Of a stretch of 64,000 nt of DNA, positions 1 to 64,000 are shown piece by piece (the stretch's first letter is position 1; every line of letters starts with the position of its first letter). The DNA is from Pegea sp. RAD2-039 (Eukaryota; Chordata; Thaliacea; Salpida; Salpidae). Made by a program: the position numbers and the translations under genes. The notes under the pieces are model-generated. The model was not told the DNA's origin. It saw only the letters and a program-made list of their open reading frames with translations, and searched no databases. The stretch is from positions 186,001 to 250,000 of the forward strand of contig JAQGEQ010000287.1 of NCBI GenBank assembly GCA_034620365.1, given 5' to 3'.

Positions 1-2996
1 TGATATATCAAAATTTATATACAGGTATAAACATTGCTTAAAATTAAATAAATTTGTACAGTTTTTGGGTTTTGTAGATCTTTAAGTACAGAAGTATCTT
101 TAAGCAGTTTTTACTTGAGCATTTGTGATTAGCATTGTTTACATATTATTAAGAAAAATTGTTTATTTATAAAAAACTATTTCTTTAAATTTGAACAATT
201 TTTTAATCAGTTCTAAAATGAAGAAAAAAGTTAGTAAATATATTTTCTATTAATAAAACTAAAAGTTAAACTTCAAATTTCTTTTTTTACTTTATTAAAA
301 TGTCTAAAAAGTTAAAAAATAATACCTAAATAAATGTATCTATTACCATGGAGTTTAATCAAAAAGTAAATAATATAATTTTGATATCTTTAGAATCAAC
401 TTTAGAATCATAAATTGAATTTAACATCAAAACTTATTTATAGAAAAGTAACAGCATGCTATAAGATTTTAGAACTTCAAGAAGGCATTTAAATAAACTT
501 AGTTTCAATGATGTATTTTGTTGGTAAATTTTCTTATCCGCTTTATAAATAAACACAATTTTAAGACCTTACACAAAAAGAATGGTTTTTAAAATTGTTT
601 TTTATATAAACAGCAAACTTTTAAGAATTTGCATTTAAACTTTAGAATGGACAAAAATAGAAATAGATTCTAACGTGTTTGACAAATCCTAAACTTAGAT
701 AAATAGATAAGATATTATACAGTTTTTACATTAAAAATCTAATTTTAACCCTACAAAAGAGATGAAAAGTTAATATATATTGTTTTAGAAAACTAGTTAC
801 GTTAGTTGTTATCACGTATACTTTAATATTATACATTTATTAGTAATAAGCTGGAAGATAATGCTTTAAAAATGTTTACTGAGTGTGGTATTTAAAATCA
901 CTTTTGCTCGTTAGAGTCTAATTGGTAAGTTAAATATCTTATATCACAGCTTGATTGACAAGCAGTTTGATAAATTGTTATTTTTTCAACCTGCCATTTC
1001 ACATATGTTGGCAACAAAAGGAATGCTCTCCATTTCTTACAAACCATATCACATGACCACTGTAAAGAAAAATCAATTGCAGTTGTAACAAATTGAAAGA
1101 TTTTATCAAAATATACTGTATCGAGTCGAATTTTGAAATAAAACTTGTTCAGCTATTTCTTTTTAGTTTACAAATGCTGTTATACATTTGGATGAAATTT
1201 ATGAAAGATAATTCGAAAAAGTATAGATCAAAAGATGATAAAAACTACATCAATTTTAAGCATAATTTTGTTTAACTCGCCTGTCAATTTACATCATATA
1301 TTATAGATGAACACTTATCTCATGTTATGAGAACTCAAAACTGTTAAAAAAAGAAGATGAAATCTAAAGACTGATTAAATCAAATGTAAAAATAACAAAA
1401 AGTTAAAATATAGCCTAAAGTACTTTGCACTATTCTTTAGCAGCGTAGAAAACTTACTTTGTGAAAATTGTGCCATTATAAGCATTCACAGCTACTATTG
1501 CTTATTTTTATATTCTTATAACTACTATATAGCCCATAAAGTTTATACTAAACACTTTGAATACATATCTTAAGCAGTTTTGATTTCTATCAAGAATACT
1601 TTCAATTATGTCGAGTAAGACTTTGTTTCAGAAAAACTTCTTATTTATCAGTTTTTAGATAATTACTTTAGCATAATACTAGTCACAGCAAATATAATAA
1701 CTAAAAAATTTGATTGCAAAATATTTGGACTTCAGTTACAGGAAGTTATATGATCTGACGTCATATATTATACGTGCTTTCTTTTTAGAACAAAACAATT
1801 CACTACTGTGAAAATGATATGCCACATAACTTTAAAATTAATAAGATAGACTAAAAAACACTAATTTTATATTTGAAACTAAAAATTAAGAAATTTTATG
1901 AAAGAACGATAAGTAGTTTTACTTCCTTTATCATTAAGCGATTAGAAAATCAAAAGTAAAGTTATCAAACTTTTAATATCTAATCATCTGCACGAAAATA
2001 AATTACTAGTTTAGTTGTAAATTTCTGACTAATGCTTTTACTCAGCAGCTAGTTATCTCTTACTTAGTCACTTATCTGAAGTAAACTGTACTGATATATT
2101 AATTTATTTTTAGCTTTTTCTAGCACCTATTCTTGCTTAGCATCTAGTGGAAAGCTAACTTTAACTGTTGAGTGAAGAGATAGTAGTTATTTTTGAATCA
2201 ATCAAAAGCATAGCATAAGTTTTAAAAAGAATGTTTACTATGTAACCATTGTATACATTTTTGTCTTTTTAAATTATACAAAAGTTATTCTTAAAAAATG
2301 TATTATTTAATCTATGCAGGTTTAGTTTAAAAACTAAAACTGAAAAATTATAATCATTTTTTCTTTTTAAAAAGTCAATTGAATGAACTTAAAATCGAAA
2401 TAAAAAATTCTGCTATAAATTGATATTAGCTTGTTTGTAATTTATTTTCAAAACTTTTCCAAAGCATCCATAGTTTGCAAAACAAAATATAAATTTTAGA
2501 AAACTAGAGCTACAAATGAAAATATTAAAAATCTTTTTTTATTTAGCAAGCTGTTATTTATCAAAATGTAAAATTGCAATTCGATTACTCTAACATTCTT
2601 ACTCGAAATACTATTTAATCAGAAAACTCTGATTTTTAGCGGAGTTTAGTAGAACTCAACTGTTTTGCTTGAAACAGGTTCACTTAAGTATTTTTGAAAC
2701 ATACTTTTTTCCTGAGTTCATGTAAAGTTAATAATTTGTATTTTTTAAACTAAATAAGAAAACAGATGGGCCGAGAATTACTCTTATTTGTAATAGTGAA
2801 TAAATTTCTTCATCAATTTTCTTCTATCACTACTTTAGATGGCTAATTTTAATTTATTTTTTTGTCGAGTTTTATTTATCGCGAGTTTAACCAAAATTTA
2901 ATTTTCAAAAATAACGTATCGATTTCCAAACATATAAATACAAGAAATAAAAACGATTGCTTAAGTTTAAATTCGAACTCTTAATAAATTAAATCT
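1..2996. other. AT-rich intergenic DNA, no gene recognised
   Basis: No reading frame here has recognisable protein features or splice-linked partners. The 60-codon frame near 1093 is AT-biased and looks like chance. The 3' UTR of the acyl-CoA dehydrogenase gene on the minus strand must lie in the last part of this stretch. Confidence 0.6.
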
Positions 2997-5900
2997 TTAA
3001 TTATATCCTTCAAAAACTAAAATTTCGTTTCGTGAATAATTTGCTTCTGAAAAAGCTCCAGATCTTAAAGAGGTAGCAGCAGGACTTAAATCTCTTCCAC
3101 AACACCACCTGATGACAACATTGTAGATAAAATATTAAAATATTATTAATTCAGCTTTTTAATTCTCATTTAACAATTACTGTGGGATCAATATTTTAAC
3201 AATTGATATTTTCAATTATTAAATCAAATAAATAAATATTGACATTTGATAGAAAATGACATCTAATGAATTTTTATTTACATAATCATCTTTAACACGA
3301 TGTTTTGATTTTTTACTTACAAGATTGCAGCATGTACATCAGAATCAGAAGCTATGGGACTAACGGCTTGCTCTAGCAACAAAACAGCACAATAAATTCG
3401 AGCAAGACTGTAAGAGAAGTCTCTAGAGGCAGTGAACATTACATCGGAGCCCATAGCTGTAGACTGTAATACAAGGTATCTGTATTTTAATCTGAGTTTT
3501 GCATACTATATGAACATAATGTTACTGTTAAACTTATAACTCAAAATTTATCTAAAAGAATTTCTAGAAAATTAAGTTTACAAATCATGCAGATAAACAT
3601 ATTAGTTTGAATTATTAGTGAAGTACCTGGGTGATAAAGGCTCGTAGGTCACCGGCTGCTATATGCACTTTTGTGATAGAGGATCTTAACTCACGGATAT
3701 TACAACTTTCACTGACAACATTCAACCGATGATTGACGGATTGAAAGAAAGAATTGAGAGTCTGAAAGATCATTTGCAAATGATTTGCAAATTGGGAAGA
3801 AATTTGTAACCTTTCCATTTGATTTAGCGATTGCTCTTAATGTATCTAGTGAAAGTACGTTAGTAGTTCCTTCCCAAATACTTGAGACTTGCGCATCCCT
3901 CAAGATCCTTGGTAGATCTGTGTCTTCTAAGTAACCAGCACCTCCGAAGCTTTCTAAACCTTCTGATATAACTACAATTGCCTACCAAGTTAACTTTTAT
4001 TATCTTATTTTTACTGGTAATTTTCCAAACTTACTCGTTTAGCAACAAATAGTTTACAAACAGGTGTCAAAAGCCTCAACAAGTCTCTTTCATGAGCAAA
4101 CTGATCCGCATCTGGATTCAAAAGTGGATTTATTTCAGTAATCCCCAACAACCGAGAAATATCTAATGTAAATAGGCAGCAAGCTCTTGTTTCTACTTCC
4201 ATTCTAAAGTTTCGAAATAAAAAGTTTAAAAATGTTTGCAAAATTCCCACAAGTTGAAACTTACTCAGTTAAAGTTCGAATATGTAACTTGTGTTTACTC
4301 AGTTCACTACCAAACACTTTTCTTTTAGTGGCGAAGTCGCGCGCCAACAGCATTATTCTGCGCATATTTGATGCGGAATGTATCGCTGTGTGTATTCGCG
4401 TAACTGTCAACATTGACGAGATCAACTTAACCCCCTGTGAAGGGTTTCCAACCTAAAATCAAACTTCAAGCATTATGTGTGCTTAGATATAAGTAGCTGA
4501 TGACAGTGCCAACTATAAATATAACAAATTTAAGAGCAAAGGGTTTAACTCAATTAAATAAGTTAGTACTAAGTACAATGAGGTCAACTAGAAAAGTAAA
4601 TTACAAGTTCTGCTCGTGTTTCGTCTAATATCAGTTCTGCAGTTGGTAGTTGCCTAGTTCCTAGCTTTGATTTCAAACGTTGTACTTGAAGCCCATTGAG
4701 TCCTGAGACTTTGTCATAATTACAAGGGTCTCTGGTCTCCAAGAAAAACAAAGAAAGTCCTTTTGATCCTGGTGGAATGTTACCCCTGTTATTATAGATC
4801 GATAACTTAAATTAGAAATCAAAATACTTTTTTATAACTTTAATCATTGAATTGATTTTTCAGTCAATAAATGATTAACATAAATTAGTTTCTACCGCAA
4901 ATTTGCAAACATAATTTCTATATTTGTACTAAATTTCATATTTTGATGACCCGTTTTGCTTGTGAAACATCTGAGACATCAAACTTAAACAATGAAGTTA
5001 CTAAAAGTTTTTTTGGTCTTAAATTTTTTATAAAAAATCAAAGTAAAAAAAACGTTCAATTCAATTTTAATCAAACTGTTATTTTAAAACATTTGAATTA
5101 TAACCAAATATAGCAAAATAAAAATGTTTCCATCTAAATAATAAAAATAGTATTCCGTTTGACCGTGCTCGAAATATATTTGATCAAAAATCTTTCTTCA
5201 TTTGAATAAATAGAAATCAATAATTCAAACTGACTTTTCATCAATAATTCTTGCTAGTGTAAATGCTATATCAGAATCAGTTGCAGATGTAAACCATTTA
5301 TAACCGTTTAATCTATAACTTCCATCTGTATGTAGTCTTGCAACTGTAGCAGTACCGTTTGCTGCAAAACATTTTACTTCAGTACTAAATATAAACATCG
5401 GTACATGAGATTAAGTTACAATTAAAAGCAATTTGATTGAACATCAGAAGATTATCAACATCTTCACTAACCAACATCTGAGCCTCCCTCTTTTTCAGTC
5501 ATCCATTGACCAGAAGTCCAAAAATTGTTTGAGTCCCTATTTGTCAAATGACTAGAAAATAGCAACAATTAACATAAACTACCCAGTTATCAACTCACAT
5601 TAAACAATTCAAAAGCAAATTATTAGAAAAAGATCAAACTTTTCAGTTTAAATGTTTATAATAAATGAAATTTTATGTCTATTAGTACATACCCAAAAGC
5701 ATTTTGAAGACTCGTTTGATTATGACCATAAATGGAATGGACATTTTCAATTAATTTTGCTGCACCATCAGCCATTGCAATTGGACAGGAGTATAAACCA
5801 GAAACGGGCGCGAAAAGAAATAGTTTTGACATTTGTACCAATCGACTGAAAACGTAAATAAATATTCAAGATGTTTGTTCAGTTATAGTCATGGCAATCA

Positions 5901-7561
5901 AACACAAAATATAATAGTTTCCAAAATTAGACAACGGAAGTTTACATGAAAGAGATGTTTTTTGGAGACAAATCTGAAATACAATCTAGCTCAAATTTTT
6001 AAGACACAAGATGAGAAGTTCAGTAAATCTTCACAAGAAATAGTTTTGAAATCACTAAATAGTAATTTAACTTTCCAGAAATAGCTGGAAATTACCTCCA
6101 CTCAGCAAATTGTCGTTCATATCCAATAGCTACGACTCCTTCTTCTGCTGATAACGACTTCATCCAATTCCATTCTTTACAAGTTTCAATTTGATCAATT
6201 CGGTTACCCCACGCATCAAATTGAGTTAATCGGGGAGGTTTTAGCTCACATTGTCTTCCTTGATCTTCAATCTCTTCCACAATACGCTTCCCAAATCTTC
6301 TTAGGTCACTATCAACTTCTTCAAAGTACTTTAAAATCATAAAAGTTAAAAACTTGCCCCAAAAAACTTTCAGATTAGTTTAATTACTTTTTGAAAAATA
6401 TTACAACTTTTTTAAGAAACACACCACAAAGTAACTGCTGAAAAATCGAATTATTAACATTCTCAACCACCAAAAGCAAGATTTTTAAGCAAGACAGTTT
6501 GATTAGAACCAACAGAGGGGTTTGTCGAAGGTCAAGGTAAAATCAAATCAATCAAATTGGATTTTATAGTAACTTTATGCTCTATATAAGGTTAGGACCA
6601 GGATATTGGGGCATAAGTTAAAATTGCCACACCAAAACATATAGAAATGGTCAAAAACAAAATATAATGATTAAAAAAAATTGAGAGTTTACTTTAATAA
6701 TGCTTAATATAAAATACAATTATAAGCCTTTAAAATATCTTTAAAACAGTTTTAGTATATGTAGTCTATTTAAAAATACTATTATGAACTACTAAACTAA
6801 ACAATACTGTTTGGTTGAATTTAAAATATTTTTAAATAAATGATGTTTAAAAATAAAAACTGTTTTTGATATAACAATTTTCTATTCAAAGTTTAATGAT
6901 TCGATATAGAAATTTTAAACTAGTATATGTGGTTTGTCTAAATTCTTTTTGTATAAAATCAACACCAAATAAACTCAAAAGTTAGATAAGTTATTTATTG
7001 ATTACTATACATACATTTAATGGTAGTGTTCTTTTTAGATATGACTGAAGAAGATAATCTTGCGTGTAAGGATTATGTAACACAGGCTTTTCTTGTGTAA
7101 AACTATATGTTGATTGTAATTCTGAAATAAATATAAAAATTAAGATAATATGCTTTATATAAATAAAAATTTAGTGATGTATTATCAATAATTTTTTATT
7201 TCAAAAATTTCAACTAGCTATATGAATTAAAATAAATGGCATAAAGTGAAATTAAAGTAAACACAATAACACTCAACAAATTTTTAACAATTTTATAAAT
7301 TTAAAACTTATAGAATATAATTAAACCTTTGTATAATATTTATAAACAATATATTATACTATGTAATACCAAAATATTAGAGACAAATACAATTAAAAAT
7401 CTTACAATGTTTAAAAATAAAATATTTTAGCATATTATGAATTTTTTAACAAAATTGATCTTACCACATTGATTAAATATTTGGTTTGAAGATTTCCTTG
7501 AAACTAATGAAAGATCAAATATTTTTCTTGGAGGATAACAAATATTCTTTATACGATACAT
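2997..7561 (-). CDS. Acyl-CoA dehydrogenase, AidB/ACDH-11-like, 13 exons
   Basis: FAD-dependent acyl-CoA dehydrogenase of the AidB/C. elegans ACDH-11 branch, probably mitochondrial. Exons: 7465-7561, 7015-7121, 6096-6328, 5693-5845, 5471-5551, 5235-5384, 4605-4785, 4265-4452, 4035-4203, 3811-3981, 3627-3761, 3321-3463, 2997-3108. Together they encode about 639 residues, close to the roughly 600-residue family size. The start [13 protein letters not shown] is basic and could be an import signal. Recognisable motifs are [11 protein letters not shown] (near residue 215), [12 protein letters not shown] (exon 7), MEVETRA (exon 9), [13 protein letters not shown] (near 461) and [12 protein letters not shown] (near 488). 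Introns range from 49 nt (3762-3810) to several hundred. All junctions checked are GT-AG except exon 5 to exon 6, where canonical splicing loses the frame by one base. The exact substrate cannot be read from sequence. Confidence 0.9.
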
Positions 7562-9147
7562 AATTAAAAAGTGGTTTATAATAACCTAAAAATACATTTA
7601 ATAGTTTTTTTTATCTTTTTAAAGAACAACAAGCTCAAACAATAATAATATTTTTTATCAAATAAACAATAAATTTTGGGCATCTTAACAAAGCAGTATG
7701 ATTGTTTAAGGAACTAAATACTAACCTCAAACAATAGAAATAAATATTTCAAGATTATTACAAAAAAAAACAGCTAAGATACATTTATAATCAGAAAATT
7801 GATATAACTCTGTAATAAATTTTTTGTCAAATCAAGAAAATTTTGAATATTTTACAATAAATTTAGTATTTAAATATTAATTGTGGAAAAATACTTTTGG
7901 TGTAGAGATAATATAGAAGATGCTCAAATTGAATTAAAAGTATTACAAACTATAAAAAATAAATATGTAAAATATAAATTGGTGTAACCACTTTTTCAAA
8001 TAAATCATTTAACTTATATTACTATACAATTAAATCTCAAAATTTATTTTTTTAATCAATCCAAAAGCTTTTTGTTTTGCCAATCAACACATAAATTTGT
8101 TAACAGTAGTTGTAAATAAATGTTTGACTTAAAAAACTATCATTTATGGCTTATAATTTAAATGCTCACAGCACATTAGCCACATCATGTGACACTTTTG
8201 TAAAACTAAACATTAGGTGAATAGATAACATGCTTGTAAATTGATATACAGTAAAGTCGAAATGAATTTTTTACTTAACAATCTGAAAAAATTACGAAAA
8301 ATGAAGTGACATCCTGTTCAAGAGCAGTTACTCCACTGGATGTTACTAGAGTTGCTAAGTGGTTTAATTTTGCATGACGAGCCTTTGGAAATATATGAAA
8401 ATTTGTTATTTATACAGAAGTCATTGAAGTTATGATGACAAAAACTAATAACATTTTTAGTTAGTAGTACAAGGTCGGAGAAAATACAGCGATATTGCAA
8501 AATTTAATATTCAGCTTTTAGAAACGATCTTTGTATGAAGAAAGGGAAAAGCACATCTAAGAAAAACTTTTCTAGTAAACGATCTTTGAACGGATTCAAG
8601 TTTAGAGTGAGATTTCAATGAAATCTTGAATAGGACGGATGTATCTCGTGAAAAGGTTTAACAGTGTTTAAATCTTACTGGTTTTAAATATCTAAAAAAT
8701 TTGATATGAGGTAGATAAGCCGATTCAGAACGAATAGTTTAAAAGGTGAACCGATTTTCATTCGTAAGAGATAAAGATACTCATTTCTTAGATGACCAAA
8801 AGTTAGTAAATCCGATTATTTTTTGGATGAGAAAGATTTATTAGAGTTTATATAAAAAGTATCTACAAAAAATTTTATCATCCTTTGTAGTTTGGCTACC
8901 GGCAGCCCTTTTATTATTTCTTTGGACATTGGGAAATTTTATTGTTGTTAAAATGAAAGTCATTTGATGTTAGTTTAGAGTTTTTTAGTTAATTCATTGA
9001 CCGGTGGAAACATTTGTGGTTAGCTAGCTTGAGTTTTCTAGATTGAAGCAATAAGTTTGTAGAAACCAGACTACAAAGAAGAATGAAGAGTAACTGATTA
9101 TTTAGTAATAAAACGCATTGTTTGAAAGATTTTAAAAAATACTCAAA
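7562..9147. other. AT-rich intergenic DNA, nothing recognised
   Basis: This stretch lies upstream of the acyl-CoA dehydrogenase start and probably holds its promoter. No exon, RNA gene or repeat was recognised. The short frame at 8318-8500 has no family resemblance. Confidence 0.5.
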
Positions 9148-9560
9148 AAACTTTAAGTTATATCAACTCCGACGACATGCATTATACCTTCATAAGCCCA
9201 TATCACCTGGTATTTTAGTTAGCATTTTTTTCTCGTTCCAGACAAATAATTCTTGGAACTAGCTGCCATCACACAATGTCATCTCAGAGTATCTTGAGCT
9301 GTTTAAACTGAAGTTGAATCCTATTGATGTTGTCAACACTGTCATTCCTAAACTATGACTCTTTTTTATATTATTAACATTCTATGTAACTATTTACTGT
9401 AATATTGTAAGCGGACTACTGAAATGCTATGTGTTCCATCTTTTTCTTTCTATATTTTTATCCTGGCTATACATAATAGGTATTATTATATACAATACTA
9501 TTTTGAGAATATGTGTAAGGAAAAGTTTTCTTTTCGAGCCCTTTTTTATGTCAAAAATGT
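9148..9560 (+). mobile_element. LINE (non-LTR retrotransposon) 3'-end fragment, copy A
   Basis: About 400 bp matches, with substitutions, the 3' ends of the copies at 42050-42490, 44880-45300 (minus) and 55700-55950. Shared blocks include the segment from 'tatatcaactc' through 'cacctggtattttagt', the 'attaacattctatgtaa' segment (9375-9392) and 'ctactgaaatgctatgtgttc'. It encodes the tail after reverse transcriptase (LR-rich, then an 'LELFKLKLN'-type segment) with frame breaks. A dead 5'-truncated copy. Confidence 0.75.
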
Positions 9561-10617
9561 AATTTTTTTATATGTCAAAAAAGGAAAGATCTTTTTTGAC
9601 CATATTTTAAGAATGTCCACTTTTCGAAAAAAAATATAGCCTGAATAATGTTTAGAATATAGAACACCAACTCAGTCTCACAAATCATAGTAGAAAGTTT
9701 ATTTCAACTTTTATTTGTCTATGATATACATTACGATGTTAAACTTCTAATCGTTGAAAGTTTAATGCCAAAATCTAAAAACGACAATTTGTTAAAAATA
9801 AATATTCATTTTAAATTTAACTACACGCGACTACCCTACTAATAGAGTAAGTTATAATATTTTGTCTGAAATCAGATTTTATTATTTATTCATAAGCAAC
9901 GTAAGGTTTAAATGCGATTCGCCCGTAGTTTATTACCCATTAGTTAAATTACATCATAGTTTTATGTAGAAATTTTACTATGGACTGTAGTGGAGAGTAA
10001 ATATTTTACGTGTAGCTGATATAAATGCTTTCTCATTGCTTAAATGCTTTAAGTAAATCTTTGAATTTATGGTTGTTCTCTTAAAATACTTTGATTCATT
10101 TATGTTATTAATAATATGCACTATTATATAAATATAAAACTGAGTTAATTTTTTATTTGTCTTTTTGAAATAATTTATTATTATTGATTTATACTAAATT
10201 ATATTTTAAAGTAATAAAATATTTTCATAGACTTTGCTATGTCATGAAATAAAAGAATAAACAAGTCTTGGTTTGATTGATTTAACAATCAGTTTAGTTT
10301 TATTTTAAAACTAGCTGAAATTGATAGTAATCAATGATTTTTGTATGATACTTTAATAATTATTCTTAATGATATTTTTGGCATATTTATATAATTATGA
10401 ATGTAATCTATAACATTGGTTATCTTTTATAAAATTTTTAATGTATAATAGTATAAAATATTTTAAAATATATTTGGTTATAAAAAGTAAAATGCTTTAA
10501 TTTTATTTTTTAATAACTAAATTTTCCATGTCTTTATGGCTAATGTTTTTAATGTTTTCTTTTATTAAAAATATTAATTTGTGTGTTTTATTTCTCAGTT
10601 TTTTGGTAAATACAATA
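9561..10617. other. Intergenic DNA upstream of the TP53RK gene
   Basis: AT-rich with no coding signal. Just before the kinase start there is an acceptor-like 'tttctcag' (10591-10598), about 20 nt before the ATG. This could be a 5'-UTR intron or a spliced-leader acceptor; the sequence cannot decide which. Confidence 0.4.
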
Positions 10618-11292
10618 ATGAGTCATAATTTTACCTTGTTAAAACAAGGTGCTGAAGCTAAAATTTATGAAAGTTCTTTTGAAGGTAAACCTTCAATTGT
10701 TAAAGAACGATTTCCAAAAACCTACCGTTTAAAAGTTATTGATGATAAGCTTAGAAAACAAAGGTTAAAGCATGAGTTGAAAGCCATTGAAAGATGTAAA
10801 ATAGCTGGAATTTTAACACCACAAGTTTATTGTACTAATAATAAAGAATGTTTGTTTTATATGGAGAAAGTAAATGGTCCAGTGTTAAAAGATTATATAA
10901 AGAATCGATTAAGTATAGATGGCACCTATAGTTCAGTTGTACCTGTAATACAACAAATAGGCCAAATATTGGCTACTATGCACAATGCTAATATAATTCA
11001 TGGAGACCTGACTACTTCTAATATAATGTTATCTGATGTTGATGACGGGATCCCTAAAATATGGATGATTGATTTTGGTTTGAGTAGTTATTCTACTTCT
11101 GTTGAAGATAAAGCAGTTGATCTTTATGTACTAGAAAGAGCTTTTGTTAGTACTCATCCAAATTCAGATATCTTGTTTAAAGAATTATTAAACTCATATG
11201 AAAAGCATGATTGTGAAAAGGAAGACAATAAAAAAGTCCTGCAAAGATTGGATAAGGTTCAACAAAGAGGAAGAAAACGAATTCTTTTCTAA
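10618..11292 (+). CDS. TP53RK: TP53RK/Bud32 atypical kinase, KEOPS complex
   Basis: Small atypical protein kinase/ATPase of the Bud32 family, the KEOPS/EKC subunit that supports t6A37 modification of tRNAs. The protein has 224 residues, typical for the family, in one exon. Visible elements are a glycine-poor N-lobe (QGAEAKIYE, residues 10-18), the catalytic loop HGDLTTSN (128-135), the metal-binding DFG (152-154), the Bud32-specific EDKAVDLYVLERA (163-175) and the basic C-terminal RGRKR tail. The frame is open 30 codons further upstream (from 10528), but that part is hydrophobic, AT-biased and unlike the family. It also contains the acceptor-like 'tttctcag', so the start at MSHNF is preferred. 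An AATAAA lies at 11363-11368. Confidence 0.95.
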   Translation: MSHNFTLLKQGAEAKIYESSFEGKPSIVKERFPKTYRLKVIDDKLRKQRLKHELKAIERCKIAGILTPQVYCTNNKECLFYMEKVNGPVLKDYIKNRLSIDGTYSSVVPVIQQIGQILATMHNANIIHGDLTTSNIMLSDVDDGIPKIWMIDFGLSSYSTSVEDKAVDLYVLERAFVSTHPNSDILFKELLNSYEKHDCEKEDNKKVLQRLDKVQQRGRKRILF

Positions 11293-14200
11293 TTTGTTCT
11301 TCATGATTAATATTTTATCATTTAAAAACTTTTTAATTGAGTCTCTCAGTTATTTTATTTACAATAAATATTGATGACATCACTTCATCATTATTTCTCA
11401 ACATACTTCTTATAGTTCTTTATAATTATTAATTCTTATAATCAGTAGCTATAATTCTTCTGATCAAAATAACATTAATTGATTTTTACTTTACATTTTG
11501 AGTCATACAAGACAATGATGGATTTAGAATAATTTACAGCAATAAGTATTTTGGAAACAACTAGTAGCTGGTGTTGATGGTTGAGAGACTTTTGGTGGAG
11601 TCACTTTGTTTTGAAAAATAATTTAAAACTGTTATTGTAAGTTTTGTATTGTTTGGATAAACCATTGAAAGAATATTTTTTGATATTTTATTTTGTGTAT
11701 TCTGCTATTGAAGCTGTTAATCAGATTAAAATATTAAATAGTTTCGAATTCTTGAAATTAAAAAGATAATTATTTAATTATTTTCCTGATAATTTAAGAT
11801 TCAAAGTCCTTGTTAGCCAAAATTTGTTGATTGTCGTCTGATTTTGAAAATTTACATCAATTAATATTCAATTTAATCTATTCAACAACCACACATTTTT
11901 AATCTTAACCTCATTTACAACGATTGAATTGATTTGAAAAAATAAGATTTTTTTCTTTTAAAATATAAATTGTGGTTTCTTTAAAATAGTTTTCTTCAAA
12001 AGCCTTTGTTGTAGCTTCTATAATTACTCAAGCCTAAAGGCACTTCAAGACTAATAGCGGTGTAAAAAAACTCTTAAAAGCTGTAAAACATATTTTATTT
12101 TCAAAAGTATTAAAAAAGAAGTAAAACTGACCAATAAAGCAATTGCTAAAAACTTTAGTAGGATATCAGCAATAATAAAAAAATATCTTCACATCAAAAT
12201 ACATCTTTACCTTGTACAGTTGACCATTTCAAGGTACTCACTTGATAAGCTTCAACATTATCAGCTCCTTGACAAATTATGTAAACTTACTTTGAGAAAA
12301 AACATACGTTATAGTAATCAAGTATTTACATCGATTAAACACGCATATAAGTTTACGAAATAAAACTGTTTACATTAAGGAAAAAATGTAAAACTAATTG
12401 CACGTAGAGACGCTTTCTAATGATTGAACTTCTCCATAAGTGATAGATATCTTAGACTTTTGGTGTAATAGTTATCCAATTATGATTGTTCTTATTGCTT
12501 CTTTAGGTTCTTACAGCTAGACTGAAAGTTAGAATATATAAATTTTGAAATAGAGACAAGATCAATAAACTATTTTATAGCAACATTAAATTAAACATTT
12601 AAAATATTGAATAAATAAGTTTGATAAATATCTTATATTTATTGAATTAAATAAGTATTGATTATTCTAAGACATTTAATTAAAATATTTTTGCAAAAAT
12701 AATCATTGTAGTAAAGTTGAACAAGATCTACAATAATACTTTGTATTTCTTTATTTTCAAGTAAACAGTAAAAGTTATAAATATATTTAAACAATCTATT
12801 AAAAGTTACCTTTTTCTATACAGCCTTTTTCTTAATCCACCATAAGGGCCTTTAAAGAAGTGATCAAAGAACATAGAGGCCGAATTACATTTGAATTGAA
12901 TATAACAATAGCGGCACATCGCTGTGAAATGATCAAATTTAGTGAAATAAGTAATGGGATTTAAATTGGACCTCTAAATACATTCGTATGTAATTTCTGA
13001 CACTTTTACCTTAAAGTATATTATAATTTCTACGCTTTAAACCACTAAGTAAGCTGAATAAATTAACTTAGTTATTTAGATAATATATTTACCTTTTCTC
13101 TTTGATTGTTTGCAAGGATTCAAGTTTTTAGTTGCGCGTGTAATACCTTTGCAGACTTGGTAACATATCTGTGACTATAAAAAACTTTCTAAATTTTAAG
13201 TCAAAAGTTTGTTCAAGTAAAGTCAAGAATTTATTTGTGAATGAAAGACTAATTTACAAACGTATGCAACTAAAGCACTGCTGTATAATCACTATTTTCC
13301 AAATAGTTGAAATTATTGTACGACAAATTCTTTTAAATATATATTTTGATTAAATACTCTGATTGCGTATTTGCTTATAAGCCTTGCAATAAAACTGAAA
13401 AGAAAATGCAAAAGACTTAAAATGCTTGCAGCGATTCCTTATAAGGCGTGTACTGGAGATTTATTGTCCTTTGATTCGACGATCAAGTTCAATAATATCC
13501 GAATAATATAGCATATTGAAGTTATAGCACCAATCTTCTAAAGAGTCTTATCAAGTCATTGAAAAAATTTATTATAATCTACAAGAGCTGTATTCTAAAT
13601 TTACTTAAGTTTTTAGACCGATAAGAAATTGAAGCAAAATTAAATCAATCATATATTCAATATCAATAGATAGTCTCTGATCATATTAAGTTGCTTGCTT
13701 TCAAACTACTATCATATTAAATAAAATTATTTGCATATCATTAGGTTTAAGATTACAAATAGATAGAAAATACAAAATATTCTAGCGCATTTTTAATCAA
13801 TTGCTAGTGATTCAGAAAAAAGAAATTCAAATTATTGAGAAATAATGCCAAGAAAGTTACAATAATCTACTTAAAGTATTTTGAAATAGATTAGGTGAAA
13901 ATATTTTTGAACTAATATCTTCCTTACATTAGTTTTTTTAGTAGCTTATTAAGCGTTAGGCTCATCTAAATATCATACAATTAGATAGACATATTTTGGA
14001 AACTTACAGCACTCTTCTTGAATCGATGTCTTCTAATATTATTTTTTTTTCTTTTGTGTCTTGCTGAAAAGTAATTTTCATTAATACGTATTTTTGTATT
14101 ACTAGCTTTGCCATAAAATTAAACTTCTCATTAATTTAAACAAAGTAAAAGTATCATTTCATGATTGCATTTGATTTATTTACATATGTACACGATTTTT

Positions 14201-17102
14201 ATAAGGTACTAATTATGACTAATTACGCATAAAGAATTATTGCCTACCCTCTCCGTAAGTGATAAGAAAAGCTATAATCAGGATAATAAAAACTGATCTT
14301 GAAAATGGCATTTTTTGAAAAATGTCATTAGCTGCTCATGCAAAAGTAAATGATAAAGCAAACCTAAGAGCAGTTAAGTATTTAAGCTTAAAGCCTTTTT
14401 TCTTCTAAAGTGTAAATAAGAAATATCCTAACAACCGCTTGAGGTTAGTTCTCTTATAGTACTTTTCTCTAATACCAACTGTAAGTCGTATAAGCCGCAA
14501 AAGGACTATATAATCTAATACAGAGTGACATTTCAGTTCAAAGTTTGTAATGCATGTAGCCTGTCTAGCCAGTATCGATAGATATTTCTGAGCCAGCGAT
14601 AGTAAAAATAAGTTTCTATTGCTGCAGATTGCAGCAATAAAAGTTTTAATAATCATTATCGCCACTATCGCCTTTCATCATTAATAATAAAACAAAAACA
14701 CTTGCCCCGTTCAAATTTCCTTTTTACAAAAATATATACTTTAGTATGCCAAAATCGCAGGTTTATTGACTGCAGCCTTTCTAGTAATTGTTCGGATTTC
14801 TTATTGCCTGAAGCTATATTCTAACTTAGGAGAATTGTTTAAAAGATTGTTTAAAGTTCTAAACTATTTTCTCCTAACATTAACATAATTTATTTGTAGC
14901 AAAAATATTGTGAGTCATTAAACCCAAGTTTTTTTTCGTTTGAAAATATGTTTGTTGTAAATTTTTATTATAACTCTAAAAATACTAAAATTTGTTTTCA
15001 AACTATACATTGGTTACTTTCATCTTGAGCGGAACAATTCAAACCCTTTTTGAACGCTTTGTACAATTACTATACATTCAGAAATAATAGATTTAAGCTA
15101 ATAGCTTTTTCAAAAGATTTGAATAATTTGTCTTACTTATTTCAGATAAAATTACTTAAATACAATCACTGTAATTTTCAATAAGTTTGGTTTTAGGAAT
15201 TTTTTGAAGCACACTAGAAGTTTAAAAACAGAACGTTTTCAAAAAATTGGAGAAATATGTTATTCTTTTTAAAATAATAATTCTGCATTGTTTAAATAGG
15301 AGGTCTACTAGTGATGTTAGAAAGATAATTTGTTTTTAGTGGTTTATAACGTTAACAAAAAGCGTAAGTAAATAGTTGTGGAATTGCTTTTTAGTTTATC
15401 TCAGTAAGATATAGCTTAAATTCATAGAAATAACTTTATTTAGCATCAACTGTCAGTCAATTATCCCAAAATAGCTTCAAATGACACTTCACCTAGCATT
15501 AAATCTAAAGTACTTTCAAAATTTAGTTTTTTTAGGAAATGATCAACTAAATATGAGTTTAATACTTTTTGAACTTACAAATCCTGAGATTTTTTCTTTA
15601 AATTCAAAATATTCTGTAAGCAAATAAATTGTTCTCTTTGTACCAAATTAAATTTTAGTTACCTTTCTATAAAAATTCTTTAGATAACTTTATTTACAAA
15701 CCTCAAATTCTATATTTAGAACATTACTTCTTTATAATTTTACAAGTTAAAAAAACTGATACTAAAGTTACAACAAACTACTAAAATTAAAAAAAAATTA
15801 TCGCCTAATCCAAAAAAAAAATTGATATATTAAGGATTATACTCATTATCATTAAAGTAAGTCATTAGCACGCAGTTATTTATTGCTTGATCTCCTTAGC
15901 CTAGTAAGCGCCCAAAAGGACCGAGATGCTTAATTGAACAACTGATTAAGTACTTTTGTGCTCTAAGATTGTGATTCTAAACTATCAAGTATTGCATAGG
16001 TTTTTGAGGTGATGAACTACTGCTTTAGTTTTTCATTCTATTGGTTTGGATGAAGTCAATTATGCAAGAACTGCTTTGGTATAGAAAATTACATTAATAA
16101 ATTTGCCTCATTTCACAGATCGCTTTGTTCTTAGTCATTACATCTTAATGTCGGTTACAAGAAGATATCAAGATTGGTTGAAGACTAAGAAAGAACTACT
16201 TTAAGAGGATTTAAATTGCTGTTACTACAAATAACAGTGGTTAATGTCTGGATACCATCGACAAAATTTATTTCCTAATTACATTAAATACGTACAAAGC
16301 ATATGAAGTAAGTTAACTCATTAATAAGTTCTACTCGGGTTGAAATTCTTTTTATCAAATATCTAAATAAAATTTATTTGTTTTGAATTTGAAAAATTTA
16401 TAGTTGTATACAACATCCAATCATATTTGATACTAACTTTAGTTTTAAGAATATATGATCCTTATAAAAAATTATTATTTTAAAGTCAAAACAACAGGCA
16501 GCCGACTTTTGTTATTAAAAACTTTTTATAAAACTGTCATTTATTGTTTAATTTAAATATTAAAAAAACTAATTATGAAAATCAAAAAAAGGATTTTCAA
16601 AAGAAGAATTTCAGATATTTTAAAGTGTTTCAGTAAATCGTTCACAAATTTTATGAAAAATATTTTACACATAAAAAACATCATGAAGGTAATTCGTCAA
16701 AATCAAATAAAATACATCTTTTGGAATGAATTGAAATTTTAAAAAGAGTTAATCAAGATTTGAAAAAAAATCATTTATACCTTTTTCATGTTAATACTTC
16801 TAGCCCCTAAAGCCCACAGTTGAAATACAAAGGAAAAATTAAATATAAGTGTTTGTGTAAGTGTTCATTCCCTAGTTTTGTGTTTGATCAACACATTTAA
16901 AAGCATCTTACTTCATTTAAATCTCAAGAAAAGCAGTGATATACAAAAGATTGAAAACGCAAGATTAAGTTATCCTAATGTCGATTTATAGATAAATTTA
17001 CGATCAGCGGCAAAAAATAAAATCTTTTCCATACAGTCTAAAAAAGTTACCGAGAAATAAGTAAAAATGAAATAAAATAACACAAGTAGAGATGAAAGAA
17101 AG
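11293..17102. other. Long AT-rich intergenic stretch, no gene supported
   Basis: Almost 6 kb lies between the TP53RK stop and the end of the BRMS1-like gene. Frames of 60-86 codons (13171, 14405) are shadows without family features. No tRNA-like B box and no LINE or LTR similarity was noticed. UTRs and regulatory DNA of both neighbours must be here. Confidence 0.5.
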
Positions 17103-18943
17103 TTATTCTCTTGAATGTATGCTAAGTTTCCCTCTTTGTAATTGTTGCAAATAAATTTTTGAATTTGTACCATTAATTTGATTGATCAAAACTTCCTTCT
17201 CACTAATACCAGTAATTACTCCTCTGTAATAAGAACCAACATAAGTAGGAAACTGCAAGCAAGTGATAAAAAGTTACACTGCAAAAGTTTCTTTCTTCGG
17301 ATTTTGAATACAAACTGATTGATCATTTACAAAAACTTTTCCGTTGTAAATCAGCTTGCCGTCATCATATCGACAGGAGTTCAAAACTCCTCGTCGATGA
17401 GAACCTATCAAAGAGTTGTAAGTATGAGTTTTAGGCACATCTAGATGACTCAATTACGTTTTAGTTCAGTAGGTCGTTTACGACGCTGGTTAAGGTTGAT
17501 AGCTCGTCTAATTTCAGTTAAATCTGAAATAATATCGTCATCTGACAGCATATAGATAATATGGGGTCGTAGATACAAAGTTAAGCAAAATTTTGTTAAA
17601 ATATTGAGTTTAGTAGTAAAGTTGATTAATATTTGAAGTTGTAAAAAGGATATCTTGTACTGAAATAGGCTTTTTCTTTCGTTTACTGCATAACACCGAT
17701 TTTGTAGCTGCGTTTTTAGCCTTTTTACTTTTAGAATCACAAATTCCTCTATCTGAAACCACATAAAAGTTTATAGTCACGTGAAAAAGGCAAATGAATT
17801 GAACGAACGTATGTCCAGATATTTTTCTATGTCCATATTATCTCGATCTTCTTGTAAACAACGAAATTTGTTATCAAAATCATTTCTAAATTCTTCTAGT
17901 AATTCATGTTTGTCATTCTACAACATAAAACAGTCAATAAAAACTACTTTTGGACTCTTACACAACTGAATCAAGTCACCTGTAGTTGCTGTGCACAAGC
18001 GAGCTTGTCCGCCTCTAAAACCATCTTTAACATTTCATGATGTACTTTAGTGTGCTTTGCAATCACCTGTAAAGAAAAAGTGATCAACAATAAAGCTCAA
18101 AAAAACAAGTGTTGATCAAACACATTCTTATACGATAGAACCAGTAACAGTGAATTCAGGTAATGACGATGCAGTTAAGGAAGTTATAAATGATAAATTA
18201 ATGAGATTAGTTTATGTTGAGACTTGATTGATGTGAGACCAGGCACCCCTGTTTTGATTTGGACTGAGGCCAAACATTAAACAAATCAAAAGACAAGAGT
18301 AAGAGCTGTTGAAATGAAGGCTTCGAAAGACAAGACATTCATCAGGTTATGGAATTAGAAGTCATTTTTATGAAGTAAGCTACTTGTGTGTGAAGATGTT
18401 AAAAAAAGGTGAGATTAAAACCTGAAGTTTTTGGTTATTTTCTTCATCTATTAAACGGACTCCATTGATATATTCAAATGAAGTCTCATCTTGTAATTCT
18501 TGCAGCTTCTTATCAAGATCTTCTTTCTTTTCTTTGTATAATCTTCAAGAAGATTTGGTTGAAATATCAAAAGAGTTTTCATGTTTTGAACGAACCTCTC
18601 GTTAATGTCGTCAAACAATTGTTCGATTCGTTGCATGGATTTCGCGTATAACTCGCGCGTCGATGAGATGGTTTCTTCGTCGTAATCAGACCCACTTTCA
18701 ACTTCTGATTCAGACTCCTTAAAAAGATTTAATCAATCTACAAGATATTGGAAGATGAGATCAGTCTCTAACCTCTTCTTCCTCTCGCTCTTCAGATGAA
18801 GATGTAGTGTCCTGTGATGATGTACTATCTTGTGTTTTATCAGACATCTCTACGTTACTGTTTTCTTGATCAATTAAAAAAGTTGGAGCAGACAATTTTT
18901 CATCTCTTACAACGTCACAAATCTCTAATTCTAGTTTTGACAT
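17103..18943 (-). CDS. BRMS1L: BRMS1/BRMS1L-like Sin3-HDAC corepressor subunit
   Basis: Sds3/BRMS1-family subunit of the nuclear Sin3-HDAC corepressor. Nine exons: 18773-18943, 18596-18717, 18422-18542, 17980-18066, 17809-17917, 17654-17752, 17458-17568, 17278-17404, 17103-17223. They sum to 1068 nt, encoding 355 residues (human BRMS1L is slightly shorter). The acidic Ser/Glu-rich N-terminus is followed by a coiled coil (RIEQLFDDINERLYKEKKED onward) typical of the Sin3/dimer region. Next come a KRKKKP basic stretch, GPHIIYMLSDDDI matching the family's GPYIVYMLQDLDI, and a C-terminal segment ending KIYLQQLQRGKLSIHSRE that matches the family KLYISQLQKGKYSI. Introns are 50-350 nt. The one at 17569-17653 is of AT-AC type, and without it the GPHIIYM motif cannot be joined in frame. 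BRMS1 and BRMS1L paralogs cannot be told apart here. Confidence 0.93.
17569..17653 (-). other. U12-type AT-AC intron, 85 nt
   Basis: Reading the minus strand, the intron starts ATATCCTTTT, the canonical U12 AT-AC donor. It ends with a TGCTTAAC branch-site-like element about 12 nt before the terminal TCTAC. Removing exactly these 85 nt joins CAAG to GACCCC, giving ...ISVQGPHIIYML, which aligns with BRMS1L ...VVVSGPYIVYML. No GT-AG pair in the interval gives this join. Confidence 0.88.
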
Positions 18944-19360
18944 TGCGATTGTAAAGTTTGTTAAAAACAGTTCTTAAAAAGTACCTAAAAGAAAGATAGT
19001 GATAAGTAGATGCAAACAGTTTCCTTCACTTACCGAAAGAAGTTAATAAAAAACATTGCATAAAAGTATAATCACAAAAAGTTATAATGAACTAAAATCA
19101 AGGTTTGAAAATAGTTTTAATTGAAATTTCGATGCATTAGTGAATTAATCAACATTTTAGCAAAAATCACATAAAAACCTTAAAATAATCAAAGCAGCTC
19201 ATAGATTTCACAAGAAAAGATAGAATCAATTAGAATATAAATAAAGTAAAAGAATAATTAAATAAAGAGAAGGTATCTTTAATAGATCTTCTGGTAGTAA
19301 AATACAAACACATGAAGACCAACAATTTCATCATGAATTTAATAAGTTGATTATTCAAAG
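18944..19360. other. Intergenic spacer between two minus-strand genes
   Basis: About 0.4 kb between the BRMS1-like start and the ACBD5-like stop. It is AT-rich and must contain the 3' UTR of the ACBD5-like gene and the 5' region of the BRMS1-like gene. No coding signal is visible. Confidence 0.5.
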
Positions 19361-20586
19361 TTATTTGATGAATTTTCTTGAAATCATACTAGCTAAAAGT
19401 GGCCAAACAGTAATAAACATAATTGTTGTCCATGATAGGTTTGGAAATAAATATTTCCTGATCAAATTGAAAATTCTTTTTAATGTTGCTGTTTTTCTTT
19501 TAGGTTGGTCGCTGACTTTTGACAGCTTCTAAAAAATTAAATTGATGAAAAGTAAACAACTTTTAGATTGAAACATTCAATAACAACCTCGTTTAACTGA
19601 TCTTTAACTACTTCAGCAGAACTATCTATTATATAAACTTTTGTTCCACTACTAGCATCACATGGTGTTCTTTGACTTGAAAGAATTAAAGTATTTTGCT
19701 GATTATCTGCAACTAAAGTAAAATATATTTGAATTTGATGAAAAATCACTTTTAAAAAAGACCTTGTTTTGAGAACTCAATACTACTAGCAGCATCACAA
19801 AACTCTTCATCGCTGTCACTACAGATCAAGGTGACTTCTTCATCAACATTTTCTAAAAATCATAACTAATGTTGAACTAGATTTTTACTGAATAAATAAA
19901 ACTTCTTATATAAAAAAAAGCTAAAAATATATCAAATTTATTAAAATATTATTCAACTTGATTTGCAATATATAAAATGTTAAGACAAATCAAGTAAACA
20001 CCAGAAATAGAAATAACAAACCTCTTATATTTTGATTATTTAGTTTTAAGAGAGAGCTAAAAGTAGATTTTTCAGATGAATCAGGAAACATTGATAAAAC
20101 CTAAAAGTTGTAAAATTCTGATAGGTTTTGACAAACTTTTAAGATTAAATATAAATATATTTCTTACTTCAACTACAGCATCAACATAGTTTTGCATTGC
20201 TTCATCTCTACTAAAAGTACTAGCATTTTTCCAAGCTTGCCATTTTGCTGATGCCACAAGCCCCCAAGGCTTTGAAGTATTACATTCACCCTCCATAACT
20301 CTCTTATAGTTGCCATAAAAATTTAGCATAACTTCATTAGATGGTTTATATGATCCTAAACATTTTGTTATCAAATTTAAAAAATGTTTTTTATTGGAAT
20401 AAAAAATCAAATAAATACAATTTTTAAACAAAACAAAAAGCTAAATACTACAAAATAAATATATTTTTATCATATTACAGTACACAACAAAATATTTCAT
20501 TTTATCTTGTATAGATACTTACCATGTTTAGGTAAGCTTCTAATAAGATTAACCGCAGCATTGAAACATAAGCAAGAATCTTCCAT
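19361..20586 (-). CDS. ACBD5: ACBD5-like acyl-CoA-binding tail-anchored protein
   Basis: Acyl-CoA-binding protein of the ACBD4/5 type. In animals ACBD5 sits on peroxisomes, binds long-chain acyl-CoA and tethers to ER VAP proteins. Six exons: 20523-20586, 20168-20355, 20022-20100, 19763-19852, 19588-19712, 19361-19528. They total 714 nt, encoding 237 residues, about half the human length. The ACBP domain spans roughly residues 5-82, with SLPKHGSYKPSNEVMLNFYG, the YK ligand pair (NYKRVMEG) and the conserved KWQAW. Exon 4 encodes SDSDEEFCDAASSIEF, an FFAT-like VAP-binding motif behind acidic residues, at the place where ACBD5 carries its own. Exon 6 ends in a basic region and one membrane span (TTIMFITVWPLLASMI) with a short RKFIK tail, as in tail-anchored peroxisomal proteins. 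Shortening relative to vertebrates lies in the linker. Confidence 0.92.
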
Positions 20587-23453
20587 GTTATATACTTATA
20601 ATAAAATGAATCTGAAAACAAGAAAAACATATATTTTATTCAATATATGGCAAATTATACAGTTCTTATAAAACAACAACAAACAATATAAGCAAAAAGG
20701 TAAGTAGAAGGTCTTAAGTATAACAGCTTGAAATAATTAATGTATAAAAAATAGAAATACTGAAGAACCTTAAATATAATTTAATAATAAAAATATAAAA
20801 TAATAAAGAAAGGAAAAAAACTGGCAGTATTATAATTTACATTTTAGGAAATTACTTAAATCATATTTCTAACAAAATTTTTTAAAGAGATGATAAGTTT
20901 TAATGTATTTAAAAAGAAGATTTCAAACCATGGTTATCTTATTGAATAATATATATTAAACCAGCAGAAATACTTCAACTAAAATTATCTAAATAAACTG
21001 CTCTAAGTAAAGTTTGATATTAACAAAAAACTAAAAATAAAAAAATATAAAAATCAAACTAAGCATTAAAACATTTTCAAAGAAATAAAATTATGGTAAA
21101 AAAATATATATCAAAAAATTCAAACTATCTACAGATAAAAATAGAAATACAAAACTTTATACTAAAAGTACCAAGTTAAGAGATTTAGAAAATTATCTGA
21201 TAAATTAAATAGAAAATTAAACACAATTAAACTAAATTGATACAAAAAAAAAGAAACCAATAAATTTTTAAATCAATTTAACAAACTTTCTTAGAATTTT
21301 TAACAAACAATATTTCTCTATTGCACTAATTAAAAAGAATCAAAACACTTTTGCAGATTTGTTGGAGCTTAAATCAAAACTCAAAAATTATTTATTTTTA
21401 GTATATGTATATCTAACTTGTTATAGTATAAATAACAAAAATTAAATATAATATTAAAAATAACACTTATTATATCTAATAACAACTTTTCTACACTTAT
21501 CATCATTAACAATTAATAAAAAAAGTATAATAAGTAAAAGGATAAGGACAAAAATGATTTTCTATTAGAGAATAACTAAAGATTAAAACTGTTATAAAAT
21601 GCCCTTTTAAACAAAACTAAAATATGAAAATAATCAATCTAAACAATAATAAAAATAGTAAAACAGCTGCTGAATTTTATGAATATCAAATTTAAATAAA
21701 TCACGAAAAGATTATATCGACGTAAAGATTTCAATTAGCAAAGATTGCAATTACAGAGATATAAAATATTATACAACAGAGTGGATAAATATAGTATTAT
21801 AGAATTTTAGCAGCAAGTTTTTAAGGTTCGTTATATAAAAAACACTTATTACAAACATCGGTTTAGTTGCGGCAAAAGTCACCTTATTTTCAAAATAAAC
21901 TAAAGATGATTTTTACGTTTAGTCCAACAACACATGAAACTTTATATCAATTTATTAGCTAAAGTTTATATGCTGTATTGAATATAATATTTAAAGAAAT
22001 TTAAGTAAAAAATGTAAGTTAGAAAAAATTTCAGTTTTGCTTCAATTTTATTTTTTATAGCAAACTACCATTTAATAAGGACCTCAAAAAACAGCCAAAA
22101 ACTTTATATATTTGAATGCTAATATTATTCTAACTGTATTTCTGTACAAGTAAAATTGTAAGTTAAATAAAAAATTGTTCTTTATTCATGCACCCTATGA
22201 ATGATTTACAACTTTCAGTAGAGTATCAACTACGTATCTAATAAATGTATAAGCAAACATATCTATTATCTATATTTGCATCATTTAAAAATTATTTTTC
22301 CATAAAGAAATATTTTCATACCGTTTGCTGCATACAAAGAACTCTGATTTAATCGGTTAGAGCTTTAGAAATCCAAACGTTAGGTAGATAAAATATATTT
22401 ATATATAGATATTTCTTATATTTTTATGTATTACTATTTTTATCTACATTTTAGAATATTTACATTGAGATAATTATACACATCACTATTGTAGGAGTTG
22501 TAAGCTTGTTTCAACTTTGAAATACTGATCTAACTCCAGTCTTTACCAATATCAACGAAACTACAAATTTTCATCTTATACTGAATACTATGATAAATGT
22601 ACCAAATCAATACAACTTCGTGCCAAATATGAAATTTATTGAGCAACATCTTATAAATTTTTAAGAACGTAAATGAATCATTAAAGTATTGAAAGTTGTT
22701 AATATCTGATAAATGAGCTGCTATATGACAAGTTACGAGTTTTGATGGTTTGCTGAGAACAAAAGAGAATAGCATAGAATATATAAATTTAATAACCGAA
22801 AATGAGAGAGCATACGAATATATGAAAGAGCTTTTGATCGGTAACTTCTTAAGGTACTAAATCAAGCTCATAAACCAATAATTCAGAGTTCTAGTTCCTT
22901 AAAAATATCGAATAAACTTTTAACTTTCCATGGTCTCATCAATTGATTGAACCTCCTTTAATAATTTAGAGTAAACCAGTTAGTTTACGTAAAGATTATT
23001 TAAATTCTTCAAATTTCATTAATTTATTAGATTATAGATTAGAAATATTTCATAAGTATTACTACTTAACAACTTGGTTTTACAGTTAAATACGAGAACA
23101 GAAAATATAATGGACTTAAAAATAAAATTATGCTGAACATACCCATTTTGGAGATTTAAGAAATTTTTCTTTAATTTTTTGATTCTCCTTTTCAGAATCT
23201 ATTTAACAAGGTAGTCAATTTTAAATCGATATCAAAACTATCAAAACAAAAGCGGCTAATTTTTATACTTTTCGCATAATGATTAATAACTTTTAGTGAT
23301 AAGCAACAAATTTAAATCAGACATTATAAAAGATTTTATTATTTAGACTGCAATTATAACATCTTTGATTATGTTTATTAATTCACTAAATAAAAATCTT
23401 TAAAAATCAGATTCTAACTTGAAGTATTAACTATTAAACGTGCTTAATTAGTC
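20587..23453. other. AT-rich intergenic DNA, no gene recognised
   Basis: Very AT-rich, with runs of A and T and many stops on both strands. The 81-codon frame at 22530-22775 has no family features. This stretch must include the 5' region of the ACBD5-like gene and the 3' UTR of the Tudor gene. Confidence 0.5.
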
Positions 23454-26400
23454 TTAGGACAACTTTTCAAGTTTAGTAAGATACATTAGCACATTACCTG
23501 TTGAAGGTATACATACAAGAGAAGGACTCTTTGAGGAAGAGTTAGAAACAAATTCACTGCTACCACCTAATTTGATTGGCCCGTGTAAGTTTGAAACCTT
23601 TTTTAATTTCTTAATAGACGAACATCGATTTTTAACCAAAGGTATCATTTCATCATCAAAAAGACTTTTATGAACTTCAGTGAGAGGCGTGGAAGTTTTA
23701 TAACAAGGCAAGTTATTAAGTGCTTGATTAGTTGGATTCAAGCGGTTTTCTGATAAAACTGTACCTTTATTAGCTAAATGCATTCCAAAATCTTTAAATG
23801 TTTGAATGATATCATAAAAAACATTTACAATAAAAGTATTTGCTCCGAGTCGTTGACCAGTATATAGAATATAAAACGGATTAGCAGCTAAAGATTTGTG
23901 GACGAAGTCCCTGGTAAGTGCATCGCTCGGACAATTTTCAACTTTACACCTGAAAGCCAATCTTGGCAAGGAAGAAGCAGCCAAGGAGAGTTGTTTGAGA
24001 TCTTTGAGTTTCACTTTTTTTTCTTCACCATAGTCAACAAAATAAACAGTAGCAGTGCCTGACTGGACACCAACTATCTCAGCTCGGCACCACATTTGAT
24101 CTGATTTGGCGAGGCATGCTTGATGAATAGCAAAGCTCTTCAAAGGAAAATTTTTACTTTCCTCAGCACAAATACAGATTATCTTTTTTAATGTCGAAGC
24201 ATTTTTATCCAATTGAACAGTAAAATCCTGGAGACTTCTAAATGCAACCAGTTTGACTTTCTCTGGTGCATTATCAGAAATATCAGCTCCTTCAATACAT
24301 ACAAGTCTGGGAGAGTCAGTCACTTTACTTAGACTCAAACCGGTTTGGCCTTCTAACTTTAAACTAATTTGGCCCTTAACTTTGTCATAATTACTGTCAT
24401 TTGTTGGATTTGTCACGGTTACTTGCGGAATATTAAATTGATCTTGGCGATTTCTGATTATATACTCTTGAAGAGGAATAGAATATCGATCGATAAAAAC
24501 TTCTAACTTGATATATGATGAATTGGAGTCATTATCAGACATCACAGCATATATGAGAAGATTATCGCACGAACTCAAAACTCTCAACTCAGTAGTACTT
24601 ACATCTAAACCTTCTTCTAAGTTACATTTAGCTGCAAATGCACCTCTTGTGAATTTAGCTGGTAGTTGAGTTAGTGACGAAGTTGGTGCTACAGTCTTAC
24701 TACCGTAGTCGATATACAGCAATCTCAAACTGTCAGTGCTGTCTACGGACAAAACTTGAGCTCGGCGAAACTTTCTAGATGAAGAACAAAAACAAAGACA
24801 GAAATCACCTGGTTGAATAAGCCAATTTAAATGATTTTTTACAAATGATCTGTTGATATCATCCTCCATTTCTTCCAACTCTGGAATATTCCACAACAAT
24901 TGCAGATAGAAACAATTTGCTGAGTCCACATGAGATATATGAACTGGAAGTGAGTCATCAGTGTCTAGAACCATCGAGTCAACAGCTAGACCTTGCCAGA
25001 TTCTAACTGGCTGATTCTCACTTACGTTATCCACTACCCAAACCTGGTTCATCTCGTTGTAGCGAAGAAACCGTAGCTGCAACCTCTGATAACTTGACTG
25101 CTGAGAATGTGATTGAACGAAATTGATATCAGAAAGTTCAAAGTTTTCTTCAGTGGTGCATTTTATGGCGTAGCACGGAAATGTAGCTAAGTCATGATCA
25201 ATCAAGTACTTCATTTGATCTTTCTGTGTCTTAAACACAACGCCACTATCTAAATCTTGTACGACTACATAATCATCATTTTTTATTTCGCACACAATAG
25301 CTCGACACCATGAAGCTTGGCATCTTACACAAACTACTTGATCTTTATAAATACTCCCCAAGCAATAATCACAATATCTCAAAGCATCATAAAATCCTGT
25401 TAATTCTAACAACGAGCTTTCACGAGTTTTTTCTAAACTTTCTATATAAACGAAATAAAGAGAATTGAACTTAGCCTTCATTATTACACTAATAATCTCA
25501 TCTTGATGTACATTTTCACAAACATTCAACTGATACAAGAACCGAATTGCTGAAAAGTAATCTTGAGATACATGATTTCTCCAAAGAGAAAATCAAACCC
25601 TAAGCAACTTCTCAACTGCTTACAAGTATCGCTGGCATCCAGTCCAAGGTCTAGTAAGATAATACCATCATTTCTACCCACAACCAGCCCATTCATTTCT
25701 TGATTTTCAATAACTTTACATAAACTCCTAGAATATTTCGATCTTTGTAGTACTCTGTTCCAGAAGTCATCAGAAAATTGACAAGGAAACGCCATAGAAG
25801 GGATGTGCGTGAACTGATCTACACAATCAAATCTAAGATTACTAAACGAAGTTTCAATTACCATTCCATAGTCAACCAGTTGGACACAAACTTTATTCTC
25901 ACTCTTACCACAAATCGGGGACAATAGATGTCCTCTGTACCAAAACCCATCATCTCGAAGGACAACACAACAAATGGTTGTTGGTAATTGGTCATGATGA
26001 GGTTTTCCCAAAACTGCAGCTTGTAAGTCGTTCTGCAAACTTTTTATCTGATCTGAATGGCAGCGAAGTTGGCAATAAAAAAGCCCATGTAAAGCGTCTA
26101 CACTGCAAATATAAAAGTCATATTTCTTTTCAATATAAACGCGAGCTGGCAGCTGTAAGAAAGCGTATAGTTTAAACGGAATTTTTTCTAATTGCGGTAT
26201 TTCCGATGATTTCAACCTTTCAGATGGTCGTCGATAAAACTGAAGATCACAGATGAAACGAACTCCTAATGAATCACGGGTATACGAGAGGATACTACAG
26301 TAAGCATTAGAATTTAAGTTGAAATGTTCTTGGAGTAACTCTTTTGTACATATGTTTTCAGATGAGTTCAAGGACTTGATCAAGATACATCTAAACGCCG

Positions 26401-29400
26401 CTGGCTCAGGGTATAATACATCTTCATCATCTATCAAAAAAATATCTTTGATATTCACAAACACCTCTTTACCAAAGTCCACCAGAAGAAGATGACATTT
26501 ATTCAAATCAGAAAAGTCTATTAGGGAGCATCTGCACCAAATATCTTTATTCAGTATTTTACAAGGCATTCCTTTGTACATCTTTTGACAGCAGTCTTCA
26601 CCAACAAGATTTTTACAACTTATTGCAAGGTTTTGGCCGAGAATTTGGCAATTAGAATAAAAAGTATTTTGTTTTATCAAATAAAAATCTGAAGGTGATC
26701 GAAAACAACCAAGCTCAACAAAGAAACTCTCTCCTAACATATCTCCTGCAGACATACTGTAATTTATTTTGATAATTTCTTCATCTACTGATGGAGCTCT
26801 TTCACTTAAATCAACTGATGGCTTTGGACTATTTATCAACTTACTGTTATACCACTTAGCATATTTATTTTGTACTAAAAAAGCACTGAGGTTTACAAAT
26901 CCATCACTAGTACTACAAACAAGGATTAATTCTTTACCTGTCTTTTCTGGGTTTGTTATAACCCTACCATATAATTTATGAGCTCGCTCAATAACTTCTT
27001 TGGTGACTTTGTTACAATCTTCGTCCCACTGACTAATCACAGGCGTGACATTGAAAAGCTTGCATTTGATGGTGTAAGGTGATCTCAATTTCAAACTATC
27101 ATCAAGAATTGTGATCTTAGAAGCTTGTAATTTCACGAGCTGTCCATAATCGATTAATCGAACGGTGGCAACAGTATCAACGCAATTAAATAGCCGGGCC
27201 CGGCACCATGACTTCAGATCAGAGTTCCAAACACAACAAAACTGATTAAAACTCACTAACATAATCGGAGACTGAAGTAATTGTTGAGTATGATTGATAA
27301 GAGCTTGAAAATCTTCAAACTCTTCTTTGATAGACTTTGATTGAATCCATATACCAGACGGACCTTGAATATTGGTTACACAAATTTCATTGATAGGAAA
27401 ATCAGATGAACTCAGTGAGACCTCCATTCCCTCAAATGACATACAAGACTGTATATTCAACTCGATATCGGTCAGAAGAGGCTGAAACATCATCATAGGC
27501 TTAACAGGAGTATACGTTGCCAGTGGTTTCTTCTCGGCGAGACTGCCAAAAGAAACTCCAAAAGAATTGTTTAAATTACGTAAGCCCTCATAAAACTCAA
27601 CTAAATGAGATTCATTTGGACGAGGAAAAAAAATTGCAACCAAAACTTGGCTGGAAAGAATAGAGAATAACTTCAACAGCTTGCTGTTTGCAAGTGGCGA
27701 AATTCTAGCCATAGAACAAACTAAAGTTTGTAGAGGTAGTTCAAAGAACTCGTGAATTGGTTGATACAAGTCCTCGTATCTACAACACCTCTTAGATAGA
27801 CCATAATCAAGAAGGCCAACTATAGCTTGTTGGGCGCTTATGCTAAAGATTACAGCGCGCAAAAAGTAGTGATCTGTTTTGATAGCACATACATCACCTT
27901 GCTTTAAGCCACTTGTTAGTTCAGATTGCTCTTTTAGAGGTAAATACAAAGTCGAAAGTTTAGTTTCAAACTTTTGAAGTTCAGGAGTATTATTTAATAT
28001 TTGGGCAAATATTTTATCAACAGACAAGACGTTGCCGACGATAACTTTAGCTTGGTGATTATAACCAACTTCTAACCTTGTAAACATACCAAAAACTGAA
28101 TCAATCTGTGAAGAGCTAATCATTTTAAAAGTAGTTTGATTGGTTTCACCTGCACCTAGCTCGGATATACTTTCTATATCAACAGAAAGCTGATGGTTTG
28201 AAAAATTGAAGTAATCTTTGACTTTTACTGTTACTGTTACAGTTTGTTCCTTTGTCAAAAAATCATGTAAATCTTGTGGCTCAAAACCATCTAAATTATT
28301 AAAGTTCTCAACTCTAGATGGCACTGCTGAATACCGATGGTCCTGAAAAACTGCTGGTAAATGCCATACCTCCTTGAGCTTCTTCTTAGCTAGATCTCCA
28401 TAATCGATATAGTAAACCTCACAGGAGTTCTTAAACAGCTTGCAAACTCTTCCTCTGCATATTCGATTTCTTTCTTCACTCAAGCATGCAACCACAACGC
28501 CTTTACAGATTAAAGCAGGTTTACGATTTAGTTCGACACCAAAATAAACATTCAAATCATTAGTCAGACGATTATTGATTTCATGCGCCGTCTTTTCTTG
28601 GAAGTGGACTGTACTGCCGGATATAAAAGTCACGTGAGCTGTAAACGATTTTTCGAGTGGAAAATGTTCTTTTAGATAATTTACACCCAAAACACACAGA
28701 TTGTTCCGTATTAACAAGCTGCTTATCTCTTCGATATAAGCTACATATTCACGACTTGAAACTGTGCTTTCAATTCTAACCTTAACTTTTTTAAAAGAAT
28801 AATGTGAACAAATTAATTGGGCCGCATGAGATGTCCATGTTCCAGAATTGCCAATAGGATTAAGATTAGGAGTCAATTGAAAAGCAAGAGCTGAATTTTC
28901 CACCTTGGTTTGTAGGTCTGGTATGGCACGTAAGTTGATTTCATGAACAACCTAAAATATCGTTTGTTATTTCAGTAAAGAAGCATTTAGAATATCAACT
29001 ATAAATATTGATCCGAGTTTAGGATAAAAGTAACGCAAAAAATATATAACTAGCCAAATTGAGCTATTGATCATGTATAAGCCAGCAGGTAAACCTTACA
29101 TACTTGTTCTTCCCCGAAATTAGTAAAACGAAGAACCCAACGTGAATTGGAATACTGATAAAGTATTATAGCTCGATACCAATTTTGATCTGGCATATAA
29201 AGAGCTGCACAAGGAGTTCCTGAAACAACATCTTACAGTAAGCTTCAAGTGAGATATTAAATGGTAGTAACACTGGATACTACAACACGATTTAAACTTC
29301 TATAAAGATAAGGGCACAAAATAATGATCAATGAAAGAAACACATATACCAGGTTCAATTATTTGTAAAGCTTCATAAGTTGCTACTATTTCTTTAAAAG

Positions 29401-29668
29401 TTTCACTAAGCTTCAAGAAGTCTTCAGACTGAAATCCCCATACTATCAAGTTACCATCTGATAACAAATAAATTTATATTCTTTAAAATAACAAACTTCA
29501 AACAATTATTCTAGAACATTGAGATAAACATAACTAACATACTTTATATTTCCTAGTTATGCTATTATTAACAATAATAACTACTTTTAAAACAAAATAG
29601 TAAACAATTTTACTGTCATCAACTGATGAAGAAGTGATGATACAAAAATAATCACTATCATCTTCCAT
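23454..29668 (-). CDS. Large multi-Tudor protein, nine Tudor repeats
   Basis: Germline-type Tudor scaffold. Tudor repeats usually bind dimethylarginine on Piwi proteins in piRNA granules. Five exons: 29614-29668, 29350-29457, 29104-29219, 25624-28951 and 23454-25549, encoding 1900 residues. The two long reading frames are one gene: a 74-nt GT-AG intron (25550-25623) joins them in frame. Nine cores are visible: NWYRA/FTNFGEE, ICRGR/YIDYGD, FLRAV/LLDYGL, WCRAR/LIDYGQ, WCRCS/LVDFGK, WYRGH/LVDYGM, WCRAI/DLDSG, FRRAQ/YIDYGS and WCRAE/YFVDYGEE. Some lack the full aromatic cage (LDSG in the seventh), so not all need bind methylarginine. No RING, MYND, KH or helicase domain is seen, so it resembles Drosophila Tudor, TDRD6 or TDRD15 more than RNF17 or TDRD1. 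The ortholog is not resolved. The start MEDDSDYF is the first in-frame ATG before the first donor. Confidence 0.92.
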
Positions 29669-31608
29669 GCTTGTAGAAAAATAGCAACATCAAAGAAACC
29701 TGTAAATAGCAGGGAGCAAACTATACATATATATACTACCAACGTAATTTTAGATGTAACAAAGTAATCATTACTAGTATTCTGAACTTAAATTGTTTTT
29801 TTGAAACACGGCCAAAAATGATCAGAAAAATTGAATATTTGGTTAAGCTATAAGCAAATATGATAAAGAATGTAGTCATGCAACAAACGTTTTAAGTCGA
29901 ATTATTGGCTGACACAATTTTAAGAAAATATTTTTCTTACAGTATGTAATGTTGGATTAATGTAATACTAAATGATCTGTATAGTTTTTTATTATATTTA
30001 TAGAAATAGTGAACAAGATAAACATTTATTGAAATTAAGGTAATTGTGAGCAAAACTCCTATAGATCTTAAAGTATTTCAAAACATATTTCCATTCATTG
30101 CAAAAAAGAAATTTATTCTAAGCGTTAGATCGGAACTAGAGGTAAATTCTTAAAATTTTTAAGCCAAGTAGATATTACATAAGAATATGTACAAAAACAT
30201 TAATCAAAAATTACAAAATTGCAACAAGAATGTAATCACATGTCTTAAATGTATTTCGAAAACTACACTGAGGTTTGGAAAACAAAGATGTTCTTATAAA
30301 ATTAACTACAGTTGTATTAGAATGCTATAAAAAAGGTTTAGCTGCATACACTTGAGTGTCTTCTTAGAAAAACATGTATTTTGTGATCAAGTTTACTTAT
30401 TCTTTCAGTAAATTTTCTCTAATCTCTTACTACTTTAATAAACTAAGTGAATTCTAAATGCTATGATGGTTTTAAAAAGTGTAGCTTTAGATTCTGAGAA
30501 CCGATGGTTCTCTAAACTTTGATTTGATAACAAAAACTAAAAATGTTTAGAGATAAAAATATCTGTCGCAAACTGTTTTACTTTTTATCTTCATTAAAAG
30601 AAAAGTATTTCAATATTAAGCAATTTGATATACAATTTATTAACTTTCAATGCAAGCAATTTTAATACTATAGGACAGAACCATAAGTTTAAAGCTGATT
30701 TTCATATAGAATATTTTATATATTAAAACTAGCATTGCTTATGGAGCTTATTCCAAATCTCCAAATGTTATTCAGCGCTTGTAGACTTCAGCTTCTTCTT
30801 TACTGAGATTCTTCCTTTCCAACTTATCATCACTACCTCCTGTAAGTCAATAAACACAGGAAGATATCATGATCTAGTCAGTAATGTACTTTAATACTAT
30901 GAAGCAAGTTTTAGGTTTTCAAAATTGAGAACAAAGATGATATTTTTTTATATGCTAATAGCTATTATTGTTCTGTTTGTCATCTCATGTTATTTTAGGA
31001 CTAGTAGCAAATTTATTCTATTTTCAGCAAGCTAAATTTCATATAGCAATTACATTTCGTAAAGTTTGTTCTTTTTGTACGTTTTTTAGATGCTTTTGGA
31101 AGTCTATCTCAGTTTCACAAGACTTTAGCTGCCTTTTTGCAGTCAATAACACGACAGGCTTCGTCATATTTTAAAGTTTAAATCAACAAATGAGGTATTG
31201 ATAAGTTTTATGGTAATATGTCGATCACATAGAATTCAACTTTGCATCAATTTACGAGATGAATCTTCCATCAAGTTACTTCAAAACTTTTATTATCACT
31301 ATTTGGCCACTTCTAGTGTTTGAGTCGTACTGAACCAAGCGTAGGCTTATTTGATGAGAGGATACACGCTACGATCAAGGCGGATACTTTGCTGTACATT
31401 TATTACAAAGAAAGTGGAGTGTTATTTCTATTTCTGAGACTCCACCAATATATTTAAGCAAAGCACTATTATTGTTATTTTAGCTTTTTATGTATTTAAA
31501 AAGCTAATTTATTACTTTAATTGCAATAATTTGGTTAGAAGTAGACAAAAATTTATCACAACGTGTAGATAATTGTTAAGTTTAATTAGAAAAATTCAAA
31601 TCTTTAAA
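29669..31608. other. Intergenic DNA upstream of the Tudor gene
   Basis: About 1.9 kb without a supported gene. On the minus strand a 38-codon frame starting near 31163 (MTKPVVLLTAKRQ) and an acceptor followed by a charged segment near 30838 might be a small two-exon gene, but the frames do not join convincingly. The Tudor promoter should lie just upstream of 29668. Confidence 0.4.
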
Positions 31609-33025
31609 TCAACAATTGGAGATAGATCTACTGTGAAGTTTATCAATTTGCTTCATCTGAATATTATTTTCTTTTACCGTTCGATTTAAGAAAACAAAAA
31701 CATAAATAGGATGTACAAGTGTTACGACAGATAAAGCAATTAATCCACAAAAAACCATAGTAAAATCACCATCCAATGAATTAAATGACAACAAAGTTAG
31801 AGGGTATTGTAAGAATAAAAGAAAACCTCCAATAGTAGTAATCAGTCCTCGTATAAAACCATAATGCTGAGAAGGATAATTATATAATACAAAACTGTTA
31901 AATGAACCAAAGAATAAATTCATGTTTACTACTAACTGTAACATTGAGATATATTGAATGAAACATTATGAAGACACATAAGTATAAGCATTAGAATTGT
32001 TGACAGAATAGTAATTAGTTGAGTAATTGTAACTACTTTTATGGATGCTATTGTATTAGACAAATTGGTAAACAACTTATTACGATGAAAATCCATCAAA
32101 AATCTTACAAATAAAGAAAGCAAAATAGATAAAAACATAAGAAATCCTAAAACTTTTACAAATGTAGCAGATTCAATAACTGAAACTTTGGTTTCAATCT
32201 ATTTGTTAAAATTTCCCAAGACATATACCAAAATAAACTGAACAGTTATGAAATAAAAACAAAGTGTCCATAAATGTTTTTTTGTTAGAGATTCTTTTAA
32301 AGATTTTCCATCTGGGTTTTCGTCTTTGTCTGCATTTTTAGTCTCTTCTTCCTGATAATCAGTGATATTAGAATCAAAACACGGCAATTGACGAAACCCA
32401 TAGACATAGTTAGTTGGAATTTTAGATGGAGCATTCATCTTTGGTGTCAAAAAAAAGTTTGTATGTGAAAAAGCAGGCTTAGTACAGCGAGAAAATAAAA
32501 ACAGTTGGAAAAGGTCTCATTTGCCTCAAATAAATAACTGACCAATAGTAAAACAACTGATTACGAAATAAATGCTCCACAATTTAGATTAACAAACGTT
32601 TCTCTCAATTTTGTTGAAAGGTTAAAAGTTTGTATATTGACTGATAGAAGATTTAATCCAGCAATTGCTTGAAGTGGAATTGAAATATAAAGAAGCCAGG
32701 AAGAAAACCCTGGCTTAGAAATTGCTGTTATTATGAAAGAAATACTACTCAAAATAAGCAATATAGTTCAGCTAAACCAAACTCCTTGTTTATTAGTTAA
32801 GGTACCAAATAAAACACATGTTATTTTTGTGCCGAAAGTAGATACTGAATATACTAGATTATAAGCTTCCGTCTGTTCACGACAATTGTCAGTTCCGTTA
32901 GAGCATAACTCTATGAAAAATCCTTTCTTATATAAAGCAGGTAGGAAGGATGTCCAGCCTAGATACATACCAGTGTATAGCAATGTTTCAATTACAGCTG
33001 TTATTAAAGTCAATTGAATCTGCAT
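31609..33025 (-). pseudogene. SLC43-family transporter pseudogene (SLC43A3-like), intronless
   Basis: A continuous relic of an SLC43/major-facilitator transporter (amino acid or nucleobase carriers of the plasma membrane). It aligns along most of SLC43A3. Matching parts include the first membrane span with YLGWTSFLPALYKKGFF and a TM pair ending ISIPLQAIAGLNLLSVNIQT. Further on are LTPKMNAPSKIPTNYVYG (family LMPRGHIPYPLPPNYSYG) and the late YPSQHYGFIRGLITTIGG (family FPSEHFGKLFGLVMALSA). It is broken by in-frame TGA (32768-32770), TAA (near 32560) and TAG (32199-32201), by a one-base slip in a T8 run (near 32450) and by a second frameshift near 31945. No introns interrupt it, although vertebrate SLC43 genes have many, so a retrocopy is likely. 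No poly-A tail is visible. Confidence 0.85.
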
Positions 33026-33377
33026 TTTTACTCTAACAGAAAAAAGTAATCCATAATTTATTGACTTTATGATTGTTAAGCCTCTTGCGTCAAAACATAT
33101 AACTAAATTATAATAACTTCACTGCTTACGTTAAAATCTGATAAAACAGATTTAATACCCATTTAATATTATTGCTGTTACCTAGTGGTTGAGCTGATTA
33201 TCATGATAAGCTTAATGAGATATTTTGAAAGTTTTTTTAAAAGCAAGCAGATATAAAGAAAACTTTAATCATTAGTTTAATTATTAAATACCCTTTCAAC
33301 TATTATAGACTATACCTAATCTACAAAAATATTCTAGTAAACTGTATCTATAGTTAGCTAACATTAGTGCAAATTAT
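33026..33377. other. Short intergenic stretch, nothing recognised
   Basis: AT-rich DNA between the 5' end of the SLC43 relic and a LINE 3' tail. No coding signal. Confidence 0.4.
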
Positions 33378-33452
33378 TTGTGAGAATATGTGTTGTTGAA
33401 AAACGCTCTTTTCATACACCCTTCTTCTCGTTTATTTCAATAAATAAAGTTA
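33378..33452 (+). mobile_element. LINE 3'-terminal tail fragment, copy F
   Basis: About 75 bp matching only the extreme 3' end of the local LINE family: 'tgtgagaatatgtgtt', then a degenerate stem-loop region, 'acaccc', 'tcgtttattt' and an 'aataaataaa' tail. Compare 55880-55950. The rest of the element is missing, as expected for extreme 5' truncation or for decay. Confidence 0.6.
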
Positions 33453-33827
33453 TCAGTTACAAAATTTCTATTTATCTCAGAATATTGTTCAATTATTTTT
33501 TGAATAAAACTTTTATAAGATTCTACTTAGAAAAACATTTCATTGGTACATCACCAATAAGATGTATAAAAACTGTAGAAATCTAAAACTAATATTTTGG
33601 TGAAAACAAAGTCTGCAGAAATAAGTTTTACAAACATTTTACTCTCATTTAAAAATGGTGCATTAAAAAGTAGTTGCAGATTGTTGCTTAACCTTAGATC
33701 CATATAAAAGCATTTTTTTCCTCGAAATCTAAAACATTTATCTGGTTAAGTCTAAATTTGCTTTTGAACTTGCTTTTTTAGTTGTTTTTCGTTCACTAAA
33801 GGGTGCGTCTTTATAATGAGCTTTTAT

Positions 33828-33859
33828 AACGACGCCTGGAGGAAATTGTTTTCATATTT
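33828..33859 (+). repeat. Direct repeat, left copy, flanking the Tudor-gene duplicate
   Basis: This 32-nt segment starting 'aacgacgcctggagg' and ending 'tttcatattt' matches 34347-34378 at 29 of 32 positions. The pair brackets the duplicated Tudor fragment. Confidence 0.8.
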
Positions 33860-33882
33860 CATTTTCAGAATGACCTTCAGTT

Positions 33883-34265
33883 AGATACATTAGCACATTA
33901 CCTGCTGAAGGTTTACATACAAGAGAAGGACTCTTTGAGGAAGAGTTAGAAACAAATTCACTGCTACCATCTAATTTGATTGGCCCGTGCAAGTTTGAAA
34001 CCTTTGTTAATTTCTTAATAGACGAACATCGATTTTTAACCAAAGGTATCATTTCATCATCAAAAAGACTTTTATGAACTTCAGTGAGAGGCGTGGAAGT
34101 TTTATAACAAGGCAAGTTATTAAGTGCTTGATTAGTTGGATTCAAGCGGTTTTCTGATAAAACTGTACCTTTATTAGCTAAATGCATTCCAAAATCTTTA
34201 AATGTTTGAATGATATCATAAAAAACATTTACAATAAAAGTATTTTATCCGACTTGTTGACCAGT
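33883..34265 (-). pseudogene. Duplicated fragment of the multi-Tudor gene 3' exon
   Basis: These 383 bp match 23479-23861 of the Tudor gene without indels. The inner 350 bp show only about five differences; the right-hand 20 bp are more diverged. The fragment has an open frame of about 110 codons (33852-34187, MHLANKGTVL...) covering the C-terminal tail after the ninth Tudor repeat, ending in an unrelated GHSENEI extension. It lacks a Tudor core, a promoter and upstream exons, so it is a non-functional copy or part of a larger repeat. High identity indicates a recent event. Confidence 0.9.
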
Positions 34266-34346
34266 TGCTCTTTGCAGCGAGCTTTTCAATATTATATAAC
34301 ATTCTTAAAACAAAAATATTTTAATCTTAAAATATTTTTTCTTTCC

Positions 34347-34378
34347 AACGACGCCTGGAGGCAGTTGGTTTCATATTT
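34347..34378 (+). repeat. Direct repeat, right copy, flanking the Tudor-gene duplicate
   Basis: Partner of 33828-33859, in the same orientation ('aacgacgcctggaggcagtt' onward). The three mismatches make it too old or too long to be an ordinary target-site duplication of the nearly identical insert. Confidence 0.8.
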
Positions 34379-35164
34379 GCAATTCCATATTTTCATTTAT
34401 TATACATTTTTATCATAACTATATTATAAAATAAGTTATATTTCGAAGCATGTTACAACTCAACATTTCAATTGAACAAATTAGTTTTATTCTGTATGTA
34501 TATACGCTTGAAACAATACTTTTTTTGTAGCTTATAGACAAAATCTTTATCTAACTTATCGTTATCGATATATACGTTGTCTAACTTGTGCCATTAATTT
34601 ATTCATTGATTTTTCTTTAAAATAATTTATTAAAAACTGAATAATTTAATATATTACAATTTTTCTTGGTAGATAAACTTAGATAAAATGTAGTTAATGG
34701 AATTAAGTATCAGCAGTGTAAGATAAATTTCAATCAGTTTTATAACAGGTTCTTACAAAATTATAATGCTTTGTACCATATATTTCAAACAATTCAACTT
34801 CACTTTTTTATTCATTTTCTTTTTAATAATCTGGATAAAATCGAAAGTGTGTGCAAAATGTCCAACATGAAAGTAACTTTTTAATACTAGCTGAATTAAG
34901 TAGAGGAAGAACAAGTTTTATTGATAGTAATAAAGAAGCTATCATAACATTCATAAAAACGTACTAGTCAATTTAAAAAAAACTTTACTTTCAGTAGAAT
35001 CAAAAGTAATTTAAACTTAAAGCAAATCAAAACACAATTTAGAAAATATTTTTGAAAAAGAAAAGATAAACTACAATTGAATATTTTTTACAAAAATACA
35101 ATTGTAGAGCCACTTTATAAAAGTCATCTAGAGTTGTTGAGTTATTAACATTATTCGTTTAAAA
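34379..35164. other. Intergenic DNA downstream of receptor gene A
   Basis: AT-rich, no gene. It must contain the 3' UTR of the minus-strand receptor gene that ends at 35165. Confidence 0.45.
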
Positions 35165-38100
35165 TCATTTTGTAATAGTACAATATTGTTGGTAAGACTT
35201 TAGAATAAGTCTATGAAGTTGCGAATAAATTAGTGGATTAATTGAACTTTTAATTGATAAAAGAACAATTACAGATATCACATTAATCTTATAACCACTG
35301 TAACTCATATAAGACATTATTATAATTGGCAACCAGCAAAGTAAATCTGTTGTTATAACGAAGAAAAATTTATCGTTCAACTTAAACAAGTTTTGTTCAT
35401 TTGGTTTTCCAGGAATCACATATCTCTTTTTACTGTATAATATTAAAGCATAAACAGCAAAAATAATCACAAAATAAAAAAGATTGAAAGTTATAACTAT
35501 AAAAGAGAAAGCAAAATGAGGAGTTAAACTGTTTGCATAAAGATTAGGAAAGCAAATAGAAGAAGTACTATAATATCCAACACTTGACTTTACTTTAATA
35601 TTTCTGAATGGAAAACGAAGTTTACCTTTGACAGAATTGAAATACCAGCTGTTTAAGCTAGCAAGTTCGAAATCATTGCTTTTTGAAATATATGAAATGT
35701 TTGAAAATAACAGAGAAATTAATTCAGTTCTTTGATAAAAGTATTTAAGTGTGGAAAAGTTAACTAATTTTGGTAAAAATAAATTTTTTCCAATATAATA
35801 ACTTGTAGCGAAACTAAGTTTAAACCAAACTGGAATCATAGCAAAAATAAAAGATAAGAAAAATAAAGCTATAGAAACAAAAAGAACAAGCTTATAATTT
35901 AAGAAAAAAGATTTGGAAGGACGAATTACGACAGATAATCGTACAATCGTGATTAGAAGTAATAAGTTCATTGATGTTTGTGATGAAATAAGAGTTAGTG
36001 CTCCAACAGCATTACAGGTAGAACTAGTTCTCCATTCAATATCGTGGTAACAATATTCACCTGAAAATTGGTGAGTTTTGACTCCAAGTATCAGTAGAAC
36101 AATACCCATAACATAATCTGATGCAGCTAGTTGACATAATAGTAAGGTAGTAATAAAATCAATTGAACTTTTATTTTCTATCTTTAATAACTTTTTGAGG
36201 TGTAATATAATTACTATTAGGTTAATTACTATTATTATAATAGAAAAAAACCAAATGAAAATGCGAAGCTGTCGACTTTCGACCATTTCAAGAAACGAAG
36301 AAATCTCTCTACCATTAGCCTCATCTGAACCATCTAAACAATCTCTTTTGCAATCAAAACGTTTTTCTCTGCTAATAAACAGAGGATTCTGATTCAAACA
36401 ATAAAAATGAGTCTCAGTTGAACAATTCATTTCATCTGAACCATCAGGACAGTCTATGTGTAAGTCACAACGTTTTTGTAAATCAATACTTTGAGTGACG
36501 TTTGTATGGCAATAGAACCGCCAAGAACAAATAAAATTCTTTATATTACAAAAGTCACTGAATTCTGTAAAACTGACGTTTCTTCCATCTTCAACACTTA
36601 GCATATATTCTTGATCTCCAACTTTGAGAATCTCAATTTGTTTTGCTTGATGGTTTTTTAATGTATTTTTCAATGTATAAAAATTTGAAGAAATATTTTC
36701 ATAATCCTCAACGAAATATAGAGAATAATTTGAACTTAAAAAGTAATCAGCTAAATCTAAATTGTCAATTTCCGAACGCAAGAAAGGTAGGCAATTTGGT
36801 ACAGCAAACTCTAGTAGATTTTTAATATCTCCCTTTTTAGATAAGGGCTCCACCAAGCTTTGTTTAAACGAATTATCAAAACATTTGGACGAACATTCAT
36901 CTTCCTTAAAAGGACATTCAACTGTTTGATCACAAAGTTCTCCAGAAATTTGTTGTATTGAATTATTCTCTGGTAATAAACATTTATATGTTCCGTTTAA
37001 TCTCAAAGAAAATAGCTCAGAAAAAACCTTAAAGTTGCAAAAGTGTTCATCATTTTCATTTACAAAATTCTTCTCCAAATTACAGATATCATTAAAATTT
37101 CTTTCGTTTGATTGACACCTCATTAAATCCACGCTTGGAAACATCATCTCACATAGTGGCTCTATTTTATTGTTCTTACATAAACATTCATCTGATAAAT
37201 CAGGACAGTCTATAAAACTATCACAAATTTGTAATTTTGAAATTATGGTTTTGTTATCCAAGCATCTTGAACAAACAAATTGATTTTGATTATTATAACA
37301 TTTATCTTCTTTTTCAGAGCAAATGGAAATATTATTTTTGATATAATCTTGAGGAACAGTTCTTAAGCGTTTATTAAAGCCCGAATTAGGTTGAGTTAAA
37401 TTACTAACCTCTACTTCACATTTGAAACCAAATATAAAATCTGAACAGTATTTTATTCCTCTTGTGAATATTTTTTCAATATTTTTTGAATCTATCATCG
37501 GAGAGAATAAAGAATATACTTTGTTGATTTCTTTGCAGCGTAGATAGTTGGTTAGATTGCACATTTCAATTTCATCACTTCCATCACCACAATTTATTAT
37601 TCCATCACATTTATACTTTGTTGGCAAACATCTACTCTTATCTAAACATCTAAACTCACCTTCAACACATTTATTAAATCTATAACTTTCATCTACTCCA
37701 GATTTACAATCCTTAATAGAGTTTCCCACCCACGATCGAGGAATACAACGTCCATCTCCACAACTAAATTCGGTTTCATTAAAACATGTAACCTGAGTTC
37801 TGTTCTCATCAGAACCATCCTGGCAGTCATTGAATCCATCATTGATACGATAACGAGGAATACATCGATGATTATCATGACAAGTAAACTCCGTTTGATT
37901 GTAACAATCTAAACTTGTAATCTCATCACTGTCACCAAAACAATCTGCTTTTCCATCCATCACCATATCTCGTAGAATACATCTTGATGAGTTGTCGTGA
38001 CAACGAAATTCTGAAGTGTTGAAGCATGATTTAAGAGGTTCTTCTTCATCACTTGTATCGAAGACATCCTGATCATAAATTTATTTTTCAAGAGCAAATA

Positions 38101-39301
38101 CTCAAAACAATTTTAGAATCAGTTAACTTAAAGATGGTAAACTCAATTTAAACTTGGCTTGTCAACAAGTTGGCTGTTAGTTATTGTAATTTGTTGTCTA
38201 CAGAATTAATTTGTTGCTTTGTTATTTGTTTTTGTATAAGTAATGAGCAAATAAATACAGCTAAGATAAAATCTCTCCTAACTGAATAGCAAGTTAATAA
38301 AATAATTTAGAATGCTAGATTCAAAGAATTTGGAAATTTTTGTGAGCTTACTTTTCCAAGTTTAATTAAAAAACATTATTTACAGGCTTTTTCATTTAAA
38401 ACGAGGAAAACTATTTAACAAAACATTAAAAATATAATCTATCTGGAATTTAAAATATGAAATTTAGAAACCTGATAAGAACAATCAAAATAGTTGTCTT
38501 TCACCGACTTCCTTGAAATGCATCTGTTTGATAGTTTACATTGAAACTCATCAGAATGACATGAAAGCTGAACATAACTCTGCGGAGGCTCACATTGAAG
38601 ATTGGCGTCAGCTCGTTTAGTACACCTTTCAAAATTATGAGAAATATTATTGTTACACTATCATTATTTAAGTTTAAAATATTAGGGAAAGTACTTAAAA
38701 GAATATTTTTCAATTTAAATAATTTCATAAACACTTCAAAATATTATTCAAATCATAAAAGCTTTCTTTGTTTGTTAAAATTAAGAGTTATGATTAAACT
38801 ATCATCCATTTTGTCGTAAGTTTTATTTCCTTTAAGTTTTTTTTCCATTATATATTTATTCAGAATTTGAAAATACTTTGCAGATTGCAAAATTAACTAT
38901 AAACATATTCATATACAAAGCTGTATCTTATCAGTTTGAACAACTGTTAAAAATCAGTTGACTTACCATATACATTTAATTTTTTAATTTTCATCGTTGT
39001 AACTCATAAAGCATATTTATAATTTTCAAAAGTATGGTTGGATGATAAAAATGATTTTTAAATTGAAATGAAAATAAAGCCCACCCTTTTACTTTAGTGA
39101 ACCACGTTTGGCAACTAACTTCTTCATCTGAACAATTAAATGTTTTTTCACAGTAATAAGCAACAGAAGATCTCTTTACACAAAGTTCATCTCCGACAGA
39201 AAATCCCCAGTCACTTATGGATTCAGCAGTTTGACATTTATGAAAACCATCTTCTGGCCTACAAGGTTCATTAGAATTGTATAATCTTGCACCCAAATAA
39301 T
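35165..39301 (-). CDS. LDLa-rich rhodopsin-type GPCR, paralog A (first exon not found)
   Basis: Large plasma-membrane receptor combining LDL-receptor class A modules and a rhodopsin-like 7TM domain, reminiscent of GRL101/relaxin-type receptors but with no leucine-rich repeats. Exons: 39085-39301, 38472-38625, 35165-38068, encoding about 1091 residues. The signal-peptide exon required by the phase-1 acceptor at 39301 was not found; it may lie beyond the LINE insertion. LDLa modules include CHSDEFQC, CFNTSEFRC, CYNQTEFTC, CFNETEFSC and CVEGEFRC, with DGSDE calcium-cage tails. A cysteine-rich spacer with further LDLa-like repeats (FIDCPDLSDEC, HIDCPDGSDEMNC) follows. The 7TM part starts near LRIFIWFFSIIIIV, has the extracellular-loop cysteines GEYCYHDIEW...TCNAVG, and ends with NPLIY. 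The DRY motif is replaced by VRL. Ligand unknown. Confidence 0.88.
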
Positions 39302-39950
39302 CTGTTAATGAAAAATGACTTTTGAGATTATTTTTCCTGAATCTTCTTTTTATCTAATATATTATTAAATAAATAGATAGTTTATTTTACTTTAAGCTTT
39401 CCAATTCTATAATATATCCTTAATAAGATTGGTTCCTTAATAATCACTTAGAGCCTAATTTTTATAAAGTTTCAAATCTCACATTCAAGAATTAATAATT
39501 ATTTTTTTATTACAAAAGTGATAAAAAACTGTTGGGTACATTTCTGAAACGTTAAGTTTTCTACCTTATTGATTTAGTTTGGCACTGGCTTACTTTTGTG
39601 TCAGTTTTGATTTCTAGAACTATATCTTTCAAACGAAAATACGAAATTTTACATACTAGAGATAAGATAATATAAATACTTTTTTAACTTGTTTATAATT
39701 AAACTCGTTTTATTAAAAGCTATAATTAGTTGAAATATAAATAACTTTAAAAAGAAAAATAAATTTAGAAGTAATTTCGAAAGTTTGTATATTTGTAATT
39801 CAGTTTATTTTATATTTGAAGTTTACTGTTCTTTAATCTAATAAAATTCTGGCAGCCATCTCGTATATAAAACTAACCAATTTTTAAAAGATTTTTACTA
39901 ATTTTATGTATTTATTTCATTAATCATAGTTCAACTATTTGTCAAGTAAC
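39302..39950. other. Presumed intron 1 DNA of receptor gene A, no exon recognised
   Basis: AT-rich sequence between exon 2 of receptor A and a LINE insertion. It was searched for a short signal-peptide exon ending in phase 1, like 51944-52001 of the paralog; none was found. Confidence 0.4.
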
Positions 39951-39954
39951 TCAC

Positions 39955-42495
39955 CGATAGCATGACAACTTACTCTGAACCGTGAGGACAGAGAAAACAA
40001 TGTTGTCATCTTTAATGTCTGTGCTACTAATAATGATGATGACATTAAATGTTTTAATAAAATATGTCCTCAAAGACTTAATTTTGTGGATGTTCCTAAG
40101 GCGTCTATGACCAGATTTGAACAAAGTATTGTATTTGTTGAAAGTGTCTTTTATGGAAAGTTGAGACAAATGCAAGTTTTTCGCCAAGCTGTATAAGTTA
40201 ACGCTTGACAAGAACTTCGATCGTATTAGAGTAGCACATGATATGTCTAAAGATAAACGCCTAGAAAATAAACGTCTTTCAAAAGAAGCGTATAACTGAA
40301 ATCAGAAGGAACAACCAACTGATTTCAAGAACAAAGTTCGAGATCCACCATAGGCCTTGAGAATTGTCAAAGTTGTTTTCAAAAAACGGAAGTGGCAAAT
40401 AATCACTGGTCCCACATCTTCTGTTTTTACATCCTCTCCGCACACAATTGTGAATACTATTCTTCCAGCACAAGATATCAGTTCAAAGAATCCCATTTTC
40501 CATTCTCACAAGTGCCAGAAGACAATTCTTCTATCACATCAAGTATGTTCTTCATCGCACGGTCGATTATTAACAAAATTTTTCAATTGAAAGCTCTTTT
40601 GCATACTCAAGATTTCACATTTGTTTTTTTACTGAAACTTGGTTGAAACCGTTTTATCCTGATTCTTTTCTGGTTGACGGTAATCTTTTTTGTGTTTTGC
40701 GTTGTGACAGACAGTATGACAGAGGCGGCGGTGTTTGCGTAATTTACAAGACATTGCTGAAACCCAAGATCTCCAGAATTCAGATCAATGTCATTAATTG
40801 TCCAGGGTTTGAGATTATTGCTTTTAATTTTCATTACTCAAAGTTCAAACTTTCTCTTTTTATATAAACCTACCTACCACCCTCTAAAACTAATGACGGG
40901 TTACTGTTAATGCCCTAGTGAAGGTTCTGAAGAGTGAGTCCTGAGTTATATATTTTGGGGGATTTTAATTTTAGTAAAACTGATTGGAATAACCTGAACA
41001 TTTATTAGAAAATCGTTCAACTTGGATAGCGACAGTACTAGTTCAGCCATTTTAATTCATGCCTTTCAAACTTCCTCGATGCCAATAATCTATCTCAGAT
41101 GGTACCTTTTTCAATTCGATTTAGTGGTAATACTTTGGATCTCCTTATAACATCAACCACTCAGAACATTATCTACGTTGATCAAAGAGAACATTTTACT
41201 ACGACTTGCGATCACACCATGACTGAATTCAAGCTCCATCAAACTTTTTTATGACCGTTAGAACTCCAAGCAAACATAATTTTTATCGTGGAAATTATGA
41301 TAGTATTAATGAGTTTTTATCAGGTGTGGAGTGGATTTCTGTTCTCAACTCTGCCAAAGACATCAATACTATCTATTCGAGGTTTACTAATATAATATAA
41401 AGAGTCAATTGAAAAACTCATATCTTTTTATAGAGTCAACAAAAACCACATTTGCCCAAATATTTAAGAAATTTACAACATCTAAAAAAACTCCTATACA
41501 CTTCAGTTCTGGACTCCCTTCTCTTTTTACTTTTTGTTAAAGACCTTATTAAAAGACTTGTAGCAGTAGGTTATGTCAGTGTGTTTGTGTATTCAGATAA
41601 CATCAAGCTATTATTTTACAATTCTTCAAAACTGCACTACACACTGTATAAAACTGGTCTATGAACTGACATCTCAAAATTAAACCCACAGTGTGAGCTT
41701 TTAACTTTCTTTCGTAAACCAGCAGCAGATTCCTTGAACCAATATTCCATCTATGGATTTATTATTCAACGAATATCTTCGGTCTTAGACCTTGGCATTA
41801 CTTTATCATCTGACTTTAAATGGCACAACTATGTTTCCAAAATTTTTACAAAATCGATCAATCTTGTTTACCTGATTGTAAAGACTTTTAATTCCAAGAA
41901 TCCATACTTCTTTTTTAAACTTTTCAAATTGTACGTACGTCCAATTATTGAATATAATGTCAGTCCATGAATGCCGTATCAAGTCGATGTTAGTAAAAAA
42001 AACTAAATCTGTTTAGGTAACATTAACGAGATTAGTTCTTTCTTTTCTATTAGTTCTTCCCTTAAGCTATATCAACTCAGACGAAGCACTTTACACTTTG
42101 ATAAGCACATATTATCTTAATCAGAGCATTTTTTTCTCATACCGTTTATCCAATAATTGAAAACAACTGCCATCAGACACTGACATGTTAGAATCTCTTG
42201 TGCTGTTCAAGCAGAAGTTGAAACGTTATAATATTTCCAACGATTATCATTTCTAAACTGTGATTATTTTTCTCTTTTTTACGTTATTAACATTCTATGT
42301 AATTATTCACTGTTACATTTTATGAGGACTACTGAAATGCTATGTGTTCTCTTGCTTTCTATATTTTCATCATAGTTATATATAATTGGTTTCATTATAT
42401 ATAATATTATTTGTGAAAATGTTATTTAACGAGAGGTGATCTATTAAGGCCCCTATTTCACGCTTATTCAAATAGATAAATAAAAATTGATGTTT
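39955..42495 (+). mobile_element. LINE (non-LTR retrotransposon), copy B, decayed near-full copy
   Basis: Most complete copy of the local jockey/CR1-like LINE. It carries, in order: an ORF1-like segment (DRENNVVIFNV near 39990, RIRVAHDMSKDKRLENKR near 40225); an apurinic-endonuclease part (FTETWLKPF, DRGGGVCVIYK, and LGDFNFSKTDW near 40960, GNTLDLLIT near 41130); a reverse transcriptase C-terminal part (LLFLLFVKDLIK, with a degenerate YSDN where YADD is expected); and the shared 3' region. Many stops and frameshifts are present, and the central reverse transcriptase is largely deleted. It is non-autonomous and dead. It lies on the strand opposite to receptor gene A, probably inside its first intron. 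Confidence 0.85.
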
Positions 42496-44879
42496 TGAAC
42501 TAACCTTTGGTACACACAAATCTTGATGTGATTATAATATAGAAACAAATGAATGAAAAAAATCTCATTTTGTTCTATTTTTATCTTTTTAAAATTTTTA
42601 GAATTGAAACTATAAAACTCTAGAACAAAGAAATTTAATTCTTATAATAAGTCACAGTAAAAATACTTTAGTATAACCATGTTTAGTCATTTTTCTTTAA
42701 CTGTACATTTAATGAAATAAGATTATTTATTAGAAATCAATCGATATATGTAACAAACACTTTTTAAAAGTAGGGAGCTATTACAAAAGTTATTACAAGT
42801 AGAACTATTAAATTTAAGTGATTTTTGAAAATATTTTTAATTAAGGAGTTGTTTACCAAGTCTAAACTAAACGGTTAAAATACACAGTTTCTATAAAACA
42901 GTTTTTAATATTGATAAAAACCCACGCATTAGTTTATATTTACCAAGCATAAAAGTAGTATTCAAAAGTTAAAAAGGTAATAAACAAAGGGTTATCAATT
43001 GAATTAAACTTTGTATATGTATACAAAGTATACTATCATAAAAATAAAAATACTTTTAATTATAAACAATTCAATATTATCTAAATTCTGGCCATAAAAC
43101 TACTCCAAAAAATACTTAAAAAACATAAAAAACCTAACGATCTTACTCCGTCTAACCTAATAATGAGCTAAAATTCAATAATGAAATCAAATAGTAAAAA
43201 TATTACATGAATTAAGCTCACTGATTAATGCGTGGACGCTATACTTGTTTGATATATTAGTATCTGACTGACGGTCTAAACAAAGTAGTCATTTATACAT
43301 CAAATAATTTATTATCTATCTCTTAGTTCTTATTTTCGAACCTAATCGTTCAAAATCAAAATTAACGAAAATAGATATTTAACAGAAAAATCAATTTGAA
43401 AAGTAATCTATTTACTTTAATTAACTCATGAAAATGTATTGGAAATTAGATTTTGCTGTCTTAAAATTTGTTTAATATTTTTAATTTTGTTGATTAATTA
43501 TCAGGTTTCAATACTTACGTTTTGATATACACCTACTTTAATTTATAATTTAGTTTTCAAAAATACTAGTTTGTAATCGCAGTTCTTTCATTTAGAGCAT
43601 AAATCAGAAGACCCAAGTTTAAAATAAATTATTTATAGATACCAGCCTTTGCAAACTATATGAAGATCGTCTGTAAAAGTTTTTTGAATAAAAGGAATTA
43701 TGAAACTCATGGTTAAAATCTATTATATGAAACCTTTATCAAATTAGAAGATAAACTTTACATTTGAGTAGATAGGAAAGAGGACCAACTTATGAAATAT
43801 TTACATCATAATCCTTTAAAAAAGTTTTCTTTTAACTGCAAAAAATTAACTGACCTAAACTGCTTAAAAGAACTTTCTTAGCAACAAAAAGTTTGCAGAT
43901 TTCTTTAGAGAGAATGCTAAAATATGTACAATTTTATAATCATCAGCAAACCATCAATACTATTTTTCTCAAATTTTTAATGCAGTCACTATTGCAGTTA
44001 AAGTTACTTGCTATAAGTTTGCTTGTCTGCAAAAATATTCTAATAAATAAGACGATGTCACACCTAGCAGTCAATAATTTATTCATTTTAGGCTCATAAA
44101 AAATAGTGTAGTTGAACATGAAATGACTATGACCAAAAATGAAAACGATACAAAATATTCTTGACATTGTAAGCAACTTTGTAAAAATAGCTAATACTTA
44201 TTAGTTTGTTGGGATTTTTAGCTAATACATCTTGAATGAAAATTTCTGAATTTAGAAAAAATTTTTATACCAAAATATTTCTAAGATATACTTATCAAAA
44301 GCTATCTTTGTATAAATATCATTAAAGCGAATTTTGATAATCAGGTCTTTGTCCAAATGAAACGCATATAGGAAATATTCAAATCTGTCAACCTTATTCA
44401 AAGAAAATGTATAGTAGTCTTCAACTTAATAACAAACTAAACTGCTTGTGTATTTATGAAAATTTCAAAATAAATTGTTAAACTTTAAAAACATGGATTT
44501 TTTAATTACATTTCTTCCTAGCTTTATCTTCTGAACAGTCTTTAGATCATAGTTTCAACAGCTTCAGCTTTTCATTTTCAAAATGAAACAAGTAAACTGG
44601 TAAAAAAACTTGAAACTATTTTTACACTGAGTAGAAATGACAATTTGTTTTTAAATTTTTTAACATCAAATTAAAATTTTGTTAAAGAAACGTTTTTTAA
44701 ATACGGTAGCCTAAAAATTATCCTTGAAAATAGTCCAAAAATTGAATTTAAAGACTCAATTGGTTGATACAAATAACTGAAGCAGCACAGTTTTAACAAG
44801 TTAAAAAGAAAATATTTGTTTCAAGTATTCTCTTATGATTATCTGAACAATGTTAGAATAGATATTAATCGAAATTTAA
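42496..44879. other. AT-rich DNA between LINE copies, no gene recognised
   Basis: No family-like frames. A GTTAGTTC donor-like site on the minus strand near 42510 resembles the donor after the signal peptide of the paralogous receptor gene, but no ATG with a hydrophobic stretch precedes it. Confidence 0.4.
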
Positions 44880-46450
44880 ATTCATTTATCTATGACAATG
44901 AATGCGAAGGATGGTGCCTGAATACGGTACCTCCCGCTACCAAACATTCTCAGAAATAATACCTATTCAATTAAAAATATAGAAAGCAAAAAATGTAACA
45001 CGTCGTATTTTTGTAGTCCTCCAAACACATAACAGTAAATAATTCCATACAATGTAAATAGTATAATAAAGAGAAAAAATCACGGCTTAGAAATAACAAT
45101 GTTGGCAATATTAAAACGGTTCAGCATGAACTGCATGAGTTATTCTGACATGACAATGTCTGATGGCAACTAGTTCGATGTACTAATTGTGCGGTATGAT
45201 GAAAAAATGCTCCGATTAATGTACCAGGTGATATGGGCTTATTAAGATGTAATGTGTGTCATCTGAGTTGGTATAACTTGAGGAAAGGACTAATAGAAAA
45301 GAAATCATCGAATTAAGGTCAATTGAATTGTGATTAATTAAAACAATAATAATTATGTCGTATTTAAGCCGTCGAATTTCCTAAGTATCTAAATTTAAGA
45401 AGCTGAGACGATGTTCATAATTATCGTATTTAATATTAAGTTTCCTACATATCAATCTCGTAAATGTTGCCTGAACAGATTCGATTTTTTGACATCACCA
45501 ACTTGATATGACACATATGCACTGACATTGTATTAAAGAATTGAACGTATGTATTCGAAAAGATTGATATGTAATGTAATTTTTAAAGATTGATAATAAA
45601 CCATGAATACTTAGAATTAAAGGTCTTTATAATACGGTAGACAAGGTTGATTGATTTTCCAAAGATTTTGGAAACATAATTGCGCCATTTAAAGTCAGAT
45701 GATAGAGTAATGCCAAGGTCTAGGACCGACGATATTCCTGAAATAATAAATCCATTGACAGAGTATTGGTTTAAGGAATTTGTAGCTAAGGAACCCTGAA
45801 GAACACCACTGGTGACTTGACTGGGAGTAGATAAAGATCTTTCAACACGAGTTTGTTGGGTTCTTCCTGATAAGTAATCTTCGATCCGCTTTAAGATAAA
45901 TCTGCTGATTTTTAACTTTTGTAAAACAATATTGAACTTGTTGTGTGGGACAGAATCAAGCTCTTTAGCAAAATCGAGATATATGATGTCACAGGGAGTG
46001 TTACTTTCGTAATGGGCTGTAAGCTCATTAAGAAAAGTGAGATGTTGAGTCAGGGAAGATCTCCGTTTTACAAAGCCATATTGGACATCAGATATTAGAT
46101 AATGCTCCATCAAAAGACTGGTCATATTATTGTGAATGATATGTTCTTGAGTTCTGCAGATAACTGAAGTCAGCGAAACTGGTCTGTAGTTAAGTGCGGT
46201 GTTTCTGGGACCCTTTTTATTAATTGGAGTAAGAATAGCTTTCTTCCAAATTTGTGGAAGAAGTAGTTATAAACCTTATGAAAACCTTAATTAATTAATT
46301 TTAGTAATATTGCGTAAAACGGTGAAAGTAGCTCTTTGACATTTTTAAGAGTGACATCATTGTGATTTGCTTTAAATTTATAAAGTTTTTGATAAAAATT
46401 CAACGTCAAAATAATGATGGCAAATGTTTTCAACAAAGCTTGACAAATAG
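44880..46450 (-). mobile_element. LINE copy C, reverse transcriptase remnant
   Basis: Minus-strand copy with recognisable reverse transcriptase: LPQIWKKAILTPI and NYRPVSLTSVI (near 46180-46260), VQYGFVKRRSSLTQHLTFLN, IIYLDFAKELDSVPHNK and SGVLQGS. It then jumps to NQYSVNGFIISGISSVLDLG, so the block with the catalytic YADD residues is deleted. The 3' region to 44880 matches copies A, B and D. The 180-codon frame at 45583-46125 is the best-preserved part. Not functional. Confidence 0.88.
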
Positions 46451-46832
46451 CATTATGTAACTGACATCATGTAATCATGACTATACAACTTTATCATTCA
46501 TCTTAAAAGCTCTTACAAACTTTTGCTGCAATAATTCAGATGCAGCAAAACGTCACTTCTACTTAAGATTCGGCAAAAAAAGTCGCACTTAGAAAATTTA
46601 TTTGATAAAATCTTAATAATTTTAACCCTTTTACAAATTACGGCGAAACAATACCTTTGCTGAATATTGTCAAGGTTACGGTAGGTGATGGAACGAAAAC
46701 ATCCCTCCAACCAACGAAAGCGATCCCTGGAGCCAATCTCAACTGCAAACGATACTAGACTTGAAGCCGGTATCTGTGGTTTTCCGTGTTGTGTCATACA
46801 CTAAGGAGCAAAGTTGGAGAGACCTCTCCAGA

Positions 46833-47070
46833 TATTATGTAGATCCAGCTGTTACCTATGCAGCAGGATTCCACTATCCACGCCAACAAGGCTATGCAGC
46901 GGAGCAGACAAACTGACGCAGCCATGTCCAGCGGGCGTCACAAGAACTGACAGAACGACACTGAGTACATTGACGAACTACCTACGACGATTCAACTCCA
47001 GATTTAAATTAAGAGTTTTGTGTCTCCTAAAACTGTAGTTACTCACCGAATTCATTGGGCTATTCTACCC
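46833..47070 (+). repeat. LTR-like dispersed repeat, copy 1
   Basis: Shares several blocks with 63511-63735: 'gcagcaggattc', 'caacaaggctatgcagcgga', 'caactccagatttaaatt', 'agttttgtgtctcct' and 'gggctattctaccc'. The layout (a T-rich U5-like part, then a CCCGA end) resembles the end of an LTR, suggesting a solo LTR or fragment. No matching internal region or tRNA primer site was identified next to it, so the class is an inference. Confidence 0.6.
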
Positions 47071-47386
47071 GAAAGTAAGTCCTTAGTTAAAATATTCTAA
47101 AGTAGTTTTATATAGGGCTTAAATAGTGCCATAAGTAGCACGATTCATTTGCTGTTCGCTATCATAAATTAGGTTTAAGACATACAATTATAAAGTGGGT
47201 AAAAATGTTTAATATTAAATCACTTAAACAACCATATACTTTCTGAAATAGACTGTAAATACGTCTAACCCTTAAATCTTTCTCAAGTTTTAGTTTTTGA
47301 AAGCTATCATACAAACGAAACAGTTTTTACAGTAACCGTAAAAATATATAATTCATAAACAACTGTTTTTGTTCAGTTTTTTTATC

Positions 47387-50300
47387 TTATTTTCGTCTTA
47401 TTGTGGATACTTTTCTGTAGAGTATAACCACACTTTTATCAAGACGTGAATAAATGATAGGATTAATTGCACTGTTAACAGGTAGAAGGATAATCACAGA
47501 TATTGGTACAATTATTCCGGTGATCTCAAATTGATTGTAACTCATGAAAGACATAACAATGATTGGCAACCAGCAAAGCATATCAGTTAGAATAATATAA
47601 AACACTCTCCGTTTAAGCTTGCCAATCTGACCTCTATTTGATCTTTGTCTGTTAAATTTTTTGAAACTTTGTTTTGTGCGATAAAATATTAAACAGTAAG
47701 TTGCAAAAATGAATGAGAGCGAAATCGCGTTGTAAGTTATCATGATTAAGGAAAATGCAAAATGAGAATTTGAAGTATTCGTATAAAGATCTGGAAAGCA
47801 AACAGCAGAAGTACTATAAAACCCAAAGATTGATTTCACTTCAATATTTTTATGTGGAAAATAACGTTTACCTTCAGCAGAATTAAAAAACCATTTCTTA
47901 AAAATATCTATGTTAAAATTAGTAGGAAGGTTCAAATTATATGACAAATTTGCATACGCCTTAGGAATTAATTCACTTCTGTAAAAATACTTCTCAAGTG
48001 TTGAAAAATTCACTGATCGTGAATTTATATAAGGTGTCGGCTCGATATAATATTTTTCAGCAAAGTCAGCTTCAAACCAAACAGGAATCATCGCAAATAA
48101 TAAAGATAAAGTCCAAAGGAGCAAAGAAAAAAATAAAATAATTTTCATGTTTAACTGCTTTGATTTAAAAGGATATATAAGAAGATACAATCTCAGGCTA
48201 GTGATTATAAGTAACACATTCATTGATGCTTGTGACGAAAAAACAGTTAGTACACCAACAACATTACATCCAACACTAGATCTCCATTCAAGGTCATGAT
48301 AACAGTATTCACCTGAAAATTCTTGCGATTTGATACCAAGTATCAGTAAAACAACACCCATTATAAGATCAGAAAAAGCAAGTTGGGTTAACAGCATAGT
48401 GTTAATATAACTTATAGAACTCTTAGTTTCAGTTTTACAGAGTTTCGTCTGATGCATTCGAATAACTATCAGATTAACAGCTATTGTAATTATCGAGCTA
48501 AACCATACAAAAATTCGAAGATATTTATCTTTAATCATTTCGAATGGAGATGAAAACTCATCAGTAGGACATTCATCAGATCCATCATTGCAATCTAAGT
48601 GACCATCTAAATGTTTACTTGATTCAATAAATCTTGGATATCCTTGCCAACAATAGAAATGAGTTTGAGTAGAACAAGACATCTCATCTGAGGCATCTGA
48701 GCAATCTATGTTGAAATCACAGAGTTTTCTAAGATCGATACTTTCAATAACATTTGAGTCACAGTAAAATCTCCAAGAACAGGCATACTTCTGTACGTTG
48801 CAAAAGTCACCGAGCTTTGTTAAAGTAAAATTTTTTTGATTTTCAATTGTAGTTCGCTTTTGTAGGATTAAATTGTCCCTACTGTTTCTGAGATAGTAAA
48901 TCGTTTTTTCATTTGATAGGTTATTAAGATTTTTACTTGAAACACTGAAACTTGTTGGAGAAACCAACATACTTGGAAAGGCTTGATCATTTTCATTTAA
49001 AATCATTAAGATATTCATAAAAAAATTGGTACGGCTGGCATTTGTTTGAATAAATGAGAAACATGTACTCATGTAAAAAGCAACATTATTGTCTAACAAA
49101 AGCGTTAGAGGGCTCTTGGAAACCATACTTATAATTGGATCAAAGCATTGTGAAGAACATTCATCATCTTTCAATTCACATTCAACAACTTTATTACACA
49201 AGACCCCAAAAACGTTTACTTCAGTCTTTGCACTTCTGTTATAAGTAGAACATCTATATCGCTGTGGTCTGTGAGTATCATTTGAATTTGACTCCGTTAA
49301 CAAGTTCAAAACTTTGTAATTACAAAAGTGTTCATCAATACCGTTCTGTAAATCTTGTTTTTGATCACAGATGATATTAACACTTTTTTGTGTTGAGTCA
49401 TTAAACAAAGATGTGGTTGGGTACATGATTTTACAAAGTGACTCCAACTTGTTTGAACACAAACATTCATCAGAAAGGTCAGGACAATCAATAAAGTTAT
49501 CACAAATTTGTGATTTAGAAATTATGGTTTTGTTATCCAAACATCTTGAACAAGTAAACTGATTTTGTTTATTATAACAATCATCCTCTTTTCCAGAGCA
49601 AATGGAAATATTGTTGGTTATATACTGCTGAGGAACTGTTCTTAGTTGTTTCACGATCTTATATAATGAGTTTGTGATATTGACAAAGCATTTAAAACCA
49701 AATATAAGATCCGAACAGGATTTTATGCCACTAACAGGGAACTCTTGCAACTGGTTTTGATTTATAAGTGGTTTCAACATCTTAAAACTACCTCCGGAAC
49801 ATCTCATGTAGTTGCTTGAATTGCACATTTCAATTTCATCACTTCCATCACCACAATTTATTATTCCATCACATTTATACTTTGTTGGCAAACATCTACT
49901 TTTATCTAAACATCTAAACTCACCTTCAACACATTTATTAAATCTATAACTTTCATCTACTCCAGATTTACAATCATTAATAGAGTTTCCCACCCACGAT
50001 CGAGGAATACAACGTCCATCTCCACAACTAAATTCGGTTTCATTAAAACATGTAACCTGAGTTCTGTTCTCATCAGAACCATCCTGGCAGTCATTGAATC
50101 CATCATTGATACGATAACGAGGAATACATCGATGATTATCATGACAAGTAAACTCCGTTTGATTGTAACAATCTAAACTTGTAATCTCATCACTGTCACC
50201 AAAACAATCTGCTTTTCCATCCATCACCATATCTCGTAGAATACATCTTGATGAGTTGTCGTGACAACGAAATTCTGAAGTGTTGAAGCATGATTTAAGA

Positions 50301-52001
50301 GGTTCTTCTTCATCACTTGTATCGATGATCTTCTAATATCAAAAGTCTAATTAAAATCTAGTTTAGAGTTCGGAAGCTGTTATAATAACTAAATAGTGAC
50401 AAATAGCTTTATATATAATAAAAATGTAACAGCTGAATTTGGTTTGATTCAATTTATCTAATTATTTGGGATATAAGCTTATATCATCAATGCACTTTTC
50501 GGTTTAAGAAAAACATTTTTTAAGCAGTAAGATTCAAAAGATATCTTTGAAGGTTTATTGCATAGATTTAATTAAAGTAACCAGTAATAATTAGATACTC
50601 TAATGATTACTCTAATTAAAGATACTCTTATTAAAGATACAAAGATATAGGAAATCATGCTCTGTGAAGCAGAACAATTCTTATACTGATTTTTAAGATG
50701 ATATCAAACTTTTTTGATAATCTTAGTATAAAACAAATTCTAATTAAAAGAGAAGTTTTGTTTGTAGATGGTGCTGATGGCTGCCATGCTTATAACAGAG
50801 CGATACAAATAACTGAAAGTCAAAAACAAAAATCCTTTCGGAAAAAGTCATAAGTTTGCAACCGTCGATAACAGTGTATTCTGTAAGTAACAGAGGAACT
50901 TCTTGATAGAATTATTCGAATTAGCTTGTTTATTATATCTTTATTTTGCTAAACAGAATTTTATATCTTCTGATTATTAATATTAAGTAAGATACATTTT
51001 TAGTCAACATGAAGTTTTTGTTTTAGTGATGTTAATTCAAAAATGAAATATTTATTGTTGAAATTAGTTGGAAAGAAATTGTTCTAACTTTTCTATGATA
51101 AATAACATTTGTCGAACCTCACTAAACGGGTCACTTGAGCAGTCTGTGATAACTCCATTTCTGACCAAACTTCTTGGAATACACTTTTTTGATATTTTAC
51201 ATTGAAATTCATCAGGATGACAACGAAGCAAAGAGGCAGTGTATGGAGGTGCACAATAAGAAGAGATTGAATCTCGTTCAACACACCTAAAGAGTTACTT
51301 AAAAGCTCATTGTCGATAACTAAATTCTAAATTAAGAAAACTATTGAAGTAAGTTAATGAAAATGTTCATCAAGTTGATACCTAAGTAAAGTTTATATAT
51401 TCCTGCTTTTTAACAAAATTAATTGTAATATTTATTTAATTTTTGTATATTAACAACACTCATTAAAAACTAAAGAGCTTAGCATCATTTATACTAATTT
51501 AATTACTTAGCTTATTTGACAAATTTGTTTTATTTTAAACTTCTTTTTAAAATTTAAATGCTAAATTTTCATAAACTAAAAAGACTCACAATTTACTTTT
51601 AGTTATGAAAACAGTGCAGTCGATTTCATTGTCAGTACAATTAAATTTTGTGCCACAAATTAATTGACCACTATATTTATCAAAACACATTCCATTATTT
51701 CCCATATTCGGTAATGTTGGTTCCAATTTCATAAAATTGGAGTTCTTACAAGTAACAAAGCCATCTTCTGGTCTACAAGGTTGATTTACGTCAGGAAACA
51801 ATAAGTCTTCTTGGAAAAAATTCAAATTTTAATTATAAAGTTGAAAAAAGTTTTCGAATAAAAACTATCTTTGTTAGAAATACGGATAAAAGAGGTATGG
51901 TTGCTATTTTATGAGTTTGTTAAGATTTTTTTTTGAAACTAACCTTCTGCATCAACAATTAATACTGTAAACAAAACCAGGATAAAAAAACATCTTCCCA
52001 T
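47387..52001 (-). CDS. LDLa-rich rhodopsin-type GPCR, paralog B, complete
   Basis: Complete paralog of the receptor at 35165-39301. Exons: 51944-52001, 51590-51806, 51118-51286, 47387-50332; 3390 nt, encoding 1129 residues. Exon 1 encodes a signal peptide (MGRCFFILVLFTVLIVDA). The N-terminal cysteine module CRPEDGF is followed by LDLa modules (CHPDEFQC, CFNTSEFRC, CYNQTEFTC, CFNETEFSC, CVEGEFRC), a cysteine-rich spacer with FIDCPDLSDEC and NIDCSDASDEMSC, then 7TM from about residue 755. The 7TM part has GEYCYHDLEWR...GCNVVG, LRL in place of DRY, and NPIIY in TM7. Exon 2 has exactly the same 217-nt length as in paralog A. The first LDLa block of exon 4 is almost identical to paralog A, while the spacer and 7TM part are clearly diverged. 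Probably an orphan peptide-type receptor; the ligand and G protein are unknown. Confidence 0.92.
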
Positions 52002-53429
52002 TTCTAAATTAAAGTCTTTCCAGAGTTTAAACAACTCGTTTCCTTTTGATAAAATTCAAAGAATAAATTGAACTTGTCAACAAAAACTTGGTGAGTTCTT
52101 GTTAAACTTGACTTTGATGAAGACTCTGAAACGTAATAAATTATTATCAAACTTGACAGTTTTACAAACAGATAAAACTGTATAATATTATATATTTTCA
52201 AATAGACAGCCTTTATAGTGTAGATGAATTAACAGTAGAAGACTTAGTGTCCATAAAATCTGTTTCACAAACGTTCAATTAAAATAATTACTCAATAGTT
52301 ATCAAATAATAATTTTTTTAAAAGGTTAAAGATATTTTAATATTTTTTGTTGCAAAGCTTCTACATTACTGTGTAAAACACAACACTTAAAAATATTCTT
52401 CTTACAATGGTAAACTCAATTATTTATTAGTTCCTATTACTAAGAAATTATATAACTTAAATGAAAAGCCTAACTGACAATTTATTAGTACAATGAAAAC
52501 TAAACCTTGAAAGTAAACGTTTTGTCGGCGCTTAGCTGCGTCAAAAGCCTTATATAAGAACTTTATATCTAAAAAAAACTCATGTGCTTTTAAAACTGTA
52601 TAGTCATTTTCACAAGACGTCATTAATATCTTGACTACATAATGATGCAATTTTTTTCAACTATTTCTCTCTAATGTTTCAAAATTTTTATTTATAACTT
52701 TTATAACAAATTTTTATTATGTAATGTTAAATTTTATATGAACTAATTATGATTTTGACATTGATTTATACTACTGCTACAGACAAAATATTTTTTAGAA
52801 TTTTCTTAAAGTAAGTAAATATTAAGGTCTCCTTTATTTTTTATTTGTCTGTTACCTATTACATAAGAAAGCTGTTGAACTTATGTTAAACATACAATTT
52901 TAAGCTGGGACAGCTCTGAACATAATTTTAACTCTAATTTTACTCGGTATAAAAGTAGTTTCAAGTTATCTATGTTCAATATGAATCTTACTTAATTGTT
53001 TTAAAAATTAATCCATAGAGAAATTAATCTATTGGCTTTAAACACTTTATTAAAAACCACTTCAGTAAAAAGTTTGGTGACAATAGTTTTTCCTGTATAT
53101 TTAAACTGTTTGAAAATCTATTTAGAATAATTTTTTTTTGTATGCTCTAATTAAGTTAGCTTAATAAAACATTTTTTTTGCAAAAAATGATGCTAATGAG
53201 TATTTATAATCAAACAAGGACATGAAACATCATGCTTGTAGCTATATATAGCTTACTCCCACTCAATTTCTATATTTTGAAACCAAAATACAGTAAAACA
53301 ACTATATCTCTGATGAGGATAATCCGTCTATAAATGATTACTTCTTGTGTTCTACTGCTGTATTAATCTTAAACTCTCAGTCCTTGGTTAGGCGCACAAA
53401 AGTACATCAAAAGTCTTCTATTGAGTGAC
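52002..53429. other. Upstream region of receptor gene B, no gene recognised
   Basis: AT-rich sequence with no supported exon. The 76-codon frame at 52420-52650 shows no family features. The promoter of receptor gene B is expected here. Confidence 0.45.
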
Positions 53430-53740
53430 TTGACTTCTCTTTTTCGGTTTGTAGCAAATAACGTACAAAAACTTCATTTGGTTTCCTTGCACACAGCCGT
53501 TCCGGCGTCACTTCAGCTTCTTCATAAGTCTGACAGCTTTCAAACTAAAGATACAGATGTCAGTTAACAAGCTCTGTTAATTTTCACTTATCTCTCCAAT
53601 TTGACCCACACTTTTCTAGAAAGTTAGTAAAAGTTTTCTTGCAGCAAAGCCATTTGTTGGCTGTGGATGAACCATTCGGGTCTATAGAAAGCTCTTTCGG
53701 TTTCAACAGCTTAACCATTTGTATGTTCAAATAAATTATA
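53430..53740 (-). mobile_element. Gypsy-type LTR retrotransposon gag remnant
   Basis: The minus strand reads LLKPKELSIDPNGSSTANKW, then a CKKTFTNFLEKCG segment (53600-53725), then after stops ESCQTYEEAEVTPERL and KPNEVFVRYLLQT (to about 53440). This order is the N-terminal gag pattern of Gypsy-like elements, whose members read roughly DP..P.A...W..W...F..Y and C.TYE.A...L......N...ARHLL. It is interrupted by at least two stops and has no protease or polymerase next to it, so it is a dead fragment. Confidence 0.7.
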
Positions 53741-53899
53741 TTATAAAATAAACTATTATTAAAGTATACCACACGAAAAATAATACAAAATATTTTTTAA
53801 CTATTGGTAAGCTCCAACAACGCCAAAACAACTGGCAACAATTCGCCAAGAAAAAAGTTATACAATCGAGTCAATTGTAATGAAAACAACTCTTTAAGA

Positions 53900-55425
53900 G
53901 AGCTTTATCCAGTAGTAAAAGACAGATAATAATAACTGTAAGACACGACTGAATGAACGACGACAAAATGAACGAGTAATTCAAATATACCTGTCATTTG
54001 TATACATACATATACCAATATACTTACAGTAGAAGTCTGTTGAGTACTTGGAGTATTACAAAATAAAAGATGCAACATGTGACCTTTTAAGTAAATGGGC
54101 TTATATATAGATTGAGCTTGGGAATTTATAGTGGCCAAATTTAGAAGGGTATTATTGGTAGAATTATCCAGGTATAGAGGAATAATCCAACTTATGTTAG
54201 GAAGATTAAAATCTCCTATAAAGTAAAAGGATCATCACTATGAATACCAACAACATAGCAAATATCAGAAAGCATTTATCTATTTTAAGATTAAAATATA
54301 TGATATAAATACAACAAAATCTGATTTTAGATTTTAAGTTAAAAAAGTGAACACAATTAACTCCAAAACTGTTTTTCGTGAAAAGAGAAAGAACCTAAAT
54401 GCATAAGAGCCTGTTTAACTTTTAAGCCATTTTTGTAAAGTAAGCAAACACCATCTCCTCTGATGTCAATGTAATCTGCCTAATGAAAACATCGTGAAAA
54501 GGGGTTAGGTCATTACATTATTAAATAGTCAGTACTAAGATAGAACAATACAATGATTTGATTCGAGTCAAGATAATGGGACATAAGGTTATATATGCTC
54601 TAGATTTGATGTAACAGTAGCTGATAGATAAACCATTTAAGGCAGTTGCATTGGTAATATTAGTAGTAGAAAGGTTGGTATCAGTCCCATAGAGATTAGG
54701 AGTTGATACGAAAGGGCTAAATCTCAAGAACTTAATCATTGATCATGAAAAAAATCACCTCTTTCACTAAGCTGGTTAACTTTTTTTCTTTACATAGATA
54801 TTTACCAATCTTTTATGAAGCTCTTGCTGCATTTTGTTTAGTCTGGTTTTATATAACTACCAATAGTTTGGCCAGATTTCGGAGCTTCTGCAGTTTATTT
54901 CTATTTAATTGCTCATAGAGCTTTATGATAATTGGTGTGTTATTGTAACCAACTTGATAAATAACCTTGGCGTCGTCTTTAGGTGTATTCAGCTGAATTT
55001 AGAAAAGTTTGAAAATTTTATATTTAGGGTTGGATTATCCGTTTAAGAATCGGGGGTGTTGGAAATGCCTATGTTGAAACAATTTAGGCTCTTTGAAGAA
55101 AATTCAGGTTATAACTCTATAGCCTAGGTGGTGTTTGAAGGTATTGCTTTTAGCTGCTTTCTATTGAGGAAAATTGATTAACCTTTTAGTTTGAATCTCT
55201 AAAGTATCTTTGTAACATCAGCATGAGAACTTTTATTTATCTACTCTTACTTAAAGTTGTTGTGGCGTATTTGAAATGTAATAAAGCTTTATATAAGGAG
55301 TTATCCATATAATTGTCGACTTTTTTAAATGAAGTTTTAAATCTTAGCATAAATCTTGGCAAAAAAGAGCTGCTTTGAATTAATTTCATAAGTATTTTAC
55401 AGTCTCTACACAAATGATCCATGCT
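53900..55425 (-). mobile_element. LINE copy E, ORF1/endonuclease remnant
   Basis: On the minus strand there is a cysteine-containing ORF1-like start (DHLCRDCKILMKLI, 55380-55420). Much further on are a GDGVCLLYKNGLKVKQAL segment (54380-54470) and IGDFNLPNISWI (near 54190), both hallmarks of the LINE endonuclease. ATINSQAQSIYKPIYLKG and LLFCNTPS follow. Stops and frame changes are frequent and no reverse transcriptase follows. It is arranged head-to-head with copy D. Confidence 0.7.
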
Positions 55426-55429
55426 TTTT

Positions 55430-55957
55430 TATCAATCTTTTCAAATTGTACGTACGTCCAATTCTTGAATACAGTATTAGTGCATGGATGCCATATCAAA
55501 ACAATTGAGTCTGTTTAGACAACATTTACGAGATTAGTATGCAGGAAACTTAATATTAAATACGATAACTATAAACATCGTCTTAGTTTCTTTAATTTAG
55601 ATACTCTGGAAATTCTACGAGTTAAACACGACTTAATTCTTATTTTAAAAATTATCCACAATTCAATTGACCTTCAGTTTGATGACTTCTTTTCCATAAG
55701 TCCTTCTTCAATCTATAACAGCTCAGACGACACACATTACATCTTAATAAGCTCATATCACCTGGTACATTGGTCAGAGCAATTCTTTCTCATACCACAC
55801 AATTAGTAGATGAAACCAGCTGCCAACAGACATTGTCACGTCGAAGTCGCTCGCGTTGTTCATAAAGAAGTTATGAGTTATTTGTGAGAATGTGTGTTAG
55901 CGAGAGATACTCTCTTCAGGCACCCTCATTCGCATTTATTGTAATAAATAAATATGC
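55430..55957 (+). mobile_element. LINE copy D, 3' fragment with intact tail
   Basis: Begins 'caaattgtacgtacgtccaattcttgaata', the same as 41928 onward in copy B, then includes the conserved post-RT region and the best-preserved 3' end. That end has 'tgtgagaatgtgtgttagc', the stem 'gagagatactctc', 'aggcaccctcattcgcatttattg' and an 'aataaataaat' tail. Frame breaks and an internal deletion show it is inactive. Confidence 0.8.
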
Positions 55958-58423
55958 GAGATTTCCAGATGAGACTAATTGCTTCTTTTTTACACCACCA
56001 TAAACGTATTGAGCGTTTGAAATGGTTCCATGCTGTATAGTGCATGCAGAAAACAGCTGATTAATTTTTATGACTGATGCCATCTAAGCACACAACACAG
56101 TTAATATCCAGCGCATCAGCATATTTCATAATAGAACGATGTCACAAAATAAATGTGACTTATTTTCACAAAAATTAATATTTAAATGCTTACAAGCCTT
56201 ATTCAAACAGAATATAACCTGCTACCTTATTTAAATAGATTTTTGATAGAATAATTAATTAATGAATAATAATTGGTTATATTAGTCTTTAAGATTTTTT
56301 ATTTTAAAGTATATAACCATTTAATTAATTAGCCAAACTGTTAAATGTTAAATAAAAATTAAAAAAAATATGTGTTGTGTTTAAAACTATATAAGAATTA
56401 GTTAGGTTGAATTAGTTAGTTAGTAAATTGTAATAAGTTTATCTAATTATTTTGCTGATAATACTGTTCTAATAATCAAAATCGAGTGACAAAACTAAGA
56501 TAAAAATATGAAAAAAACCCTCAAACAATTTGAGGTAGCTTTGACATAAAACTATTTTATTTGGGTGACAGAAGCAGACAAGAGTTTATAATTTCAGTTC
56601 ACTAAAAGCTTTCCATTAAGTCTATAAACATTTTAAGCTTATTCTCCTAATGTAGAACAAAGCTAAAATGAATATGGCTAAAAACTAAACAACAATGCGA
56701 ACAAGATCTCAAATAAGTTCTAGAGTAAATGAAAATACATTTAGTGAAAACAAGTTATGATAAAGGATGTTGAATCGATATCAGCAAAGTCTGAAGTAGC
56801 AGACGGTGAAGTATTCTAAATAATAAGTATTCTTAAAAGCTGATGAAGTATTCTTCAAATTCAATAAAATCTTTTTTTACTTCTGAGCAATTTTGCAAGT
56901 TTGTTTTTAAAAACTAATGATTTGAAATAAAAAAAAATGAATTTACAAGAAGTATTGATGTTGGTTAATACTCAAAGAGCTGTAACATATTTAATGTTTC
57001 AAGATGTTTTGTTTACTGACAATTATGAACTATGAACGTTACTTGTTTGACATTAATTGCAAAGGTCTTGATGGTTAATTATTTATTTTGCTTGCAGACT
57101 AATTAGTTCGATTCTAATCAAATTACTGATAAATATTGTGAGACCACACAAGAGTTAAACCAACAAACATTATATAATAACTTAGAATGGAATACCAATG
57201 ACAGTATTTGTTTTAATTCCTGAAAGATTATTAAATCCCTAAAAGTGTTTTTGCTTGCCAACAAGATTTTTTAGTTTGTCCATCTTATGATCATTAAAAT
57301 TAGTAAAAAGTTCTGCTGCTATGCTCTTATTTATCAATCAGAAACATACAGTATTTATTGATTACTTAAAAATCAATTATATTTAAGAATGAAGCAAAGA
57401 AAACGTTACAAAAGTTGAAAAAGCTTTTGTTGAATATTTACAGAATTGTCAGTGGAACAATAAAACGTGAACACTTGAAAACGATGACATCAATTTATTT
57501 ATCAAGTGACTTGAAAATAGTGAAAATAAGTTGTAGATGACAATTATGATAATTAGTAGTTCAAGTTAAGGTTCTAATTAACATTTGTTAAAGGCACAAC
57601 TGAATCAGAAGGCAAATGGCAAAAATAGGTAAAGATTTATTTGAGTTTGTCATTATCTATTGAACAAAATAAAAATTTCAAAAGTGCTATACCAAGGTTG
57701 ATAAAAAAGTAAAATTTAGTAAAATCTACTTTGTCAAGATATAAAATGTATTAGATCAAGTTTTTGTTATTTTATATTTAACGATAATAGATAGAATAAT
57801 GGTACAGTAAGATTTAGATATTTATTTTTATCTGAAAAATATGTAAAAATTGAATTTTTAGTGACATAGGGTTTTTGTAAATATTTGAATAGATTACATC
57901 TATAGATTAAATAAAATCTTTTGATTGACATGATTATTGAGCAGTGTGTCAAATAAACAAGTTCAGTTTTTAAAACTTTGATCTATTTTAAAGAGATAAC
58001 AAGAAATTAAAGTTGCTAGAATACGACCGCAGTATTTGATAATACAGAAAATTAAATTAAAAGTTTGCAAAACAGAAATTATGTAAATGAGCAGGTACAC
58101 GTAGCATAAACATGAAAAAGTAAACAAAGATGGTAGCAATACTCGTTAATACGTTATTGAGACTTATATCTAAGCATTTAAAGTTTATTCTGGAAATAGA
58201 AAATTTGCAGATGGCTGCTTACTATCAAAAGCAAATAGATAATCTAAAATAAGGAATGGACTAAATTTGAATAAAATTTTTGTATTTTAATATTAACTTT
58301 AATGTTGTACCGAACAGTAATAAATAAAAAACACCAGAAATAAAACTTTAAATGAATAATAACAAACGTAAGCATAAAATTAGCAAATAGTAAATCAAGT
58401 ATCAGTTTGGTGGTGAGATCAGT
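55958..58423. other. AT-rich intergenic DNA, no gene recognised
   Basis: No supported exon or repeat. It contains the downstream region of the ceramide synthase gene, which ends at 58424 on the minus strand. Confidence 0.5.
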
Positions 58424-61400
58424 TCACTTATTCTTCTTTCGTAGAGCAGCTTTGTCACCATTGTTTAAGCTAGCAGTTTCCGAAACTTCAACTTCAGTGT
58501 CTGTATCAGTGACTTCTGACTCGCTTCTAGCATCATCAACCTTTAATCAGATTGATAATAACTTTACTTGTTTACCAATAAGATTTTTATGAGTTAATTA
58601 TCTGGTTTGAAATTTGCTAACTTTTATATTTGCTCAAATAAAAAACAAACTCACATCACCACCCTTTTTGATAAATGTGATGAGTCCACTGATGATGAAA
58701 GTAATCCAGTAAACGTGAAGGATTTGCAAGAGTAACAAACAAAAGCAAAACACATAATATGAAGGAAATGGGCCAACTACATCAAAACAATCAAACCAAA
58801 CACTTTTTAAAATCCTAAACAAAAGAAGAAGTTAAAATAAATTATTTCAAGTTGGCATATGAAGACAGGAACAAACCAAAAAGGGAAATAGACAATTCGT
58901 GCGAGAAAAAACGAAAAACCAAACAAAATAAATCCAACTGTAGCTAGCTTCTCACATTTTGCATATTTCACCAACTTCGACAGCTGTAAAAAGTTTTGAT
59001 TTTTAATATAAACATATAAATAGTAAATTTGTTCGTTTTTATAGAAAAGAATAAATAAAAAATTGAGTTGGAAATGTTGTTGAACTTGTAATTTTATTCT
59101 TAGTGTAGAAAATGGAAAAGTAAACCTTTTTGTGAAAAGTACAATAAAAAGTTTTAGAACGAAAAAATACTTTGTAAAATTAAATATAAAAGATTTTAAG
59201 AAATGTAATTTATTCAGAGAACAAAGACCTTTAAAAAACTAAATTAAGTAAAAGGACAAGTGAACAAAACCTTTTTTAGTTTGCTTTTAAATATAGTGGA
59301 TTGAAAAGTTAAGCTATGATTTTGTTTAAGTTTTGTAATTATTAAAACAAATTTGTAAGTTAATTGTAAATATTTGTATTTATTTTTTAATTCATAAGCA
59401 AACTATGTAATCTGCTTTTATAAAAGCTTAATAACTTAAAAATGAGTTTTCAAAAGCCTATTAAAAACTTATCATAAAATCAGAAGAGTTTAAAATTCTA
59501 CAAAAACACGCCCAAAGTAAAAGCTATAAGTAGAATCAATTTAGTGGTAAACAAAAACTTTTCTAAAAAAAAAGTTTCTAGTAATAGTGAAAAAGTACTT
59601 ACTTCAAGAAAAATATCAGAAAAATCATGTAGAACCATGATAACAGCACCAATATTCAACATGTTAATGCTATATGAAAATGCAATCAACAGTATTGTAG
59701 CACAATGATGTATGCACATTGGCCAAAAGTCCTTTAAAAATGTCAACTTTTAGTAAATATTAAGCGTAGGATTATCATGGAATCTTTAAATAGCTTATGT
59801 CAAAATAGGTTTCTACTGAAACTTTATTAGCTAGAATTCTTATGTGGAAAAATATCAGGAAAATAAAAAGTAAATAATTGAAAATATGAAAAGTAGATTT
59901 TGTTTCTTCAACTTACTTTTCGTTTAACATCAAAAAACTGTGAAAAAGCACATGATGTATAAAATGATAATTCAACCTGGAAATACCAATAATTTAAAAA
60001 GTTTAACTGCTGCTTGTCAGGATAACCTTGCCAGCAAGTGCGTGGCTGAAAAAGACATTTAGGGGATGTCTTAGCCAACGTCACATTGCCAAAAACAAAA
60101 AGAAACGTATAAAGTAAAAATCTCCATCTGAAAAAAGAATAAAAAGTTGAATCAATATACGCAGTTTTTTATAAATATTTTGTAGAAGATTTTAAACGTT
60201 AAGAATTTAGAATTAAAAATAAAGCGGAAATAAAATTTGGCGTTTTTTTTATAATGAGTTCACAATAGCTAATACGTCAGCAGCAAGTGATTTGAAAGGA
60301 ATTTTCATAAAAACTTTGATGAGTTTGGAGCTCAATCATATGTTAAAAAACTAAAGCTATTTCTGAAGAGTGTTTCACATTGTTTGTGGTTTTATACATT
60401 GCCAAACAAATTTGAAGCTGCTAATAAGTTTTTATCAAATAATAAATAAAATTCTTACAACAAATACACTAGACAAAGATGATTTTTTTTATACAATAAA
60501 ATACAAACTTACACAGTTTCTTGGAATTTTACTAGCTTGGTCGGTCTGTTAATATCTCGTTTACGTTTAAACCATTGAAGAACCTTGTATTCTGACCAGC
60601 CAAGCTGCTTACAGATTCCTATTAAAATATTTCAAGTTATAAAAACATCCTTAACTTTATTTATTACTCTGCTTTGAATTAAAACAATTTTCTGTACAGA
60701 TATAACAATCAAATGTTACTGTGATAATGTTGTTATCAAATTATTTGCTGAAATTGCAAATAAAATATGTTAAAGAGCCAAATCTGTTGTTTGTGTCTTT
60801 ATAACTTATGTAATCATTTTTCTGGCTTCTTTAGGGCCAGACAATTTGGAGCCTCAGTAAAAGATAAAAATAATGAAGTTGATTTAGATTAACAGTGTTT
60901 ACATTCATATTTTTACAATTAAATGTGTTTGGTGTTATGCACTGACCAGCAATTATTTGTTTAATTTAAGCAGTTCTCTGAAAAGCAAATTAAACGTAGT
61001 CTGTTTGGCCCCAGCAAAATTAAGTTTTGTATTTTATTTATTTTTAACATAGATAAATACAACCAACAATATAGCTCTTGTAGTAAACACAAAATAATAT
61101 GACCGCAGAGAAAAAAATTTAAATACCACCATGAATAGGTTGAAAAAATTGGAATACAGTAAAGATAAAGCATATTTCAGAATTTAAAAAGAAGTGAACA
61201 TAAATAATTATTTAGAAGAAATTGTATTTTCATTAGAAACACATTTTTAGTGAAACATACAAATTAAAAAATTCTTCTACCTTGTAGCCGTTCTTGTTCA
61301 GGGTGTTTGGTGACCGTCAAAAAAACCTTTTCAAGAAGAATATTGTCTGGTGGTTTCTTACAAGGAATGTTAGATATCTTCAACTTGATTCCAAGAGGTT

Positions 61401-61689
61401 TAGCAATAAACCTAAAAAAATTGTTATTACTTCTCTATCTTCTACAATTTTTTTACAGTTTTTAAATTGGTTATTTTTCAATTCATGCAATATAATAATT
61501 CCAAGATAAAACTAACCTTTCAACTAGTATACGGAGCAAGTACAATAAAAGAGAATAGGGGAGCACCATATAAATATCTGAAGGTTTAGCAAATTGAGAG
61601 CTTCTAGTAGTCTTCAAATCATTCCATGTTATATTCTTAGGAAGCCAGAAGCTATCTTGCCAAAACCATTCAGCAAAAGTATTGCTCAT
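58424..61689 (-). CDS. CERS: Ceramide synthase (Lag1/CerS family)
   Basis: ER multi-pass enzyme that N-acylates sphingoid bases with acyl-CoA to give (dihydro)ceramide. Eight exons: 61517-61689, 61281-61411, 60513-60618, 59917-60127, 59603-59731, 58877-58983, 58655-58814, 58424-58540; 1134 nt, encoding 377 residues, the usual CerS length. An N-glycosylation-type NIT follows the N-terminus. A first membrane span (VLPYSLLLYLLRILVERF) comes next, then a Hox-like segment ending QLGWSEYKVLQWFKRKRDIN. The TLC domain contains YWYFQVELSFYTS, FFDVKRKDFWPMCIHH and the Lag1 motif HHCATILLI...VLHDFSDIFLE with the catalytic histidines. The tail is acidic and Ser/Thr-rich (SESEVTDTDTEVEVSE), like the CK2 sites of vertebrate CerS, and ends in basic KKNK. 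A possible 5'-UTR acceptor TTTTCTAG lies about 20 nt before the ATG. Chain-length preference cannot be inferred. Confidence 0.95.
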
Positions 61690-63510
61690 ATTAAAAACCT
61701 ATCCGTTCTAGAAAAAATAAAACATTATCAAAAATTATTAAAACTATATATACAGGTTGACTGAGTTTATCAGATGCTTATTAGATATTTAAGAATAAAA
61801 CATTTACATTAGCTGTTTATATGTCTTAGAAAATTTATGATATAATATTATCATACATTAAGAAGTACTATAATTGATTCTTTTCATTTATCAACTAATT
61901 ATGATAATAAAATATTTGTTATACTTATATACATAGGGACATAAAAGCATAAAATTAATCATTATGTATAGTATAGGATAAGGTCTACATAAAGTTTTGT
62001 CATATAAAGTTAAGTTCAATAAATTCATAAAATAAAACCTGTTTTAAACCTAGATTTAAAAATCACAATCTAATTTGTTCACTTAAAGATTATGACAAAA
62101 ATAAAATAACTTTAATTAAGTTAAGGTAATCTATATCAAAAAACTCTTTCAAATCAATGACCTCATTAGCCAAATTATTAAAAAATATAAAAGATCACCT
62201 AATTAATTTAAATTTACTTAAAAATAGTGGTTATCTAATAAGGAAAGAAAATAAAAAAACTAAAAGAAATTACTGACTTTAGTTTTTAGATAGAGAATTT
62301 ATGCTTAAAGTTTAAATATACATAAAAGAACAAATATTAAAAAAATTGTTTAAAATAGTAGTCATAAAAGATTCATAGAAGAATGCAAGAAGAATTGAAT
62401 AATAAATGAATTATTTAAGTTAAAAATAAAAAAATATATATAAACTATTATTTATATATAATAAACAAATAAGTTTTATTATTAACGAAAATGTAATTAA
62501 TACATAAAGTAAAAAAAAGTATTGATAGATAAATTTAGATATTAAAACTTAAATTTATTTTATACAAGCAAAAAGGAGATATTTGAGATATATAAATATA
62601 AACATTGTTTTCTCAAGGAATATTTCCAAATCACCTTTCAAAATTACATGTAAGCTTTTTATAATATTAAAATTAGTTTATTGTTCAACAAAATTGTTTA
62701 AATATGAATTACCAACTCTTACCATATAAAAACACAGATGAGTTGATGAAATTAAAATCAAATTAGAAATAATAAAATTTTATTTCAACTATATTTTTCA
62801 AAAGTTCAAATAATAAACACTAAAATTTAAAACAAACAGTAGAAAATTAATTCAAACGTTATTATAAGAAGGCACTGAATAAACTTACCTTAATGAACTT
62901 GGTTTACTAAAAAAACTTTGTGTAAAAATAAAGAAAAAAAATATTTATGTACTTTGTATGAATAATTAAGAAATTAGTTTTAATTTATACTAAGTTGCAT
63001 AAATATTCACAATTTTGTTGAAATGATAGTGATTACTTATCAAAATAAAAACAATAAAAAATACAATAATAATGTAGAAGGAAAATGAAAAAATAGTTAA
63101 AAATTATTCTAATCTTTAATTATTTAAAGTTTTATTCAAATCGTAATCATATTAAGCTCAGTTAGTTATGATATATCAAATTTAAATATTAAAATAGCAA
63201 AACCTTTGATGAAGAGTAAAGAGAAAGCTAAGCAAAAATTGTACTTTGATTTCTATTGTCACACATTAACAATAATACGGTATTGTCGCCTAACGAATAA
63301 ATTTATATGAGCGCCTGATAGCAAATTAGTCATTTTGATAAATTGGCACAAAGAAAAATTAACCTAAAATAGTATATAGTATTTTAATTATTTTTTTCTT
63401 TTTGTTTAACTTTCTGGTGTTAATTATCAATAAAATTTAAACTTTTTTCTCTTAATTTGTGATTTATTTTATTAAAAATATCAAGAACGGTCATACGAGT
63501 ATGCCAAGGA
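61690..63510. other. AT-rich upstream region of the ceramide synthase gene
   Basis: No exon recognised. Extremely AT-rich with long A and T runs. Presumably includes the 5' UTR and promoter of the ceramide synthase gene. Confidence 0.45.
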
Positions 63511-63735
63511 AGATATTATAGAGACCCAGTAGTTTCTTGTGCAGCAGGATTCAATCCTTCAAGCCAACAAGGTTGTGCAGCGGAAGAGATAGATTGATGA
63601 GCTGTGACGAACTTACTACAAGGCTCCAACTCCAGCTTTAAATTCGGAGTCTTGTGTCTCCTCAAATTGTTATTATTCATCAGACTCAGGGGCTATTCCA
63701 CCCGGGATCTTATGGAATTTTTGTCACAAGTATGT
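63511..63735 (+). repeat. LTR-like dispersed repeat, copy 2
   Basis: Second copy of the repeat at 46833-47070, in the same orientation and with indels. It ends 'ggggctattccacccgggatcttatggaatttttgtcac'-like; the bases after CCCGGGA resemble the zone after an LTR, where a primer-binding site would sit. No gag or pol frame is seen before the window ends. Confidence 0.6.
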
Positions 63736-64000
63736 GTATGGTAGGAGGATTTTTTAACTGCTACACAACACAGACCGACAATAATTTTTGAATACTTTTT
63801 CAATAACTAATGTTGCTAGCATAAGCTTTTTCAAGACGTAGCTACTTTGTGTCTGAATTTTGGTAACTGAGTATTTTGATAGTTTATTCTTATTAGACAA
63901 TAAAAATTATCTTATGTAAATTCGATATCTAGTTGCTGTGTATTTTTGTATATACTTATTCTTTCCCCACAGTTTTAATACACTTAAAATAAATTATTGA
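63736..64000. other. Window edge, nothing recognised
   Basis: No coding or repeat signal seen. If the preceding repeat is a 5' LTR, internal element sequence would be expected here, but none is recognisable. Confidence 0.4.

Follow-up and report, generated by a model that had tools for sequence, protein, structure and literature searches.

Two adjoining receptor genes in the window, by which we mean the whole 64,000-nucleotide stretch of DNA analysed (part of contig C265), raise the question of how one part of a coding exon can be nearly identical between paralogs that are strongly diverged elsewhere. Both genes, here called A and B, lie on the minus strand and have a common layout, in which short upstream exons lead to one large last exon that encodes, in order, arrayed LDLa modules, a variable ectodomain part of greater length and a seven-transmembrane (7TM) domain of the rhodopsin type. 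Pfam reported LDLa (PF00057) in A, B and their relative L058, and the 7TM domain (PF00001) in B and L058; the 7TM of gene A, for which Pfam gave no PF00001 report, is alignable to that of B at 65% nucleotide identity. Last-exon starts (38068 in A, 50329 in B) were placed by eye from splice sites. Three upstream exons are readable by eye in gene B, and exon 1 of gene A was not found. The features referred to below are as follows.

35165..38068, minus strand: large last exon of gene A, with LDLa block, diverged ectodomain and 7TM (open frame 35165-38080)
47387..50329, minus strand: large last exon of gene B, with LDLa block, diverged ectodomain and 7TM (open frame 47387-50332; PF00057 and PF00001)
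38439..38657, minus strand: approximate upstream exon (exon 3) of gene A, with a partial LDLa module (open frame only; diverged from B)
51064..51294, minus strand: approximate upstream exon (exon 3) of gene B (open frame only; diverged from A)
37557..38061, minus strand: gene A copy of the tract, with four LDLa modules, in the 5' part of the last exon (PF00057)
49821..50325, minus strand: tract copy in gene B, with four LDLa modules (PF00057)
37178..37365, minus strand: second conserved LDLa stretch of gene A (85% to 49457-49644)
49457..49644, minus strand: second conserved LDLa stretch of gene B (85% to 37178-37365)

The two tract copies align without gaps and mismatch at 2 of 505 positions (plus strand: 37637 C / 49901 T and 37712 C / 49976 A), one synonymous on the coding strand (AAG/AAA, Lys) and one nonsynonymous (AAG Lys / AAT Asn). 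Read in translation, the tract encodes four entire LDLa modules together with the final residues (DTSDE) of another that the intron interrupts. It begins at about the eighth base of the large last exon in gene A and the fifth in gene B, and it ends directly past the fourth LDLa module. In blocks of 60 positions, the upstream intron never matches at more than 33 (the nearest three blocks give 26, 22 and 32), a similarity that unrelated AT-rich DNA also reaches in this sequence; past the 3' edge, identity falls at once to 23 of 60 ectodomain columns. Within the same exon, nucleotide identity outside the tract is 59% in the ectodomain and 65% in the 7TM. Exon 3 of A and B matches at 83.6% over 55 bp, or 65.6% over 125 bp under looser scoring. 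The next-best DNA matches to the tract in its own genome (105.7 Mb, 387 contigs) reach at most 79%. An earlier note, made from the sequence, had described a near-identical tract with synonymous sites included, four LDLa modules, abrupt ends, and a strongly diverged intron and 7TM, and this description is borne out. It had also set the 5' edge a few bases inside exon 4, which is right as to the distance, while the exon number fits B and could not be matched in A, where exon 1 is missing; what it had taken for a diverged downstream spacer is the remaining ectodomain of the same exon.

We show that synonymous divergence is far from even along the two genes: dS is 0.011 for the tract but 1.71 for the remainder of the ectodomain and 1.13 for the 7TM (synonymous changes: 1.0/93.3 in the tract vs 137.2/236.5 in the 7TM; Fisher P = 5.6 × 10−26). 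A tract dS this low relative to the rest of the same exon argues against a recent whole-gene duplication and for gene conversion, which is the order of preference the earlier note had proposed; a uniformly low dS along both genes, named there as a finding that would speak against it, is not what we see. The GENECONV-type permutation test that it had suggested (2386 polymorphic sites) gave a fragment score of 364.8, whereas none of 10,000 shuffles scored above 52.6. Weak scores in this test mean little, since it presumes even rates and the control pairs were nominally significant at a level that rate variation alone may reach (A/L042: score 30, P = 0.026; B/L041: score 34, P = 0.018). In the second LDLa stretch, sliding dS between A and B is about 1, and a recent conversion there was rejected on this ground. 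GC3 does not rise in the tract (0.19-0.20 vs 0.19-0.28 elsewhere in A and B); such a rise, produced by GC-biased repair, is a usual mark of a conversion tract without being an obligatory one, and its absence is a point against conversion. A sister relation of A and B is not rejected by the 7TM tree (p-AU 0.494), which comes with long-branch warnings, and its topology therefore adds nothing for this pair. Evidence on the direction of transfer consists of the two differences only, and the paralogs are variable at the nonsynonymous site.

No COX1 match turned up in the assembly. A cytosolic uL4 fragment scores up to 232 bits with the best solved chains, vs 206 with Drosophila entries and 186 with a C. 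elegans entry, which makes a non-ecdysozoan animal likely; the small size, low GC and short introns might bring a rotifer to mind. The genome contains at least 106 matches to the gene B 7TM and at least 75 to the tract protein, many of them fragments. About 42 of the 7TM matches appear to form an amplified clade, whose membership is defined by 49-53% 7TM identity to gene B and which sits mostly on small contigs (C63, C46, C172, C174, C217, C308, C343, C374, C376, C377 and others); its copies are often spaced about 10-18 kb apart on a common contig, many with long open frames. The other members are found singly on C81, C12, C38, C84 and C39, as pairs on C47 and on C265, and as a trio on C1, and broken copies and distant relatives are present on further contigs. 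Four loci with broken or partial frames (L045, L046, L049, L060) were left out of the alignment.

The same LDLa block is homogenised in both other linked groups found outside the amplified clade. On C1, three genes (L058, L059, L063) are clustered in about 25 kb, with one in inverted orientation, and share an ungapped match of 582-642 bp at 97.0-98.7%, with tract dS of 0.05-0.09 and saturated synonymous sites in the 7TM. This match starts at the exon-4 acceptor or a few bases from it, and exon 3 of L058 and L059 is not homogenised. A further patch of 185 bp, apart from the first, is 99.5% identical between L058 and L063 and missing from L059. On C47, L041 and L043 are 316 kb apart on opposite strands and have a dS of 0.049 in the tract vs 0.44 in the 7TM; as read, near-identity starts some 35-60 bases past the exon start. 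The trees conflict for this pair, with L041+L043 joined in the tract tree (95/95) and L042+L043 in the 7TM tree (100/100). Residual tract differences in the C1 and C47 groups amount to 1.3-3.3%.

Across the family, tract similarity follows linkage and not 7TM age in a 13-member set whose pairs are non-independent. This set was drawn from the 20 aligned receptors, with one representative for the eight aligned members of the amplified clade, and among its 78 pairs the five that share a contig have the five lowest tract dS values (0.011, 0.049, 0.054, 0.089 and 0.089). The next two, 0.11 and 0.12, pair L042 on another contig with L043 and L041, followed by a gap up to 0.555. Where 7TM dS is at least 0.8 (73 pairs), the four same-contig pairs have a tract dS of at most 0.09 and the other 69 of at least 0.55. 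The tract differs by 23-38% of nucleotides between the three linked groups and is thus not frozen at the DNA level. Between L042 and L043 there also seems to be a mosaic: the tract, the ectodomain part that follows it and the 7TM all have dS of 0.08-0.12, but the value is 0.31 directly ahead of the 7TM and 0.78 in the middle ectodomain. This hypervariable middle ectodomain (alignment columns 400-610) has a dS of 0.78-1.76 among L041, L042 and L043 vs about 0.05-0.6 elsewhere, and seems to have been left out of conversion.

Taken together, the tract very probably arose by ectopic (non-allelic) gene conversion from one to the other of two old, diverged paralogs 12.3 kb apart, most likely as the latest of repeated conversions. 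Gene conversion requires fairly high similarity. As L041-L044, which lie on other contigs and have comparable 7TM divergence, are only 74-77% similar to A and B in the tract, we infer that the LDLa island has been renewed repeatedly since the duplication and not by a single event. Mechanistically, the 5' part of the last exon, with its four LDLa modules, would be the longest stretch in which linked paralogs can still pair. Breaks there would be repaired from the neighbouring copy, homogenising the LDLa block, and exchange would halt where the intron can no longer be aligned and, at the other end, where the ectodomain has diverged, so that the edges might be set by homology. The flanks could then go on diverging while the island is renewed.

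A rather less likely, albeit serious, alternative is that selection drives the homogenisation, i.e., that a conversion event occurred and the block was kept because a common ligand or partner binds via the LDLa modules while the 7TM and outer ectodomain diversify. That an identical module block is homogenised in all three linked groups seen, and that this block is more alike than the remaining ectodomain in family pairs outside the amplified clade, is what such selection would leave behind; yet the highest homology by itself predicts the identical location. Homogenisation in L041/L043 also extends to alignment columns 281-396 and to a transmembrane patch (columns 765-840), which speaks against a restriction to the binding modules. 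The amplified clade argues in the same direction, as its first LDLa has the highest dN/dS (0.78 vs 0.27 in the 7TM; 8 members). Against a general role of conversion in the family, linked copies of this clade show no block homogenisation: among the 28 pairs of these eight members, 27 have a tract that is more diverged than the 7TM, including L048/L064, which are 16 kb apart (tract 93.1%, 7TM 98.3%), and L047/L064 is the exception (tract 96.7 vs 7TM 96.5).

The very high identity, seen in a single assembly, could also have been produced if collapse or chimeric joining had put one tract sequence into both genes. We consider such an artefact improbable, because the copies differ at two positions, and because the residual differences in two further groups and the one inverted copy would not be expected from collapse. 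Conversion templated by a spliced cDNA, in place of the neighbouring gene, might account for 5' edges that coincide with the exon start in A/B and the C1 pairs. However, exon 3 is not homogenised in A/B or in L058/L059, and a diverged intron would stop a DNA template at the same place, making a cDNA donor very improbable. It is scarcely credible that purifying selection on the protein or the DNA held the block identical without any exchange: the LDLa cysteines and acidic motifs are indeed conserved across 18 aligned receptors, but synonymous sites are near-identical as well (1/93), and the unlinked pairs with old 7TMs have far higher tract dS. The synonymous data largely refute this explanation, barring a cluster-specific constraint at the DNA level. 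Finally, a recent whole-gene or segmental duplication followed by fast change elsewhere has virtually no chance of being correct and is refuted by dS along the genes, since no alignment of the upstream intron is possible and synonymous sites in the rest of the genes have reached, or nearly reached, saturation, even though A and B adjoin in the same orientation.

Domain-restricted conversion is already known from clustered protocadherins, and the A/B tract, read as gene conversion, is a new case of it. In fugu, regional gene conversion is described with raised GC3 (54-69% vs 38-45%; PMC1852091), and the work of Noonan et al. 2004 on regional conversion in protocadherins is described in a later review (PMC3966226). 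The protocadherins resemble the present receptors in being clustered paralogs in which one ectodomain part is about 99% identical in nucleotides and another about 60-80%, with a sharp boundary, and in having homogenised blocks that differ between subclusters (PMC1852091, PMC3966226). In contrast, the protocadherin block described there is the 3' part of the ectodomain, its GC3 is raised, and the subclusters contain several to many genes, whereas in the present family the homogenised part is the LDLa block at the 5' side of a 7TM receptor exon, without raised GC3, in groups of two to three with one member inverted. RHCE/RHD and other patchwork pairs are likewise presented as having some exons homogenised and others not (PMC3966226). 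Unlike our receptors, whose unconverted parts are at or near synonymous saturation, the RH genes are highly similar overall (PMC3966226). A literature survey on LDLa/GPCR expansion or conversion, of partial coverage and at the level of titles and abstract openings, yielded no report on the present receptor family.

As to the kind of receptor, the best solved relatives of the gene B 7TM are relaxin receptor 1, the top match, and glycoprotein-hormone receptors. As in the relaxin receptors RXFP1/2, an N-terminal LDLa part precedes a class A 7TM. Unlike RXFP1/2, the present genes have at least four LDLa modules in one exon with the 7TM, and Pfam reported no leucine-rich repeat family in the big exon of A, B or L058 up to an E-value of 1. 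Of the traits of type C LGRs (relaxin receptor/GRL101-like), the LDLa before a class A 7TM is therefore present, and leucine-rich repeats were not reported in the big exon. GRL101 is another LDLa-bearing rhodopsin-type receptor.

These groups add a clear animal example, seen more than once, to the cases of domain-restricted concerted evolution, in this instance among seven-transmembrane receptors, and they warn that ectodomains of this sort can mislead gene trees and orthology assignments. As the three linked groups differ in age and share a genome, they could help to separate homology-limited from selection-driven conversion. More speculatively, and judging from sequence, the LDLa block might serve as an exchangeable unit that is repeatedly overwritten between linked receptors, even when these are inverted or 316 kb apart. 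Each group would then keep a common binding module while the signalling 7TM and the hypervariable middle ectodomain drift far apart, perhaps giving one ligand module several outputs.

The window holds a second near-identical pair, 23472-23861 and 33876-34265 (97.2% over 390 bp), of which only these two copies were found in the genome. The first forms the 3' end of a gene that encodes a Tudor domain (open frame 23454-25592, minus strand), and the second is a lone fragment of that gene, 10.4 kb away and adjoining gene A. We also noticed a putative open frame at 45583-46266 (minus strand) that appears, by reading, to be reverse-transcriptase-like, as well as dispersed repeats at 9153-9514, 42062-42422, 45143-45495 and 55493-55845 with about 74-85% identity. 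Lying between and around the receptor genes, this frame and these repeats are probably LINE remnants.
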